A DNA stretch of 64,000 bases from the NCBI RefSeq assembly GCF_000317555.1, contig NC_019745.1, positions 4,588,001 to 4,652,000 on the forward strand, given 5' to 3'. This stretch comes from Gloeocapsa sp. PCC 7428. Its GTDB lineage: Bacteria > Cyanobacteriota > Cyanobacteriia > Cyanobacteriales > Chroococcidiopsidaceae. The position numbers and the translations under genes were made by a program. Numbering within the stretch: position 1 is the first letter of the stretch; every line of letters starts with the position of its first letter. Under the pieces are notes generated by a model. The model saw only the letters and a list, made by a program, of their open reading frames with translations, ran no database searches and was not told the DNA's origin. Positions 1 to 64,000 of the stretch are shown here, piece by piece.

Positions 1-153
1 CTTTTCAACATGAAGCGATTTTAACTTTAAATAATAGTATATTTTTATATTTCAAATTCTTTTGAAACCTTTTTGGTTGTGCCATTTTTAGTTTGTTTCA
101 AAAATAATTAAATCTCTCTACAGTTACCATGTTAAATTTTAACCCTCAACAAA

Positions 154-1467
154 ATGATGCAGCCAGCCAAAAACGTATTTAAAAAGTTACATCAAATAGT
201 AGTGATTATACTTATTGTGTCAGCAATATCAATATCAGGATGTCAAACACTACCAAACAATCAACAATCCAACGTAACTAAAATAACATTCTGGCATGGT
301 GTCAATCCGCCATCAAATCGAGACGTATTACAAAAATTAATCGATCAATTTAATCAAGAGCATCAAGACATTCAAGTAGAATCACTTTACATAGGACAAG
401 CTGAACAGCAACTACCCAAAATTTTGGCAGCAGTTGTCGGCAATGCACCACCAGATTTATTATGGTTCAACGCAACATTAACCGGTCAACTTGTAGAACT
501 TGATGCAATTCGCCCCCTCGAAAACTGGTTAACAGCATCCCCTGTCAAAAATCAACTTGATCCAGCGTTATTTGAATCGATGGAGTATCAAGGACACATT
601 TGGTCAGTTCCTTTTGGTACAAATAATTCAGGAGTATTTTATCGTCCAAGTTTATTTCAAGCTGCGGGAATTACAAAACTACCCGAAACTTGGGAAGAAT
701 TGCGCCGAGTTGCGCGTCAGTTAACGCGCGATACCGATGGTGACAAGCGCATTGATCAACACGGGATATTTTTACCATTAGGTAAAGGCGAATTTGCCGT
801 GTTTTTGTGGCTACCGTTTATGTGGAGTGCGGGTGGCGAGTTAGTCGCGGATACGCAACAAGCCGCAGCCGTCGATTTAGCTAACAATTCTGGCGCGATC
901 GCCGCGTTACAATTCTGGCAAAATCTAATCGCAGATGGTTCCGCTGTGTTGTCGTTACCCGAACGTGGTTTTGAAACGGATGATTTTCTGGCGGGTAAAG
1001 TCGCTATGCAACTTACAGGACCTTGGACTTTAGGACAACTAAAAAGTACTGGCGTTGATTTTGGCGTGTTTCCGATTCCAGCAGACAAGCGCCGCGCTAC
1101 CGGAATTGGTGGTGAAAACTTATTCGTATTCAAATCCACACCCCAACGCGAACAAGCTGCACTAAAATTTACCGAGTTTGTCTTAAGCGAACAGTTTCAA
1201 ACGCAATGGGCGATCGGCACAGGTTACTTACCCGTCAACCTCAAAGCGCGAGAAAACGAGCAATACAAAGCGTTTGCTAAAGAACTACCAGCAGTGCAAG
1301 TCTTCTTAGATCAAGCACAATATGGGCGATCGCGTCCGATTTTTCCAGGGTACAGCCGCGTATCAGAAAACATCGGTCGAGCGTTAGAAGCCGTGTTATT
1401 ACGTAAGAGTTCACCTGCTGAGGCACTAAAAGCAGCCCAGCAGCGATTAAACTTAATTTTTCAGTAA
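154..1467 (+). CDS. ABC transporter sugar-binding lipoprotein (family 1 extracellular solute-binding protein)
   Basis: The 437-residue protein begins with a lipoprotein signal peptide: a basic N-terminus, a hydrophobic stretch at about residues 14-27 and a lipobox ISGC with Cys30 as the lipidated residue. The rest has the look of periplasmic sugar-binding proteins of the MalE/UgpB type, with ITFWHG near the mature N-terminus, PPDLLWF, and a GPWTLGQL segment that is common in this family. It should bind a sugar or oligosaccharide outside the inner membrane and deliver it to an ABC permease, but no permease or ATPase gene lies next to it. It is convergent with the glucokinase gene, stopping 6 bp from that gene's stop, which fits a sugar-use theme. 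Two ATG codons are adjacent at 154 and 157 and I took the first. The ligand cannot be told from sequence. Confidence 0.88.
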   Translation: MMQPAKNVFKKLHQIVVIILIVSAISISGCQTLPNNQQSNVTKITFWHGVNPPSNRDVLQKLIDQFNQEHQDIQVESLYIGQAEQQLPKILAAVVGNAPPDLLWFNATLTGQLVELDAIRPLENWLTASPVKNQLDPALFESMEYQGHIWSVPFGTNNSGVFYRPSLFQAAGITKLPETWEELRRVARQLTRDTDGDKRIDQHGIFLPLGKGEFAVFLWLPFMWSAGGELVADTQQAAAVDLANNSGAIAALQFWQNLIADGSAVLSLPERGFETDDFLAGKVAMQLTGPWTLGQLKSTGVDFGVFPIPADKRRATGIGGENLFVFKSTPQREQAALKFTEFVLSEQFQTQWAIGTGYLPVNLKARENEQYKAFAKELPAVQVFLDQAQYGRSRPIFPGYSRVSENIGRALEAVLLRKSSPAEALKAAQQRLNLIFQ

Positions 1468-1473
1468 TTTTGT

Positions 1474-2511
1474 TTACAGTTTAGCCGCATACAAAGCCGC
1501 ACCAATTAATCCTACTTGCGGATTTAAAACAATATTGACTGGTACATCTTCTAAAATCGAGCGCATTCGTCCTTTACTAGAAAAAGCACGAAGAAAATTA
1601 CCTTCTTGAATGAGTGGTAAAATTTTAGGCGCAATTCCGCCTGCAATATAAAGTCCATTGTACGGTAAAAGCTTCAAAGCAAGATTCCCTGCTTCTGCGC
1701 CATAGGCTTCGACAAACATTCGTAACGTTTGTTCGCTGAGGCGATCGCGCCCTTCTAATGCAGCCGTTGAAATCGCTGCTGCTGGATCGACGCTTCTTTC
1801 ACTTCCTGCTTGTTTTTCCCAAATATTCACAATTTCAGCAATTTCAGGTGATTCCGTTGCATACGAGCGATCGCGCAAAAACTGATAAATTGCAATAATC
1901 CCTAAACCTGAAACAACCCTTTCAACTGAAACTCTTTGAATATCGTGTTTATCCAGCAGATACTTTAGCAGTAAAAATTCTAACTCAGAACGCGGTGCAA
2001 AATCGGCGTGTCCGCCTTCTGACGCGAATACATCAAACTCTTCTCCTTTTTTAATCAAAAATCCTTGTCCTAATCCAGTTCCCGCGCCGATAACTGCAAC
2101 TGGGGCTAATGGTTGCGGTTTACCCGCTTGCAGCGTATATAAATCTTCTTCCTTCAACCCCAAAACGCCGTAGCTAACTGCGGCAAAATCATTAATGAGG
2201 GAAATAGGCGCGATTTTTAATTCTTGTTCTAAACGTTGCGAATCAAGAAACCACGCTAGATTTGTCAGTTTTACCGTATTATTGACAACCGGACCTGCGA
2301 TCGCAAAACACGCTTTTTGTGGCGTTGTGTCTTTACCTGTTTTCTCGGCTGCGGTGGCGAGAAACTGCCGGACAATTGGTACTAAATCTGGATAATTGCG
2401 GCTACTGTAGCGTTCTTCATACAGCGTTTGGATCTCGCCTATTTCTGGCTGCTGCACTAAGCGCAAAATCGTTTTAGTTCCCCCAATATCACCCGCTAAT
2501 AGCAACGTCAT
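1474..2511 (-). CDS. glk: Glucokinase
   Basis: This is an ATP-dependent glucokinase of the bacterial Glk family, phosphorylating glucose to glucose-6-phosphate in the cytoplasm. The N-terminal phosphate-binding motif LLAGDIGGTKT is at residues 3-13, LINDFAAVSYG carries the catalytic Asp region, and IGAGTGLGQG is the second glycine-rich loop. I chose the ATG at 2511 rather than the upstream in-frame start at 2544: a GGAGGG ribosome-binding site sits 6 nt before it, and the family starts a few residues before the GDIGGT motif. That gives 345 residues, normal for the family. The gene runs convergent to the sugar-binding lipoprotein gene. Confidence 0.93.
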   Translation of the reverse strand: MTLLLAGDIGGTKTILRLVQQPEIGEIQTLYEERYSSRNYPDLVPIVRQFLATAAEKTGKDTTPQKACFAIAGPVVNNTVKLTNLAWFLDSQRLEQELKIAPISLINDFAAVSYGVLGLKEEDLYTLQAGKPQPLAPVAVIGAGTGLGQGFLIKKGEEFDVFASEGGHADFAPRSELEFLLLKYLLDKHDIQRVSVERVVSGLGIIAIYQFLRDRSYATESPEIAEIVNIWEKQAGSERSVDPAAAISTAALEGRDRLSEQTLRMFVEAYGAEAGNLALKLLPYNGLYIAGGIAPKILPLIQEGNFLRAFSSKGRMRSILEDVPVNIVLNPQVGLIGAALYAAKL

Positions 2512-2593
2512 AAATACCCTCCACTGACTCCTAATAAACCGCAAGGGATTCTAGAGTAGCCCAAAAAAGTTTATCTTACCCCTTACCGTCGTG

Positions 2594-2608
2594 CAGGCAA
2601 AATGCCTG
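2594..2608. repeat. Short inverted repeat between glk and the phosphatase gene
   Basis: CAGGCA and TGCCTG face each other across a 3-nt loop. There is no T-run, so this is not a convincing terminator. It resembles the small palindromic repeats (compare 37179-37197) scattered between genes here. Confidence 0.45.
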
Positions 2609-2632
2609 ACTTCACTATTCACTAGTTCACCC

Positions 2633-3280
2633 CTAATTAAACCGAATAACTTCTTCAACTTCACTCAAGTGAGACGTATCTCCTGTTAACTCTAGTAACC
2701 AGTCTGGTTCTTGACGCACAACTTTAACTAAGCAGCACAAAGACGCTTTGACTTGATCTTTAGCACTTGCACCGACAAGCCCGACCGCACCACCCAAGAC
2801 GGATGCACCATGTCCTACTAAGAGAATATCTTCTGAGAAAAACTCATCGGCTAGCAGCGTTGCCGTTTTACCCGCACGGACTAACATTTCGGCGTGAGTT
2901 TCAGGGTATTGTGGGACAACGCGCGAAGTGTAGCTAGAATCAATTCGCGGGTAAAGTTCTGTTAATGCTTCAATTGACAGTTTCTCTGGCATTTCTGGAA
3001 ACCAAGCCGGATTTAACCACTCACTCAAGCCCGCCTCTAATTTGATTGGTAAATCTAAAGCTTCAGCGATTTGGTTTGCTGTTTGCACTGTGCGCAAAAA
3101 CGGAGAAGCAAAAATATGCGTGATGTTTTCCGCTTTCAAACGTTGTCCTAGTTGATAAGCTTGTACCACTCCATCATCCGAAAGCGGCGGATCGAAGCGT
3201 CTTTCGGCAGTATTGAACCATTCGGGATTAACAAAGTCAATGCGGTTTCCATGTCGCGCGATCCAGACGATTTGACTCAT
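2633..3280 (-). CDS. Histidine phosphatase family protein (phosphoglycerate-mutase-like)
   Basis: The 215-residue protein carries the hallmark RHG motif at residues 9-11 (nucleophilic His10) and the second catalytic histidine in LLVGHGASV near residue 155, with conserved arginines including FLRTVQTA. This is the histidine phosphatase superfamily (cofactor-dependent mutase or phosphatase fold). The family covers sugar-phosphate, nucleotide and protein phosphatases, so the substrate is unknown. No signal peptide is visible, so it is probably cytoplasmic. The gene follows glk on the same strand (about 120 bp gap as transcribed) but separate transcription is possible. Confidence 0.85.
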   Translation of the reverse strand: MSQIVWIARHGNRIDFVNPEWFNTAERRFDPPLSDDGVVQAYQLGQRLKAENITHIFASPFLRTVQTANQIAEALDLPIKLEAGLSEWLNPAWFPEMPEKLSIEALTELYPRIDSSYTSRVVPQYPETHAEMLVRAGKTATLLADEFFSEDILLVGHGASVLGGAVGLVGASAKDQVKASLCCLVKVVRQEPDWLLELTGDTSHLSEVEEVIRFN

Positions 3281-3297
3281 GCAACAAAATCTCTCAT

Positions 3298-3457
3298 ATG
3301 CTCCTCTCGTTACTGTAGCGAAGACAAGCGCGCTAGGAGTGTTCCTGCTGACAAAATTGGTAAATTACTCCCTGCAAATGCTCCTCTCGTTACTGTAGCG
3401 AAGACAAGCACGCTAGGAGTGTTCCTGCTGACAAAATTGGTAAATTACTCCCTGCAA
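3298..3457. repeat. 80-bp tandem direct duplication
   Basis: Two consecutive 80-bp copies (3298-3377 and 3378-3457) differ at one base (G at 3330, A at 3410). The second copy contains the last codons and stop of the PIN toxin gene, so the first copy is a free duplicate of that gene's 3' end. The near identity points to a recent slippage or unequal recombination event. Confidence 0.95.
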
Positions 3458-3809
3458 AATCTTGAGTATTGCGCGTAACAATAGCATCCAAATTTTCTGA
3501 TATCGCACACGCTAGCTGAATTGCATCTTCAAAATCTGCTATTTGAGACGATATGGCAGCTTCTAAAATATTCTGGTCAACTGTACAGACTTGCATCAGT
3601 ACCAATAATTCAGCGATATCTTGTTTTGCTACTGCGATGCCTTTACTTTTTCTAGCGATGTAAAAAATATCAGTTAAAGTTGTTGCTGTAACATAACCTT
3701 GAAGCTGCTTAGATTCAATAGCGTTCAGTAAAGCTTTAGCATCTATAAAAAAAGGTTCGCGTAGTAATAGAGCATCTAAAATGATATTTGTATCTACTAA
3801 AACACGCAT
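3390..3809 (-). CDS. PIN-domain toxin (VapC-like ribonuclease)
   Basis: This 139-residue protein opens with the PIN-domain start VLVDTNIILDALL (Asp6 is the first metal-binding acid), has further acids in ADFEDAIQLA and ends its domain with IVTRNTQDF, all typical of VapC-type endoribonuclease toxins. The gene overlaps the upstream antitoxin stop by one base (TAATG), so the two are translationally coupled. The last ~20 codons lie in the second unit of an 80-bp tandem duplication. Expected activity is Mg-dependent cleavage of RNA, held in check by the partner protein; the RNA target is not predictable. Confidence 0.85.
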   Translation of the reverse strand: MRVLVDTNIILDALLLREPFFIDAKALLNAIESKQLQGYVTATTLTDIFYIARKSKGIAVAKQDIAELLVLMQVCTVDQNILEAAISSQIADFEDAIQLACAISENLDAIVTRNTQDFAGSNLPILSAGTLLACLSSLQ

Positions 3810-4045
3810 TAAAGGTACTTCCCCTTTAAACGGTTTTCTAAGATCGCATCAATTTCTTTGTCAGTTGGAGGTGGTGTGTCAGTCTTTAGAGAGCCAGCTA
3901 ATCGCTCTACAATTCCCTCGGTAGGTTCTGGGCGCGGTCTTAGTTCGTTGCTCAAAGAGCGCACGATCGCTTCGACGAGTAACAGGCGATCGCTTACGGA
4001 TAGTTGATAAGCTTCTTTACGTATTTCTTCCCAAGTCATTGACAT
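3809..4045 (-). CDS. Antitoxin partner of the PIN toxin
   Basis: This 78-residue protein directly precedes and overlaps the PIN toxin gene by one base. Its sequence (ELSVSDRLLLVEAI-like helix, then a proline-rich linker and an acidic/basic tail ending ILENRLKGKYL) resembles the small cyanobacterial antitoxins paired with PIN toxins, whose C-terminal tail usually occupies the toxin groove. I infer toxin neutralisation and operon autoregulation from position. ATG at 4045 is used; a second ATG two codons later (4039) is possible. The family name is not certain. Confidence 0.72.
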   Translation of the reverse strand: MSMTWEEIRKEAYQLSVSDRLLLVEAIVRSLSNELRPRPEPTEGIVERLAGSLKTDTPPPTDKEIDAILENRLKGKYL

Positions 4046-4063
4046 ATTTTTTACTCCTTTGAA

Positions 4064-4087
4064 GTGGCTAGTGACTGGTGGCTAGAC
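4064..4087. repeat. Short GTGGCTAG/TAGTGACT-type intergenic repeat
   Basis: The text GTGGCTAGTGACTGGTGGCTAG is echoed at 5901-5925 and more distantly at 17056-17079. These look like remnants of a small dispersed repeat restricted to intergenic DNA. Confidence 0.5.
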
Positions 4088-4324
4088 AATTATTAATGTA
4101 ACTATAGCGATCCTATTTGAGTTGTGAAAATTATTTCTTTAACTAATCACATAGGCGTAGCCTTCTCGTAAGGTAGGACACAAAGAGAGGTTCTTCATGA
4201 ATGATTTAGGACATTGAAGGTACGAATAACCATTACCCTAACTCATTTTCGACCCTGACTTTTGCTACATACAATATTTTGGTTATTCAACGAAATAGTA
4301 TTAGTTTAAAAGTTGAGGCATTTT

Positions 4325-5035
4325 TTATTTAGAAATACGTAATAGCTGGTTTCCACCTTTTTGAAACTCGTAGGCAACTTGCTTAATTTCTGTTGTATAG
4401 CCTTCATTTTGGAGATAATTCATCACTGGTTCTAACCAAGGAGAGATATCATTTGAGAAGTTCACGAGTAGGGGAAAAATGCGAACTTCTTTCGCCACTC
4501 GGCACAGTTCTACAACTGATTGGAGATGAAAATCTAATGAAAATTGCTCAGAATAAGTAAATAGTAAATGCGCGCACAAAGCTAAATCAAATTCACCCAA
4601 ATCAAAAGGTAAATTTGGCAATTCAGCAGTGATATATCGCCCTGTGGCAACTCCTGAAGGAAAGTCATCAAGAAACTGACGCATCGCCGCCATTCTAATT
4701 TTCCCTAATTGTTCGGGCGATGCGATATCTCGCCACACCAAATGATCGCGAGTTTCCTGAACACCTTTGAGAATCACAGGATAAGTTTCTTGGATACGTT
4801 GAGCAATTTCTGCATCGCTAAACTGATAAATTGGGTCACAAGAAACGATATTGTAACCCCTTTTTGTCATCTCAGCATTAAAACTTGCAGGACCGCCAGC
4901 ACAATCAAGAATGCTTAATTTAAAATCATCAGAATTCAAATCAAACATTTTGATATATTCTGGTAAAGATCGTCCCCAAGGAACAACATTTTCTAGTTGA
5001 AAACCCACAATCCCTCTATGTTTTGAGTAGTTCAA
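4325..5035 (-). CDS. SAM-dependent methyltransferase-like protein
   Basis: The 236-residue protein has a class I methyltransferase core: motif I is ILDCAGGPASFNAEM (residues about 42-56), followed by an acidic strand end IVSCDPIYQF and FDLALCAHLLF as the post-II strand. The Cys/Ala substitutions in motif I are unusual but the fold pattern is clear. The substrate is unknown. It lies 2 bp downstream of larE on the same strand, so the two are probably co-transcribed. The reading frame opens with TTG at 5035; an internal GTG at 5008, preceded by AGAGGG, is an alternative start. Confidence 0.65.
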   Translation of the reverse strand: MNYSKHRGIVGFQLENVVPWGRSLPEYIKMFDLNSDDFKLSILDCAGGPASFNAEMTKRGYNIVSCDPIYQFSDAEIAQRIQETYPVILKGVQETRDHLVWRDIASPEQLGKIRMAAMRQFLDDFPSGVATGRYITAELPNLPFDLGEFDLALCAHLLFTYSEQFSLDFHLQSVVELCRVAKEVRIFPLLVNFSNDISPWLEPVMNYLQNEGYTTEIKQVAYEFQKGGNQLLRISK

Positions 5036-5037
5036 AC

Positions 5038-5856
5038 TTATACAGAACTCATCACTTGCGGCAAAACTTGATTTAGCTTACCGCTACGATAGCCCTCTAA
5101 ATCTAATGTGACATACACAAAGCCAAACTGCTGAAACGCCGCGACAAGCGTCTGTAAATCGGTTGTTAAGACAAATTCCTTAATCTGTTCTGGCGGTAAC
5201 TCAATGCGCGCGGTATCGCCCTCAGAACGCACGCGGAGATTTTGGAAACCTAATTTGCGCAAATACATCTCCGCCCTTCCTACACGTTGCAACTTAGCCA
5301 CCGTAATTTCTTCCCCGTAAGGAAAACGCGAACTGAGACAAGGTTGCGCGGGTTTATCCCACCACGGTAAGCCTAACTGTTGCGACATTTGGCGAACTTC
5401 AGCTTTCGTCACGCCGACTTCAGCTAACGGCGATCGCACACCGCGTTCTTTAGCAGCTTGAATTCCTGGGCGATAATCGCGCAAATCATCTGCATTCACA
5501 CCATCGATAATGTAGGGATAACCCATTTGCTGTGCTATTGGTTTAAGCGTGTCGTGTAATTCGCTTTTGCAGAAGTAGCAGCGATTCACTGGGTTAGCAG
5601 TGTAGTTAGGATTATCCATCTCATGCGTTTGAATCACTTGATGCGCAATCCCAATTTGGGCGGCTTGAGTTTTAGCGTCTTCTAATTCTTCGGGTAGTAG
5701 CGATGGCGATACTGCTGTCATTGCCAAAGCGCGATCGCCTAAAACATCAAAAGCAATCTTTGCAACTAAAGTACTATCAACTCCTCCAGAATAGGCAATC
5801 AAAGCCTGTTCCATATCTCTAAATAACGCTTGTAGTTGCGCTAGTTTCTCCAACAT
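5038..5856 (-). CDS. larE: ATP-dependent sulfur transferase LarE
   Basis: This 272-residue PP-loop enzyme matches LarE, which sulfurates the nicotinate-derived precursor of the nickel-pincer nucleotide cofactor of lactate racemase. The ATP-binding loop SGGVDS is at residues 23-28. Three cysteines stand out: Cys93 and Cys96 in NRCYFCKSEL, and Cys173 in PAQPCLSSR, which is the position of the sacrificial cysteine in the Lactobacillus enzyme. The CX2C plus distant Cys pattern is what is expected of LarE versions that hold an iron-sulfur cluster rather than sacrificing a cysteine. larA, larB and larC are not in the window. The downstream methyltransferase gene follows after 2 bp. Confidence 0.88.
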   Translation of the reverse strand: MLEKLAQLQALFRDMEQALIAYSGGVDSTLVAKIAFDVLGDRALAMTAVSPSLLPEELEDAKTQAAQIGIAHQVIQTHEMDNPNYTANPVNRCYFCKSELHDTLKPIAQQMGYPYIIDGVNADDLRDYRPGIQAAKERGVRSPLAEVGVTKAEVRQMSQQLGLPWWDKPAQPCLSSRFPYGEEITVAKLQRVGRAEMYLRKLGFQNLRVRSEGDTARIELPPEQIKEFVLTTDLQTLVAAFQQFGFVYVTLDLEGYRSGKLNQVLPQVMSSV

Positions 5857-5900
5857 TTGTGTTTATCACTCTCAATGTGTTCTTAGATCTATTGTAGAGA

Positions 5901-5925
5901 GAGTAGCTAGTGACTAGTGGCTAGA
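5901..5925. repeat. Copy of the TAGTGACTAGTGGCTAG intergenic repeat
   Basis: GTAGCTAGTGACTAGTGGCTAG lies between the MASE1 kinase gene and larE and matches the element at 4064-4087. Confidence 0.5.
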
Positions 5926-6001
5926 AAAAGTAGGAGTAATATAAGTTTTATGAGATAACTGCAATCGAGAGTGACCCGTGGCTAAACACAACAATGACCA
6001 A

Positions 6002-8776
6002 TTAGCAATTACCCACTCTCAAAGGTAAATGAAGTGTAAAGCGACTACCGCGCCCTAATTCTGACTCTACGGTAAGATCGCCGTTGTGGAGTTGCGCAAG
6101 TTTACGCGACAAGGCTAAGCCTAAGCCTGTACCTTCATACTTACGATCTAAACCACTATCTAACTGCTGAAAAGGTTGAAATAATTTTGCTAAATCTTCC
6201 TGCGAAATACCAATACCTGTATCAATCACAGAAAATTGAGTTTCGCTTGGTGTTTGTATAATGTTTAAAGTGACTGAACCAGTTTCAGTAAATTTAATTG
6301 CATTTGTTAAAAGATTGACTAAAATTTGCTTTAAACGACGCTTGTCAGCAATACAGTCAGTAACATTAGGCGCTATTTGTAACTCAAGTTTTAATCCTTG
6401 TTCTTGCGCGCGCTCTTGTAACATAGATATACAAGCATTTGCTATTTCAGCAATGATAACTTGTTCAAGTTGTAATTCTTCTTTTGCAGCTTCAATTTTG
6501 GTTAAATCTAATAAATCGTTGATAAGTTCTAATAAATGCTTACCCGCAGTCGAGATCAATTCTAAATACTGCATTTGTTTAGAATTTAGTGTACCAAAAA
6601 CTTGTTCAAGCAAAACACTAGAAAAACCAAGAATGCCTGTCAGCGGCGTACGCAATTCATGACTGATGTTGCTTAAAAATTCAGTCTTAGCGCGATTAGC
6701 GGCTTCTGAAAGTTGTTTCTCTTGCTCTAGTTCTTGGGTACGCTGTTGAACTATTTCCTCTAAAGATTCATAACTACGGGCGTTGTAAAGCGCGATCGCC
6801 GCTTGTTCGGAAATGCGCTGTAATAAGCTAATTTCTTCGGCGGTAAAAGTGCGGTACGTTGTCGTTGTCTGTAGTGATAAACCACCAAATAACTGATCGC
6901 GGACAAAAATCGGTACACTAAGCACAGAAAGCGTTTTAGCGTGTTCAATTTGCTGTAAACGTGCTGGTGTCATTGGAGTTTGCGCATAGTCTGGCGCATG
7001 AAAAAAATGGTGGCAAAAAAAATCCGAATCAGGGTCGAGTAAGTCAGGCCAATCGGCAATTGGTGCGATAAAATCTTGCATAGAGACGACTTCGGCGTGC
7101 GATCGCCACTCATTGAGTACTTGAATTTGCCGCTGCGTGAAATTAAAGATCACAACGCGATCGACTGCGAAGCATTCTCCTGTTAGTTGCACAATTTGAC
7201 ACAAAACCGCTTGCGGATCGAGGCTTGAATTGAGGATACGACTGATTTGATTGAGCGATCGCTCGTGCAGTGCTTGGCGTTCAATTTGCTCGAAAAGTCG
7301 GGCTTGTTGGATAGCGATCGCAACTGTGCTTGCGACTTGTTCCGCTACGGTTCTCAATTGATTAGGAAAAGCACCTAATGTATCTTTTGAGATATTTAGC
7401 GAACCAATTAATTCTCCTTGCGCAATCAAAGGAATATTAATATACGCGCGTACCTGATTTCCGAGCAAAAGTTCTGCACCAGCAGGCATTTGTGTCGTGC
7501 GAGTTTCTTGAATAACATTCACTTCGCCTCGTTGCAAAGGTTCAACGTCTCCAAAAGCTGACAGTGGTAAGCGGATTCCTGGTACTTGAGTTTCTCGCTC
7601 AGTATGGATAGCCAAAAGTGTAACCTCGCTTTTTTCAAAGTCAAACATCACGAGACTGATCCGCGTACAAGGTATCATTTGAGCAACCTGTGTCACAGCG
7701 GCGGCGGCGATTTCACTCAGCGATCGTGTCGCCAAAATTGCTTGATCGAGTTCGTGTAAAATTCTCAAACGTTGCGCCGAATAATTGAGTTCTGTTTCAG
7801 CTTGCATTCGTTGTGTAGCAAAGCCGCCTAACAAAATACCAGTCAATGAAATTGCCATCATGCCAAACTGCAACGCAAAGACATTAGAACCACCCAGCTT
7901 TGCTTGCACAAAAATTGCCACGCCAATATTGATAAACAACACTGCTGCTGTTGCTCTTTCAAAACCATGCTGAATTGCAATCCAAATCAATGGTAAAAAA
8001 ACAAAATAGCTGTAATTTAAACTTTCTCCACGCTGCGCTCCATAAGCTGCCCAAATGGCAACGCATAAAGCGGCAATTTCTAAAATAAGTTCTGGGCGTT
8101 GTTTTGCTGCTAAAGGAATTAATGGTGGCTCGGATGCTGGTACTTCTTGCTCTTTGTAAGCCCAAACCCAAGGTAGTTGGCGGAGCAAAACTAATAAAAA
8201 AGGTGCGAGCATCGCAATTCCCGTCGCGGCTCCCGCCCACGAGTGTAATGTATATACTAACCAAGTTGATAAAGGAATAATTCTCTGTAAAACAATGATG
8301 AATGTTTGTAAGGCGGCGACGATCAAAGGCGTGAATAGTGTCATCACGACAACAAACCACATCACATCACGTAATGTGCGTAAGCGCGGATTGATTTTAA
8401 TTTTGCGTAGCAATAATGCAGACACTCCACCGTAACCAACCGTCGAGATCAAGCCAAAAATGAGCAGTGAAGTTAAGTCTAAATCAGAGTTAGTGATGAG
8501 ATATTCGTGTACGAATGTATTGAGAAATAATGCAGGAACATAGCGCAACCCAAATACGAAAAGTAGCGTTACGTCTAGCCCTACAGGTGGATACCACACA
8601 AAAGTTTCTGGTGCGGTGGCAAACAGCAATGCGACTTGATCGAGTATTGCCCAAATAATCAGGTAGGCTTCGAGCAGCCCTAAATAGCGCAGCGGCTGTG
8701 GAATGCGTTGATGCCATTTTAAGAGCGCTCTAGAAATCCTCGAACCACCGTGATTTGCTGTAGTCATGATCTCCAT
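6002..8776 (-). CDS. MASE1-GAF-GAF sensor histidine kinase
   Basis: The 924-residue protein has an N-terminal polytopic MASE1-type membrane sensor (about residues 30-320), with the characteristic FVWYPPVGLDVTLLFVFG stretch. Two GAF domains follow (about 345-490 and 510-670), a short coiled coil, a HisKA domain with phospho-accepting His706 (SHELRTPL) and a HATPase_c domain with N box, DTGIGI and GTGLGLALS. It has no receiver domain, so a separate regulator is needed. It is the last gene of a five-gene signalling cluster, 19 bp after the REC-GAF-GAF kinase, whose C-terminal half is very similar (KYEGTGLGLALSRKLA in both), suggesting a duplication. Two in-frame ATGs (8776 and 8767) each have a plausible purine-rich site. 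The minus-strand stop lies in a CAATTA/GGTAAT-type repeat. Confidence 0.9.
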   Translation of the reverse strand: MEIMTTANHGGSRISRALLKWHQRIPQPLRYLGLLEAYLIIWAILDQVALLFATAPETFVWYPPVGLDVTLLFVFGLRYVPALFLNTFVHEYLITNSDLDLTSLLIFGLISTVGYGGVSALLLRKIKINPRLRTLRDVMWFVVVMTLFTPLIVAALQTFIIVLQRIIPLSTWLVYTLHSWAGAATGIAMLAPFLLVLLRQLPWVWAYKEQEVPASEPPLIPLAAKQRPELILEIAALCVAIWAAYGAQRGESLNYSYFVFLPLIWIAIQHGFERATAAVLFINIGVAIFVQAKLGGSNVFALQFGMMAISLTGILLGGFATQRMQAETELNYSAQRLRILHELDQAILATRSLSEIAAAAVTQVAQMIPCTRISLVMFDFEKSEVTLLAIHTERETQVPGIRLPLSAFGDVEPLQRGEVNVIQETRTTQMPAGAELLLGNQVRAYINIPLIAQGELIGSLNISKDTLGAFPNQLRTVAEQVASTVAIAIQQARLFEQIERQALHERSLNQISRILNSSLDPQAVLCQIVQLTGECFAVDRVVIFNFTQRQIQVLNEWRSHAEVVSMQDFIAPIADWPDLLDPDSDFFCHHFFHAPDYAQTPMTPARLQQIEHAKTLSVLSVPIFVRDQLFGGLSLQTTTTYRTFTAEEISLLQRISEQAAIALYNARSYESLEEIVQQRTQELEQEKQLSEAANRAKTEFLSNISHELRTPLTGILGFSSVLLEQVFGTLNSKQMQYLELISTAGKHLLELINDLLDLTKIEAAKEELQLEQVIIAEIANACISMLQERAQEQGLKLELQIAPNVTDCIADKRRLKQILVNLLTNAIKFTETGSVTLNIIQTPSETQFSVIDTGIGISQEDLAKLFQPFQQLDSGLDRKYEGTGLGLALSRKLAQLHNGDLTVESELGRGSRFTLHLPLRVGNC

Positions 8777-8795
8777 TGCTCCCTAGGCGGCGATT

Positions 8796-11039
8796 TCAGC
8801 TTAATTCGTTTGTCTGTAGGGAGTGCGGCAAAATTAAGGTAAAGCAACTACCGCTTCCAGGCTGCGACTTCACGATAATATCTCCACCATGCAGCCGTGC
8901 TAACTTACGTGAGAGTGCTAAACCTAAACCTGTACCTTCATATTTACGATCAAGCCCGCTATCTAGCTGTTGAAACGGCTGAAACAAAATTGCTTGATCC
9001 GGCGCAGAAATTCCAATTCCTGTATCAATCACAGAAAACAAAATTGCTGCTTCCGTCTGTTCAACTTTGAGCGTCACTGAACCTATTTCTGTGAATTTAA
9101 AAGCATTGGATAATAAGTTTACTAAAATCTGTTTGAGGCGTCGGTGATCGGCTACGCAAGTTGTGACATCCGGTGCGATCGCAAACTTGAGTTGTAGTTT
9201 TGATGATTGGTTTTTATCAAATAAAGCTAAACATTCTTGACAAACTGTTATAACTTGTATATTTTCTAAAATTAATTCTTCTTTGCCTGCTTCAATCTTG
9301 GTTAAATCGAGAAGGTCATTAATTAATTCGAGTAGATGCTTACCACAAGTTTGGATACCTTGAATATATTGTTTCTGTTTAGCATTTAACTCGCCAAAAA
9401 CTTCTTCAATTAAAATACTAGAAAAACCTAAAATTCCTGTAAGTGGCGTGCGTAACTCATGACTCATATTACTTAAAAATTCACTTTTGGCTCGATTGGC
9501 AGCATCAGAAAGCAATTTTTCTGCTTCTAGCTCTTGAGTTCGTTTTTTGACCAACTCTTCAAGAAGTTCATAGCTTTGGGCATTATACAAGGCGATCGCT
9601 GCTTTATCTGCAATTCTTTGAACTAAATTAATCTCTTCCTCAGTAAATTCTTGAACGCGCGTAATTGTATGTAACGCCAAGCCACCAAAAAACTTATCTC
9701 TAATAAAAATAGGCACGCTTAATACTGTTAGATGCGGAACAGTTTTGACGATTTCTACTTCTGGTGATGGCGGACAGATTTTTTCTAGATGCGGCGCGTA
9801 AAAAACTTGATACGGTGAAAAATTAATACTTGCCATCCATTCGGATAAAGGAGTGATGTAACCGATCAAAGAAGCGATGTCTTCAGAAGAACGCCATTCG
9901 CGCGTAATTTTAATTTGCTCGTGTTCTAAAGCATAAATCATGACGCGATCAACACCAAAACATTCGCCTGTAAGGCGCACGATTTCTTGTAAAATATATT
10001 CAGGGTCGAGGCTAGAATTTAACGATCGCGAGATTTGATTGAGCGTTTTTTCCCATTGCGTTTGTTGCTGTAGTTGATGAAATATCCGCGCTTGATGAAT
10101 TGCGATCGCACATTGTCCGCTGATTGCTTGGAGTAGGGAAATTTCGTCTTCAGTCCAAACGCGATCGCGATCGCACTGTTGTAAAATAATTCCACCGAGA
10201 AGTGTTTGTTGATACACCAAAGGTGCAATTAAAACAGAATTTAAATTCCATTGATTGACTAATTCGTGTAATGCCAGCGGTACACTAGGATCGTTACGAT
10301 TAATAATGATAATTTTTCCTTGTTGAAATGCTTCTTTGTAGTGCGGGTAAATGAGACATTTAACACCGATACAATCTTCGCGATTTATTGTTGCCGTACT
10401 GACATGATTTACCCACATTTCTTTTTGAGTATCCGGCTGCGAAATGAAGCATCGGCTGGGTTTTAAAGCTTCGTGTAGCGCATCAACACTAGATTTGAGG
10501 ACATCATCGAGTATCAAAGTTTCGCGCATTGCTTGCACAATACGGTTGATAATTGCTTGCTGTTGTGCTTGTTGTTGAATGCGAACAATGGCGGCTTTTT
10601 GTTGACGACGTAAAGCAAATTCTTCAAGCGATCGCCCTAAAACCATCGGTAAGCGAAACAATCGTTCTTTCAAGACATAATCTGTCATTCCTGCCTTGAT
10701 ACAATCAACGGCTGCTTCTTCTCCCAAACTACCAGTCACCAAAATTAATGGAATTTCTTGTGCTGATTGTTGCAATAACTCTAATACTTCATAAGCAGTA
10801 AATTGTGGTAAACGATAATCTGCTAGCACCGCATTATAAGACTTTGAATGTAGCAGTTGTTCACAGTCCTTTAAGTTATCAACTGCATCGTAAGTAAATT
10901 TGATTTCTGCCGTTTCTAGAGCGAGTACCATTAACTCTACATCTGCTAACACATCCTCTACAATCAGCAGCTTTAAAATCAAGTCACTATTTTGCTTTTG
11001 CACAGGCTGAGATTGAGCGCAATTTAAAATATTTATCAT
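8796..11039 (-). CDS. REC-GAF-GAF hybrid histidine kinase
   Basis: This soluble 747-residue protein starts with a receiver domain (about residues 20-145, acidic pair in IVEDV, phospho-acceptor Asp74 in VLADYRLPQ), followed by two GAF domains (about 170-310 and 335-490), HisKA with His527 (SHELRTPL) and HATPase_c (DTGIGI, GTGLGLALS). No transmembrane segment is visible, so it works in the cytoplasm. The N-terminal receiver suggests that it takes a phosphate signal from another kinase of the cluster or integrates two inputs. It starts 4 bp after the stop of the small response regulator gene, so the two are very likely co-transcribed. Confidence 0.9.
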   Translation of the reverse strand: MINILNCAQSQPVQKQNSDLILKLLIVEDVLADVELMVLALETAEIKFTYDAVDNLKDCEQLLHSKSYNAVLADYRLPQFTAYEVLELLQQSAQEIPLILVTGSLGEEAAVDCIKAGMTDYVLKERLFRLPMVLGRSLEEFALRRQQKAAIVRIQQQAQQQAIINRIVQAMRETLILDDVLKSSVDALHEALKPSRCFISQPDTQKEMWVNHVSTATINREDCIGVKCLIYPHYKEAFQQGKIIIINRNDPSVPLALHELVNQWNLNSVLIAPLVYQQTLLGGIILQQCDRDRVWTEDEISLLQAISGQCAIAIHQARIFHQLQQQTQWEKTLNQISRSLNSSLDPEYILQEIVRLTGECFGVDRVMIYALEHEQIKITREWRSSEDIASLIGYITPLSEWMASINFSPYQVFYAPHLEKICPPSPEVEIVKTVPHLTVLSVPIFIRDKFFGGLALHTITRVQEFTEEEINLVQRIADKAAIALYNAQSYELLEELVKKRTQELEAEKLLSDAANRAKSEFLSNMSHELRTPLTGILGFSSILIEEVFGELNAKQKQYIQGIQTCGKHLLELINDLLDLTKIEAGKEELILENIQVITVCQECLALFDKNQSSKLQLKFAIAPDVTTCVADHRRLKQILVNLLSNAFKFTEIGSVTLKVEQTEAAILFSVIDTGIGISAPDQAILFQPFQQLDSGLDRKYEGTGLGLALSRKLARLHGGDIIVKSQPGSGSCFTLILPHSLQTNELS

Positions 11040-11043
11040 GGCT

Positions 11044-11493
11044 CTAAGATTCAGGTGGTAGCAAGGGCGGCTTTTTGAGTAACACCCAGTAAAAACCGAC
11101 TTGGCGAACTATCGTGATAAATCTTTCAAAATCAAGAGGTTTAGTGACACATTGACTAACTCCTAGAGCGTAACAAGCATTTAAATCTTTGTCATCTGGA
11201 GAAGAAGCCAAAATAACTACCGCGAGATCGCGAGTTCGAGGATGCGATCGAATCGCCTGTAAAACTTGAACTCCATTAATTTTAGGTAATTTTAGGTCTA
11301 ACAATACAAGGTCTGGTAAGGGGAAATGAGGCGGACTACCTTCCTTACCTAATAAATATTGTAGTGCTTGTTCGCCGTCCTCCAAAATATCAATTTGATT
11401 AGTAAAGTTAAAACTTTCCAAAGCTAATTTTAAAAGTTCAATATTTAAAGGTTCATCTTCTACAAGAAGAATTCGTGACGGTTCAATTTCCAC
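11044..11493 (-). CDS. Rcp1-like single-domain response regulator
   Basis: This CheY-like receiver belongs to the Rcp1 group that serves cyanobacterial phytochrome-type kinases: ILLVEDEP near the N-terminus, phospho-acceptor in LVLLDLKLPK, switch residues in VVILASS, and Lys in CVTKPLDF. A longer frame opens at 11607 but would overlap the upstream kinase gene by 107 bp and add a tail foreign to the family. I therefore place the start at the GTG at 11493, 7 bp after the kinase stop, giving 149 residues, with a GAGGAA site about 10 nt upstream. It is sandwiched between two kinases, the usual setting for an Rcp-type partner. Confidence 0.82.
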   Translation of the reverse strand: MEIEPSRILLVEDEPLNIELLKLALESFNFTNQIDILEDGEQALQYLLGKEGSPPHFPLPDLVLLDLKLPKINGVQVLQAIRSHPRTRDLAVVILASSPDDKDLNACYALGVSQCVTKPLDFERFITIVRQVGFYWVLLKKPPLLPPES

Positions 11494-11500
11494 AGTAATT

Positions 11501-13738
11501 TTATTCCTCAACCACTTGCCCAAGTTTGAAATAAAAAGTCGTTCCTTGATTAGGTTTACTCTCAGCCCAAATTGTACCTCTGTGTCGATGAATAATGCGT
11601 TGGACAATTGCTAAACCAATACCTGTCCCTTTAAACTCTCTTTGTGAATGAAGGCGTTGAAAAGCACCGAATAATTGGTCTGCATATTCCATTTGAAATC
11701 CGATTCCATTATCTTTAATAAACAAAGTTTGATCTGGTAGAGAATCAATTTGGATAATTGTAGGATGTGAATGTCGGCTGAATTTAACAGCATTATCAAT
11801 CAAATTTGTAAAAACTTGTTGTAATAACGTTGGATCGCCCATAACTTTAGGTAAGCTACCAATTTGAAACTCGATCTTACGGCTGTCAATAGCTTCAGCT
11901 TGACTCGTCGCTAGCGAAATGGCGCTTTCCACCAAAGGATAAAGATCCACAGGTTGATAAATTAATTGTTTTCTCCCAACACGCGAAAGCGTCAATAAGC
12001 CATCAATCAGCATCGTCATGCGATCGCTACTACTTTGAATAACTTCGATGTAACGATGAACCTTAGGATCGGCGATCGCGTTATTGCGTTTGAGTTGTTC
12101 TGCAAGCGCCTCGGCGAAGCCTGCAATATGTCGCAAAGGCGCGCGTAGGTCGTGCGAAACAGAATAGCAAAATGATTCGAGTTCTTGGTTTGTCGCAGCG
12201 AGTTGGGCGGTGCGTTCTTGTACTTGTTGTTCTAAAGTCGCATTCATCTGATTTACTGCGGCTTCAGCTTGCTTGCGTTCGCTAATATCTAAAACACTAC
12301 CGACAACCCGCACTGCACCGCCATCAGCATCGCGAATAATCAAGCCTTTATCCCAAACATAGACGTAGCGATCGTCGCGTTTGCGAATGCGATATTCTAA
12401 CGCGAAATCGTTTGAAGTAGAACTTTTCAGCATCGTGGCGATGTAGTTACGCACGTACTTTTGCTCATCAGGGTGAATGCGTTCAAGCCACCAATCATCA
12501 CTAGGATCGGCTTCGGTTGTCGTATAGCCAAGCACATCGAATAGCCCTTGCGTGCGAGTAATTGTCTTGGCACGAATATCCCAGTCGTAGATAATCGCAT
12601 GAACTGCGGCTGTCGCCAGTTGAAAGCGTTCGTTTGCTTTCTTTAGCTCGATTTCAGTAGCATTACACCGTGCAATTTGACTTGCTAAGGATGCAGCCAT
12701 GCGGTCAAAGTTATCAATAAGGTGTTGCATTTCTTGCGGCGAATCTTTTAAGCCGATCCGCGCGGTGAAATCTCCCGCCGCCAAGCGGTTAATCACCTGT
12801 ATAAACCGTCGCACCCAGTGCCAAATAAACAAATCACTACCAATCCACAAAATCGCGATCGCACCCATCGCAATCATCGCTAAACCGAATAAATTGCGTT
12901 GCAAATTACGCTCAGCAACTGTAAAAGGTGCTTCTTCCGAAAGCCCAATTCCCATGTACACATTTGCTTGCGGTAAGCTGCTACTCAGTAAAGTGAAAGC
13001 ATATAAACGCGAAATACCATCGACATCATTAACCTCCGCTACACCGTTGCCCTGTGCTAATATTTTCTGCACAATCGGTAAATTCGGTCTTTCCCCTACC
13101 CATTCCGAGTGGGGATGGTACGCGAGAACAACACCCTTGGCATCAACGACAAGTAGCGAAGTATTGCGCGGTAAATTGATTTGCGCAAGGAGTTGATTGA
13201 GCCATGTTAAATCGAGCGACGCAAACACGACTGAATTCGCTTGATTTTGAGCATTGAATAACGGATAGGCAAACACGATAACTGGCTTACCGCTTATCCG
13301 CCCCATCTGGTAATCACTCACCGTGAATTCGCGCTTTTGAAGCGCGTTGGCGATCCACACGCGATCCGCAAGGTTAACGCTTTGGTTAGGTGATGAACTA
13401 CACGCGACATTACCATTACGCTGAACGACTCCCAACGTGGCAAATCGCGGGTATTGCTGTTGTAAATTTTTCAAGAGTGCGTTGCAAGGCGTAGGATAAC
13501 TATCCTGAATTTGAGGTAGCTGTGCTAAAACAACCAGCAATTGCCGTGTTTCCGCGATCAATTGTTGATGATGCGCGCTGACAACTTGTGTAAGCAACAC
13601 TGCTTGTTCGCGGACATAAGCTTTGCGCGCTTGTAATTCTTTCATATAAGCATAAAGCGTCAGTCCTAACCCTGGTAAAACAGCCAGGAGGACAAGACAA
13701 TTGAGGCGAGTACGGAGACTATTAAAATAACGTGGCAT
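11501..13738 (-). CDS. Cache-HAMP-PAS sensor histidine kinase
   Basis: The 745-residue kinase has an N-terminal transmembrane helix (about residues 12-31), a periplasmic Cache-like sensor region (to about 280), a second helix (about 283-305), HAMP, a PAS domain (about 365-490; YDWDIRAKTITRTQG, VWDKGLIIRD and a PAC segment) and a coiled coil. It ends with HisKA containing His529 in SYSVSHDLRAPLRHI-type sequence, the version seen in cyanobacterial phytochrome-like kinases, and HATPase_c (DNGIGF, GTGIGLAIV). It should sense an extracytoplasmic small molecule. The Rcp1-like regulator follows directly and is its probable partner. Confidence 0.9.
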   Translation of the reverse strand: MPRYFNSLRTRLNCLVLLAVLPGLGLTLYAYMKELQARKAYVREQAVLLTQVVSAHHQQLIAETRQLLVVLAQLPQIQDSYPTPCNALLKNLQQQYPRFATLGVVQRNGNVACSSSPNQSVNLADRVWIANALQKREFTVSDYQMGRISGKPVIVFAYPLFNAQNQANSVVFASLDLTWLNQLLAQINLPRNTSLLVVDAKGVVLAYHPHSEWVGERPNLPIVQKILAQGNGVAEVNDVDGISRLYAFTLLSSSLPQANVYMGIGLSEEAPFTVAERNLQRNLFGLAMIAMGAIAILWIGSDLFIWHWVRRFIQVINRLAAGDFTARIGLKDSPQEMQHLIDNFDRMAASLASQIARCNATEIELKKANERFQLATAAVHAIIYDWDIRAKTITRTQGLFDVLGYTTTEADPSDDWWLERIHPDEQKYVRNYIATMLKSSTSNDFALEYRIRKRDDRYVYVWDKGLIIRDADGGAVRVVGSVLDISERKQAEAAVNQMNATLEQQVQERTAQLAATNQELESFCYSVSHDLRAPLRHIAGFAEALAEQLKRNNAIADPKVHRYIEVIQSSSDRMTMLIDGLLTLSRVGRKQLIYQPVDLYPLVESAISLATSQAEAIDSRKIEFQIGSLPKVMGDPTLLQQVFTNLIDNAVKFSRHSHPTIIQIDSLPDQTLFIKDNGIGFQMEYADQLFGAFQRLHSQREFKGTGIGLAIVQRIIHRHRGTIWAESKPNQGTTFYFKLGQVVEE

Positions 13739-13797
13739 GGATTTAGTTCAAATTGAGAAGCCCCCCCACACCAGCGTTCTGCTTTCTTCCCGAAATA

Positions 13798-15645
13798 TCA
13801 GTGATTTAGATCACTGTACTTTGACACCATATTTGCCAACGCTTGTAAATCAATTGGTTTAGAAATATAGTCGATCGCACCAGCTGCTAAACAAGTTTCG
13901 CGATCGCCTTTCATTGCCATCGCAGTTTGCACGATAACAGGTATATGACGATACTCAGCGTTAGCTTGTAGTTGTTGTACTAAGGTCAGTCCATCAACAT
14001 CAGGAAGGTGAACATCCATTAAAATCACTGCTGGTTTGGCTTTTGGTAATTCCTCCCACATCTGCGCCGCGCTATTTACCCAAGTGACTTGATAGCCTAA
14101 TTTGCGTAAGTATGTCGTCATCAACTTCGCATTGTGAAAATTATCTTCTACCAACATCACCGTTACAGTTTTGGGCGCAGCGGCTTGCGAATTGAGGCTG
14201 AGGCGGACATCTGTAGTGACACTAGAGCGTTGTGGTACTACCTTAGTTTTACTTGTTGCTGCTGCTGTTGTTAGTGGAAGAACAATCGTAAATTGCGAAC
14301 CGCAATTGACTTCGGATTGCACTTCTACCCAACCTCCGTGGAGTTGGGCAAGTTTTTGTGTTAACGCTAACCCTAAGCCGGTTCCCTCTTGACGCCCTGC
14401 AACAACGTTAGAAATTTGCACGTACGCCTGAAATAATTGTGGCTGCTTTTCTTTAGCAATTCCTGTACCCGTATCCCATACTGTAAAGTGGATAAATACG
14501 CCTTTTTGTTTGACTTGTAAGCCGACTGCACCTTTATTGGTAAACTTGAGCGCATTGGAAAGCAAGTTGAACAGCATCTGCTTCAAGCGCAGCGAATCGG
14601 CGACTAAGGTAGTCGCATTAGCATCAATATCAAGTTGAAGTTGCAAGTTTTTATCGCTGGCTTTTTCTTTGACTAAACTAATCGCACTTCGGCAAACTTC
14701 AGGAATATTAACGGTTTCTTTGTTAATTTCTAGCTGATTTGCCTCAATTTTCGATAAATCTAAGATATCGTTGAGCAGTGCTAAGAGGTGTTGCCCACTG
14801 GTGAGAATAATATTGAGATATTCTTGATGTCTGTGGTTTTCTGGATTATAGCCTTGCGCTTTTAACAAATGTGTAAAGCCCAGGATAGAACTTAAAGGAG
14901 TCCGAATTTCATGACTCGTATTCGCTAGAAATTCACTTTTTAACTTATTGGTACGCAATAGATCGCAATTTTGCACTTCTAACTGCTGACATTTGAGCGT
15001 GAGTGCTTGTAGGTGCTTAAGTTGGGCGATCGCGTGCATCGTAACGTTAAGCGATCGCTCGATGAACTGCGGTTGCAGTTGGAATTTTAATCTTTCTCCA
15101 GTTGCACTTTTTGGTAATGCACAAGTGGCGATAATTAACCAGCCAACAACTTTGCGATCGTCTTGTAACGCCCACGCCGCTTTTGGGTTCTGGTTTTGCA
15201 GCGCCTGTAATTCTTGATGCGATATGATTTGTTGCAGTTGCCAAGCTGGGGATTTTTCTGTTGACGCGGCGCTTGTAGATAATGCGCTATAGCAAACTAC
15301 ATAATTTGATTCGGTTCTCGATATGTGCTTTGGTATTGCATCACTAACAACGAGTGATGACCAACCTTGCAAAAATGCGATCGCAACTTTGTCGGTTTTG
15401 AGTGAAACGCTTAACTGCTGGATCAGCGCTTGAAAGACTTCGGCTTCTAACTCTTGTAAAGATTGTTGAGTATGGTATGCACCGGCTAAGCACTGATTAA
15501 TTTGATTTTGCAACTCATTCAAGCCACGTTCTAGCCACAAATCAGCAATGACTTGCTGGAATTGCAGCACTTCTGTATTAGCAACCTTTTGTTCTGGATG
15601 GGTTGCATCCACTCGGATCTCTTCTGGTGTACTAGACTGCTGCAT
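13798..15645 (-). CDS. Hybrid histidine kinase with C-terminal receiver
   Basis: With the start at 15645 the protein has 615 residues: a divergent N-terminal sensor of about 225 residues, HisKA with His245 (SHEIRTPLSSILGF), HATPase_c (DTGTGI, GTGLGLALTQKLAQ) and a C-terminal receiver with acceptor Asp544 (ILMDVHLPDVDG) and ISKPID. The frame stays open to 15732, but the added 29 residues look unrelated and the ATG at 15645 has a GGA purine site 6 nt upstream. No membrane helix is seen. It is the first gene of the five-gene minus-strand signalling cluster, 59 bp ahead of the Cache kinase. Confidence 0.87.
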   Translation of the reverse strand: MQQSSTPEEIRVDATHPEQKVANTEVLQFQQVIADLWLERGLNELQNQINQCLAGAYHTQQSLQELEAEVFQALIQQLSVSLKTDKVAIAFLQGWSSLVVSDAIPKHISRTESNYVVCYSALSTSAASTEKSPAWQLQQIISHQELQALQNQNPKAAWALQDDRKVVGWLIIATCALPKSATGERLKFQLQPQFIERSLNVTMHAIAQLKHLQALTLKCQQLEVQNCDLLRTNKLKSEFLANTSHEIRTPLSSILGFTHLLKAQGYNPENHRHQEYLNIILTSGQHLLALLNDILDLSKIEANQLEINKETVNIPEVCRSAISLVKEKASDKNLQLQLDIDANATTLVADSLRLKQMLFNLLSNALKFTNKGAVGLQVKQKGVFIHFTVWDTGTGIAKEKQPQLFQAYVQISNVVAGRQEGTGLGLALTQKLAQLHGGWVEVQSEVNCGSQFTIVLPLTTAAATSKTKVVPQRSSVTTDVRLSLNSQAAAPKTVTVMLVEDNFHNAKLMTTYLRKLGYQVTWVNSAAQMWEELPKAKPAVILMDVHLPDVDGLTLVQQLQANAEYRHIPVIVQTAMAMKGDRETCLAAGAIDYISKPIDLQALANMVSKYSDLNH

Positions 15646-16163
15646 GAAAATCCAGACCGTTAAATGCTTAATAATTGAGGATGCATCAGCGTTGAGACAA
15701 AATAGATTAAACTCAACTCTCAGCAAAGCCAACCCGTCATCATTATGTATTCCCCAAATTTGTCTAAGTTAATCATCTGAATATTTTTTTAACTGACGCA
15801 CAGTCATTTTTCGATGATGACTAGACGAGCGCGATCGCCAATCGCCAATAGATAGTAATGTCGCTATTCACTTGAGTGAGTTCAGTAAAAAAGCACTCTT
15901 TATTGTTAATCTGTTTTCTACACGACAGTTGTGATATAAAACACGCGCTGCTAGACCTCATTTGCGGTCTGAGAGAATAGCAGCAGTCAGTAACAGCGAA
16001 ACGAGAAAACGCAAAGATAATTAATTTTCATCAAGTTACTACTCGCTGAATGCTACATTCTACACCAGTAGTTTTCTTTTGTCTGAACTCGTCATGGTAC
16101 AACCATAGATGATTGTTGCCTTTTGAGTGCAATTCACATATCTCAACACGCAGATTAACTTAG
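15646..16163. other. Divergent intergenic region, no gene seen
   Basis: This region separates the signalling cluster (minus) from the ABC permease gene (plus). It holds the promoter areas of both, a strong hairpin at 15947-15984 and a small inverted repeat ATGGT-aca-ACCAT near 16094. I found no credible small gene, tRNA or known riboswitch. Confidence 0.6.
15947..15984. promoter_or_regulatory. Stem-loop upstream of the ABC permease gene
   Basis: GCTGCTA (15947-15953) pairs with TAGCAGC (15978-15984), and just inside, AGACC pairs with GGTCT (15966-15970), leaving a short loop and a 7-nt bulge. There is no T-run and the next gene starts 180 bp downstream, so it is either a leader RNA structure or an operator. 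Function unknown. Confidence 0.45.
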
Positions 16164-17033
16164 ATGGACGTACAACAAGCTCAACTCATCGTCAATGGAA
16201 TTGCAGTCGGTAGCATCATTGCTTTAGCTGCGGTGGGGTTAACACTAACCTATGGAATATTGCGTCTAGCAAACTTTGCACATGGCGACTTCATGACGTT
16301 AGGTGCTTATCTGACGCTCGTTGCTAATACTGTAGGAAATATTAATATTTGGCTATCGATGGTTCTTGGGGCGCTTGGTACAGTAGTTGCGATGCTACTA
16401 TCAGAAAAATTACTGTGGTCGCGAATGCGCGCCAACCGCGCGACTTCTACAACATTAATTATCCTTTCGATTGGACTTGCGCTTTTCATCCGCTATGCGA
16501 TTGTTTTTGTTTGGGGTGGTAGCAATCAAGCTTACAATCTGCCCATTTCTCCAGCGAGAGACATTTTCGGGCTAAAAATCCCACAAAATCAAATTATTGT
16601 TCTCGCTTTAGCCGTACTAGCAATTCTGGGTTTGCACTATTTATTACAGAATACAAAAGTTGGTAAAGCAATGCGTGCGGTTGCAGACGATATCGATCTT
16701 GCCCGCGTTTCTGGGATTAATGTTGACCAAGTCATTATTTGGACTTGGGCGATCGCAGGGAGTTTAACTGCCTTAGGCGGTAGTATGTATGGCTTAGTTA
16801 CCGCAGTCCGTCCCAATATGGGTTGGTTTCTGATTTTGCCAATGTTTGCTTCCGTCATTCTTGGCGGAATTGGCAATCCTTACGGCGCGATCGCCGCTGC
16901 TTTGATTATTGGGATATCACAGGAAGTCAGTACGCCTTTTCTTGGTTCGCAATACAAACAAGGGGTAGCGCTATTCATTATGATTTTAGTACTTCTGATT
17001 CGTCCTAAAGGACTGTTTAAAGGAACAATCTAA
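16164..17033 (+). CDS. Branched-chain/neutral amino-acid ABC transporter permease (LivH family, NatD-like)
   Basis: The 289-residue polytopic protein matches LivH-type permeases: LIVNGIAVGSIIALAAVGLT at the start, FAHGDFMTLGAY, the cytoplasmic coupling region KAMRAVADDIDLARVSGIN and VILGGIGNPYGA. In cyanobacteria such permeases form the N-I neutral amino-acid system (NatABCDE) or the urea system, and this one looks closest to NatD. The other subunits are not adjacent, which is common in this phylum. About eight membrane helices are visible. The substrate is inferred from the family only. Confidence 0.85.
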   Translation: MDVQQAQLIVNGIAVGSIIALAAVGLTLTYGILRLANFAHGDFMTLGAYLTLVANTVGNINIWLSMVLGALGTVVAMLLSEKLLWSRMRANRATSTTLIILSIGLALFIRYAIVFVWGGSNQAYNLPISPARDIFGLKIPQNQIIVLALAVLAILGLHYLLQNTKVGKAMRAVADDIDLARVSGINVDQVIIWTWAIAGSLTALGGSMYGLVTAVRPNMGWFLILPMFASVILGGIGNPYGAIAAALIIGISQEVSTPFLGSQYKQGVALFIMILVLLIRPKGLFKGTI

Positions 17034-17055
17034 GGACGATTTGAGCTTAGGAGTT

Positions 17056-17079
17056 AAGTGTTAGTGGCTTGGTGGCTAC
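17056..17079. repeat. Diverged copy of the GTGGCTAG-type repeat
   Basis: GTGTTAGTGGCTTGGTGGCTACC follows the permease gene and resembles the elements at 4064 and 5901. Confidence 0.35.
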
Positions 17080-17184
17080 CTTGCCTCCAACACCCAACAA
17101 GACGCTATGCAGCTATAATCAGCACCCTATGACAGACATAGCTCCCTAACACCCAAATCATGCCTAACGCGCATATGCTTTAAC

Positions 17185-17322
17185 TTAAGGATTAATAATG
17201 CGGAAATAAATCGCAGCGACTAAGAAGTTACCTGCTAGCAAGATGAGTGAAATGATCGTCCGATAAGGATAGGGAGGATTACCTGTTTTAATCGTGGCAT
17301 CTTTTGTAGCTTGAGAAGTCAT
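17185..17322 (-). CDS. psaX: Photosystem I subunit PsaX
   Basis: This 45-residue gene is a photosystem I small subunit. The protein has a polar N-terminus, then PPYPYRT and a single transmembrane helix with LLAGNFLVAAIYF, closely matching the PsaX pattern (YAFRT ... LLAINFLVAAYYF) known from thermophilic cyanobacterial PSI. PsaX sits at the periphery of PSI and contacts a chlorophyll. The start ATG at 17322 has an AGGAG site 9 nt upstream, and the stop TAA is at 17185-17187. It lies 146 bp downstream of lipA on the same strand. I know of no functional link to lipA. Confidence 0.85.
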   Translation of the reverse strand: MTSQATKDATIKTGNPPYPYRTIISLILLAGNFLVAAIYFRIINP

Positions 17323-17468
17323 CAGAACCAACTCCTAATGTTGTAACTTATTAAGAAATACCAAACATTGGTTTCTTTGAGTACATTTCTCTAGAAATAT
17401 TTTCAAAGGAGCAACAAGCGAGCGGCTAAAGTCAGTTAGTGTTAGCTACTGACCTCTAATCTGCTTTC

Positions 17469-18362
17469 CTAGCCCTCTCCAGCATGATAAGAACTCCGCA
17501 CCAATGGACCCGAACGAACGTGCGCAAAGCCGATATCGCGGGCGATCGCGCCTAAATGTTCAAATTCTTCTGGTGTCCAGTATTTTTGCACTGGAAGGTG
17601 GGCAAGCGAAGGGCGCATATATTGACCAATCGTAATGCGATCGCACCCTACCGCCCGCAAGTCTGCCATTGTTTCTACAATTTCAGCTTCGGTTTCACCG
17701 TGTCCTAGCATTAACCCAGATTTTGTTGGAATACTTGCATTCAGTTCTTTGACAATTTGGAGAACGCGTAGCGAGCGATCGTATTTAGCCCCACGCCGTA
17801 CAAGTCCTTGTAAGCGGCGTACAGTTTCAATATTGTGGTTATAACACGCTGGTTTTGCTTGGACGACTGTCGCGATGCGATCGCGTTGTCCTGTTTCTTT
17901 AGAAGTACCACCCCAAAAATCTGCTGTGAGAACCTCAATTTGTGTCTCTGGGTTATCTTCGCGGATCGCTTTCATCGTTTTCACAAACCAACTCGCGCCT
18001 TGATCCGGTAGATCGTCCCGCGCTACCGAAGTCAAAACCACATAGCGTAACCCCAATAACTGCACAGCTTCTGCTACTTTGCGCGGTTCGTCAGGATCTA
18101 ATGGCATAGGTGCATGACCTTTATCAACTTGACAAAATGCACAAGATCTAGTACAAGTAGGTCCCATCAGTAAAAATGATGCTGTTTTTTGCGCGTAACA
18201 CTCACCACGGTTAGGACAGCGACCTTCTTCACAAATAGTATGAATTTGACGCTGCTTAATAATTCTTTGAACTGTAGATAGTTCGCTAGCTTTTCCAATC
18301 GGACGACGCAACCATGCAGGTACTGGTTCTAACTTGAGTTCGGAAGCAGGCGATTTATTCAT
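17469..18362 (-). CDS. lipA: Lipoyl synthase
   Basis: A radical-SAM enzyme that inserts two sulfurs into octanoyl chains on carrier proteins to make the lipoyl cofactor. Both cluster motifs are present: the auxiliary cluster C-x4-C-x5-C ([12 protein letters not shown]) and the radical-SAM C-x3-C-x2-C (CTRSCAFC). The C-terminal RSSYHAGEG contains the RSSY serine ligand typical of LipA. The ATG at 18362 is preferred over the GTG at 18368, giving 297 residues, normal for the family. Confidence 0.95.
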
Positions 18363-18905
18363 AAACACTTAGTAAAATTGCAGCAGCAGATAAAAACCTG
18401 TTAATACTTAAGTAATCTTCTCTATAAACTATAGGCTATCTACTCAATAGAAATCTGAATCAGCCTAATAGTCACAGTAAACAATTCATGACTTACGCAG
18501 CACGGCTGATTTTTTAGTAGTCTCAGTTATACGCTCTTAATGAAGCTCAAGTGCAACTACCGTAGATTTACTTAAATCATTACCATACTTAAAATCGCCT
18601 GAGTTTAGTATCAGTAAAATTTCTCTTGGACTGAGATCAGCAGCAGCGTTAAGTTTATTCTATAGCGTTATTGTTACAAACTATAGGTAAAAATGCCACA
18701 CTGGCAACTTCGGCGATATTTAAAATAATGCCAATGTTATGCGCACTCGGCAGGTCATGGGAATAGGTCATAAAATTGCGTCACTTTTTTCCCTACTAAG
18801 CTAAAACTGCTTTCTTTCCTATTCTTTTCTATTAACGCTTAGTAACGAAAACTACTTAAAAATTTACTATTTATTATTTTCATCTTATTTGAGGGAGCCA
18901 TCGCT
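18363..18905. other. 540-bp intergenic region without a visible gene
   Basis: AT-rich DNA between divergent lipA and the response regulator gene. I checked for small reading frames and tRNA-like sequence and found only short frames without ribosome-binding sites. It probably holds the promoters of both neighbours. Confidence 0.5.
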
Positions 18906-19457
18906 GTGGGAAGCAATAAAATTCTCGTTATTGACGATAGTCGCGTAATTCGAGCACGCGTTAAGGAAATGTTACCGCCTGGTAATTTTGTCGTTTTAGA
19001 AGCAAAAGATGGTGTAGAAGGTCTAAAACTAATATCGCAAGAATCACTAAGTTTAATTATGCTAGATTTTCTTCTGCCTAAGCTTAGTGGATGGGAAGTC
19101 TTTCAACAGATTCAACAAAATAATCACTGGCAAAAAATTCCTTTAGTCTTGATGTCTGGACGCAAGGAAGAAGTCTTAGAAAAAATTCAGGAGCCGTTTG
19201 AGTATTTTGAATTTATTTCAAAACCATTTGAACAAAGAGAATTAGTTGCTGCAATTAAGTCAGCCATGCAAAAGGCAAAACTACCCCGCAGAGAGGTTAT
19301 TAGTAATCCTACTGCGATCCAGGTTCCTCTAGAGAATGCAAATCTGAATGAAGTACAACTATTAACTGAAAAAGTTACAAAGATGCAAACCGAAATAAAC
19401 CAATTAAAAAAACAAATGGCACAACTTATAACTTGGCTGCATCACCGTGCTAGCTAG
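18906..19457 (+). CDS. CheY-like response regulator with C-terminal coiled coil
   Basis: The 183-residue protein has one receiver domain (residues about 4-125): acidic pair in VIDDSR, phospho-acceptor Asp54 in IMLDFLLPK, LMSGR and the switch lysine in FISKPFE. After a linker, residues about 140-180 form a predicted coiled coil (LLTEKVTKMQTEINQLKKQM), suggesting dimerisation or docking rather than DNA binding. The start is GTG at 18906 with GGGAG upstream. No kinase is adjacent. It lies just upstream of the sigma-54 promoter region, but I see no direct link. Confidence 0.82.
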   Translation: MGSNKILVIDDSRVIRARVKEMLPPGNFVVLEAKDGVEGLKLISQESLSLIMLDFLLPKLSGWEVFQQIQQNNHWQKIPLVLMSGRKEEVLEKIQEPFEYFEFISKPFEQRELVAAIKSAMQKAKLPRREVISNPTAIQVPLENANLNEVQLLTEKVTKMQTEINQLKKQMAQLITWLHHRAS

Positions 19458-19504
19458 CCCTAAACGATTAAAACTATTGACTTTAAACAAGTTATATGCA
19501 TATG

Positions 19505-19526
19505 AGCTACAGTTATGGTTGTAGCT
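19505..19526. promoter_or_regulatory. Inverted repeat, candidate upstream activator site
   Basis: AGCTACA (19505-19511) and TGTAGCT (19520-19526) form a perfect 7-bp inverted repeat with an 8-nt spacer. It lies about 155-175 bp upstream of the sigma-54 -24 element, the usual distance for an enhancer bound by an NtrC-type activator. No T-run follows, so a terminator for the preceding regulator gene is less likely. Assignment is inference. Confidence 0.35.
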
Positions 19527-19587
19527 TCTAGTATTGGCGCTCAAAAACTTGTTCATGCTTTAACCTAGTTTAGTTACAAGTGACTGC

Positions 19588-19658
19588 TTTTATAGTCTTA
19601 GTCAATAGAGTTAGGACATGATCAAAGCGCATAATGATTTCCCTGACCCCTGCTATAG
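19588..19658 (+). repeat. Dispersed intergenic repeat, copy A
   Basis: Starts TTTTATAG and ends CTATAG, with a core TAGTCAATAGAGTTAGGACAT and GATTTCCCTGA. It is a shorter version of copy B at 20437 and matches the reverse-strand copies at 23868, 28314 and 41376. Confidence 0.8.
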
Positions 19659-19681
19659 TTATGCAAAACGGTCAACATTTT

Positions 19682-19697
19682 TGGCATCCTTTTTGCA
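19682..19697 (+). promoter_or_regulatory. Sigma-54 (-24/-12) promoter
   Basis: TGGCATCCTTTTTGCA fits the sigma-54 consensus TGGCAYRNNNNTTGCW at every defined position but one (C instead of purine at position 7). The invariant GG (19683-19684) and GC (19695-19696) are separated by exactly 10 nt. Transcription would start near 19708, about 110 nt before the repeat-protein ATG at 19819. A sigma-54 gene lies in the same window, which supports the call. Confidence 0.82.
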
Positions 19698-19818
19698 CAT
19701 AGAGATTGCGTATCGCATTAAATTGCGCATACAACCCTAGAAAGAGCCAAACTACATAACTGATAGTTTGCTTGTTTTAAAGGGATTTGTACTTTACGAC
19801 AAATGAAGGACTTCCATC

Positions 19819-20250
19819 ATGAGTCGATTTACTCATACTTTGATTCTCCGTTGGGGAGCAGGTGCGCTCTTCGCGCTTGCGCTTGCACCTCTCCTCGCTG
19901 AAACCGCTGCGGCAACAGTGCGTACCTCCACGCCGGAACTTGGTTCGGCAAACTCAGAAGCGCTCTATGCTCAGCGAAAAGGAGCTAAAGGCGTTAAGGG
20001 ACAACCAACTACACCACCCAAAGGTGTTGAACCACCTCCACCCAAAGGTGTTGAACCGCCGCCACCCAAAGGTGTTGAACCGCCGCCACCCAAAGGTGTT
20101 GAACCACCTCCACCCAAAGGTGTTGAACCGCCGCCACCCAAAGGTGTTGAACCACCTCCACCCAAAGGTGTTGAACCGCCGCCACCCAAAGGTGTTGAAC
20201 CACCTCCACCTAAAGGTGTTGAACCACCTCCACTGCCTCCAACCTTGTAA
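19819..20250 (+). CDS. Secreted proline-rich KGVEPPPP-repeat protein
   Basis: The 143-residue protein has a classical signal peptide (basic start MSRFTHTLILR, hydrophobic core to about residue 28, cleavage near AETAAA). A short linker follows, with nine tandem copies of the octapeptide KGVEPPPP and a PPLPPTL end. The mature protein should be an extended polyproline-like rod carrying evenly spaced Lys/Glu, outside the plasma membrane. An upstream GAAGGA ribosome-binding site 8 nt before the ATG supports the start. Its own sigma-54 promoter at 19682-19697 and a terminator at 20369 make it a single-gene unit. It is not a known family to me. A wall, sheath or envelope-spanning spacer is a guess. 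The opposite strand and another frame are also open because of the repeat, but they lack start signals. Confidence 0.8.
   Translation: MSRFTHTLILRWGAGALFALALAPLLAETAAATVRTSTPELGSANSEALYAQRKGAKGVKGQPTTPPKGVEPPPPKGVEPPPPKGVEPPPPKGVEPPPPKGVEPPPPKGVEPPPPKGVEPPPPKGVEPPPPKGVEPPPLPPTL
20017..20232 (+). repeat. Nine 24-bp tandem repeats encoding KGVEPPPP
   Basis: Nine in-register 24-bp units come in two synonymous versions of the proline block: A (CCACCTCCA) and B (CCGCCGCCA), in the order A B B A B A B A A. Every unit keeps the amino-acid sequence. The A/B alternation suggests that growth occurred partly in 48-bp AB steps. Copy number is expected to vary between strains. Confidence 0.97.
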
Positions 20251-20368
20251 CTTGGAACTAGCAGCATAAGTCTTTCCTTCTCGTTTTGTCGCTTTCGCAC
20301 AGAGCATCGATGAGATAGCACTATTCGTGAAAGCCACTAAAATTTGACCAGGCAGTGCTAGTTAAACG

Positions 20369-20413
20369 GTGCTGAGTGTGTGAGACTGATCAACTCCGCA
20401 CTCAGCGCTTTTG
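20369..20413 (+). terminator. Rho-independent-type terminator after the repeat-protein gene
   Basis: GCTGAGTG (20371-20378) pairs with CACTCAGC (20399-20406), followed by GCTTTTGCTTT. It lies about 120 bp downstream of the stop codon. Confidence 0.65.
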
Positions 20414-20436
20414 CTTTCACACTCTTTGAAGATTCC

Positions 20437-20529
20437 TTTTATAGCCATAGTCAATAGAGTTAGGACATTATCAAAGCTCATAGTGATTTCCCTGAGGGAA
20501 GTTTAACTCTGACCTCTGACCTCTGCTAC
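20437..20529 (+). repeat. Dispersed intergenic repeat, copy B
   Basis: TTTTATAG...GCTACA, about 93 bp, same orientation as copy A. It includes GAGTTAGGACATTATCAAAG and GATTTCCCTGAGGGAAG. Together with copy A it brackets the sigma-54-driven repeat-protein gene. Confidence 0.85.
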
Positions 20530-20638
20530 ATATCTAGTTCGACTAATTGGTTTTAGTTCCTGAATCCGTATAAAAAGCCGAATAACCTTTTTCCTCTGCT
20601 CAATAATTTGATGACACATCTATCGACTTTTTATTCCT

Positions 20639-21967
20639 ATGAGTCTTTCAATTGATCGCCTCAACGCTATTTTTCACCAATACGAAACGGCTCCCTATCC
20701 AGCAACTCCAATTGATCAGCCGATTCAGCCGGAGCCGAGTAAGCTTTATCAGCAGACGATCGCTACGCCCTACTATTTACAACATCGTCGCGTCGTGAAT
20801 CCGCAGGATAAAGTGATTCTTGACGTTGGTTGCGGTAGTGGGTTAACTTCGCTCGTTCTCGCGATCGCCAATCCAGGCGCACGCGTAATTGGCGTTGATG
20901 TCTCACCTGCTTCCATCGCTATGGCTCAAAAGCGAGTGTCACACTTGAACGGCGTGCAACTTGAGTTTCAGGTGCTGTCGGCGGAAGAACTATCGCGCTT
21001 GGGAGTACAGTTTGACTACATCAACTGTGATGAAGTGCTGTATTTACTACCCGATCCGGTTGAAGCGCTGCAAACGATGAAAGCAGTGTTAAAGCCTGAT
21101 GGTATTATTCGTGCCAATCTGCACAGCGTGATTCAACGACAGCATTTTTACCGCGCGCAAAAGATGTTTGAACTGATGGGATTGTTTCACGAAAATGTAG
21201 GTGAAACCGAAGAAGCATTGGTACGAGAAACAATGAACGCGATGCCAAGCTGGGTTGATCTCAAAGCAAAAACCTGGACACCTGATGCCGATGGTGAAGT
21301 GACGAATCAAGTGATTCGGATGAACTATTTGCTGCAAGGAGACAAAGGCTATACCATTCCGAATCTATTCGATATGCTTGCAGCCGTAGGACTCAGCTTG
21401 ATTGAAATGGTGAATTGGCAGCAATGGGATCTCACACCGCTTTTTGGTTCAATCGAGCAAATGCCCGCGTTTATCGGCTTAAGCTTGCCGATGCTTTCCT
21501 ACCCGCAGCAGCTTGAGCTTTTTGAGCTAATTCATCCGATTCATCGTCTGCTTGACTTTTGGTGTACTCATGCAGAGACGGGTTTGGCTGCACCGATGCC
21601 TTTTCATAAAAATTTGCCAGCGATCCACAGTAGCGATCGCGTTCACCTGCATCCTCAATTAAAAACGCCTGCGGTTCGCGATGCGATTCGGGAATCTGCT
21701 CAGCACAATCGTCCTATAGCGATCGAGCAATACCTGTCGATTTTAGGCGCAAAGACAATTACTGTAGACGGTAACATCGCGGCTTGTTTGCTACCACTAT
21801 GGGAAGCACCACAATCTGTTGCAACAATTGCCAAACGCTGGCAGCAAATTAGACCTTTAGATCCTTGTACACTTGAGCCTGTTTCTGACGAGCAAGCACT
21901 AAAACAAGTAACAGATTTGTTAGCGACGCTCTTGACTGATTTGTATGTGATGGTTGAAAAACCTTGA
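20639..21967 (+). CDS. Class I SAM-dependent methyltransferase with C-terminal extension
   Basis: The 442-residue protein has a methyltransferase domain at about residues 45-200: motif I VILDVGCGSGLTSLVLA, then RVIGVDVSPASIAMAQ, and FDYINCDEVLYLL. It also has a 220-residue C-terminal extension with helical and small winged-helix-like segments (LLPLWEAPQSVATIAKRW). A two-part plan of this kind occurs in bacterial protein-lysine methyltransferases that modify outer-membrane proteins, so it is notable that an outer-membrane barrel gene follows after 16 bp. The functional link is a hypothesis. No signal peptide, so it acts in the cytoplasm. Confidence 0.75.
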   Translation: MSLSIDRLNAIFHQYETAPYPATPIDQPIQPEPSKLYQQTIATPYYLQHRRVVNPQDKVILDVGCGSGLTSLVLAIANPGARVIGVDVSPASIAMAQKRVSHLNGVQLEFQVLSAEELSRLGVQFDYINCDEVLYLLPDPVEALQTMKAVLKPDGIIRANLHSVIQRQHFYRAQKMFELMGLFHENVGETEEALVRETMNAMPSWVDLKAKTWTPDADGEVTNQVIRMNYLLQGDKGYTIPNLFDMLAAVGLSLIEMVNWQQWDLTPLFGSIEQMPAFIGLSLPMLSYPQQLELFELIHPIHRLLDFWCTHAETGLAAPMPFHKNLPAIHSSDRVHLHPQLKTPAVRDAIRESAQHNRPIAIEQYLSILGAKTITVDGNIAACLLPLWEAPQSVATIAKRWQQIRPLDPCTLEPVSDEQALKQVTDLLATLLTDLYVMVEKP

Positions 21968-21983
21968 ATCATAAATCGCTGTC

Positions 21984-23810
21984 ATGCTATTGGTAGCAAC
22001 TCCTGTGGCTGCACTGGTAACCGCAACGGCACTTCCCGTCGCAATGCATATGGCTCAAGCAAATCAAGCAGCCCCTACTACCCAAGCTCAGCCACAGAAC
22101 AACTTCACCGCAATTACTGAAATCGGCGTGACTGCACCGATGAGTGGTCGTGCTGTTTTGGCAGCAGAGGGATTTGACTATTCACTGCGACAATACTTTG
22201 CAGGCACAGCAAAAAATCTGGACTACCGCTTTGATATCTCTACTCGCTTCAACAACAGCATTTTTGATGCACAAGGGAATTTGCTGCCCAACAGTAGCTT
22301 TGGTAGCGACGACTCAACGCAACTCGATGCGTTTGGCAGCGCCAATATTTATCTCAGCAAAACCGAGCGCTTGCAGTTCGCGTTCCGCACTGTCCAACAG
22401 TTTGATCGTGTCAATGTTGTCCCCGATGAAGACCTTTTACAAACGCCTGGGCGACAGCAGGCATGGGGAATTCGCCGCCGTGTCACGGTAAGAAATACCG
22501 ATCCTCCTGGAACAGCGTCTACCGACCTCAGCATCGGCTATACAAATGATAATGTTGCAGGCAGTGTCGTGTTGCTTTCTAGCTACTACAGTCAATTGCG
22601 CTATGTCGAACGCAGCTTGTTAGACGATCGCAACGGCTTTTTTGATGGCATTATCCGTACAGGATCGGGCAGCGAGTTGATTGGGGGACAACTGCAAGTA
22701 GAAACGCCGCTATTGAATCGCGTCCGTTTACGCTGGGGAGCCGACTACGAGCATCAAGCCAAAAATGCGCTTCAGCTAGAGTTTTTTAATGAACAAATTT
22801 ACGACCTGAGTAACGGACAGGTTGCCCAAAAGACAAGTGAAGCGACTTATGTACCGCCATACGAGTTAGAAAGCCTCGGCGTGTTTGCCTCAGCAGATTG
22901 GCAGATCAACGATCGCCTACAGCTAAGTGGTGGAATTCGCCACAACTGGCTTCAGCTGCAAATCGACGACTACATCCCATTATACGATAGTGACTTCAAT
23001 CGTTACAACGGTACGGCGATCGCTGGCGGTGCCCTTCAATTTAACGATCTATTGTTCAATGCGAGCCTTGTTTACAAACTAACACCAACGCTCCAGCTTT
23101 ATGCCCAGTTTTCTCAAGATTTCTTTATTCCTGATTACGGCTTTAGTATTCTCAGCTATCCGCCCAGAGACTTTAGCATCGATCCTGCATTGACACTGTT
23201 TCAGCCGCAGAAAGTGAATTACTATCAAATCGGGCTTCAAGGCAATTGGCGGCAAGTCCAAGCGTCGCTGTCTGCGTTCTATAACGAGTCCAGTCTAGGA
23301 GCCGCTTACACGGCGTTACCCAGTGGTGGTGTTGAACTTGTGCGCGCGCCACAGCGCAACTATGGCATTGAAGCCGCAATCGACTGGCAGCCATCCACCA
23401 ACTGGCAACTTGGAGGCACTCTGAGCTACAGTTTCGGCGAAAATGACGTGAACCAAGATGGAAACTATTTGGCGCTGAGCAGCTACGAGATTTTTCCTAT
23501 AAAGTTGAGTGCGTATATCGAAAATCAAACGCTGCCAAACTGGCGTAACCGCTTGCAGCTATCACAGGTTAACAATCGTAACGCCGGATTTCAAGCCGGC
23601 TCTGACCCATTACCGATTGACGGCTACACTGTTGTGAATTTTTCCAGCACACTCAATATAGGGCAGGGTGAGTTAACTTTGGACATTCAGAATCTCTTAA
23701 ACGAGCAGTATCAAACTGTAAATTCACAACTCGACGGCTTTACTGATGAAACACTCAATCTACCCGCTAGAGGTAGAACTGTTAGCCTAACCTACCGCAT
23801 CCGATGGTAG
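21984..23810 (+). CDS. TonB-dependent receptor-like outer-membrane beta-barrel lacking the plug domain
   Basis: The 608-residue protein is rich in amphipathic beta strands and has TonB-receptor signatures in its C-terminal half: YELESLGVFASADWQINDRL, TPTLQLYAQFSQ, a NLLNEQYQT strand and a terminal strand ending in Trp. Typical cyanobacterial receptors have an AMIN/plug region of 150-350 residues before the barrel. Here only about 50 residues separate the putative signal peptide from barrel strands, and an in-frame stop at 21972-21974 rules out an upstream extension. The putative signal peptide (cut near MAQA, residue 26) contains no Lys or Arg, which is odd, and no clear ribosome-binding site precedes the ATG. 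It may be a plugless porin-like derivative, or a receptor that lost its 5' part and gained a makeshift leader. HIP1 sites inside it suggest long residence. Confidence 0.75.
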   Translation: MLLVATPVAALVTATALPVAMHMAQANQAAPTTQAQPQNNFTAITEIGVTAPMSGRAVLAAEGFDYSLRQYFAGTAKNLDYRFDISTRFNNSIFDAQGNLLPNSSFGSDDSTQLDAFGSANIYLSKTERLQFAFRTVQQFDRVNVVPDEDLLQTPGRQQAWGIRRRVTVRNTDPPGTASTDLSIGYTNDNVAGSVVLLSSYYSQLRYVERSLLDDRNGFFDGIIRTGSGSELIGGQLQVETPLLNRVRLRWGADYEHQAKNALQLEFFNEQIYDLSNGQVAQKTSEATYVPPYELESLGVFASADWQINDRLQLSGGIRHNWLQLQIDDYIPLYDSDFNRYNGTAIAGGALQFNDLLFNASLVYKLTPTLQLYAQFSQDFFIPDYGFSILSYPPRDFSIDPALTLFQPQKVNYYQIGLQGNWRQVQASLSAFYNESSLGAAYTALPSGGVELVRAPQRNYGIEAAIDWQPSTNWQLGGTLSYSFGENDVNQDGNYLALSSYEIFPIKLSAYIENQTLPNWRNRLQLSQVNNRNAGFQAGSDPLPIDGYTVVNFSSTLNIGQGELTLDIQNLLNEQYQTVNSQLDGFTDETLNLPARGRTVSLTYRIRW

Positions 23811-23867
23811 ATGATTTAGGCAAAGTAGGACAAAAAAGCAAGCACAATTCTCTTTAGCGTAGAGGAA

Positions 23868-23940
23868 ACTATAGCAGGGTTCAGAGATCAGAGGTCTGAG
23901 CCTCGACCATGTCCTAAGCATCTCTTCAATTGCTATAACA
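23868..23940 (-). repeat. Dispersed intergenic repeat, copy D
   Basis: ACTATAGCAGGGTTCAGAG...CCATGTCCTAAGC...GCTATAACA is a shortened copy in reverse orientation relative to A and B. It lies between the barrel gene and the sigma-54 operon. Confidence 0.75.
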
Positions 23941-24074
23941 GCTGAACTCGCACCATTAACCTACTTATTTCACAAAGTTTGTATCATCTTGCTTAGAGAT
24001 AATAAGTCATATTAGTCATTAAGGAAAATACGCGTAGTAGTCATTCCAACCAAGTGCTATACATCACGACGTAA

Positions 24075-25577
24075 ATGGCAAAGAATATTGTCCCGCGACG
24101 TTGGACACTTCAGCAACAATTAACAATTCTCATCGCGCTATTTTTGTGCTTGGGTGGAGCGGCGTTGTGGCTATTAGCAGAATTATTTCATAGTCGGGAA
24201 AGTGCGATCGCAGCCCGAACGCAAGGCGAATTAGCGCGTGCGAATGCGCGCTTGATGCAACACTTTTGGGAAGGAAATCCCAGTCGCAGCCCTATCCTTG
24301 TCGGCAAGAAGTGGGATGACTATCTTTGGAAGTTATCATATGCAGCGTTGAGTGACTTTCCGCGAGTCGAAGGTGGTTTTTACATCTATAGTGAGGATCA
24401 ACTCTTAGGTTATGCATATCCTACGCACGGTGGACCTGTTCCTAAACGCGATATTCCCCCTGCGGAAAAAGGCAAAATTTTGGAATTAGTTGCTAGTGCA
24501 AGTCGGCAGCACTTACCACAGGAGATGGTACTTTATCCGCAACTCGATATTGTTGTCCTACGTGCCGATCCTTTGCCGTTTGATGGCGCAGTGTGGACGA
24601 TGAAGCGGATTCCACGATCGACGGATGCGCGATCGCAGATCCTCACGACACTGGTGATCGTGATGGTCTTGTGTGTTGTCGGGTGGACTGTTTATATCAC
24701 AGTACAATTACGCAGTGGGGTACTGCAATTACAACAAGGTATTAAAGCAATTGAACAAGGTAAAGCCAATCTCATTCCGCCACTTCCTGCTGAAATGGGA
24801 CAAGTAGGAGCATCAATTAATACAATGCAACAGCGTCGTAAGGAGTTAGAACAGCGATTGCGACGGATGGATCGCTTAGCTTCGTTAGGACAACTTGTTG
24901 CGGGTGTCGCGCATGAAGTGCGTAATCCTTTAGCCAGTATGCGCCTTAATTTACAATATGTTAAGCGGCAGCTACACAGGCAAGAAATTACCAATTTACC
25001 AATTCCTAGTTTACTAGAGCAAGTAGATCGCTTGGAAACATTAGTCAAAAGGTTACTTTACTTCGATAAAACCCAACAAGAAGAAGAATTTGTAAATGTT
25101 TCTTTAGAAGCGATCGCGATGGAATCTGTCTCCTTACTGCGCCCTCAAGCTGAACAACAGAACATTGGTTTAACGTATTTCCCCGCACCCGAACCACTAC
25201 CAGAAATTTCACTACAACGTCGCGGCATTGAACAAGTTATCTTAAATTTGATTCTCAATGCGATTCAAGCGAGTTTTCTGTCTGGAGAAGTCAAAGTGGG
25301 AGTAGAACAACAAGATAAATATTTAATCGTATGGGTAGAAGATCGCGGTGTCGGAATTCTGCCAGAACAACAAGAACGAATTTTTGACCCGTTTTACTCG
25401 ACTAAAGCTGATGGAACTGGATTAGGACTAGCAATCAGCCATGAAATTGTGACGCATCACGGAGGATATATCGATTTACAGTCGCGCTCTGGCTGGACAA
25501 AGTTTAGTGTGTATTTACCACTAGACCGAGTAGCGCTTGTTACTAATTCACAATATGGCAAAAATTCTCATTATTGA
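24075..25577 (+). CDS. Sensor histidine kinase of the sigma-54 activator system (NtrB/AtoS-like)
   Basis: The 500-residue kinase has transmembrane helices at about 18-38 and 188-210 flanking a periplasmic sensor of about 150 residues, then a HAMP-like linker and coiled coil (about 211-265). HisKA follows with His280 in AGVAHEVRNPLASMRLNL, the subtype that partners NtrC-family regulators, and HATPase_c (EDRGVGI, GTGLGLAISHEIV). The sensor part (VEGGFYIYSEDQLLGYAYPTHGG) is not a domain I recognise. The following regulator gene overlaps its 3' end by 23 bp, so translation is coupled. Expected role: phosphorylate the NtrC-type activator in response to an extracytoplasmic signal. HIP1 octamers inside the gene mark it as long resident in this genome. 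Confidence 0.9.
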   Translation: MAKNIVPRRWTLQQQLTILIALFLCLGGAALWLLAELFHSRESAIAARTQGELARANARLMQHFWEGNPSRSPILVGKKWDDYLWKLSYAALSDFPRVEGGFYIYSEDQLLGYAYPTHGGPVPKRDIPPAEKGKILELVASASRQHLPQEMVLYPQLDIVVLRADPLPFDGAVWTMKRIPRSTDARSQILTTLVIVMVLCVVGWTVYITVQLRSGVLQLQQGIKAIEQGKANLIPPLPAEMGQVGASINTMQQRRKELEQRLRRMDRLASLGQLVAGVAHEVRNPLASMRLNLQYVKRQLHRQEITNLPIPSLLEQVDRLETLVKRLLYFDKTQQEEEFVNVSLEAIAMESVSLLRPQAEQQNIGLTYFPAPEPLPEISLQRRGIEQVILNLILNAIQASFLSGEVKVGVEQQDKYLIVWVEDRGVGILPEQQERIFDPFYSTKADGTGLGLAISHEIVTHHGGYIDLQSRSGWTKFSVYLPLDRVALVTNSQYGKNSHY

Positions 25578-26877
25578 TGATGAAAAACCGTTGCGTCAGG
25601 CGATGGCACAAATACTGCAAGATGAAGGTCACACCATTATTGAAGCAAAAGACGGTAGCCAAGGATTAAAAATTATTAAAGATAGTATTGCGCTAGGCGA
25701 TCGCCCTGACTTAGTGTTTCTCGACTTAAAAATGCCACGCACGCAGGGAATGACCGTATTAAAAAACTTAGGCAAAATACTCTTTGAGCTACCTGTAATT
25801 GTGATGACTGCGTATGGTACAAGCCGGACTGCGATTGAAGCTATGCAGTTAGGTGCCTACGACTATTTAACCAAACCATTTGATTTAGATACTTTAGTCG
25901 AGCTTACCGAAAAAGCGCTTTCGCATCATCAAGCGTCAGTTTACCGCATCAGCGCTGAAACGCTTAGTCAAAACGCCGACGAAATGCTAGGGCGATCGCC
26001 GTTGATGCAAAATGTGTTTAAACTCATTGGTCGAATCGCTCAAGGTGATTCCACAGTACTCATTTTAGGCGAATCGGGTACAGGTAAAGAATTGGTCGCG
26101 TCGATGATTCACACGACGAGTTCGCGTAGTAAAGGACCATTAGTCAAAGTTAATTGCGCCGCGCTTCCAGAACATTTATTAGAAGCCGAATTGTTTGGAC
26201 ACGAAAAAGGGGCGTTTACGGGTGCAGATCACCTGCGCATTGGTCGTTTTGAGCAAGCGAATGGCGGAACTCTATTTTTAGATGAAATTGGCGAACTAAC
26301 GCCAGTGATTCAAAGTAAATTATTGCGTGTTTTACAAGATCGCTCATTTGAACGCTTGGGAAGTAACCAAACACGTACAGTAGATGTGCGCATTTTAGCA
26401 GCAACGAATCGTAACTTGGAAGAAATGGTACGTAGTAACCAATTTCGTGAAGATTTGTATTATCGCTTGAATGTTGTACGAGTCGAATTACCTGCCTTGC
26501 GCGATCGCATAGAAGATATCAATCTTCTCACGCAACATTTTTTAAGTCGAATTGCACTAAAGCAAGGGTATCCGAGTTTAGCGATCGCCGAAACAGCAAT
26601 GAAAAAACTCCAAAGTTATCCGTTTCCAGGAAACGTCCGCGAGTTACAAAACATTCTCGAACGCGCTGCTGTTCTTTCAGGCGGACGACCGATTTTACCC
26701 GAACATCTTATTTTTACGCAAAACGAGGAACCTGAACTCAACTTAGCGCAAGCTGTAGCGCAACTCGAACAAGATTTGATTCGTCGCGCGTTACTCCTCG
26801 ATCCGCAAGAACCACATAAAGCGTTAGGTTTGGATCAGCAAACGTTTATCCAGAAACGCCAGCAGTGGAATTTATAG
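25555..26877 (+). CDS. NtrC-family sigma-54-dependent response regulator
   Basis: The 440-residue bacterial enhancer-binding protein has a receiver (residues 1-120; acceptor Asp57 in LVFLDLKMP, Lys in YLTKPFD) and a complete AAA+ activator domain (about 143-375). The latter has Walker A GESGTGK (172-178), the sigma-54 contact loop GAFTGA intact at 219-224, Walker B GTLFLDEIGE and the arginine region RSNQFREDLYYRL. The C-terminal Fis-like helix-turn-helix is short and divergent (KALGLDQQTFIQKRQQW) but can be aligned with the usual recognition helix. It should remodel the closed complex of the sigma-54 holoenzyme using ATP. The ATG at 25555 is preferred over the upstream TTG at 25537. The rpoN gene follows after 3 bp. 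Confidence 0.93.
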   Translation: MAKILIIDDEKPLRQAMAQILQDEGHTIIEAKDGSQGLKIIKDSIALGDRPDLVFLDLKMPRTQGMTVLKNLGKILFELPVIVMTAYGTSRTAIEAMQLGAYDYLTKPFDLDTLVELTEKALSHHQASVYRISAETLSQNADEMLGRSPLMQNVFKLIGRIAQGDSTVLILGESGTGKELVASMIHTTSSRSKGPLVKVNCAALPEHLLEAELFGHEKGAFTGADHLRIGRFEQANGGTLFLDEIGELTPVIQSKLLRVLQDRSFERLGSNQTRTVDVRILAATNRNLEEMVRSNQFREDLYYRLNVVRVELPALRDRIEDINLLTQHFLSRIALKQGYPSLAIAETAMKKLQSYPFPGNVRELQNILERAAVLSGGRPILPEHLIFTQNEEPELNLAQAVAQLEQDLIRRALLLDPQEPHKALGLDQQTFIQKRQQWNL

Positions 26878-26880
26878 CGT

Positions 26881-28254
26881 ATGGTTATTGCTTCTACCCA
26901 GTCACTGACAACACGCTTGCAAACGGATACTGTTCTTTATCCTACATTACGGCAACTCGTGCGCTTGCTGTCTTGCGATCGCAACCAAGTGATTAAACAT
27001 CTGCAAGCGGAAGCAAAGGAAAACCCGTTTTTACTGGAAACACCGACAGAAGAACGCGACTCGCTTATTAGCGACGTTTTACCACAATGGTACGATGTCC
27101 AAGCCGCAAGTTCGACAATACAAGAGCATTTATACGGACAGATCGCCGCGTTGTCAATTTCAACTCAGCAACGCGAAGCACTAATTTATCTTACCCAGTG
27201 GTTATCGAGTGCAGGATACTTAGAGCAAACTCCCGAAACTTGGGCAAAAGGGACTTCTTGGCGTTCTCAAGAACTAGAAAGATGCGTACCAATCCTGCAA
27301 AGCCTCGATCCACCAGGAATTGGCGCGCGTTCGTTACGCGAATGTTTGCTATTACAACTTCAAGATTGTACAGAGGATCTTGCTAGGATCTTGATTCGCG
27401 ACTACTTAGAAGAATTAGCTGATTGTGTTGGTAATTCTTCGACGGCGATTGAGAATTGTGAAAGACTAAGGCAAAAACTGAACAGTTCATCGCAACTGTC
27501 TACTAAAATAACTCATAAAGATTTGCAAGCGGCGATCGCGCAAATTCAAACTTTAGAACCGCGCCCTGCAAGAAACTTTGGTTACAGCAATATACCCATT
27601 GTCACACCTGATTTACAAGCAGAACTGACAGCCCATCAAACTTGGCAAGTTTCTTTAATCGCGCAACCGCGTCAGCGATTTTGCCTTAATCAAGAAGCAA
27701 TTCATTTGTTACAGCAGCCGCAAGCAAAAGCACAAGACAAACAACGTTTAGAAAATCTGCTACAAAAAGCACAAAGTTTACTCACAGCGCTTGATCAGTG
27801 GCAAGAAAATTTGCTCAAAGTCGGACAGTTTCTAGTCGAACGCCAACAAGCTTTTTTACATAGCCAAGATGCGTTAGATTTAATTCCCACACCGCAACAA
27901 ATTGTCGCGCAATCGGTGGGATTGAGTAACGCCACCGTTAGTAGAATTGTACGTGGTAGATATTTGCGCGTGTGTGGAACGCGCGATCGCACAATTCCCT
28001 TAGCATCGTTGTGCGTTCCAGTGTCTGTGGGCGGACGTACACTCCAACAAATTCAACAACTCCTCCTACAACTTGTCGCGGAAGAATCTGTCGATCAGCC
28101 TTACACCGACGAACAACTCGTCCAACTTTTAAAGCTTCGCTATCATCTTTCCATCGCTCGTAGAACAGTTGCAAAATACCGTAAAGCCGCAGGAATTGCA
28201 CCCACTTCTATGCGTCGTCACCGCGAGTATGGATCGTCGATGTGCGATGACTAA
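26881..28254 (+). CDS. rpoN: RNA polymerase sigma-54 factor
   Basis: The 457-residue protein has all parts of sigma-54. Region I is a Gln/Leu-rich activator-binding segment (residues about 6-54, SLTTRLQTDTVLYPTLRQLV, KENPFLLE). A core-binding region covers about 70-300 (LDPPGIGARSLRECLLLQL). The HTH at about 337-362 reads TPQQIVAQSVGLSNATVSRI, and the RpoN box ARRTVAKYR is at 426-434 within a canonical C-terminus (GIAPTSMRR). It directs polymerase to -24/-12 promoters and depends on an ATP-driven activator, here encoded 3 bp upstream. The stretch between HTH and RpoN box diverges: the usual aromatic FF motif is replaced by IPLASLCVPVSV. Several HIP1 sites lie in this gene (for example near 26974, 27533 and 27982), arguing against contamination. 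Sigma-54 is generally reported absent from cyanobacteria. Confidence 0.95.
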   Translation: MVIASTQSLTTRLQTDTVLYPTLRQLVRLLSCDRNQVIKHLQAEAKENPFLLETPTEERDSLISDVLPQWYDVQAASSTIQEHLYGQIAALSISTQQREALIYLTQWLSSAGYLEQTPETWAKGTSWRSQELERCVPILQSLDPPGIGARSLRECLLLQLQDCTEDLARILIRDYLEELADCVGNSSTAIENCERLRQKLNSSSQLSTKITHKDLQAAIAQIQTLEPRPARNFGYSNIPIVTPDLQAELTAHQTWQVSLIAQPRQRFCLNQEAIHLLQQPQAKAQDKQRLENLLQKAQSLLTALDQWQENLLKVGQFLVERQQAFLHSQDALDLIPTPQQIVAQSVGLSNATVSRIVRGRYLRVCGTRDRTIPLASLCVPVSVGGRTLQQIQQLLLQLVAEESVDQPYTDEQLVQLLKLRYHLSIARRTVAKYRKAAGIAPTSMRRHREYGSSMCDD

Positions 28255-28313
28255 TTCAAGGCTAGCTCAATAAACTTGATGAGTGCAAAGCCCCAACAAC
28301 TGCGCTATGACTA

Positions 28314-28417
28314 GCGATAGTAGGGGTCAGAGGTCAGGGGTTAGGGTTAAACTCTCCTCAGGGACATCACTACGAGCTTCGATAATGTCCTAACTCTATT
28401 AACTAGGGCTATAAAAG
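28314..28417 (-). repeat. Dispersed intergenic repeat, copy C (full length)
   Basis: About 104 bp, from GATAGTAGGGGTCAGAGG to GGGCTATAAAAG, with CTCAGGGACATCACTACGAG and ATAATGTCCTAACTCTATT in the centre. It matches the reverse complement of copy B almost throughout and ends the sigma-54 operon. Confidence 0.88.
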
Positions 28418-28480
28418 CCAGTTAGGATAAAGGCTCTGAGCTTCCATAGTGCCCTAACCTATACTTCGATTGCTATATAA
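28418..28480 (-). repeat. Dispersed intergenic repeat, partial copy F
   Basis: GGCTCTGAGCTTCCATAGTGCCCTAAC...GATTGCTATATAAA resembles the second half of copy D and abuts copy C head to tail. Confidence 0.55.
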
Positions 28481-28490
28481 AACTCTAAGA

Positions 28491-29831
28491 TTAAGTTACA
28501 AGACTAATAATCCAAACAATAATTCCTGCGGCAACGCCTTCAGTCAAAGTCCCTAAAGTTTGTAGTTTGAATGCTTGTTCAGTCGTCATCCGAGAAAACT
28601 GCGAAACTACCCAAAAATAGCTGTCGTTAGCGTGCGATACAACCATCGCCCCAGCCCCGATCGCAACTACAGTTAGCGCCCGATCAATCGGTGCATCGAG
28701 ATTGAGAACTCCGAGTAACGGTGCTAGTAACGTTGCTGTCGTCACAATCGCAACTGTCGAAGAACCTTGTGCAGTTTTAATTCCAGAAGAAATGATAAAC
28801 GGTAAAAAGATGCCTAAATTTCCTCCAGCTAAGTTCTTACCAATCACCTCAGCAATTCCAGAATTTTGCAAAACTCTCCCAAACGCACCACCAGCACCTG
28901 TAATCAAGATAATTGCTGCGGAGTCGAGTAATGCTTTTCCTACCCAACCGCGATCCGAAAGCAGTTCTCGATTAAACTTTTTGGGCAAACTCCAGGAAAT
29001 GAGAACGCCAATAAGTAAAGCAATTAAAGGGTTGCCAACAAAACTGACAAAAGTTTGTAAGAACCCTTCGCCTAACGGGTTCGTTGGGTAATCGGCTATC
29101 GATTTAGCCAGAATCAGCACAATTGGAATCGCAATTGGTAAGAAAGCCTGGAGTGCCGAAGGACCTTCCTGCATAATTTGATTAATTTCTGCTTCGCTAA
29201 ATTCTGGTTCTGGATCAATATACGTACGGCTACCAAATCTTAAGGCAAATAGCCAACCGATTAATAAAGCAGGTATCGAAACGGCTAATCCCCAAACAAT
29301 GACTAGTCCTAAATCAGCTTCGAGTAATCCAGCAGCGGCGATTGGTCCTGGGGTTGGTGGCACCATGGTGTGTGTTGCATACAATCCTAAACTCAGGGCG
29401 ATCGCACTCACGGCTAAAGACATTCCTGCTTTTTTAGTCAATGCCTTATTTAACGGTGATAAAATCACAAATCCAGAATCACAAAATACTGGAATCGCCA
29501 CAATGTAACCAATAATTGCCATTGCTAGCGGTACATTCTTTCTTTTTGTTAGCTTCAGTACGCTATCTGCTAAGGTAAACGCCCCACCTGATTTTTCTAA
29601 GAAAGTTCCCAGAATGATACCAGCAACGATCACAATCCCGATTGAACCCAGTGTTCTCCCAAACCCATCAGAGACTGATTCGACAACCTCATCTAATGGC
29701 ATTCCTGCTAGAATGCCGAAACCTAAAGCGGCAAAAATTAAAGCCAGAAATGGATGAAGCTTGAGCTTTGTGGTAGAAAAAACAATAAAAGCGACCGAAA
29801 TTAGTAAAAGTATAATCAGCCAAGGTTGCAT
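28491..29831 (-). CDS. GntP-family gluconate/organic acid permease
   Basis: The 446-residue integral membrane protein has about 12 hydrophobic segments and GntP-family features: LLILLISVAFIVF at the N-terminus, the stretch GTFLEKSGGAF, ATHTMVPPTPGPIAAAG and GAGAMVVSHANDSYFWVV near the C-terminus. Members of the family import gluconate, related sugar acids or D-serine with protons. No gluconate kinase or regulator is adjacent, so the substrate is open. The stop codon is close to repeat copy F. Confidence 0.9.
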   Translation of the reverse strand: MQPWLIILLLISVAFIVFSTTKLKLHPFLALIFAALGFGILAGMPLDEVVESVSDGFGRTLGSIGIVIVAGIILGTFLEKSGGAFTLADSVLKLTKRKNVPLAMAIIGYIVAIPVFCDSGFVILSPLNKALTKKAGMSLAVSAIALSLGLYATHTMVPPTPGPIAAAGLLEADLGLVIVWGLAVSIPALLIGWLFALRFGSRTYIDPEPEFSEAEINQIMQEGPSALQAFLPIAIPIVLILAKSIADYPTNPLGEGFLQTFVSFVGNPLIALLIGVLISWSLPKKFNRELLSDRGWVGKALLDSAAIILITGAGGAFGRVLQNSGIAEVIGKNLAGGNLGIFLPFIISSGIKTAQGSSTVAIVTTATLLAPLLGVLNLDAPIDRALTVVAIGAGAMVVSHANDSYFWVVSQFSRMTTEQAFKLQTLGTLTEGVAAGIIVWIISLVT

Positions 29832-30108
29832 TTGATTTTTCCTATTTAGAGCCTCACAATAAAATGTTTGATTGTAATCTCAAGTGTGAGCTTTATGCAA
29901 TGAGAGAAACCTTGGAAATTCTACAAAACAATGCGGTGCAATAACTACCCCCGCAAGATGGATAGCCGAAATGCATTGATTATCTGTTGTAATGAATGCT
30001 TGAGCGGGATATTTAAGTAAGTTTAGTTTTATCAAAAAATATAAATAATATTTGAATTAAAACAGCACTTTTGTTAAAATAAAAATAAATATTACTCTTA
30101 ATAAGAAT

Positions 30109-31632
30109 TTATTGCATTCGATCGATAGTACGATACTGAATCGCTTCAGCAACATGATGAACTTGCAAATCTTCATCGCCAGCTAAATCAGCAATTGTCC
30201 GCGCAACTTTGAGAATGCGATCGCTCGCTCGTGCAGATAAGCCTAATTTTCTAATTGCGCCTTCGAGTAAAGTCGTTGCAGTAGTATCTAATTGACACCA
30301 AGTTCGTAAGTCACTACTTTGCATAGCCGCATTACAGCGAATTTTTGAATCGAAGCGCTTGAGTGCGCGATCGCGTGCGGCTTCGACTCGGTGTCGCACA
30401 CTACTTGATGGTTCTCCGTTGGGCTGTTGCGTAATTTCTTCTGGCTTCAGGCGATTCACCGCAACTTGTAAATCAATTCGATCCATCAATGGACCCGATA
30501 GTTTTGCCCAGTATTGCTCTCTTTGGCGTGGCGAACAAGTACACGGTTGAATTGAGTCTCCATAATAACCGCAAGGACAAGGATTCGTACTTGCAACCAA
30601 CGTAAACTGTGCCGGAAAAACAACAGATTGCCGCGTACGCGATACGGTAACATAGCCATCTTCTAGTGGCTGGCGTAAGAATTCTAAAACATCGCGTTTG
30701 AATTCCGTCAGTTCGTCCAAAAATAATACACCGTGGTGTGCCAGGGAAATTTCTCCAGGACGCGGAAAACTACCTCCACCAACCAGCGACGGACCAGAAG
30801 CCGAATGATGAGGACTGCGAAACGGGCGATCGCGCACCAAAGAACCGCGATTTTTTAACAATCCAGCAACCGAATAAATCTGTGTTGCTTCCAAAGCTTC
30901 AGCAAAACTCAACGGCGGTAAAATTCCTGGTAGGCGACGCGCAAGCATTGTTTTGCCACTTCCTGGTGGTCCTACGAAAATTAAGTTATGTCCTCCCGCA
31001 GCGGCAATTTCTAGCGCCCTGCGTGCGTGTGCTTGACCTTTTACATCTTTCAAGTCTCCACTGTATGAGCGTGTTTTTCCTAAGTGTTGTTGTACATCAC
31101 TCTTGACTGGCTGATAGCGCTGCGGGTTATTGAGAAAATCAGCCACCTCAGACAAATGCTTAAAACCGTAAACTGATACATCTTGAATAAGTGCAGCTTC
31201 TTCGGCATTATCAACAGGTACTACTAAACCGACAATACCAAGTTTCTGAGCAGCAGCTGCGATCGGTAAAACTCCTGCAATTGGACGCAGCGAACCATCA
31301 AGCGAGACTTCACCCAAAAAAAGGTAATCACCTAAAAGTTGAGCGCTGATTTGCTCAGACGCCGCTAACACACCAACACTAATTGGTAAATCAAAACTTG
31401 GACCCTCTTTACGCACATCAGCAGGCGTTAGATTAATCACAATTTTGCGCATAGGAAAAGCGTATCCAGCATTTTTGAGTGCTGTTTTCACCCTTTCTCG
31501 CGATTCTTGTACTGCGGTGTCAGGAAGTCCGACAACCACAATTCCTGGTAAACCACCAGATACATCGATTTCTACACCCACTTTTAAAGCATCAATACCG
31601 ACAATTGATGCACTCCAAACCCGCGCTAACAT
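30109..31632 (-). CDS. YifB/ComM-family Mg-chelatase-like AAA+ ATPase
   Basis: The protein begins MLARVWSASIVG, has an N-terminal Lon-protease-like S5 domain (IVVVGLPDTAVQESRERV), Walker A GPPGSGKT, HHGVLFLDELTEF as Walker B, a zinc-binding CPCGYYGD ... CTC segment and a C-terminal Mg_chelatase_C region. ComM is a hexameric helicase aiding branch migration in natural transformation, and many cyanobacteria are naturally transformable. The frame stays open to 31812 but that would overlap the divergent HIT gene. The start at 31632 gives 507 residues, the normal length, and matches the conserved N-terminus. Confidence 0.92.
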   Translation of the reverse strand: MLARVWSASIVGIDALKVGVEIDVSGGLPGIVVVGLPDTAVQESRERVKTALKNAGYAFPMRKIVINLTPADVRKEGPSFDLPISVGVLAASEQISAQLLGDYLFLGEVSLDGSLRPIAGVLPIAAAAQKLGIVGLVVPVDNAEEAALIQDVSVYGFKHLSEVADFLNNPQRYQPVKSDVQQHLGKTRSYSGDLKDVKGQAHARRALEIAAAGGHNLIFVGPPGSGKTMLARRLPGILPPLSFAEALEATQIYSVAGLLKNRGSLVRDRPFRSPHHSASGPSLVGGGSFPRPGEISLAHHGVLFLDELTEFKRDVLEFLRQPLEDGYVTVSRTRQSVVFPAQFTLVASTNPCPCGYYGDSIQPCTCSPRQREQYWAKLSGPLMDRIDLQVAVNRLKPEEITQQPNGEPSSSVRHRVEAARDRALKRFDSKIRCNAAMQSSDLRTWCQLDTTATTLLEGAIRKLGLSARASDRILKVARTIADLAGDEDLQVHHVAEAIQYRTIDRMQ

Positions 31633-31683
31633 CTTTATTCCAGAACAATAACCCTTTAGAATCTCTAGCAGAATCACATATAA

Positions 31684-32040
<357 letters not shown>

Positions 32041-32198
32041 TGTGTCAAAAAAAACTACAGACTTCTAGCTAAATGCGACTTGCGCTCAAGTGCGCAGGTT
32101 GAACCAAAGCCATACAGTGCTTTGTTCGGTATCCCCAGTCAAAGCTAAAACAAAAGAAAATTAAATATGCTTTATAAGCAAAAGTTATAATTAAATAA

Positions 32199-32252
32199 TT
32201 TACAAATCTCAATACAGGCTTTAAGCTATAAAAATAGGTAGTATATCTACCT
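32199..32252 (+). promoter_or_regulatory. psbA upstream region with inverted repeat
   Basis: A TATAAA element (32227-32232) and the inverted repeat AGGTAG-TATAT-CTACCT (32236-32252) lie 40-70 bp before the psbA ATG. The repeat could be a leader hairpin or an operator over the core promoter. TTTACA at 32199 is too far from TATAAA for a standard -35, so I do not assign one. Confidence 0.35.
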
Positions 32253-32292
32253 GACTTGAGTTTGAAAAATAACACCAAGCAATCATAAAAGT

Positions 32293-33375
32293 ATGACAAC
32301 AACGCTACAAAGACGCGAAAGCGCCGGATTGTGGGAGCGGTTTTGCAACTGGGTAACATCAACCGATAACCGTCTATACGTAGGCTGGTTCGGCGTATTG
32401 ATGATCCCGACATTACTAGCAGCAACAACCTGCTTCATCATTGCATTTATCGCCGCCCCCCCCGTAGACATCGACGGCATTAGAGAACCAGTAGCAGGGT
32501 CATTAATCTACGGCAACAACATCATCACCGGAGCAGTCGTTCCGTCGTCAAACGCAATTGGGTTACACTTCTACCCAATCTGGGAAGCAGCATCATTAGA
32601 TGAGTGGCTATACAACGGTGGACCATACCAATTAGTCATCTTCCACTTTTTGATCGGCGTATTCTGCTACATGGGACGCGAGTGGGAACTATCCTACCGT
32701 CTAGGAATGCGGCCATGGATTGCCGTAGCCTACTCAGCACCAGTAGCAGCAGCAACCGCAGTCTTCTTGATCTACCCAATCGGACAAGGTTCATTCAGCG
32801 ATGGCATGCCCCTCGGCATCAGCGGCACATTCAACTTCATGTTAGTGTTCCAAGCCGAGCACAACATCCTGATGCACCCATTCCACCAGTTAGGAGTAGC
32901 AGGCGTATTCGGTGGTGCACTCTTCAGTGCGATGCACGGTTCACTCGTGACCAGTTCGTTAGTGCGTGAAACAACCGAAAGCGAAAGCCAAAACTACGGC
33001 TACAAATTCGGACAAGAAGAAGAGACATACAACATCGTAGCGGCACACGGATACTTTGGACGCTTAATCTTCCAATACGCTTCGTTCAACAACAGCCGTT
33101 CGTTGCACTTCTTCTTAGCCGCATGGCCAGTGATTGGCATCTGGTTCACCTCGTTGGGCATCAGCACAATGGCGTTCAACCTCAACGGGTTCAACTTCAA
33201 CCAGTCGGTGATTGACTCGCAAGGTCGCGTGATTGGTACCTGGGCAGACGTCCTCAACCGTGCGAACTTGGGTATGGAAGTCATGCACGAGCGCAACGCG
33301 CACAACTTCCCTCTCGACTTGGCTGCTGGTGAAGCGACTCCTGTTGCTTTAACTGCTCCGAGCATCAATGGCTAA
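32293..33375 (+). CDS. psbA: Photosystem II D1 protein
   Basis: A full 360-residue D1 reaction-centre protein with every key residue in place: Tyr161 (TyrZ), His190, His198 (P680 ligand), Asp170, Glu189, His332, Glu333, Asp342 and Ala344 (manganese-cluster ligands), and His215 and His272 (non-heme iron and QB region) with Ser264. Position 130 is Glu, the form associated with high-light D1 variants. The 16-residue C-terminal extension after Ala344 is present for CtpA processing. Five transmembrane helices. Codon usage is strongly C-ending (ATC, AAC, TTC), typical of very highly expressed genes. A clear terminator follows. Cyanobacteria usually carry several psbA copies and only one is seen here. 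Confidence 0.99.
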
Positions 33376-33401
33376 TTCGATAATCGAATAATAGTCAACG
33401 A

Positions 33402-33436
33402 AAAGCGCTCCTTTCTCCAAGGGGCGTTTTTCTTTT
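33402..33436 (+). terminator. Rho-independent terminator of psbA
   Basis: AAAGCGCTCC (33402-33411) pairs with GGGGCGTTTT (33421-33430) with two wobble pairs and a 9-nt loop, followed by a T-rich tract. Confidence 0.85.
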
Positions 33437-33499
33437 TATCGTGGTCACAGGTTGCCTAGAACAGATAGGATAGTGGTAGAGTGACCAAGGAGAACAACA

Positions 33500-34096
33500 A
33501 CGGTTTACGCACGTCCTTTAGCGCGTTTAATAGAACAACTACAGCGCTTGCCTGGAGTTGGTCCTAAAACTGCCCAGCGCTTGGCTTTACATATTTTAAA
33601 AAGACCGGAAACGGAAGTACAGGCTTTAGCACAAGCTTTAATTGATGCAAAGCAACAAGTAGGTGTGTGTTCTGTCTGTTTTCATTTATCGGCTGAACCA
33701 GTGTGTGAAATTTGTCGAAATAATAACCGCGACAATCATACTATTTGTGTGGTGAGTGATTCTCGCGATGTGATTGCTTTGGAAAAAACGAGAGAATATC
33801 ATGGCAAGTACCACGTTTTGGGTGGTGTGATTTCTCCGATGGATGGTATTGGTCCAGAACAGTTGACAATTCAATCGCTCGTACGACGAGTCAGCCAGCA
33901 ACAACCCAAAGAGGTGATTTTGGCGATTAGTCCTAGCGTAGAAGGAGAGACGACCACCCTATATTTGGGTCAGCTATTAAAGCCATTTACGCGCGTTACG
34001 CGCATTGCTTTTGGTTTACCTGTAGGTGGCGATTTGGAGTATGCAGATGAGGTCACACTTGCTAGAGCGCTCGAAGGTAGACGAGAATTAGATTAG
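33500..34096 (+). CDS. recR: Recombination mediator RecR (apparent non-AUG start)
   Basis: RecR acts with RecF/RecO in loading RecA at gaps. The protein shows the N-terminal [18 protein letters not shown] helix-hairpin-helix, the four-cysteine zinc finger (C-x2-C ... C-x2-C in [16 protein letters not shown]) and the TOPRIM domain. No ATG, GTG or TTG is found where the family starts. The conserved N-terminus ([14 protein letters not shown]) is in frame and is preceded by AGGAG (33488-33492) with ACG at 33500, 7 nt away. An in-frame stop at 33482 limits the frame. An ACG start gives 198 residues, the normal RecR length. The alternative, TTG at 33548, would remove 16 conserved residues. Confidence 0.88.
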
Positions 34097-34661
34097 CAGT
34101 AAAGATTCAATTGCTCCTGGTGCGATCGCTGCGATCGCAAAATTTTATAAAAATTATCATATTGTTTCTATAGGTGCTTCTACATAGTTAGAGCATCTTT
34201 TTTTGAGAATTGGCACAAAGTGTACAGCAAAGCGCAGACCCAATCTCTATACTGCTGATTGTGAGAAGCGTTGAGCAAGCTTTTTATACTTTTATCTTAC
34301 TTAGATATTTCTATCGGCTACGGTAGAAAAACTCCTAGCTGCATTAAATCGGTGTCAGCTTTGTAACCAAAACTTTGCTGCACATGTAACATTTATCGTT
34401 TTGCGTAAAGCGAAACAAACCTACGTAGAAAAACTGATTTCCTCTGCCCTAGAATTGAGGATACTGTAAGTGTCAACACTACTTAAGTGAGCACTGATTT
34501 AGCCAAAAGAGCTTGTATGATTTTTTCAAAATATTGAGACGGACAGCGACGAACGTTGACCGTGATTAGACAATATGTAAGCTTTTGGGGCAGTAATAGC
34601 TTGTTAATGTAATGTTTTGAGGTAATACATAGCTTGAGTTAAATAGTGATCGCCAGGGAGT
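34097..34661. other. 565-bp intergenic region
   Basis: Apart from the probable recR terminator at 34173-34204 and a HIP1 tandem just after recR, I see no gene, tRNA or known RNA family. The 3' part must hold the promoter and leader of the HD-GYP regulator gene. Confidence 0.55.
34173..34204 (+). terminator. Probable terminator after recR
   Basis: GGTGCT (34173-34178) pairs with AGCATC (34192-34197) with one wobble, followed by seven T residues. Confidence 0.55.
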
Positions 34662-35696
34662 TTGAGTGTTAGTTTTTTGCAATTCATGATCTCTACATTG
34701 TACAAAGCAGAAAGTTCTCAGGTGAACCATTTTGATTCAGAGCCGCCGAAGATTTTAGTTGTGGACGACCACGCAGCGAGCCGGATGACCGCTGTTGCCC
34801 TTTTAGCAGTAGAGGGGTATGAGGTTTTAGAAGCGGATAGTGGGGGAGCAGCGCTAGAGCTAGTGACACGCAGTCAGCCGGATTTGATTTTACTCGATGT
34901 TATGATGCCTGGCATGGATGGGTTTGAAGTGTGTCGCCAACTCAAACAGGACGAACAAACTCGATTGATTCCTGTCATTTTTATCACAGCTTTAAACGAT
35001 CGGCGATCGCGTATTAGTGGAATCGAAGCCGGCGGCGATGACTTTCTCACCAAACCTTTCGATCGGCTAGAGTTAGCGGCGCGTGTTAAATCGCTAGTAC
35101 GACAAAAAAGCTTAAACGAAGATTTAGATCATGCCGAACAAGTTTTATTTTCGATTGCGCAAGCAATTGAAAGCCGCGATCCTAATACAGGAAATCATTG
35201 TGAAAGATTGATGGATTTAAGCACAGCTTTTGGTGAATTCCTTCAGCTTTCGCGGACGCAAATGCGCAATTTACAGTGGGGAAGCTATCTGCACGACATT
35301 GGTAAAGTTGGTATTCCTGACGCGGTACTGCTGAAAGCCGGAAAATTAACACCACACGAATGGGAGACAATGCGCCAGCACGTTTTAATTGGTGAAAAAA
35401 TTTGCTTACCTTTACGTACAATGCGCGGCGTAATTCCTATTATTCGCCATCATCACGAACGCTGGGATGGTTCGGGCTATCCTGATGGACTAGCAGGAGA
35501 TCAAATTCCCTATCTTGCGCAGGTATTTCAAGTCATTGATATTTATGATGCGCTGACGAGCGAACGCCCTTATAAACGCGCATTATCAAGTACAGAAGCA
35601 CTTCAAGTTATTGCAGAAGAAACCACAAAAGGCTGGCGCAATCCTACACTTGTCAAGCAGTTTATGGAATTTATTCAATCGCGTGACGAACAATAA
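34662..35696 (+). CDS. HD-GYP response regulator (probable cyclic-di-GMP phosphodiesterase)
   Basis: The 344-residue protein has an RpfG-type plan: receiver (about residues 28-150; VVDDHA, phospho-acceptor in LILLDVMMPGMDG, FLTKPFD) and HD-GYP domain (about 160-340) with YLHDIGKVGIPD, HHHERWDGSGYPDGL and DIYDALTSERPYK. The intact HD and GYP motifs argue for active hydrolysis of cyclic-di-GMP in the cytoplasm, linking phosphorylation to surface behaviour. The start is uncertain: TTG at 34662 has GGGAG only 1 nt away, while the ATG at 34686 lacks a site, so either may be used. No partner kinase is adjacent. Confidence 0.87.
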   Translation: MSVSFLQFMISTLYKAESSQVNHFDSEPPKILVVDDHAASRMTAVALLAVEGYEVLEADSGGAALELVTRSQPDLILLDVMMPGMDGFEVCRQLKQDEQTRLIPVIFITALNDRRSRISGIEAGGDDFLTKPFDRLELAARVKSLVRQKSLNEDLDHAEQVLFSIAQAIESRDPNTGNHCERLMDLSTAFGEFLQLSRTQMRNLQWGSYLHDIGKVGIPDAVLLKAGKLTPHEWETMRQHVLIGEKICLPLRTMRGVIPIIRHHHERWDGSGYPDGLAGDQIPYLAQVFQVIDIYDALTSERPYKRALSSTEALQVIAEETTKGWRNPTLVKQFMEFIQSRDEQ

Positions 35697-35797
35697 CGGT
35701 CATTTCTGACGAACTTGCGCCAAGAAGACACAATCTCAAGCGGCACTTGGAGCAATTAGCTGATATCATTAACCCGACGAAAGCTCGATAGCTGATT

Positions 35798-37177
35798 ATG
35801 GTAGCGGTAGCAATTTTAGCAGCAGGACGCGGCACGCGAATGAAATCCTCTTTGCCTAAGGTGTTACATCCTTTGGGAGGAAGATCGATTGTTGAACAGG
35901 TTCTTCAAAGTTTACATAAAATTTCACCAACGCGGTGTTTGATGATTGTTGGCTATCAGGCAGAGCAAGTCAAAGCATCGCTTACCGAGGTAGCATCTGA
36001 TCTGACGATTTCTTTAGAGTTTGTTGAACAAACCGAACAACTAGGAACAGGTCATGCAATTCAACAAGTCATACCGTATTTAGAGAACTTTACGGATGAT
36101 TTACTCGTTCTCAACGGTGATGTTCCCTTATTACGACCAGAAACGCTACAAAATTTGCTGCAAACGCATAAGGAACGTCAAAACGCTGCAACAATCCTGA
36201 CCGCGCAGTTACCAAATCCACAGGGCTACGGGCGTGTATTTTGTGATGAACATAATATTGTTCAGCAAATTGTTGAAGATCGCGACTGTTCGACAGCGCA
36301 GAAACAAAACTGTCGCATTAATGCTGGAGTTTATTGCTTTCGCTGGTCAGATTTAGCTGAGGTATTACCGCGATTGCAACCAAATAACAACCAGAAAGAA
36401 TACTATTTGACGGATACCGTCAGTTTCTTAGAGCCTGTCATGGCGGTTGATGTAGAAGATTACCAAGAAATTCTGGGGATCAATGACCGACAACAACTTG
36501 CGACTGCCTATAGTATATTACAAGCGCGAGTCAAGTCGCAATGGATGGCTGCGGGTGTCACGCTGATCGACCCTGCAAGTATTACGATTGACGATACTGT
36601 GCAAATCGACCCTGATGTAATTATCGAACCGCAAACGCATTTACGCGGACAGACAGTGATTCAGTCAGGGTGTCGTATTGGACCTGGTAGTTTGGTTGAA
36701 AACAGCCGTATAGCTGAGAATGTGAGCGTGCTGTATTCGGTTGTAACCGATAGTAGCGTTGCCGCAAATACGCGGATTGGTCCTTATGCGCATTTACGCG
36801 GTCATGCGGTCGTAGGTGCGGGGTGTAAGATTGGTAATTTTGTTGAGTTGAAAAATAGTCAGCTAGGCGATCGCACGAATGTAGCACATTTATCGTATCT
36901 TGGAGATGCTACGCTCGGAACGCAAGTTAATGTGGGTGCGGGAACGATTACTGCGAATTATGACGGCGTACAAAAGCATCCAACAAAAATCGGCGATCGC
37001 TCTAAAACAGGGGCAAATAGTGTTCTAGTTGCGCCGTTAACAATTGGTAACGATGTCAACATTGCAGCGGGTTCAGCAGTCACAGAAGATGCTCCTGATG
37101 ATTGTTTAGTTATTGGTCGGGCGCGTCAAGTGATCAAACCAGGTTGGCGGTTGAAAAGTAAGGATCGCGGATCGTAG
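35798..37177 (+). CDS. glmU: Bifunctional UDP-GlcNAc pyrophosphorylase / glucosamine-1-phosphate acetyltransferase
   Basis: GlmU makes UDP-GlcNAc for peptidoglycan and surface glycans. The N-terminal uridyltransferase has [29 protein letters not shown] and LNGDVPLL, and the C-terminal half is a left-handed beta helix of hexapeptide repeats with [10 protein letters not shown] and SYLGDA-type acetyltransferase residues. At 459 residues it has the standard length. ATG at 35798. Confidence 0.96.
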
Positions 37178-37178
37178 A

Positions 37179-37197
37179 GGCAAGGCAACGCCTTGCC
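37179..37197. repeat. GGCAAGGC palindromic repeat after glmU
   Basis: GGCAAGGC-aac-GCCTTGCC is a near-perfect hairpin without a T-run. Repeats of this GGCAAGGC type are widespread between cyanobacterial genes. Confidence 0.65.
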
Positions 37198-37270
37198 CAT
37201 AAGGATTAGGAAGAAAAGTAAAATGCCTCTAGTTTAAAGTAGTAGTGAAGCCATAAGCTGTCTATTTGGT

Positions 37271-37693
37271 ATGGAAGAACTTCTAGAACTTCGGGAATTA
37301 CTACAGCAAGGCAAAGTTGATGAAGCTTTGCTGTTGGTGGACGAGTTGGAAGACATGAGCCTGAGTGACAAAATCAATAAAATTGATAGCTATGGCGTGA
37401 TATTACTCGTTCTTCTGATTAAACAGCAGGCTGAAAAACGTTCAACCCGCTCTTGGGAGATTTCTATTGAAAATGCGGCGCGAGAAATCCGCAAGCTTAA
37501 TAAACGCCGCAAAGCGGGTGGCTGTTATTTATCGTCAGCGCAACTCAGCGAGATCCTCCAAGAAGGATATCAAATTGCACTCAAACGAGCGTCCACAGAA
37601 ACCTTTGAAGGGCGTTTTGAGGCTGAAGAACTAGAAAGCATGGTAGACAAGCAAATGATTTTGTCGCAGGCGATCGCGTTGCTTCAGCAGTAG
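37271..37693 (+). CDS. DUF29 family protein
   Basis: This 140-residue soluble protein has the DUF29 look: a helical N-terminus, IDSYGVILLVLLIKQQAEKRSTRSW and a C-terminal helix region with LYQIALKRA-type sequence. DUF29 proteins are abundant in cyanobacteria and their function is unknown. The gene is convergent with the isoaspartyl peptidase gene and overlaps its end by 10 bp. Confidence 0.75.
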   Translation: MEELLELRELLQQGKVDEALLLVDELEDMSLSDKINKIDSYGVILLVLLIKQQAEKRSTRSWEISIENAAREIRKLNKRRKAGGCYLSSAQLSEILQEGYQIALKRASTETFEGRFEAEELESMVDKQMILSQAIALLQQ

Positions 37694-38625
37694 CTTGTCA
37701 GTTCCTCACCCGTCCATTCCAACGTATCACCCACTTTCTCACCGGTATGATAGGCAGCAAGTAGCACTTCACTAGTTTTTCCCCAAGCGATCGCGCCTGT
37801 TGAGTCGATTGCAATTGCGCCTAAATCGCGTTTGTGGTTGTATGCTTCGGTAAACGAGCGTTGCATCGCTTCTGGTAAAGCTAAGCCGTCGGTGACGCGG
37901 ACAACGATTCGCGCTGCTAAACATTCGTCAATAATATCTTCACCAATTCCGGTACAACTGACTGCTGCGTCGGCTGTGGCATAATTGCCAGCAGGCATTG
38001 CAGAATCACTCACGCGCCCGATACGTTCAAAACCTTTACCGCCCGTTGAAGTCCCAACTGCTAAATATCCTTGTGTGTCGAGGGCAACAACGCCAATTGT
38101 ACCGCGTCCAGCATTGCTCGATTCAACTAACTCTTTTTCGGCAACGACGCCCGCCATTTTTTTCTCAAAATTATCTTGTCGTTCCTGAAGCCACTCTTGC
38201 AACCGCAACTCAGTCAAAGCATCGTAGCTAGGAATTTGCAATTCGCGTAACAACTCAGCCGCACCATAATCAGATAGCACGCGATCCGAGGAAGACTGCA
38301 AATTTTGCGCCAGACCAATCGGATGCTGTACCCGCGAGACGTTAATTACACCACTAAAGCGCTGGCAAACACCATCCATGAGTGACGCACTCATGCGAAT
38401 TTGACCATCAGATTGCAGCACTGAACCTGTCCCAGCATTAAAGCGCGGATCGTCTTCTAATAATTGACAGCCATGAACGACAGCCTCAGCAGCTGTTGCA
38501 CCTGCAAGCAATAGTGCATAGACTTCTTCGATAACTGAGTAGAGCGATCGCCGAATGATTTCTACTCCGCCTTTACTTTTGAGGGAACTACCAGCCCCGC
38601 CATGAATAATTAACTTTGGTTGCAC
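37684..38625 (-). CDS. Isoaspartyl peptidase / L-asparaginase (Ntn-hydrolase, plant type)
   Basis: The 313-residue precursor belongs to the asparaginase-2 family: IIHGGAGS at the start and AGRGTIGVVALD, where the enzyme cleaves itself before Thr to expose the N-terminal nucleophile of the beta subunit. STGGKGFERIGRVSDSA and TGIGEDII provide the substrate-binding residues. It hydrolyses isoaspartyl dipeptides and asparagine, and may mobilise cyanophycin breakdown products (the isoaspartyl dipeptide beta-Asp-Arg). Start is GTG at 38625. Confidence 0.93.
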   Translation of the reverse strand: MQPKLIIHGGAGSSLKSKGGVEIIRRSLYSVIEEVYALLLAGATAAEAVVHGCQLLEDDPRFNAGTGSVLQSDGQIRMSASLMDGVCQRFSGVINVSRVQHPIGLAQNLQSSSDRVLSDYGAAELLRELQIPSYDALTELRLQEWLQERQDNFEKKMAGVVAEKELVESSNAGRGTIGVVALDTQGYLAVGTSTGGKGFERIGRVSDSAMPAGNYATADAAVSCTGIGEDIIDECLAARIVVRVTDGLALPEAMQRSFTEAYNHKRDLGAIAIDSTGAIAWGKTSEVLLAAYHTGEKVGDTLEWTGEELTSYC

Positions 38626-38730
38626 TCGTCATCCTAAAATTTTAGACTTGTGATTTTAGATTTTAGATTATCTACAAAAACGATTTAGTAATGTATGGTA
38701 AATATTGCTCAATTTTTCTAGCTATGCGGC

Positions 38731-38796
38731 TTGGTAATTGGTAAATGGTAATTGATAAATGCTTTTACGACCTATTACCCATTACCCTTTACCCGT
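38731..38796. repeat. GGTAATTG-type inverted repeat
   Basis: A run of GGTAATTGGTAAATGGTAATTG faces ATTACCCATTACCCTTTACC across a short spacer, so the RNA could fold into a long hairpin. The stop codon of the DUF2256 gene lies inside the right arm. Similar units are at 42432-42498. Confidence 0.75.
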
Positions 38797-38956
38797 TGCC
38801 ATATTTATCTGCATTTGAGCGCCGCCGACGACAGCGTTCAGAGCAATACTTTACATCATCCCAACAATCTGCCCATTTTTTTCGCCAAGTGAAGGGACGC
38901 TGACAAACAGGACAAATTTTTGTCGGTAAATCTGATTTAGCGCGAGTTCGTGCCAT
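38789..38956 (-). CDS. DUF2256 small zinc-ribbon-like protein
   Basis: A 55-residue basic protein with C-P-V-C and Y-C-S-E-R-C pairs ([26 protein letters not shown]), matching the DUF2256 family of small four-cysteine proteins. Metal binding is likely, function unknown. ATG at 38956, TAA at 38789-38791; the stop lies in a GGTAAT repeat. It is divergent from the TrmJ-like gene, with under 60 bp between starts. Confidence 0.85.
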
Positions 38957-39013
38957 GTTGAGTAAGTAATAGATGAGTAGTCTAATTTTAAGAAATATTG
39001 CGAGAAAAAAGTG

Positions 39014-39751
39014 ATGGTAGAAACCGCCTTAACTGGAATACGAATAGTTTTAGTCGAACCAGCAGGGGCTTTGAATGTTGGCGCGATCGCCCGTGTTATG
39101 AAAAATTCAGGGCTAGAACATCTTGTGTTAGTCAATCCGCAGTGCGATCCGCTGTCTGGGGAAGCGCAACTAATGGCGGTTCATGCAGTGGATATTTTAG
39201 AAAATGCAGTTCAAGTTGGAACATTACCAGAAGCGCTAGTAAACTGTACGCGGGCGATCGCGACCACCGCTCGCGATCGCGACACGGGGATTACACTCGA
39301 ACATCCACGTACTGCACTTCCGTGGTTAATCGAGCAAAACACCGCGCTGATTTTTGGACCCGAATATCGTGGTTTGAGTAATGAAGAATTAAAATATGCA
39401 CAACGCTTTGTCCGCATTCCAACAAGCGATCGCTACCCGTCACTAAATCTTGCTGCATCTGTTGCAATTTGCGCTTATGAACTGTTTCAATGTGCAATGC
39501 AAACAGAAACTGCTTCGACGAGCAATTCTGATGTAGCTTCGCTTGATATTTTAGAAGGCTATTATCAACAATTAGAACAAATATTACTCGACATTGGTTA
39601 TCTTTACCCGCACACGGCTGCAAGTCGGATGCAAAAGTTTCGCCAAGTGTTCAATCGCACACAGTTAACTACTTCTGAAGTCGCTATGTTGCGAGGAGTT
39701 TTATCGCAAATACAATGGGCATTGCAGCAGAAAATCAAGGAACAAAGTTAA
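39014..39751 (+). CDS. TrmJ-like SPOUT RNA 2'-O-methyltransferase
   Basis: This 245-residue SPOUT-fold protein has the TrmH/TrmJ motif set: [21 protein letters not shown] (motif 1), [16 protein letters not shown] (motif 2) and [16 protein letters not shown] (motif 3 knot). The order and the C-terminal helical extension fit TrmJ, which methylates the ribose of tRNA position 32. GTG at 39011 and ATG at 39014 are adjacent and I chose ATG. Confidence 0.87.
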
Positions 39752-39904
39752 TTCTCTGCTGATATCAGTACAAATGAACTATTTTGCATTATTTTAAGCT
39801 GTAATTGATCGCCATTTATTCGTAGATTGGTATAAACTAAGTTGCCAACGCCACATATTTCCCAAAAAGTAAAGCGCAATTTTAGGGTGCTTGAGGAGTT
39901 AGAC

Positions 39905-41368
39905 GTGAAACAGCTGTCTGCTACAGAGTTAAAGGTATCAAAAACCCCAGTTTCCGAGGGTAAAATCACAGCACGACGGGAAAGTCGCCTTTCGGATAGC
40001 AGCCAGCAAAAAGTACCAAATAAAAGTAGGAATCAATCGATATCGGGATCAGCATCAACTGCCAACGGGAAAGCACGTAAAAAGGTTGACTTACCCTTAA
40101 ATCCGCAAGTCGTTAATCGAAATGCTAGGGCAAATCAGCCAAATTATACAAACGGGAACACATCTCAAAATGTGGAACGCGAACCGTCAAGGCGGGTGAA
40201 ATTACCTCAGGAAGTGAGTGAGAAGCAACGCATCATTGAGCGCACTGTGATTACACCGCGTCCGCAGCGCGAAAAACGCCGTAATCATCGAATCACTAAC
40301 TTGACAAAACCGCTGCTATATGCTTCAAGAGTATTGATTTTCGGAGTGGGAATTGCAGCGATCGCTGGAACTGTATTGTCGGTATTAGATCCTACAAATC
40401 GCATCAAAGCTGAAGATGCGCAAACTCCAGTAACACAAGAGGAGGTGACGGAAGTCGCAGTCGTTCCAGGTTCGGCGTTGCAGATGACGCAAGAAATGAG
40501 TTCGTTAAAAACAACGGTAGAACAGTTAGCGGCGAAACAAAAAAATCTCCTTCCAGGCGTCTTTTTCTTGGATTTAGACACAGGAGCGTATTTAGAAATT
40601 AATGGGAACTCAACTTTCGCTTCGGCAAGTATGATTAAAGTGCCAGTGTTGGTTGCGTTTTTCCAAGATGTCGATGCGGGTAAAATTCGCTTGGATGAAC
40701 GGCTGACGCTGAAAAAAGAGTTGGTAGGCGGTGGTTCGGGAGATATGCAATACAAGCCGCTGGGAACAAAATTCACTGCACTGGAAACAGCCACCAAGAT
40801 GATTACGATCAGCGATAACACCGCGACGAATTTACTCATTGAGCGCATGGGTGGCGCTGCTGCATTGAATGAGCGGTTTCTGAGTTGGGGATTACCAGCA
40901 ACCCAAATTCGGAACCTACTACCAGATTTAGAAGGAACAAATACGACAAGCCCTAGAGATTTAGCGCACTTGATGGCGTTAGTCGATGATGGCAAGTTGA
41001 TGTCGTTGCGATCGCGCGATCGCCTGTTAGATATCATGCGACGTACCGTGACGAATACCTTGCTACCACGCGGTTTAGGTGAAGGAGCGAGAATAGCCCA
41101 TAAAACGGGTGACATCGGCTCTTTAGTCGGTGATGTGGGCTTAGTGGATATGCCGAGTGGTAAGCGCTATATTGCTGTCGCAATGGTAAAACGTCCCCAT
41201 AATGATGGTCGCGCTCAAGAACTCATTCGGCAAATTTCGCGTGCGGCTTATCAAGAATTGAGCAAACCGAACGTCGATCAAATTATGCGGACAACACCTT
41301 TTGTGACAACAAACCCGCCAGCAGGCAATTCAGCAACCACTAGCAACGCACAATCGACAACGAATTAG
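39905..41368 (+). CDS. Membrane-anchored class A beta-lactamase-like serine hydrolase
   Basis: A basic cytoplasmic N-terminus (about 150 residues, low complexity) leads to one transmembrane helix (LLYASRVLIFGVGIAAIAG) and an extracytoplasmic beta-lactamase/transpeptidase-like domain. The domain has S-x-x-K in SASMIKVPVLV, SDN in ITISDNTATNLL and KTG in AHKTGDIG. In the omega loop the segment LLPDLEG aligns with the WEPELN of class A enzymes, so the deacylating Glu166 is replaced by Leu. A true drug-degrading lactamase is therefore unlikely, and a wall-related hydrolase or binding protein is more plausible. The frame opens with TTG at 39842, but GTG at 39905 has AGGAG 6 nt upstream and is preferred (487 residues). 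Confidence 0.8.
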   Translation: MKQLSATELKVSKTPVSEGKITARRESRLSDSSQQKVPNKSRNQSISGSASTANGKARKKVDLPLNPQVVNRNARANQPNYTNGNTSQNVEREPSRRVKLPQEVSEKQRIIERTVITPRPQREKRRNHRITNLTKPLLYASRVLIFGVGIAAIAGTVLSVLDPTNRIKAEDAQTPVTQEEVTEVAVVPGSALQMTQEMSSLKTTVEQLAAKQKNLLPGVFFLDLDTGAYLEINGNSTFASASMIKVPVLVAFFQDVDAGKIRLDERLTLKKELVGGGSGDMQYKPLGTKFTALETATKMITISDNTATNLLIERMGGAAALNERFLSWGLPATQIRNLLPDLEGTNTTSPRDLAHLMALVDDGKLMSLRSRDRLLDIMRRTVTNTLLPRGLGEGARIAHKTGDIGSLVGDVGLVDMPSGKRYIAVAMVKRPHNDGRAQELIRQISRAAYQELSKPNVDQIMRTTPFVTTNPPAGNSATTSNAQSTTN

Positions 41369-41375
41369 TAAATTA

Positions 41376-41413
41376 AAGGGGTCAGGGTTAAACTCCCCTC
41401 AGGGAAATCACTA
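41376..41413 (-). repeat. Dispersed intergenic repeat, partial copy E
   Basis: GGGGTCAGGGTTAAACTCCCCTCAGGGAAATCACTA matches the first third of copy C (28314). It ends in the stop codon of obg. Confidence 0.75.
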
Positions 41414-42424
41414 GTGAGTGACTTCTTGCCCAACAGGAGTATCTAAGATAGACCAAATTTGCTGTAGTAGTGGTTCTAACCCTTGGTGAGTCGCTGCTGA
41501 AATTAGAAACGGTTTACTACCATGACGCTGGGCAAGTTCCTGGGCGATCGCGGCTATTGTTTCTTCATCAACTGCATCAATTTTGTTTAATGCTAAAACT
41601 TGCGGGCGATCGGGTAATCCGCGTCCGTAGGCGTGTAACTCTTGCTGAATCGTTTGATAGTCAGCAACGGGATCTGTGGCGGTAGCGTCTACTAAATGCA
41701 ACAGCAAACGAGTACGTTCGATATGACGCAAGAAATCATGTCCTAACCCTGCGCCCTGATGCGCACCAGCGATTAAACCAGGAATATCGGCAAAAACTGT
41801 ACCATCACCCGTTGGTTTACGCACAACGCCTAAATTAGGGATAAGTGTTGTAAAAGGATAATCGGCGACTTTGGGACGGGCTGCGGAAAGCGCAGAAATG
41901 AGCGTTGATTTACCCGCGTTGGGAAGTCCAATAATACCGACTTCGGCTAAGAGTTTTAATTCGAGGCGTAGCAGGCGTTGTTCTCCAGGTAAGCCAGGAA
42001 GTGCATACTCTGGGGCGCGATTGCGGTTACTCAAAAAATATTTATTTCCTAGTCCGCCTTTACCACCAGCGGCGACGCACAACGTTTGTCCTGGTGCAAC
42101 TAAATCGCCTAGAAGTTCATTCGTTTGGGCATCGTAAACAACTGTACCGCAGGGAACTTCGATTATGCGATCGCTTCCTGCGGCACCTGTACGATTATTG
42201 GGTCCACCACGCGAGCCATTTTCTGCTTGAAAACGGTGCGCATACCTGAAGTCTAATAGCGTTTGTAAATTTTCTACTGCAACTAAAATGACTGAACCGC
42301 CACGTCCGCCATTTCCGCCAGAAGGTCCCCCCGCTGGCACGTATTTTTCGCGGCGGAAGGCTACAATTCCATCACCTCCTGAACCTGCTTCAACTTCTAT
42401 TTCTGCTTGGTCGATAAATTGCAT
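41411..42424 (-). CDS. obg: Obg/CgtA GTPase
   Basis: Ribosome-associated essential GTPase. The glycine-rich Obg fold is at the N-terminus ([27 protein letters not shown]), followed by the G domain with GLPNAGKST (G1), DIPGL (G3) and LNKID (G4). Length is 337 residues, without the longer C-terminal OCT extension, as in many cyanobacteria. The stop codon lies at the edge of repeat copy E. Confidence 0.95.
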
Positions 42425-42431
42425 AGTTTTT

Positions 42432-42498
42432 GGGAATGGGTAATGGGTAATGGGTAATTGTTGACAATATTCTTACCAATGACCAATTACCAGTTACT
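42432..42498. repeat. GGGTAAT tandem and inverted repeat
   Basis: Three GGGTAAT units followed by ACCAATGACCAATTACCAGTTAC in the opposite sense form an inverted structure between obg and the TerB gene, of the same family as 38731-38796. Confidence 0.75.
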
Positions 42499-42509
42499 AG
42501 TATTAATGA

Positions 42510-43184
42510 TTAACAATATTCGGTGACATCTTCATGACACTCATCAGCAAGATAGGACAACGCACGGAAGCGCAATCCGACAAGTTGCTCGTAAAGGGGG
42601 TTGAGCTTACACAGTGGGGGAATGTGAACTATTTTCTTGCCAAAGAGCGTAACGTCGCGCTCAAATGGACACTGCGGCGGAATCATTTTGCACAAAAAGC
42701 GGGCAACCTTGGGATCGTGAATGTCGAGTCCATCAAGCCAGTCGCGTACAGGATGCAAAACGTCGATCTGGGGTTGTTCGTCGGTGGGTAAAGTCGTTGT
42801 ATCAGCATCGGTAGGAACGTCACACAATGTTTGGCGCAGCGCCACAAGTGCTGTTTCTTGTAACCCCAAAGCTTGGCAGAATTGATGTATAATTTCATCT
42901 TCTACAGAGGAATACGTACCATCGGCGATCGCCACCATCACCGCAGTCCGTAAAAAGTTTTCTGCGGCAACAGCATTGTCTTTGAAAACGCTTGCTAGTT
43001 CTTGCGGGGTAATTTTTTCAAACGATGCTAAATCAGAATCAATAGTAAGTTCGTGCGTTAAAGCTGCAATGATTTCTTGCTCTTGAGGATCGAAGTTACC
43101 ATCCGCCCAAGCGATCGCGAGTAATCCTCGCAACCAAGCGACGACTTGTTCGTCAGTGTAAGGAGATTTAACAATACTTGTCAT
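42510..43184 (-). CDS. TerB-like protein fused to a Mo-nitrogenase C-terminal-type domain
   Basis: The 224-residue protein has an N-terminal TerB-like helical domain (LAIAWADGNFDPQEQEIIAALT, IADGTYSSVEDEIIHQF). The C-terminal ~80 residues (HPVRDWLDGLDIHDPKVARFLCKMIPPQCPFERDV ...) are of the type annotated as Mo-dependent nitrogenase C-terminal domain. That domain is common in cyanobacteria as a short protein and is not in itself evidence for nitrogen fixation. Cysteines in CKMIPPQC, PPLCKL and the C-terminal DVTEYC may bind metal. The ATG at 43184 is preferred over the TTG at 43193. Function unknown. Confidence 0.75.
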   Translation of the reverse strand: MTSIVKSPYTDEQVVAWLRGLLAIAWADGNFDPQEQEIIAALTHELTIDSDLASFEKITPQELASVFKDNAVAAENFLRTAVMVAIADGTYSSVEDEIIHQFCQALGLQETALVALRQTLCDVPTDADTTTLPTDEQPQIDVLHPVRDWLDGLDIHDPKVARFLCKMIPPQCPFERDVTLFGKKIVHIPPLCKLNPLYEQLVGLRFRALSYLADECHEDVTEYC

Positions 43185-43287
43185 AGTAATCAATACTTAT
43201 AAATATTCCGAGACTATCCTAGCGTTGGTAGTAGCCTAGCTGGCTGTAAACTAGAAAACCGAGTTGCTTATCAATAGGCATAAATTT

Positions 43288-43656
43288 GTGACGCTACCAG
43301 AGTTTGGATTATTTCTCATTTCAATCCTAGCGAGCGTGGCTGGGCAATGGCTGCTCAAAGCGGGTGCATTAAAGCTAGGTAGAGTAGATGCAAGTAATTT
43401 TGTGAGCCATGTGTTAGGCATGATTACGATTCCAGAATTACTTGCTGGATTGACGTGTTATGCCTTGGGTGCAATTGTTTATATTTTGGTGCTAACGCGG
43501 GTTAAACTCAGCGTTGCGGGTCCTGCGGTGGCGTTAGTTTACGTCTTTTCGTTGCTAATTGGGTATTTTATCTTTCGCGAATCTATTCCTATTAGTCGAT
43601 TAGTTGGGTTGGGGCTGATTATCTGTGGCGTTATTCTCGTGATTTGGAAAAGTTAG
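43288..43656 (+). CDS. Small four-helix EmrE/EamA-type transporter
   Basis: This ~122-residue integral membrane protein has four hydrophobic helices and a layout like small multidrug-resistance or half-EamA transporters (SVAGQWLLKAGALKLG, VLTRVKLSVAGPAVALVYVFSLLIGYFIFRE). Such half-size proteins work as dimers, and relatives in glycan loci are undecaprenyl-phosphate-arabinose flippase subunits (ArnE/ArnF-like), interesting because a polysaccharide locus follows. GTG at 43288 is preferred over TTG at 43264. It is convergent with the first glycosyltransferase gene and overlaps its end by 4 bp. Confidence 0.72.
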   Translation: MTLPEFGLFLISILASVAGQWLLKAGALKLGRVDASNFVSHVLGMITIPELLAGLTCYALGAIVYILVLTRVKLSVAGPAVALVYVFSLLIGYFIFRESIPISRLVGLGLIICGVILVIWKS

Positions 43657-44729
43657 AGATAGCGCGCGAGAACTTCAGCGGTAGCTTGTCCCGTTTTCGC
43701 CCAACTGAAATTATTTGCTCTCGCACGACTCAACTCACAAAGGCGCGATCGCAATCCTGATTCGGTTGCAATGGCTTGCATGGCGGCGGTCATTTCTGCA
43801 CTGTTGTAAGGATCGACTAATAGCGCGGCGTCACCTGCAACTTCGGGTAACGAAGAAACGTTTGAGGTGATGACAGGAGTTCCACACGCCATCGCTTCTA
43901 ATACAGGTAATCCAAATCCTTCCCACAAGCTAGGAAACACCAGCGCGATCGCTTGATTGATAATTGTCGGCAAATCTTGATATTTCACATAGTCAAGAAT
44001 TTTGACGCGATCGCTGATATTAAGTTCGGCTGCAACAGTTTGTAATGCAGGAGTATAACGCGGATCGAACGGTCCTGCTAGCCATAATTCATAGTCGCGT
44101 GGCAATGCAGCAAAAGCGGCAATGACTCGATGCAGGTTTTTATAAGGATCGTGGCGTCCAATGTAGAGGAAATAGTTACTTGTTGGTAAATCGAGAAAGC
44201 GAAAGTGGTTAGCGTCGTGCGCTAATAAGATTGACGTAATTTTATCTGGCTTGATGTTGTAAAAGTGTGTGAGATCCTTCGCAGTGGCGGTGGAAATGCA
44301 GAGAATATGTTCAGCTTGCGCTAGCACTTGAGGAACGTAATAGCGAAAGTAAAGCGTTAGCGGAGAACGTGAGGGAAAGTGTAAAGGAATCAAGTCGTTG
44401 ACGTTGACAATGTAACGACAATTCGTCTGTAGCGGGGCTTCGGGTACGGGGGAAAATAGAAGACGCGATCGCAGTTCTTTGTATATTTTGGGAATTTGCC
44501 GTTGCGTCCACAATAAACGCCGAAAATGACCCAAGCTGCCATAATCTGGGGTGAGATTTGGTGGAACTGGGTAGTACTCAGCGTCTAAGGCTTTTGGGCG
44601 CGCCTCTGAGGAAATTAGTAGCGTGGGTTGGAGTGGCTGTAAATGTGGAAATAGGTTAGCCGCGTAGGTTGTGATTCCTGTTGGTTTTTGGGCAAGAAAC
44701 GAAAGGTTAACTAATAAGGAATTTTGCAA
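43653..44729 (-). CDS. Family 4 glycosyltransferase
   Basis: The 358-residue GT-B enzyme has the retaining GT4 signature: [20 protein letters not shown] (donor-site start), [28 protein letters not shown] with the E-x7-E motif, and [15 protein letters not shown]. It should add a sugar, often mannose or rhamnose in such loci, to a lipid-linked glycan on the cytoplasmic side. The frame begins with TTG at 44729 and overlaps the upstream GT2 gene by 19 bp, pointing to translational coupling. It is the last gene of the minus-strand block. Confidence 0.88.
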
Positions 44730-45574
44730 AATGATAGCAAGTATTTTAAATAAAGTATTGTTCCGTATATTTTACCAAACGCTACTTGCGGTTTGACAAA
44801 AATTAGAATAAAAGCATAGAAAATCAAACGCATTAATCTTAGAAAGAGTATGAAACGATTTGTATATTTTTCTAATGTTATTAAATAACTATATGTACTA
44901 TATTTAATTTTGTTAAATATGTTTTTATTTGTAATTGAAGATGGTTGATGAATGACTTGAAATAGTTTTGTGACTGCAACAATATGCCCTTGTTGCGCGT
45001 ATCTTAGGCAAAACTCAAAGTCTTCGTAATAAAGGAAATATCTTGGATCAAATTGCGGACATTCACTAAAATTGTTACAGTTAAGAATCAAACTACAACC
45101 AGAAACCCAATCACATTGAACATAGGCTGAATCTGAATTACTTAAAATGTCTTGAGTTGAAATAGTACCAGTAGTACGACGAAAACAACCGCCAGCAAAC
45201 CAAATTTTATTACTTGGTGTATAAATAACTGTGCCTAATATCGACACTTCTGGATAAGTTACAAAAAAACAATTAACTTTTTCCTGAGTATTTTCTATAA
45301 AATAAGCATCAGGATTAATAATCCAAACAATGGCATTTTGATTCTGGGAATAAATCCATTGCAATCCTAAATTACACGCATTCCCAAAACCCAGATTTCT
45401 CCCTGGTTCAAGGATAGTAACAGCTTGGGATTGGAGAGATTGAATAGAAAGGTCGTCAACTGAATTATTGACAATTACTATTTTACTGAACGTGTTGGAA
45501 TCATTTTGAATTGATGCAATTAACTTCGTTATGAGCGACGTTGAATAATAATTAACAGTTAAAAAATAGATCAC
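44711..45574 (-). CDS. Family 2 glycosyltransferase (rhamnosyltransferase-like)
   Basis: The 287-residue GT-A protein has IVNNSVDDLSIQSLQ, GRNLGFGNACNLGL, a WIINPDAYF acidic motif, and a C-terminal hydrophobic stretch near residues 238-262. These features are common in putative rhamnosyltransferases (WbbL-like). The dTDP-rhamnose genes upstream fit that idea. Start is GTG at 45574, overlapping the rfbA stop by 4 bp (GTGA). Confidence 0.82.
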   Translation of the reverse strand: MIYFLTVNYYSTSLITKLIASIQNDSNTFSKIVIVNNSVDDLSIQSLQSQAVTILEPGRNLGFGNACNLGLQWIYSQNQNAIVWIINPDAYFIENTQEKVNCFFVTYPEVSILGTVIYTPSNKIWFAGGCFRRTTGTISTQDILSNSDSAYVQCDWVSGCSLILNCNNFSECPQFDPRYFLYYEDFEFCLRYAQQGHIVAVTKLFQVIHQPSSITNKNIFNKIKYSTYSYLITLEKYTNRFILFLRLMRLIFYAFILIFVKPQVAFGKIYGTILYLKYLLSFCKIPY

Positions 45575-46647
45575 GCTAGTTCAATTTGGCAGTCATCGCC
45601 GACCAGAAAACGCAAGGCTTTAGGACGTCTTGCTGCTACCGTTAGTTGTGCGCGCTGTCCAATAACACTATCAATAATACGTTGGTGAATGCGGTCAATT
45701 TTTGCTCCTTGTAAAACAACACTATGTTCGATATCTGTCTCGATAATTGTTGCTTGGTCGGCAATACTACTGTAGGGACCAATAAAACAGTTTTCTAAAT
45801 AGCAATTACTACCAATGACGACGGGACCGCGTATTGTACAGTTAATGACTTTGGAACCAGAACCAATTTGCACGCGCCCAATAACTTGACTGTGTGAATC
45901 GACTTCGCCAAGATTAGAAGTTTTCAGGTAGGTATCGAGAATCAGGCGATTCGCTTCTAAAAGATCGTCTTTTTTTCCGGTATCTAGCCACCAGCCTTCG
46001 AGTTGACACGCTGAGACTTGCTTTTGTTGATTGATTAAGCACTGAATCGCGTCGGTAATTTCTAATTCTCCCCTAGCAGAAGGTTGAATACACGCGATCG
46101 CCGCATGAATCGTAGGCGAAAAGAAGTAAACGCCGACTAACGCTAAGTTTGAAGGGGGGACTTTTGGCTTTTCAATTAACTCTAAAACGCGCCCGTATTC
46201 ATCGACTTTGGCAACACCAAAAGCGCTAGGATTCGCCACAGGACGCAGTAGAATTAAGGCATCGTGCTGTTTTTGGGTAAATTGCTGGAGAAAATAACTT
46301 AAATCTCCTTGCTGAATTAAGTTATCACCCAGATACATAATAAAAGGGTCGTCCTTTAAAAAAGGCTGGGCAATTTGAACCGCATGAGCCAAACCAGCAG
46401 GCTTATCTTGCAGAATATACGTGATATTAGCACCAAAGCGATCGCCGGTTCCGGTTTTATTTTGAACTTCGCGTCCCGTTTCTGGACTAATGATAATCCC
46501 AATATCAGTAATTCCAGCGGCAACGATTTCTTCGATACCGTACCAAAGAATTGGTTTGTTGGCGACGGGTACAAGTTGTTTAGCACCAGTATACGTTAGA
46601 GGACGCAAGCGAGTCCCTTTACCGCCGGAGAGAATCAGCGCTTTCAT
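45571..46647 (-). CDS. rfbA: Glucose-1-phosphate thymidylyltransferase (long form)
   Basis: Catalyses the first step of dTDP-rhamnose synthesis, Glc-1-P plus dTTP to dTDP-glucose. The signature LILSGGKGTRLRPLTYTGAKQL and YLGDNLI are present. At 358 residues it is the long form with a C-terminal left-handed beta-helix tail (IRGPVVIGSNCYLENCF), as in StrD-like enzymes. It overlaps rfbD by 29 bp and the next gene by 4 bp, so the block is an operon. Confidence 0.92.
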   Translation of the reverse strand: MKALILSGGKGTRLRPLTYTGAKQLVPVANKPILWYGIEEIVAAGITDIGIIISPETGREVQNKTGTGDRFGANITYILQDKPAGLAHAVQIAQPFLKDDPFIMYLGDNLIQQGDLSYFLQQFTQKQHDALILLRPVANPSAFGVAKVDEYGRVLELIEKPKVPPSNLALVGVYFFSPTIHAAIACIQPSARGELEITDAIQCLINQQKQVSACQLEGWWLDTGKKDDLLEANRLILDTYLKTSNLGEVDSHSQVIGRVQIGSGSKVINCTIRGPVVIGSNCYLENCFIGPYSSIADQATIIETDIEHSVVLQGAKIDRIHQRIIDSVIGQRAQLTVAARRPKALRFLVGDDCQIELA

Positions 46648-47524
46648 AAGTATTAATATAAAGTTCTGCCAGCATTTTCCTCAGTCCTTGTCGCCAGTGA
46701 GGCGATGGAGTTCCCAAAACTTTGGTTATTTTCCCACACGCGAGAACCGAATATGCAGGTCGTTGCGCCAAAGTCGGATATTCAGGCGTTGTAATCGGAA
46801 TTACGCGCTGAATTTTGAGAGGAAAGCTTAATTTCTGCGCTTCTTCAAAAATTGCGACGGCAAAATCGTACCAGCTAGCAACACCACTGTTGGTATAGTG
46901 ATAAATTCCAGTTGGGATTGGATTGATTTCAAGTAATTGGGCGATCGCACGAGTTATATCGCCTGTCCATGTTGGGCTTCCGATTTGATCGGCGACGACA
47001 CGAATTTCTTCGCGATCTGCACCGAGTCGCAGCATCGTTTTCACAAAATTATTACCGTGACTACCGTATACCCAAGCTGTCCGCAGGATAATGTAGCGAT
47101 CGCAGTTGTCTTGAATTGCTTGTTCGCCAGCAAGTTTCGATCGTCCATAAACCCCTAGGGGGTTTGTCGCATCAGTTTCTTGGTATGGATGGCTTTGACA
47201 ACCATCGAATACGTAATCTGTCGAAATATGAATCAGGTGTGAATGTAATTGTTGTGCTTCTGCGGCGAGAATACCAGGGGCGATCGCATTAATTGCGGAT
47301 GCGACTTCCGGTTCCGTTTCGGCTTTGTCTACCGCTGTGTATGCTGCCGCGTTGATAATAATTTGAGGCTGGACTTTACGGATAATCTGACGCAGGCTAT
47401 CAGGCTGTGTTAAGTCAATCGTTGGACGTCCCACCGCAGTGACATCTACTATCTGTGCGAGGTAGCGTTGCAGTTGTTGACCTAATTGACCTGTGTTACC
47501 AATCAGTAAAATTGACGGTCTCAT
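46619..47524 (-). CDS. rfbD: dTDP-4-dehydrorhamnose reductase
   Basis: The final step of dTDP-L-rhamnose synthesis. This 301-residue short-chain dehydrogenase-type enzyme has the NAD(P)-binding LLIGNTGQLGQQL, STDYVFDG and the catalytic YGRSKLAGE (Y-x3-K). Overlap with rfbA indicates co-transcription. The dehydratase gene rfbB is not in the window and must lie elsewhere or be supplied by a paralogue. Confidence 0.94.
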   Translation of the reverse strand: MRPSILLIGNTGQLGQQLQRYLAQIVDVTAVGRPTIDLTQPDSLRQIIRKVQPQIIINAAAYTAVDKAETEPEVASAINAIAPGILAAEAQQLHSHLIHISTDYVFDGCQSHPYQETDATNPLGVYGRSKLAGEQAIQDNCDRYIILRTAWVYGSHGNNFVKTMLRLGADREEIRVVADQIGSPTWTGDITRAIAQLLEINPIPTGIYHYTNSGVASWYDFAVAIFEEAQKLSFPLKIQRVIPITTPEYPTLAQRPAYSVLACGKITKVLGTPSPHWRQGLRKMLAELYINTYESADSLRR

Positions 47525-47629
47525 GCATTTAATTTACAACAGTCTGGCAATGCGGATATCATAGCGGATTGCGTGGAGATGTTATACCATGTCTGCCTCA
47601 ATATTGAGCGCCTGGCAAATAAATTCGCG

Positions 47630-47725
47630 GTTCAAAAACCCTGTCCACCTGCGTGGACTTTTTAAAAACCTGTGAAGATAGGTTTTGTTTGCGTAGCTGC
47701 GGTTTCCACCGCAAAGCGCCTACGT
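47630..47725. repeat. Cluster of three small hairpins between rfbD and rfbC
   Basis: GTCCAC-ctgc-GTGGAC (47643-47658), AAAACCT...AGGTTTT (around 47665-47686) and TGCGGT-ttcc-ACCGCA (47699-47714) follow each other. This is the AGGTTTTGTTTGCGTAGC-type dispersed repeat common in cyanobacterial intergenic DNA. Confidence 0.65.
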
Positions 47726-47732
47726 GACATCA

Positions 47733-48278
47733 TCAAGCAAAGACTTCAGCTTTATGAAAGAGTTGACCTGCTTGGTCTTTGGGTGAAAGTATCGGTGGGG
47801 CAGAAATAGACCAATCAATTGCAATATCAGGATCGTTCCACAAAATACAACGTTCGTGTTGTGGCGCGTAGTAGTCAGTCGTTTTGTAAAGAACTTCGGC
47901 GACAGGAGAGAGAACTAAAAAACCGTGGGCGAAACCTGGAGGTACCCATAACTGACGTTTATTCTCTGCACTCAGGATGCAACTAATCCAGTGACCAAAA
48001 GTCGGAGAACTTTTGCGGATATCTAATGCGGCATCAAGAATTTCACCAGCGATCGCGCGAACTAGCTTACCTTGTGGCTGCTGAATTTGATAGTGTAGTC
48101 CCCGCAGGACGTTTTGTAGCGATCGCGAATGGTTATCTTGGACAAAGTGCAGTGATATTCCCACTTTCTCTGCAAAAGCTTTCTCGTTGTAGCTTTCAAA
48201 AAAGAAACCGCGATCGTCAGCAAAGATCCGAGGCTCGATAATTAAAACATCAGGTATCTCAGTCGGCAATATATTCAT
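47733..48278 (-). CDS. rfbC: dTDP-4-dehydrorhamnose 3,5-epimerase
   Basis: A 181-residue cupin-fold Rml[16 protein letters not shown], the catalytic region [17 protein letters not shown] with the conserved His, and [14 protein letters not shown]. It epimerises dTDP-4-keto-6-deoxyglucose at C3 and C5. It is separated from rfbD by a 208-bp repeat-containing gap and overlaps the upstream flippase-like gene by 4 bp (ATGA). Confidence 0.95.
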
Positions 48279-49246
48279 CTTCGTGTTGCACTTCTTACAG
48301 ACAGACCAACCCAGCTAAGTACGCCATAGATTCCGGCAATGAGAATAACTATGATATGCATTACAATACCAGCAGTCAGCGTGTGATAGGAATCATATCC
48401 TAATAAAGTAAAACCAAATACCCAACCAGCTTCTAATGTTCCGATGTTGCCTAGTGTGCTAACTGGTAGTAGCTGAGTTAAATTAGCTAAACTCGAACCT
48501 AATATGACTTCGGATAAAGACATTGAAAAGCCAAGTGACTGTAAAACGACCCAAAACAAGACAAATATTGTCAACCACAATAATATTGAATAGCTAAAAA
48601 GTTTTAAGTGAAGTGAAGGTTCGCGATAAATAAGCAACTCTTCATAAAAGTTTTTGATGAAAGTTTTAAGCTTTAAAAATAATTTACTACTTTTCCAATT
48701 ACGTGCTAACTGCTGATTTTGTTTGATGAGTAGAGTTAGTAAACCTATAACTAGGGCGATCGCTAGTAAAACTACAATCAAATAGATTAACCAATCACTA
48801 GCTATTCTTCCTTGAATGACAGCCAATCCTATGCCTAAGCATACTATAGTGCCTAAGGCTAAAGCATCATGAATACGCGTTAATAATAGCGACGCTACTG
48901 AGCTAATATAAGGATAATTAGAATAACGTTTAAGTAGAATAGGTAAACTTAATTCACCTGTTCTGACTGGTAATACGTGATTAAGAAATTGGTATATACA
49001 AGTAATCTCAAAAATGATGTAGTATGAGATTTTCGCTTTAATTGAAAGTATTCCCAGAAAACGTAATGCTCTTAATGCCTGTGTAATCCCTACTAACAAG
49101 AATATTTTTGATACACCTAATAACCCAACTTGATACAATGCAGATGAAATATCAGAAGGATTTAGAATACTTCCCAATATAGCGATTAAGAAGATTGTAA
49201 AAACGATACTCCAAACTTTTTTATTACGGACTAAACGATCAACCAT
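48275..49246 (-). CDS. Lysylphosphatidylglycerol-synthase-TM-region/flippase-like membrane protein
   Basis: This 323-residue polytopic protein (about eight helices) belongs to the UPF0104/LPG-synthetase transmembrane-region family: [13 protein letters not shown] and [24 protein letters not shown] are characteristic. Members are often found in glycan loci next to family 2 glycosyltransferases and are thought to affect lipid or lipid-linked sugar translocation. It overlaps rfbC by 4 bp and follows the methyltransferase gene closely, so it is part of the operon. Confidence 0.8.
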
Positions 49247-49250
49247 TTCG

Positions 49251-49877
49251 TTATTTAGTTTGAGCTAAAATCACAGTCCAAGGCAGTAATGCTTTCACAC
49301 TTAAGATCTCAAACTTTGTTTCTACCAGCTTGATAAAACCTCGACGCGACCAATGTTGAATGTGTCCAGGACTGTTACCAAATTTAGTTAAATAAGCACC
49401 GCGTAAAAAATTAAGTGTTCTAAATATTGGTTCTCTAGGAACGCTGAGAATACAGTAGGGTTTAGCAACGCTAGCAAGCTTTTCTAAGCCTATTTGCGGG
49501 TGTTCTAAATGTTCTAAGACTTCACAACATACGACTAGAGTAGCCCGATCAGTATCATGTAAATCGTATATACTTTTCTTCTCAAAAGATATGCGAGAAT
49601 AATTAACTCTATTTTTGGCAATCTCTAGAATTTTATCTGAAATATCAATGCAATGCAACGATGCGTTTGTCTGACTCAGTATTTGAGTAATGTGACCTTC
49701 ACCGCAGCCGACTTCAAGAATATTCTTAGGTTTGATTTGGCTGACAAGTTCTGTAATAGCTTGATCGAACTGGTAAAGTAGATATTTTCCTACTGGATTT
49801 CGCATTTCATACTTATTCGATCCAGTTCCAACAACTACACCGTCCTCAATTAAAGGAAAATGGCGATTTTGATTCAT
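49251..49877 (-). CDS. Class I SAM-dependent methyltransferase
   Basis: The 208-residue enzyme shows motif I NILEVGCGEGHITQIL, CIDISDKILEIA, and VVCCEVLEHLEHPQIGLEKL, typical of small-molecule or sugar methyltransferases of the UbiE-like kind. In this locus the likely substrate is a sugar or lipid-linked glycan. The ATG at 49877 is preferred over the TTG at 49883. It lies between the flippase-like gene and a dolichol-phosphate-mannose-synthase-like glycosyltransferase. Confidence 0.85.
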   Translation of the reverse strand: MNQNRHFPLIEDGVVVGTGSNKYEMRNPVGKYLLYQFDQAITELVSQIKPKNILEVGCGEGHITQILSQTNASLHCIDISDKILEIAKNRVNYSRISFEKKSIYDLHDTDRATLVVCCEVLEHLEHPQIGLEKLASVAKPYCILSVPREPIFRTLNFLRGAYLTKFGNSPGHIQHWSRRGFIKLVETKFEILSVKALLPWTVILAQTK

Positions 49878-49894
49878 GTTCAACAGTGTGAATA

Positions 49895-50857
49895 TTAACG
49901 AGATAAATGCAAATTTTCATCAATCACTTCAGCAACTTGTTGTTCTAAGCAGTCTGAGTGCGAGTATCGTGTTAATAATTCTGCTAGTATTCCTAAAGAA
50001 ATTAACTGCACTGATAAAATTGTGGATAGTATGCCGAAAAATAAAAGTGGTCGATTACCGATTGGGCCTAAACCCAAAAACCATAGAATGACGAGATAGA
50101 TAAGGATGCCACTTCCTAAAAGACCAAAAAATAAGCCTAATTTACCGAATAAGTGTCCTGGTTTATATAAGTATCGAGTAATCACAAGTACGGTTAATAA
50201 ATCAATTAAACCGCGCGAATAGCGTTCCCATCCGTATTTAGATTTTCCATATTGTCTACTAAAGTGACAGATGGCAACTTCTCCAACTCGAAAACCTAAA
50301 CTATGTGCAAGTACTGGGATATATCTGTGGAGTTCACCATAGATTTTAATACAGTCTAAAACTTCCTTGCGATAGACTTTAAAACCACAGTTAAAATCAT
50401 GTAAAGGAATCCCAGCAATTTTTGCAGTAACTTTATTGTATATTTGTGAAGGTAGAGTTTTAGAGATGGGGTCATTGCGGCGTTGACGCCAGCCTGAAAC
50501 GAGATCAAAGCCTTCTTCTAGCTTGTGTAAAAATTTAGGTACTTCAGCCGGATCGTCTTGGAGATCGGCATCAATCGTAAAAATAATTGTGCCTTTTGCT
50601 CGTTTAAATCCAGCAAAAAGGGCGGCAGATTTACCAAAATTTCTGCGGAGTTTGATTGCTTTGATTTGTGTAGGATATTGATGAACTAAATCTTTAATAT
50701 AAAACCAGGAATTATCACTACTTCCATCGTCTATAAAGATAATTTCGTATTTACTCAGCCTTTCCTTGGTCATTACTTTTTGAATTTTTTCTGATAAAGT
50801 AACAACAGTTGCTTCTTCATTACATACAGGAATTACAAAGCTGATACCAATTGACAT
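49895..50857 (-). CDS. GtrB/DPM1-like family 2 glycosyltransferase with two C-terminal membrane helices
   Basis: The 320-residue enzyme has the GT-A core (VIPVCNEEATVVTLSEKI, IFIDDGSSDNSW, TIDADLQDDPAEVPKFL with the DxD-like acids, DFNCGFKVYRKEVL) and two C-terminal transmembrane helices (about residues 230-295). Such enzymes transfer one sugar to polyprenyl phosphate on the inner leaflet, and a polytopic partner then uses it outside. The polytopic protein encoded 6 bp upstream in the operon (50864-52579) could be that partner. Confidence 0.88.
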   Translation of the reverse strand: MSIGISFVIPVCNEEATVVTLSEKIQKVMTKERLSKYEIIFIDDGSSDNSWFYIKDLVHQYPTQIKAIKLRRNFGKSAALFAGFKRAKGTIIFTIDADLQDDPAEVPKFLHKLEEGFDLVSGWRQRRNDPISKTLPSQIYNKVTAKIAGIPLHDFNCGFKVYRKEVLDCIKIYGELHRYIPVLAHSLGFRVGEVAICHFSRQYGKSKYGWERYSRGLIDLLTVLVITRYLYKPGHLFGKLGLFFGLLGSGILIYLVILWFLGLGPIGNRPLLFFGILSTILSVQLISLGILAELLTRYSHSDCLEQQVAEVIDENLHLSR

Positions 50858-50863
50858 ATTAAT

Positions 50864-52579
50864 TTAGTTGTTTGAATAGTGTTCATTAAGCTTGTAAACA
50901 TTTTGTAGCCTGATCCAATCTTTGTAGTTTGCACTAGTATACGCAAATAAGGTTTCATCTTCTGGCGATAGGTGGACGTATCCTTTCCAGCCAGAAAATG
51001 CGTAAGACATTCCTAGGGATTGAGCAACGTCTGGACGAGGAAACCCCGTGAGCGCAAAACCGCGTATAATGTTGTTTTGATTTAAGATGGCAACGCAGTT
51101 GAGACGGCGACGTTTGCGATCGCCTGCCCAGCCTTCGACTCTAGCGATGTCAGAGTTCAGCTTAGTAAGATTATCAAAAAACCCTGGCAATGTTTTTGCT
51201 GCTGGAGGTTTAAGTACGTGGGAACCAAGCTGCTGATCGATTGTACAAAAGCTGTTGTTGAAAGGTTGATGAAATGGAACGAAACCGTGTTGTTTGAGTG
51301 CAGCTGTTAAGTTGAGAAATTGTTCAGGAGAGGAAGTAATAACGTGCTGGACAATATCTGTATCAGCAACACCTAGTTGAACTGACAGAGTTACCAATGG
51401 TTGTAAGGAAGCTGTGCGTGCAATCATTTGAGCGGCTTCAGTTCCAACTCTGTACATCGACAGGATCAAAACGGTTAATCCTGCGAATAGGGTTATTCGT
51501 AGTTGCCAATAATTTCTATCATTTAGTCGAACTTTTTGCAACCCTGTGACAACAATCACAGTCAAACTCAGCCAAAATAAACTAGGCAACGATGCATAGC
51601 GCGAGACTGTTGCAGATTCTACCCCAAATCCAGAACGACTCGTCGCCGCCATTAATGCAGTACCGATAACATACCCTTGTAAAGCTAGCCAAGGAAGCCA
51701 AGAAGTGCAAACCCATTTTGCTTGTGGTGTTAGCCAATAGCCTGTACAGCAAACCGCGATCGCACAACCAACAGCACCGACAATAAAGGCAGCATAAACA
51801 TTTTGTGTAAAAATCGCGCCTAAATACGTTGGAATGTACGCGAGGAGATCGCGAATACTCAGCGACAGCGGTGGATGGTAGTAAGGAGTTTTGTAAGTAA
51901 ATCCATAAGTACCACCAATAGCGATCGCCGCCGCAAAATACAATAACACCACCCGCCGAGGTAAGCGCATCAATACTACAGCAGCACATAAAACTGGCAA
52001 TACAGCAAGCGCAGTACTATAAGTTAAAGCACCAAGAGTAGCAAAAAACAGGCTACTGATTGCCCATACTATTTTTTGAGAGTGAACAAGCTTTGATAGG
52101 CAAAATATCGAGGCAGTAACAAACAGATTTGCTCCTATCCAAGCAACACCACTATAGCCTCGCATCCAATTATGTGCGGCTGCGGGTGTAAAGCAATAGA
52201 TCGAGGTACACACAAGTAAGCCAACAAATAAGAGGCGCGATCGCCGTAAGTTCTTTGGGAGCAGCACTGCTAAAAGTATGGCTTGTACGCACGCAAACAA
52301 AAAGGTAATGCACGATAAACCGATGTTTGAACCTTTTGTCGCAATCATGTTGATGGCGTAAATAATTACCGGAATTAAGACTAAGTGTTCATTTGCACGA
52401 ACTAACCAGTCGGTAGGATGTGGTGAAAAGCCATTGATTGAATAAAAATGACCAATAATATTCCAGTAATCGTAAGTGGAAATTTCGCCCGACCGCGTAA
52501 TCCAATAAAAAATATAGGCAGCCGGTAGCAAAATAACGATCAAGGCAACAGCGCGAGTAAGTCTACGTTTGTAAGGCAT
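50864..52579 (-). CDS. Polytopic membrane protein with a shared C-terminal domain (possible lipid-linked-sugar glycosyltransferase)
   Basis: A 571-residue protein with about 10 transmembrane helices (residues about 8-420) and a C-terminal extracytoplasmic domain of about 100 residues (466-558). The membrane part is not a family I can name. Its size and position next to a GtrB-like gene suggest a GT-C-type transferase or glycan modifier. The C-terminal domain (GFFDNLTKL, VEGWAG, GFPRPDVAQ, AFSGWKGYV) is shared in pattern with three other proteins of this locus (54612, 57007 and 58635 genes). The gene is on the minus strand with its start 316 bp from the divergent STELLO-like gene. Confidence 0.7.
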   Translation of the reverse strand: MPYKRRLTRAVALIVILLPAAYIFYWITRSGEISTYDYWNIIGHFYSINGFSPHPTDWLVRANEHLVLIPVIIYAINMIATKGSNIGLSCITFLFACVQAILLAVLLPKNLRRSRLLFVGLLVCTSIYCFTPAAAHNWMRGYSGVAWIGANLFVTASIFCLSKLVHSQKIVWAISSLFFATLGALTYSTALAVLPVLCAAVVLMRLPRRVVLLYFAAAIAIGGTYGFTYKTPYYHPPLSLSIRDLLAYIPTYLGAIFTQNVYAAFIVGAVGCAIAVCCTGYWLTPQAKWVCTSWLPWLALQGYVIGTALMAATSRSGFGVESATVSRYASLPSLFWLSLTVIVVTGLQKVRLNDRNYWQLRITLFAGLTVLILSMYRVGTEAAQMIARTASLQPLVTLSVQLGVADTDIVQHVITSSPEQFLNLTAALKQHGFVPFHQPFNNSFCTIDQQLGSHVLKPPAAKTLPGFFDNLTKLNSDIARVEGWAGDRKRRRLNCVAILNQNNIIRGFALTGFPRPDVAQSLGMSYAFSGWKGYVHLSPEDETLFAYTSANYKDWIRLQNVYKLNEHYSNN

Positions 52580-52895
52580 AGGATATATTCCGCGTAGCTG
52601 CTGAAAAGATGTATTGTACCTGTTATGCGATCGTTTTTAATAGCTTACCGTGGATTTTAGTTGAGCTATTTAATGATTAGAGTATATTGATCAAAAGTAA
52701 TAACAACGATTGTTACCAAAGTTACATCGCCATTCCAGTTTTGCGGTAAAACTTCCATAATATTTGCACGCAGTCTAAGCGAAATACACAAAAGTTATCT
52801 TTTATCAGAAATAAAAAGCTTCATTTTTCACCAAAGGTCTGTTAAATTTATGAAAATCTTTTTTGCTGTGTTTTTTAAGTTTTTCCCTAACTTTT
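52580..52895. other. Intergenic region between divergent genes
   Basis: AT-rich region holding the promoters of the 50864-52579 gene (minus) and of the plus-strand STELLO-like gene. I see no terminator, RNA gene or clear operator. Confidence 0.5.
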
Positions 52896-53876
52896 ATGCC
52901 AAACAATTTCATCGTTATTACCTCTATAAATTCTCCTACAGAAGCTCTCAAAAAATTTAGCCTCATGCCAGATTGGCAAGTCATTTTAGTTGCTGACTTG
53001 AAGACGCCTAAAGACTGGCAGTTGGACAACGTCAAAGTTTTATCAGTAGAAGAACAAAAAACGCTTCCTTTTACAATTCTCAAATATTTACCTTGGAATC
53101 ATTACGCGCGCAAAAATATTGGCTATCTTTATGCAATGTTGCAGGGAGCAGAGTTAATTTACGAAACTGATGATGACAATATTCCCTACGATTCATGGCA
53201 TGGATTTCATCCTGTTCAGCTTCAAGCTAAAGCATATACAAGTTCAACTAAATTTTTTAATGCATACTCTTATTTTTGTGAAGCAAATATATGGCCTAGG
53301 GGATTTCCTTTGACAGCAATTCATAGCCCAACAGAATTGCAAATAGCAAATGAGTTTATATCTGCGCCTGTGCAGCAAGGTTTGGCAGATCTCGATCCGG
53401 ATGTTGATGCCATTTACCGACTTGCAATTGGCAAGGAAGTGAAATTTTCTCAACGAGAGCCAGTATTTTTAGCACCTGGCACTTATTGCCCTTTCAACTC
53501 ACAAAATACGCTTTGGTACCCAGAAGCTTTTCAATATATGTATCTCCCTGCTTTTGTTTTCAACAGACTAACTGATATTTGGAGAGGCTATATAGCACAA
53601 CACTTTTTACATCAGAAAGCGCAGGGAGTATTGTTTTGTAATGCTAGCGTATACCAAGAACGAAACTATCACAAACTATTGCACGATTTTATCGAAGAAA
53701 TCGACCTTTATACTAGAACGGAAGAACTGATTAATGTTCTAAATGAATACACTTCTCATTCTCAAGATTTTGCTGGCATCATGCAACATTTACATCAACA
53801 TCACTTTGTTAAAGACGAAGAAGTTGTGCTGTTTGATTCTTGGCTAGAAGATTTAAGATCATTAAAATTAGTCTGA
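52896..53876 (+). CDS. STELLO/DUF288-like glycosyltransferase
   Basis: The 326-residue protein matches the STELLO-type (DUF288) pattern: FIVITSINSPTEALKKF, the VILVADLKTPKDW strand, LPWNHYARKNIGYLYAML and an acidic motif IYETDDDNIPYD. Plant STELLO proteins affect cellulose synthase assembly. Bacterial homologues lie in surface-glycan loci with unknown donor and acceptor. The frame opens earlier with TTG at 52863, but the ATG at 52896 (MPNNFIVIT) matches the domain start. It is the only plus-strand gene in the polysaccharide block and its last 76 bp overlap the antisense 3' end of the next GT2 gene. Confidence 0.72.
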   Translation: MPNNFIVITSINSPTEALKKFSLMPDWQVILVADLKTPKDWQLDNVKVLSVEEQKTLPFTILKYLPWNHYARKNIGYLYAMLQGAELIYETDDDNIPYDSWHGFHPVQLQAKAYTSSTKFFNAYSYFCEANIWPRGFPLTAIHSPTELQIANEFISAPVQQGLADLDPDVDAIYRLAIGKEVKFSQREPVFLAPGTYCPFNSQNTLWYPEAFQYMYLPAFVFNRLTDIWRGYIAQHFLHQKAQGVLFCNASVYQERNYHKLLHDFIEEIDLYTRTEELINVLNEYTSHSQDFAGIMQHLHQHHFVKDEEVVLFDSWLEDLRSLKLV

Positions 53877-54571
53877 CGTAAAAAAGAATTACCGATTTGA
53901 AATTCTCGCAGTAGCATTTTGACTTCAGCAATTCCTGTAGGAATAGAAGCAAAATTCGTATTACCCGCAACTCGCATACCTTCGATAGTTGGAAATTCAC
54001 TGATTTTGAGCCTTGCTTTTAAGGCTCTAATTACCATTTGATAGTCAATAGTGCAGTCCGTTTTGTCAAGGCGCAAGCGATCAAATGCTTCGCAAGTAAT
54101 TGCTCTAAACCCTTGAACGACATCTGTCACGCGACATTTACGACTTCCAAAAGCAGTATTAGCAATGAAGGCAAAACCTAAATTTGCCCATTTACGAAAC
54201 TTGAAAACTTTGTCATCGTCTTCGTTATAACTTCCTGCAATCATCCGCGACGCGATGACGAGTTCGTAGCCAATATCCAAGGCTTCAATAAATTTTGATA
54301 AATCTTTAGGATTCTCATTCCCATCAGGATGAAAGAATACCATTGCATCACTTTTGCAATGCACTCTTGCTGCAAGTGTAGCGCCACCTAAGCCAGGGAT
54401 AGATTGCTGAAAGACAGGTATACCATAATAACTAAAAACTTCACAGGTTTTGTCTTTTGAATGACCATCAATCGCATAAACTTCGTCAAAGATGCTCAAA
54501 TCTACTTTAGGTAAAGTAGCTATTAATCCTGCTTCTTCATTTTTAGTAATAAAAACTAAAGCAACTTTCAC
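53801..54571 (-). CDS. Family 2 glycosyltransferase
   Basis: The 256-residue GT-A protein has VFITKNEEAGLIATLPKV, the nucleotide-binding acid in VYAIDGHSKDKT, and VFFHPDGNENPKD as the DxD-like motif. It has no transmembrane helices. Start is GTG at 54571 with AGGAG 8 nt upstream. The last ~25 codons are antisense to the end of the STELLO-like gene. That C-terminal tail is Ser/Thr-rich (SSSQESNSTTSSSLTK) and probably dispensable, which makes the overlap tolerable. Likely adds a sugar to the same glycan. Confidence 0.82.
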   Translation of the reverse strand: MKVALVFITKNEEAGLIATLPKVDLSIFDEVYAIDGHSKDKTCEVFSYYGIPVFQQSIPGLGGATLAARVHCKSDAMVFFHPDGNENPKDLSKFIEALDIGYELVIASRMIAGSYNEDDDKVFKFRKWANLGFAFIANTAFGSRKCRVTDVVQGFRAITCEAFDRLRLDKTDCTIDYQMVIRALKARLKISEFPTIEGMRVAGNTNFASIPTGIAEVKMLLREFQIGNSFLRQTNFNDLKSSSQESNSTTSSSLTK

Positions 54572-54611
54572 CTTGTTAACTCCTCACACTCTATTTCTAT
54601 AAAGTAAGAAC

Positions 54612-56918
54612 TTACGATTTTCCTTCCACAGTCTTTGGAGAAGATGTAGGAATCTCATATAGTTTTTGGTCGGTGGCGTTGTATGCCCAAGCCCTAATAT
54701 TTACACTCTGCTGCGGTGGCAAATTTAACTTATTGAAGTAAATATTCCACCCCGATGTTAGTGATTTGATATCCTTCAAGAATTCTACTACATCTGGTCT
54801 ATATATAGAAGTCGATCCAATACTTAAAAGTTTTAAATCCGCAGGAGAATCAATTAAGTTATAAGTTAAAAAGATGGCATTTTCATGAGGAGTTTGAGTA
54901 GGTGGTAAAAAACTCCAACCCGAAGCCACAACATCAAGTCTATTATTACTCTCTAAAGTAGCTACGCTATCAAAAAAACCTACTGTACTATTTGGAATTG
55001 GTACTAATATTTCATTAAGCTTACTTTCGCTTCCTCTATAAATCCAAAACCAATTATCATGAATATATTTATATGGGCGATAGTTTTGCCAGATATATTG
55101 GTGAACTAAAAGATGTGAAGTTTCCTTAGCAACTCCATCTATACCATTGCCTAAAGATTTATTGGAGTACAATATAATCTCTGGTTTTTGTTGCTGTAAG
55201 TCTTTGACTAACTCCTGTTGACTACTAGTAGATGTTGAGTAAATAAGATACCAGTATTTAGAACAAGGTTTTAGTTGAAACATCCTGTACCAAATACCTT
55301 CAGAAGTAAGTGTATAAAAACATCTCTGTTTACTAAGATCTGCTTTCAATTGCTTTGCTGCTTCTTGATACTGTACGTTGATTAAGTCTGAGTTTGAACT
55401 AGTTAGTAATGATTGAGCTAAGGAAGGATAATTACGCAGATGAAAAATATCAGTAGCACTCGTAACAGAATTGAAGTTAATAAAACTACAAATAATCAAA
55501 AAAGCTGTAAGCGTAGTCAGCCAGTACTTTGTGTAAATGTTTCGTATAGGTGACATTTTAGCGATCGCTGCTATAAAACAAAACATAGAGAAAAATCCTG
55601 GAGAAATTATATGTCCTCCATCACTTCTCCCTAGGGCAACACGCATAAGTAAAATAGCAGCTAGTAGCAAGAAAATAGTTATACCATTTTCCAATAAAAA
55701 TCCCCGAATTCTTTTACCAAGCCCAAAGCATTCTACACGGAGTTTAAGTAGAAGAATCGCAAGGGTTATAGATTGCAGAAAAATAGGTAGCCAATTCAGG
55801 ATTTCATATATGTATATTCGTACTGTAGGGTATGGCAAAGAGGTAAATAATCCACTAACTCTTGACCAGTAAAGTATTTGACTTAAAGACGTAGGAATGA
55901 AATTAAAACCTAAAATAAGAGAAAATAATAAGCAACCTAGCAGGATTGACCCTAGAGAAGTTAAAAGGCTTTTTATAAAAAAAACTCTATCTCTTACAAT
56001 AGCGATATATCCGAGTAAGCAAAAATAGATAACTATAAAATAAGTAGCACGGTCATAAACATAAAAAAGGCTAAGAGGTATTGAAAAACCAATTAATCCA
56101 GGATAAATAAAATTAAAATTATATTCAGTTTTTTTACTATTAGGATTAATTTCTGCTAGCAGGCGTAACCACCTAATAGTTAAAAACATTTGAAAGAAAA
56201 AGACTGTATCTCTATCTATAGGTGCTAATATGACATTATAAAGAGAAAAATAAATCAAACTTAATATAAATAATATTTTCCACTTATCATCTTTAGAAAT
56301 ATAAGTAGCTAATTCAAATAAAATAGCAAAAGAAAAAATAATTGCTAATAAGAATTGGCTATAAAGTACAAAGAAAGAAGCAGCGATATCTTTTTCGTAC
56401 CCCCCTATATAAAAACCTATAATACCAGGTAAAACGTTTAATCCAAATCCATGAATCATAACATAGGCTTCATTAAAGAAAGCCTTGGAATTGGATAAAA
56501 AAGCCATAGATAAACCAATTTTTTCTCCATAATGAAAGTTATCATTAACTAAGCCAGGAGTTAGCATAGGCTGGGTTGCATTGAGTGTCCAACAACCTAT
56601 TAGGACTAATAATATAAGAGGTAGGTACCTTTTGCTTTGAAACAAATTAAGCAATACTCCTTTTATAGGTTGAATTTTAATTTTAAATTTTGTTTTGTTA
56701 TTAATTAGTGTATCTACCAGTAAAATCAATAAACTTGGGGTGAGAAATAAGACAAGATAAATTGCAATATTAGTAAAAGGATTTCTTCCTTCTATCACCA
56801 CCCTAGAAACAACTCCATAAGTTTTTACTAGCTGAAGATTTAAAGAATTAGCAAAAGGTAATAAAACCCACCAACAGACAAGAGTTATTAAAAAGAGATA
56901 TAGAAGTTTTTTAACCAT
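54612..56918 (-). CDS. Large polytopic membrane protein with a shared C-terminal domain
   Basis: A 768-residue protein with about 13 transmembrane helices in its first ~480 residues, a soluble region (about 490-640) and a C-terminal domain at about 647-757. The membrane part resembles GT-C-like proteins in size and hydrophobic pattern, but I see no diagnostic motif. The C-terminal domain (GFFDSVATL, ASGWSFLP, YRPDVVEF, LTSGWNIYF, IRAWAYNATDQKLYEI) matches the domain of the lipoprotein encoded next to it. The ATG at 56918 (MVKKLLYLF) is preferred over the TTG at 56927. The gene is AT-richer than its neighbours, as is common for glycan genes under exchange. Confidence 0.7.
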   Translation of the reverse strand: MVKKLLYLFLITLVCWWVLLPFANSLNLQLVKTYGVVSRVVIEGRNPFTNIAIYLVLFLTPSLLILLVDTLINNKTKFKIKIQPIKGVLLNLFQSKRYLPLILLVLIGCWTLNATQPMLTPGLVNDNFHYGEKIGLSMAFLSNSKAFFNEAYVMIHGFGLNVLPGIIGFYIGGYEKDIAASFFVLYSQFLLAIIFSFAILFELATYISKDDKWKILFILSLIYFSLYNVILAPIDRDTVFFFQMFLTIRWLRLLAEINPNSKKTEYNFNFIYPGLIGFSIPLSLFYVYDRATYFIVIYFCLLGYIAIVRDRVFFIKSLLTSLGSILLGCLLFSLILGFNFIPTSLSQILYWSRVSGLFTSLPYPTVRIYIYEILNWLPIFLQSITLAILLLKLRVECFGLGKRIRGFLLENGITIFLLLAAILLMRVALGRSDGGHIISPGFFSMFCFIAAIAKMSPIRNIYTKYWLTTLTAFLIICSFINFNSVTSATDIFHLRNYPSLAQSLLTSSNSDLINVQYQEAAKQLKADLSKQRCFYTLTSEGIWYRMFQLKPCSKYWYLIYSTSTSSQQELVKDLQQQKPEIILYSNKSLGNGIDGVAKETSHLLVHQYIWQNYRPYKYIHDNWFWIYRGSESKLNEILVPIPNSTVGFFDSVATLESNNRLDVVASGWSFLPPTQTPHENAIFLTYNLIDSPADLKLLSIGSTSIYRPDVVEFLKDIKSLTSGWNIYFNKLNLPPQQSVNIRAWAYNATDQKLYEIPTSSPKTVEGKS

Positions 56919-57006
56919 ATAAAACAACTGAGTATGATATTAGATATGCGTGTAATAAATCGTTTTCTTTTTTTAGAGTCATAAATATTACTGATAAAAA
57001 AACGAA

Positions 57007-57576
57007 TCATCTAATTATAATTTCGGGAGTATTAGTTAATTGTGTAGCCTCCCTAGCTTCAGAGTCATAAGCCCAAGCTTTAAGCGTTAGCGATTTGTCC
57101 GGTAAGGTAGAAGCATCTAAATTTATATTCCAGCCAGAATTAGCAAACGCAGAATTGTTTAAAACTTTGGCGACATCTGGTCTTTCTACATTTACTGGAG
57201 CGACTGCAACTACAGCATTGTTGTCTCCATATGTAATAATGACGTTATCTGCTGGTCTTCCTTTGTTAGCAAGAATAGCCCACCCGTAGATATTTATAGG
57301 CTCAGTTCCAGATACTTCTATTCGCGAAGCATTGGAACCATTGACACCATCGAAGAAGCCTTGCGCACCTGTGGAAGTTGTTCTAAAATTAATCTCTCCT
57401 ACGTTAGTTACTCCAGGAATACTGACCCCAGCAGGTAGTTTAGTTGTTTGTGGCGGTGGGCTGGTTGCATCTGGAGGTATCGTCGTGGTTTGATTAGCAG
57501 GAGCGCAAGCAGCTAAGACAATAGTTGCGATCGCGCTTAAAGAGGTTATATGTAGCGACTTTTGAATTCTAATCAT
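57007..57576 (-). CDS. Lipoprotein consisting of the shared domain
   Basis: The 189-residue protein has a lipoprotein signal peptide with lipobox LAAC (Cys24), a Pro/Thr-rich linker (25-50), then a single domain at about 61-189: FRTTSTGAQGFFDGV, INIYGWAIL, NVIITYGDNNAVVAVAPV, ERPDVAKV, ANSGWNINL and LKAWAYDSEAREATQL. This is the minimal, free-standing version of the domain in three neighbouring proteins, anchored outside the plasma membrane or in the outer membrane. I do not recognise the family. Confidence 0.75.
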   Translation of the reverse strand: MIRIQKSLHITSLSAIATIVLAACAPANQTTTIPPDATSPPPQTTKLPAGVSIPGVTNVGEINFRTTSTGAQGFFDGVNGSNASRIEVSGTEPINIYGWAILANKGRPADNVIITYGDNNAVVAVAPVNVERPDVAKVLNNSAFANSGWNINLDASTLPDKSLTLKAWAYDSEAREATQLTNTPEIIIR

Positions 57577-57761
57577 AATTTCCTTTTCTACCTAGCAAAT
57601 TGGTTATGGCTATGAAAATGACGCTCCAAATCATTTTTTCAGACCACCAAGTTGATAAAGTAGGTATACAAAAAGTGCTTAGATTGCTAAAAAGTTTACT
57701 ACATAACTTGCTAAAATTCTCTTTTCGCACACAAAATAAGATATATTTATTTTTTTGATAC

Positions 57762-58535
57762 CTACTCGCTTGACTTGCGGATAATTACAATAAATTCCAT
57801 TTGATTTTTTTGCAGCAGTTCGAGTTCAATCGGTAGAGATAAAGAATTTCGGCAGTATAGTAATAATTCTAAAAATTCTATTTGTGTCCAAACATGAAAA
57901 TGGATACTGTAGTTGATGTTCAGCAGATTTTTTGCTCTAGTCGTAATGTCGCTATCCGCAGCTTTTTCAACAAGTCTAGCCCATTCTTCGTAGTGAAGCT
58001 TCTCTGACCAACTTCCGCCTTCTTCATAGTCGCGAATGATGTGTTCTAATGGCGTTATTGGGCGATCGCAGTCGAATGTATAGCGTTTATCTGGTACAGC
58101 CATATATATGACTCCACCAGGTTTTAAAACTCTTAACCAATTTTCTAAAGAAAATATTGGATTCTGACAATGTTCGATAACATGATTAGCAATGACAAAA
58201 TCTAGCGACGCATCGGGTATAGAAGTAAGCTTTTCACCGTCATCAATAATATCTGGCTCAACTAAGTTGTAGGCTGCTAACTCTGGGTATTGTTGTCTTA
58301 ACTGATCGACAGTAATTCTATCGACATAATGGACTTCTACTGTATTGGGAACTGGTAGAGGTGAATGTAAAGCACCTATTTCAATACCTGTACCAGTTAA
58401 ATATTTAGTGGCAATTTGGCGACGTAAGTCTTTGTCTACATTAGCCGTATCACTTGGTAGTTTTCTATTTGATAAAAGGAAGTTAAGCTTACGTGCTAAT
58501 GTGCTAACCGAGCTATTCACTACCTTCAGTTTCAT
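57762..58535 (-). CDS. Class I SAM-dependent methyltransferase
   Basis: The 257-residue enzyme carries TGIEIGALHSPLPVP as an N-terminal SAM-loop variant (IEIGAL), VHYVDRITVDQL, and FVIANHVIEHCQNPIFSLENWLRVLKPGG, the post-II/III signature of the methyltransferase_11/23 group. Proteins of this kind are frequent in polysaccharide loci and probably modify sugars or glycan ends. It starts at the ATG 58535, about 100 bp after the stop of the large MTase-GT gene. Confidence 0.83.
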   Translation of the reverse strand: MKLKVVNSSVSTLARKLNFLLSNRKLPSDTANVDKDLRRQIATKYLTGTGIEIGALHSPLPVPNTVEVHYVDRITVDQLRQQYPELAAYNLVEPDIIDDGEKLTSIPDASLDFVIANHVIEHCQNPIFSLENWLRVLKPGGVIYMAVPDKRYTFDCDRPITPLEHIIRDYEEGGSWSEKLHYEEWARLVEKAADSDITTRAKNLLNINYSIHFHVWTQIEFLELLLYCRNSLSLPIELELLQKNQMEFIVIIRKSSE

Positions 58536-58634
58536 TTATGACTCGACTTTATTGAGTATTTAGCATAAAGACTGCTGCCAAGCAAGATAACTGAAATTGA
58601 GATTTGATTTTGTCTGTGCGTTTACATTACAAAG

Positions 58635-61600
58635 CTATACATTAATACCGTAATCTTCGCGATCGCGCGTCAAGTTGGGGCTATAACAAGGATCGTTATC
58701 AATAAATTTTCGCCATTTGCTCAGTAGATAATCCGCCTCTTTGCGGAGTCTAGCCATTTTTTCGGGAGTATCTTCGTAGCCTCTACTTTTAGATTCGTAG
58801 TGGTACAAAACAACGTGAGGTAAATAAACATTTTTGTAGCCTAAATTGCTCATTTTTAGACATAGATCGATATCGTTGTAAGCAACAGCTAAAGTTTCAT
58901 CAAATCCACCGATTTCTGCGAAAACTTCGCGCCGACACATCAAACACGCGCCAGTAATCGCCGAATAGTTATTAATCGTTTTTACCTGACACACATAACC
59001 AGGTGTAGTTGCTGGAAAATGTCGATGGCTATGCGCCGCAACACCGCCTAACCCTAATACGACACCAGCGTGTTGAATCGAATTATCTGGATACAACAAT
59101 AGCGCGCCTACTGCGCCAATTGATGCTCTTTGAGCTTGTTCTACCATTGCTTCGAGCCAGTCTGGCGTGACGACTTCAGTATCGTTATTTAAGAATAGTA
59201 AATAATCTCCTTCGGCTTTACTCGCCGCGTAGTTATTCAGATGAGAATAGTTAAAAGGAATATCAAGTGGATAACACTTGAAACGTTCTGGTTGTCGGTC
59301 TAACCATTGTGAAATAATTTTTAAAGTCTTTTCTTCGGTGCTGCCGTTGTCTATGACAATAACTTCGTAGTTAGGATAAGTACTTTTTTGAAAAATTGAT
59401 TCTAGACATTTATTTAAAATCGTGCCGAGGTTGCGCGTGGGAATAATAATACTAACTCGCTTGTAGTGAGAAATTTCGTACCGTACGCTATAGTTTCCAG
59501 GAAATTCAGGAATTCCAGTTACCCTTCCTGGTTCATGGCGTCGCGTTAACGCTTCCGCGATCGCTTTTTCGGCGGCTATATGTGCATACGATTTAACACT
59601 GGCTACACCCGCTGCGGTTGATTCGGGATGAACTCGCCAGTGATAAAGTATTTTAGGTATGTGAAAGATGTTTGTCGTTTTTTCCGTTAGCCGTAAAACT
59701 AAATCGTAATCTTGGCTACCTTCGTAACCGATGCGAAAACCACCAATTTGCTCAATCAGCGATCGCCTGTAAGTTCCCAAATGACACGTATACATTCGCG
59801 ATAGAAACGAATCAGGACACCAATCAGGCTTAAAGAATGGATCTTGAAGACGATTTTGTTGGTCTATCTTATCTTCATCCGAGTAGATCATATCTGCTTG
59901 GGGATGCCGATTTAGCAGTAAAGCCATTTCATACAACGCATCTGGAGTTAGACAATCATCGTGATCGAGTAAAGCAATAAATTCCCCTGTCGCTAACTCT
60001 AGCGCCGAATTAGAAGCACGCGAGATATGACCATTTTCTTCGCGAAACACAACTTTAATGCGAGGATCTTGACGCGCATACTCTTCTAACACTGACTTAA
60101 CATACGGTTTAGTCGAAGCATCATCAGCAATACACAATTCCCAATAAGGATAAATTTGCTCTAACACCGAAGCGATCGCCGCCCGCAAAAATTGTTCTGG
60201 CGGATTGAACACTGGCATAATCACGCTGATGATAGGCTTGTAGGGAAAGATTTCCACCGTTTCAGCCATTTTTTTTAAATCGGCTTCTCTGGGAAAATTC
60301 TTGCTTAACCAGCGCGCGTATTGTTCTTGATGCGGCGCAGCGATCGTCCCGACTTCAACAGTTGCGGGTGAAGTATCAAGCTTGTAGTAGATTTTCTTAG
60401 CAGCTTGTGAGAGGGCGTACCGCGTACCTTTGACACGCAACACTGCATAATAATGTTTGAGCCGTGATAATAAACTCATTGGTTTAACTTTGGCACTCGC
60501 AAAGCTTAGTAATGTCGCTTCGTGACGCGCCGCATTGTACGCCCAGGCTTGAAGCTGAATTTTTCCGCCTGGGAAATCGGTGAGATTGAGTGTCGCACTC
60601 CAACCTGATTTTTGGTAAGCAGGGTTACTGAAAGCTTGCGCGACATCTGGTCTTTCTGAATTAACCAAAGCAACTGCAACTAACTGACGATTTTTACCGT
60701 AGGTGATGATGACGCAATCTGCGGTTTTCTTCTCATCTGGCAAAATTGCCCAGCCTCTAGCAATGACAGGTGTTGTCTTAGGGACTTCGATTGCTGTCGG
60801 GTTGACACCATCGATACTATCAAAGCAGCCATTTAAGGTTTTTGGCGCAGCGTTGAATTTGATTTCCTTGAGATTCAGATGAAAATCGCTTTCAGTACTA
60901 TTAACTGGTGCTGGTGTGATAGATTTTTGCATGGTTGGTAGACGATCAGTGCGCATTAATTGCTTGAAGCCAAACCACAGATTACGCAATCTCCAGAATT
61001 TACTACTCTCCATTGCATTGATAAGCGATCGCGATCGCACTAGATCAGCTTGCGTTTGTTTTAGCTGTGATTGTGAGTGTTCTAATTCCGTTTTTATTTG
61101 CGCAAGTTGTAACTGTGAGTGTTCTAATTCTTCGTGCTTTTGCTGCAATTGCGATCGCGCGTGCGCTGATTCAGCCTGCAATTGCTCAATTTGCCATTGC
61201 GATGTTTCTAGTTGGATTTGGAAGTGTTCAACTTCTGATTGTGCTTGCTCTAATTGTGATTGCGAACTTTCTAGTTCCACTTGAATATGCTGTATTTGCG
61301 ATTGCGAATTCTCTAGTTCTACTTGCATATGGTGCAGTTGTGCTTGCGTTAACCCTAATTGCACAACAAGTTGCGAATACTGTTCGCTTAATTCTGTATA
61401 TCTGCTTTTATGATCGCCTGGATAAGCTCGTAAGATAAATTGCAGCGTTTCCGTTTCTGCTTCTTGTTCTAATTTTTGAATAAGTTCGCTACTAAAATCT
61501 GCTTTGTTTAACTGCGGAATTAATGGTGTATCTGCAAAGATTGGCAGTTTTGTCCGCTCTAAAACATCAATTACATAACCTGTCTTTTCAAATAAATCTT

Positions 61601-62117
61601 CTACTGTTTTTTTTGTAAAAAATCGTAAATGGGTATTGTCTAAAATTCCCAATTCTGTATATTCAAATTTACCTTGTAGCAACGCCAACCGAATTGATCC
61701 GTGAGCAATGTTAGGAATAGAAGCAACAACAAATCCGTCGGAACTTAACAAATGCTGAGTTTCTTTTAGCACTCTCCACGGATCGCGCAAGTGTTCCAAA
61801 ACATCGCCAAAGATTGCAACATCAAAACTTTGTGGCGGTAAAATTTCAGCAAGGTGAACGATATCTAAATCAGCAACAACAACTTGCTTGCAGTAGTGTT
61901 CGGCGATTTTTGCCGCTTCTGGATTGATTTCAACGCCTGTAACTTCACACCCCTGCTGTTGTAGTAATCGTGCAAGATAACCCGTAGCACAACCAAAATC
62001 GATAACTCGCTTGTTTTCTCCAACTAAGTAGTATATTTTTTTTAAACTATGATTATCATCTAAACTCTCTATAGTGATATTTTCAGCGGCAGGATAGTTT
62101 TTATGACTGAGATTCAT
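58635..62117 (-). CDS. Multidomain methyltransferase - coiled coil - shared domain - two GT2 glycosyltransferases
   Basis: A 1160-residue protein with five modules. (1) Class I methyltransferase, residues about 25-235 (VIDFGCATGYLARLL, FDVAIFGDVLEHLRDP). (2) A long coiled coil at about 245-365 made of 14-residue repeats of the QVELENSQSQIQHI kind, followed by FWRLRNLWFGFKQL. (3) The shared domain at about 415-545 (GCFDSIDGV, ARGWAILP, VIITYGKNRQLVAVALV, ERPDVAQ, KSGWSATL, LQAWAYNAARHEATLL). (4) GT2 at about 628-860 (SVIMPVFNPPEQFL, LLDHDDCLTPDAL, YSDEDKID). (5) A second GT2 at about 885-1130 (SIIIPTRNLGTILN, FLNNDTEV, GFDETLAVAYNDIDLCLKM). It probably ends or caps glycan chains, with the coiled coil acting as a molecular ruler as in WbdD-type terminators. 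That reading is inference. It lies just downstream of the ABC exporter genes. Confidence 0.86.
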   Translation of the reverse strand: MNLSHKNYPAAENITIESLDDNHSLKKIYYLVGENKRVIDFGCATGYLARLLQQQGCEVTGVEINPEAAKIAEHYCKQVVVADLDIVHLAEILPPQSFDVAIFGDVLEHLRDPWRVLKETQHLLSSDGFVVASIPNIAHGSIRLALLQGKFEYTELGILDNTHLRFFTKKTVEDLFEKTGYVIDVLERTKLPIFADTPLIPQLNKADFSSELIQKLEQEAETETLQFILRAYPGDHKSRYTELSEQYSQLVVQLGLTQAQLHHMQVELENSQSQIQHIQVELESSQSQLEQAQSEVEHFQIQLETSQWQIEQLQAESAHARSQLQQKHEELEHSQLQLAQIKTELEHSQSQLKQTQADLVRSRSLINAMESSKFWRLRNLWFGFKQLMRTDRLPTMQKSITPAPVNSTESDFHLNLKEIKFNAAPKTLNGCFDSIDGVNPTAIEVPKTTPVIARGWAILPDEKKTADCVIITYGKNRQLVAVALVNSERPDVAQAFSNPAYQKSGWSATLNLTDFPGGKIQLQAWAYNAARHEATLLSFASAKVKPMSLLSRLKHYYAVLRVKGTRYALSQAAKKIYYKLDTSPATVEVGTIAAPHQEQYARWLSKNFPREADLKKMAETVEIFPYKPIISVIMPVFNPPEQFLRAAIASVLEQIYPYWELCIADDASTKPYVKSVLEEYARQDPRIKVVFREENGHISRASNSALELATGEFIALLDHDDCLTPDALYEMALLLNRHPQADMIYSDEDKIDQQNRLQDPFFKPDWCPDSFLSRMYTCHLGTYRRSLIEQIGGFRIGYEGSQDYDLVLRLTEKTTNIFHIPKILYHWRVHPESTAAGVASVKSYAHIAAEKAIAEALTRRHEPGRVTGIPEFPGNYSVRYEISHYKRVSIIIPTRNLGTILNKCLESIFQKSTYPNYEVIVIDNGSTEEKTLKIISQWLDRQPERFKCYPLDIPFNYSHLNNYAASKAEGDYLLFLNNDTEVVTPDWLEAMVEQAQRASIGAVGALLLYPDNSIQHAGVVLGLGGVAAHSHRHFPATTPGYVCQVKTINNYSAITGACLMCRREVFAEIGGFDETLAVAYNDIDLCLKMSNLGYKNVYLPHVVLYHYESKSRGYEDTPEKMARLRKEADYLLSKWRKFIDNDPCYSPNLTRDREDYGINV

Positions 62118-62130
62118 ACATTTTTCATGC

Positions 62131-63483
62131 CTATACTTGCACGGCGGACACGTTAGAGAAATTGCGGCTTACTTCAACTGACATCGGTAAATCGACTAAC
62201 GCATGAATATTTTTACCCGTATCTGGGGGTAACACTTGAAAAACGAGGGCATTGTCGATCCAATCAAAAGTAACCGAAGTATAATCCTCTGAACCGGCAA
62301 CGGTCACACTGTAAGACACAGGTCTTAATGGTAGTTTAAATTTAAATTGCACGGTGAGTTTCTCGCCTGGAGATAACTTGCCAATTTGGAGATTTTCCTC
62401 CCACGTGTTACTGCCAATAATTTCGTTACCATTCTTATCGCACACAAAAAAGCCGACGATACATCCTTGCAACGGCTCATAAACTGCCAAATCGATGAGC
62501 AGCGTTACCTCTTCATTAAAGTTAAAAACTAAATTGTCTCTAGAATATTCTCCTAAAGAGTTTAAAATTTTCACATCTTGAATTAAAGCCTTACGATTTC
62601 CTCGTCTATGCGGCTTGCCGTTGTTGCCGTTACGATTGGCGATGCTGCGAGTAAATTCGGGTGGGTCGCTTGAAATGCGATCGCTCATATCAAAAGCACC
62701 ATGGCTTTCTAGCGGTGTTGGTTGTTCAGTATCATTAAGTAATCCTAGTTCTTCTCTGGTGACAAGTTTCATGTACTCGATAATCACGGCATTTGGCGAA
62801 CCTGTCGTGTAAATTCTGCCTTCATGCAGCATCACGGCGGAGTTACACAACGTTTTGACTGCACCTGAATCGTGCGAAACAAACAGCGTTGTTACGCCAG
62901 AATCCATTAAAGCGCGCATCCGGCGCATACAGCGATGCTGAAAGACAACATCACCAACTGCTAAAGCTTCGTCTACAATGAGAACCTCTGGATAAACATT
63001 AACTGCAACCGCGAAGGCTAAGCGAACGAACATTCCACTAGAGTAAGTTTTGACAGGTTGATCGATAAAATCTCCAATATCAGCAAACCCAGCAATTTCG
63101 TCAAATTTTGCTTCAATTTCTTGATGGTTCAAACCTAACAAGCGCCCATTAAAAAAGACATTCTGTCGTCCAGTAAATTCTGGATTGAAGCCACTTCCCA
63201 GTTCTAAAAGTGCCGAAATCCGCCCGTTAACGGTAACTTGACCAGTAGTCGGTTGTAAAGTTCCAGCAAGAATCTGAAGCAATGTACTTTTTCCCGAACC
63301 ATTGCGCCCCACAACGCCCAATGTTTGCCCTTTGGGTACTTCCAAGTTGATATCGCGTAATGCCCAAAATTCATCAGCCGAACTTTGATGAGGAAGCAAG
63401 ATTTCCTTCAAACGATCGACTGGGCGTGCGTACCGTTTAAAGCATTTGGAGACATTATTTAGCGAAATTACGATTTCACCCAT
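62131..63483 (-). CDS. Wzt-type ABC transporter ATPase for polysaccharide export, with carbohydrate-binding C-terminus
   Basis: The 450-residue ATPase energises export of lipid-linked O-antigen-like glycans. It has Walker A GRNGSGKST, signature YSSGMFVRLAFA and Walker B VLIVDEALAVGD, followed by a ~150-residue C-terminal Wzt-like beta-sandwich domain (about 300-440) that in family members recognises the chain-end modification. The ATG at 63483 (MGEIVISLNNV) fits the family and is preferred over the TTG at 63507. It is 40-65 bp downstream of the permease gene and 13 bp upstream of the methyltransferase-GT gene, an arrangement matching ABC-exported glycans whose length is set by a terminal methyltransferase. 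Confidence 0.92.
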   Translation of the reverse strand: MGEIVISLNNVSKCFKRYARPVDRLKEILLPHQSSADEFWALRDINLEVPKGQTLGVVGRNGSGKSTLLQILAGTLQPTTGQVTVNGRISALLELGSGFNPEFTGRQNVFFNGRLLGLNHQEIEAKFDEIAGFADIGDFIDQPVKTYSSGMFVRLAFAVAVNVYPEVLIVDEALAVGDVVFQHRCMRRMRALMDSGVTTLFVSHDSGAVKTLCNSAVMLHEGRIYTTGSPNAVIIEYMKLVTREELGLLNDTEQPTPLESHGAFDMSDRISSDPPEFTRSIANRNGNNGKPHRRGNRKALIQDVKILNSLGEYSRDNLVFNFNEEVTLLIDLAVYEPLQGCIVGFFVCDKNGNEIIGSNTWEENLQIGKLSPGEKLTVQFKFKLPLRPVSYSVTVAGSEDYTSVTFDWIDNALVFQVLPPDTGKNIHALVDLPMSVEVSRNFSNVSAVQV

Positions 63484-63546
63484 GATATTTATGCCGAAAA
63501 ATGGCAACGAAAACAGTCAATGACGATTGTGTTTGTTTCCAGGATA

Positions 63547-64000
63547 TTAGAGAACATCAGCAAATGCTGGGCGGAGTCGCCGATAGACAGTGAAGCCCAA
63601 ACAAAAGACGACAAAAGACGCGATCGCCGCTACGCTTAATTCGCCTCCGTGTCTTAATTCTCCGACTAAAACCAAGTCGCGATAAACTTCGACGATCGCA
63701 GTCATCGGATTTAGCCAAAAAATCCATCCGCGCCACGCTTCGGGAATCAACGATGCTGGATAGATAATCGGCGTAGCATAAAACCACACGTTGATTAAAA
63801 GTCCGAGAGTTTGCGGTACGTCTCTCAAAAAAACCGTTAAACCAGCCGCAAGATATCCTAAACCAGCAGTGAGTAATAACTGTGGTATCCAAACAATCGG
63901 CAATAGCCAAAGCGTACTATGAACGACTTGTGATGCGATTCCCACTAATAAAATTAAAACAATGAGTCCCAGTGAGCTTTCGATAAAAGCCGAACAAATT
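63547..64000 (-). CDS. Wzm-type ABC-2 polysaccharide export permease (partial)
   Basis: The frame is open to the right edge of the window, so the N-terminal part is missing. The visible ~150 residues contain four or five hydrophobic segments, the ABC-2 export signature LRDVPQTLGLLINVWFYATPIIYP, and LNPMTAIVEVYRDLVLVG, diagnostic of Wzm/TagG/KpsM-type permeases. It pairs with the Wzt-like ATPase downstream. Confidence 0.92.
   Translation of the reverse strand, partial: ICSAFIESSLGLIVLILLVGIASQVVHSTLWLLPIVWIPQLLLTAGLGYLAAGLTVFLRDVPQTLGLLINVWFYATPIIYPASLIPEAWRGWIFWLNPMTAIVEVYRDLVLVGELRHGGELSVAAIASFVVFCLGFTVYRRLRPAFADVL

Follow-up and report, generated by a model that had tools for sequence, protein, structure and literature searches.

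Sigma-54 switches in other bacteria and rpoN in cyanobacteria

Two-component sigma-54 switches such as AtoSC, ZraSR, and NtrBC combine a kinase with a receiver-AAA+ activator carrying a GAFTGA motif. In Chlamydia (CtcB-CtcC) and Helicobacter (FlgRS), rpoN lies outside the kinase-activator operon, and extra rpoN genes of the Paracoccus and Cereibacter type are additional copies beside a housekeeping RpoN. FlgR and CtcC are placed in group 5, the activators without a helix-turn-helix (HTH), in one account (PMC7175178), CtcC is described as lacking a DNA-binding domain in another (PMC7482065), and RpoN3 with a cognate activator is reported for Cereibacter (PMC11999139). For cyanobacteria, one comparison gives sigma-54 as absent from all 29 (PMC3162934), and a further source states that the genomes analysed so far have only sigma70 genes (PMC11119718). 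Exceptions are nonetheless in print: Gloeocapsa sp. PCC 7428 and Leptolyngbya sp. O-77 are named for rpoN in a PLoS One article of 2025 (PMC12316311), and RpoN is listed as Thermoleptolyngbya-specific among 22 thermophiles in BMC Genomics 2024 (PMC10775510). The Gloeocapsa system was called rare or undescribed in a preliminary description of this DNA; it is rare, since a sample of 388 genomes of the order has RpoN in only 9, but not unreported.

A kinase-activator-RpoN operon

The window, a 64-kb stretch of the Gloeocapsa chromosome, contains a membrane sensor histidine kinase (24075..25577, + strand), an NtrC-type sigma-54 activator (25555..26877, +, with its ATG at 25555), and an RpoN of 457 aa (26881..28254, +), which together make up a single operon. 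The cyanobacterial contig that carries it is 5.43 Mb long. Kinase and activator genes overlap by 23 bp, and 3 bp separate the activator stop at 26877 from rpoN, an arrangement that the preliminary description gave correctly to the base. The same order is seen in the seven genomes with intact RpoN and in G654, and kinases and activators of the other carrier loci are 57 to 97% and 75 to 98% identical, respectively, to those of the window. Gene content and synteny are thus observed directly, and we consider a dedicated, self-contained sigma-54 switch to be probably the best explanation of this sequence pattern. The preliminary description had also proposed a dedicated switch, and the system does appear dedicated: the Gloeocapsa genome has a single RpoN, a single strong match to the activator, and few intergenic sites.

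The window RpoN exceeds the curated Pfam cut-offs for its activator-interacting (AID, 31.0 bits), core-binding (CBD, 130.4 bits), and DNA-binding (DBD, 102.9 bits) domains, and is the sole match to the sigma-54 DNA-binding domain in its genome, in contrast to the extra-copy systems. It covers positions 2 to 434 of the 434 in the NCBIfam rpoN equivalog model TIGR02395 but scores below the cut-off (231.1 against 277.35 bits), and is therefore a divergent RpoN, which the preliminary description did not notice. The RpoN box reads ARRTVAKYR in the window protein and ARRTVMKYR in G399, and is eroded in the G125 remnant. Promoter-like sequences of the -24/-12 GG/GC type are present, and this RpoN may recognise such promoters together with core RNA polymerase.

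The kinase, aligned across eight cyanobacterial loci, has HisKA (H280) and HATPase_c domains scoring over the Pfam curated cut-offs, preceded by a periplasmic-type domain with the signature FPRVEGGFY...YAYPTHGGPxPKxDIPPAE between hydrophobic segments (membrane segments read by eye). A two-sequence AlphaFold job on the kinase was too poor to use, with a mean pLDDT of 51 and most of the sensor domain below 50.

The activator matches Response_reg, Sigma54_activat, and AAA_lid_14 over curated cut-offs, and its Sigma54_activat score of 247.9 bits compares with 52.3 for the runner-up in the genome. Walker A (GESGTGKE), Walker B (FLDEIGE), and GAFTGA can all be read directly in the sequence, as can the RpoN box; the receiver has its phospho-acceptor Asp in FLDLKMP, and the receiver and AAA+ domains are those of group 1 (NtrC-like) activators. 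The preliminary description, which had reported GAFTGA, both Walker motifs, and the RpoN box, was right in that respect, but it missed the absence of a recognisable Fis-type HTH, the C-terminal feature of that group. No match to it is found in the window activator (E<=0.001) or in the G399, G618, and G643 proteins (E<=1). The C-terminus is instead a shortened, eroded HTH tail of about 45 residues, ending in EPHKALGLDQQTFIQKRQQWNL. Since this tail is conserved in seven of eight activators, it may retain some role; the G399 activator is a receiver-AAA+ protein without a DNA-binding domain. G399 in this respect resembles the group 5 activators, from which the other seven differ in keeping the tail.

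AtoS and AtoC are the top NCBIfam models for kinase and activator, although each protein falls under the curated cut-off of every one of the 25 models listed for it; the activator reaches 443 of 558.6 bits for ntrC and 447 of 714 for AtoC. The absence of an intact Fis HTH, the presence of rpoN in the operon, and the cyanobacterial host distinguish the system from AtoSC, ZraSR, and NtrBC. An activator gene directly before rpoN is shared with a Paracoccus plasmid.

Candidate promoters and associated genes

The best conserved site in the genus of the window is a candidate sigma-54 promoter of the -24/-12 type, TGGCATCCTTTTTGCAC (19682..19698, +), whose core TTTTTTGGCATCNTTTTTGCAC is identical in three species except at N. 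TGGCAYNNNKTTTGCAC is matched exactly nowhere else in the 5.88 Mb genome, and the site deviates from the consensus by a C where G is usual. It precedes a candidate target gene (19819..20250, +) for a small, putatively secreted KGVEPPPP-repeat protein, with an N-terminal signal-like segment (by eye), 24-bp repeat units that differ in copy number between species, and no match in Pfam or NCBIfam. A consensus scan of the window itself shows no excess of sites. A GntP permease, a TonB barrel, and a methyltransferase were rejected as targets, as no site scoring at least 14 precedes them in the window and the neighbours elsewhere differ.

Five genomes outside this genus (four with intact and one with half rpoN) also hold an MFS gene, an ArsB/CitMHS-type transporter gene, and a gene that we refer to as QYLL. 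Consensus or near-consensus -24/-12 sites lie ahead of several of these genes, and ahead of the operon itself in three; the promoter-like sites are 35 to 166 nt upstream of gene starts in G399, G641, G643, G654, and, for QYLL, G618. With site-scoring weights taken from a general consensus, the five loci have 11 sites scoring at least 16, compared with a mean of 0.375 and a maximum of 1 in 40 shuffles; nine are close before module genes and two, in G618, are more than 650 nt away. The exact motif is present in all eight genomes with rpoN (seven intact, one half) and in 46 of 380 others (Fisher p 9e-8; the remnant carrier G125 is counted among the 334 without it), a test that is partly circular because carrier genomes contributed to the definition of the motif. 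Five f6 genomes with no match to rpoN also contain TGGCACGGTTTTTGCAC; G558 and G195, the two inspected, have it within a reading frame of 282 codons.

A related gene set on proteobacterial plasmids

Kinase, activator, QYLL, MFS, and anion transporter genes are found together in four annotated proteobacterial plasmid loci (Methylocystis, Bradyrhizobium, Caballeronia, and Paraburkholderia), with a DMT gene in three of the four; no RpoN-coding stretch was found in these clusters. Relative to the Methylocystis, Bradyrhizobium, and Caballeronia clusters, the cyanobacterial MFS proteins are 36 to 52%, the activators 41 to 44%, and the kinases 27 to 31% identical; DMT identity is 52 to 53% in Methylocystis and Caballeronia, and the cyanobacterial CitMHS protein is 44% identical to the plasmid-cluster transporter (25% for that of Caballeronia). 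Differences are a metallophosphoesterase in two of the four plasmid clusters and a Fis HTH that is readable in the plasmid activators, unlike the cyanobacterial ones. Promoter-like sites precede QYLL, MFS, or the transporter operon in the Methylocystis, Caballeronia, and Bradyrhizobium loci, with none in Paraburkholderia, and the count of sites scoring at least 16 (three in four loci) is weakly above shuffles (mean 0.4, maximum 2). The G643 activator as query is nearer to Escherichia coli AtoC (327 bits) than to the proteobacterial module activators (281 to 307 bits), and only a small tree with three outgroups joins the plasmid and cyanobacterial activators (support 0.91). This counterpart and the eroded activator domain escaped the preliminary description, as did the gene set of the other carriers and their promoter-like sites.

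Distribution, loss, and alternative explanations

The nine RpoN genomes (seven intact, two broken) are spread over three families, and among 19 genomes of the window's family the four with RpoN are also the four with the activator. The samples of cyanobacterial genomes searched numbered 386, 388, and 383. One search with PF04552 gave 12 matches: the full-length window protein, the G125 remnant, and ten short partial matches, nine of which are under the cut-off, with G224 over it by 0.3 bit. Among these ten, the match in G005, of the sister genus, is what remains of an RpoN box, a fossil in the corresponding position; the other nine are presumed to be chance. Patchy presence and decay are directly observed, and the fossil bears out the earlier argument against very recent transfer. 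A contaminating contig or an assembly error as the source of the operon has a negligible probability, and no evidence in its favour was found: the contig is 5.43 Mb with contamination of 0.18%, psbA and recR lie within the window, and HIP1 octamers number 10 in the operon (2.4 per kb) compared with 95 in the whole window (1.5 per kb). In our view the contamination reading is already refuted because independent genomes of the genus (G395 and G396) share the locus; this synteny, together with the fossil in another genus, rules it out, and the operon is truly cyanobacterial, as first proposed.

A more serious alternative, though an unlikely one, is that the operon is a relic in the genus of the window, the switch having worked in the ancestor and still working in other families, whereas here its targets are gone and the operon is drifting to loss. 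No QYLL, MFS, CitMHS, DMT, or OFeT-type gene is present at the locus in G000 (the window genome), G395, or G396, and the genus has no full-length QYLL gene; its CitMHS orthologue is elsewhere in the genome, is shared with relatives that lack rpoN, and is not accompanied by any site scoring at least 15.5 nearby. Relatives have lost or broken rpoN (a scar in G005; remnants in G125 and G654, the latter half of rpoN), an orphan consensus site, TTTGGCACGGTTTTTGCACTAATG, survives upstream of a 45-aa reading frame in two genomes of the sister genus, and RpoN dN/dS is 0.32 for the closer pair G000-G395. Against this, in three species the three genes are complete and retain the conserved active-site residues, dN/dS for G000-G396 is 0.10 for the kinase, 0.07 for the activator, and 0.16 for RpoN, and the promoter core before the KGVE gene is kept while its flanks diverge. 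A global nitrogen or carbon regulator of the proteobacterial kind, suggested by the family resemblance to NtrC and AtoC, is very improbable given the single strong activator match and the transport and envelope-type neighbours in other carriers. Among 69 consensus-like matches in G000, 42 retain both GG and GC, of which 41 fall inside reading frames; the lone intergenic one, before a DEAD-box helicase gene (G000:C1:4287674), is probably chance. The nitrogen-regulator reading is rejected because such targets are lacking.

Proposed mechanism and origin

In the dedicated switch, the kinase would sense a periplasmic or envelope signal and phosphorylate the receiver of the activator, which would then assemble as an AAA+ ring. 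Having an eroded or missing DNA-binding domain, the activator may contact RNA polymerase-RpoN from solution and not from an enhancer, and would then open a small number of -24/-12 promoters, that of its own operon among them in some carriers. Predicted targets in some carriers are the secreted-looking QYLL protein, the MFS and anion transporters, a DMT exporter, and a GDT1/OFeT-type transporter; the switch may serve transport or the response to envelope stress. The proteobacterial plasmid cassette, with no rpoN beside it, presumably relies on the RpoN of its host; in cyanobacteria, which normally lack rpoN, the gene would travel in the operon. Because homologues of the kinase, activator, QYLL, and transporter genes are found on these plasmids with no rpoN, a portable cassette plus a sigma factor, presumably transferred jointly, may have reached cyanobacteria. 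We give even chances to the fuller proposal that a portable sigma-54 cassette entered a sigma-54-less phylum with its own sigma factor, as an orthogonal switch of one kinase, one enhancer-free activator, one sigma, and few promoters (in some carriers its own), living or dying as a unit, with ghost promoters and RpoN-box fossils to mark its loss. A working sigma-54 would, if true, show that cyanobacterial RNA polymerase can use it, would account for the movement of an activator-dependent transcription system from one phylum to another, and would provide a natural minimal switch in phototrophs that is silent until activated.

The nearest plasmid-encoded relative of the rpoN product is 31% identical, and the RpoN tree, with four outgroups only, does not place the donor of the gene. 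Viral contigs searched with patterns from the RpoN protein yielded no relative, and 14 phage records have a remote RpoN match, the five shown being 25 to 30% identical.

A rare sigma-54 operon in cyanobacteria

The operon comprises genes for a histidine kinase (24075-25577), an NtrC-type activator whose start lies within the end of the kinase gene (25555-26877; 23-bp overlap), and RpoN (26881-28254; after a 3-bp gap), agreeing exactly with the preliminary description, and a Pfam scan places the expected domains above the cut-off in all three proteins. The window lies on a 5.43-Mb contig and encodes both psbA and recR, and the genome (5.88 Mb, 5 contigs) has a completeness of 100 and contamination of 0.18. 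It contains a single match to the DNA-binding domain of RpoN and a single strong match (248 bits) to the sigma-54 activator domain; six further activator matches at 24 to 52 bits mean little because the family is also matched in 14 of 14 control genomes.

PF04552 is matched in 12 of 386 genomes of a phylum sample (E ≤ 0.001), three of them above the cut-off and with the full domain only in Gloeocapsa sp. PCC 7428 (G000). A 7-row RpoN profile matched 2 of 383 genomes in a class sample, and a 4-row profile 9 of 388 in an order sample, the three samples overlapping. Seven of these nine carriers have an intact RpoN (G000, its congeners G395 and G396, and G399, G618, G641, and G643) and two a broken one (G654, with the N-terminal half, and G125, with the DNA-binding part only). 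RpoN and the activator co-occur in the same 4 of the 19 genomes of the window's family. Cyanobacteria are described as lacking sigma-54 in portions of PMC3162934 and PMC11119718 and in a table of PMC2758279, and exceptions with rpoN are named in portions of PMC12316311, in which classes with fewer than four rpoN organisms were left out of the analysis, and of PMC10775510. The system had been proposed to be rare or undescribed; rarity is borne out by the profile searches, and the named exceptions remove "undescribed." The literature matches listed, from a search with subscription journals mostly outside its reach, include none that deals with a sigma-54 operon, promoter, or regulon of cyanobacteria. 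This is a real, rare, and conserved sigma-54 operon in cyanobacteria, with probable promoters readable in the sequence and a putative function.

Module genes and candidate promoters in other carriers

Five genomes (G399, G618, G641, G643, and G654) have a full-length gene of the secreted-looking QYLL family (E of 4e-155 or lower; the next best of 388 genomes is at 6e-73, and 92, these five included, are at E ≤ 1e-10), together with MFS and CitMHS/ArsB-type transporter genes. All are at the rpoN locus except the G399 MFS and CitMHS genes, which are on another contig. Family members (L026 15120-16094; L093 8919-9629, 10136-10540, and 15891-16634) repeat QYLLNPEGxVDGLLLxNGxQxxxPP; those scanned have no NCBIfam match and no Pfam match above the cut-off (one weak, in the tail of L093 15891-16634), and the family is also found in Proteobacteria and Bacteroidota.

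Promoter-like -24/-12 sequences accompany these genes. In G643 they precede QYLL (6580, minus strand), the kinase (6778, plus), and MFS (14125, minus), and in G654 the same three genes (7233, minus; 7306, plus; 13928, minus). G641 has candidates for MFS (1478, plus) and QYLL (8218, plus) and a third, on a different contig, for a DMT gene (L159 6070, plus). In G618 there is one for QYLL (16433, plus) and two (16322 and 16391, both minus) pointing toward the MFS-kinase-activator-rpoN genes more than 650 nt away. G399 has candidates for the kinase (15021, minus) and QYLL (15078, plus), and others on the minus strand of L093 upstream of a GDT1/OFeT-type gene (6856) and of a short QYLL gene and the DMT gene behind it (10706). 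With weights from the -24/-12 consensus, full-score sites occur in G618, G641, G643, and G654, and the G643 and G654 kinase sites each score 14.0 of 19.3.

The switch in the window's own genus

The exact motif occurs once in G000, at 19682, 121 nt upstream of the KGVE gene (19819-20250). G395 and G396 likewise have a single copy each, at the corresponding position, and the core TTTTTTGGCATCNTTTTTGCAC is retained while the flanks diverge. Outside carriers the background is 52 sites in 380 genomes, or 0.14 per genome, so that only ∼0.0005 chance sites are expected within 20 kb of the operon; the motif itself derives in part from such sites. The KGVE gene codes for a KGVEPPPP repeat built of 24-bp units, which in the congeners are fewer or altered (KGTEPPPP), and overlapping frames are open on both strands.

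Very few genes seem to be under the control of the switch here, because QYLL, MFS, CitMHS, DMT, and OFeT-type genes are all absent from the operon locus in this genus and, of 69 looser motif matches in G000, 41 of the 42 that keep GG and GC are inside reading frames. A serious rival is that the operon is on its way out in this genus, as the few apparent sites and the lack of any tested module target at the locus would suggest. The dN/dS of 0.07 to 0.16 for G000-G396 argues against such decay, but less clearly so in the closer pair G000-G395, in which RpoN has 0.32 from few changes.

The four activators scanned (window, G399, G618, and G643) have no Pfam match to an HTH. Cyanobacterial activator tails are shortened and altered (YPQEPHKALGLDxQSFEQKKQQWNL, versus proteobacterial GNRxEAARxLGIxRQxLY and similar), and the G399 protein ends after the AAA+ lid. 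The group 5 activators FlgR and CtcC likewise are without this DNA-binding domain, and a system of a single activator and few promoters could do without an enhancer.

We note a TonB-dependent receptor-type barrel gene (21984-23810; no Pfam match to a plug domain) 16 nt downstream of a methyltransferase gene and conserved in G395 and G396. An inverted repeat with 90-nt arms (20436-20525 and 28328-28417; 89% complementary) brackets the methyltransferase-TonB-kinase-activator-rpoN block, with a related copy at 19582-19646; this may point to a segment that moves or rearranges.

Inheritance, loss, and possible transfer

G395 and G396 share the locus with the window between the gene at 16164 and the HIT-family gene at 31690, both included. 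G396 also shows psbA farther on, whereas the G395 contig stops before it. The outer neighbors are also the same in G005, a genome of the sister genus, but orthologues of KGVE, methyltransferase, TonB, kinase, activator, and GntP are all missing from the stretch between them. A remnant reading VRRTVAKYRKLAGIPPTHIHRHHK (45 bp at 84%) adjoins a ComM-like gene there and is a fossil of the RpoN box. G005 and G398, both without an rpoN match, retain an orphan consensus -24/-12 site elsewhere (L152 4860-4876 and L153 4910-4926, respectively) upstream of a 45-aa reading frame, a putative ghost promoter; past this frame is a protein that looks Kelch-like by eye. The G125 rpoN remnant adjoins a fragment of a G643-type module MFS gene and a CitMHS gene that shares 97% identity with its counterpart in the G643 module. 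Congener synteny, the fossil, the orphan sites, and this remnant fit an operon that was present long ago and has been lost repeatedly since. In G654 (L124 10181-10999) rpoN homology is limited to the first 606 nt, at 91% to G643, while the kinase, activator, and promoter-like sites are intact, as is rpoN in same-genus G643; this is probably a recent loss.

An RpoN tree of the kind that had been suggested, built here with four outgroups only, separates the cyanobacterial copies from these with support of 1.000. Transfers among cyanobacteria may possibly have occurred, since the window's RpoN resembles that of G399, a member of its family, less closely (55%) than it does those of members of other families (58 to 62%).

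A plasmid counterpart outside cyanobacteria

In a set of 72,556 plasmids the window's kinase matched at least 5,000 records and the G643 QYLL protein 21, and the best 20 of each have 12 records in common, with the matches no more than 6 kb apart. Methylocystis, Caballeronia, Bradyrhizobium, and Paraburkholderia loci code for the kinase, a sigma-54 activator, QYLL, MFS, and an anion or arsenic transporter, and three of the four also for DMT. Acidiphilium has the kinase, activator, and QYLL; Spirosoma and Methylocapsa have QYLL, with no kinase annotated nearby. RpoN has no tblastn match in these seven stretches. Identities to G643 are 48 to 52% (MFS) and 44% (CitMHS) in Methylocystis and Bradyrhizobium, and 36% and 25% in Caballeronia. 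Promoter-like sites precede QYLL in Caballeronia (full score), in Bradyrhizobium, and, weaker, in Methylocystis, MFS in Methylocystis, and, more weakly, a metallophosphoesterase-MFS-transporter operon in Caballeronia; strong sites in these proteobacterial loci are only slightly above shuffled counts, with none counted in Paraburkholderia. AtoC is closer by bits to the G643 activator than are the plasmid-module activators, and a small tree groups the latter with the cyanobacterial ones (support 0.91). Another activator-rpoN pair is present on Paracoccus sp. TOH plasmid p2 (L213), where the gene of a sigma-54-interacting regulator stops 1 nt upstream of rpoN.
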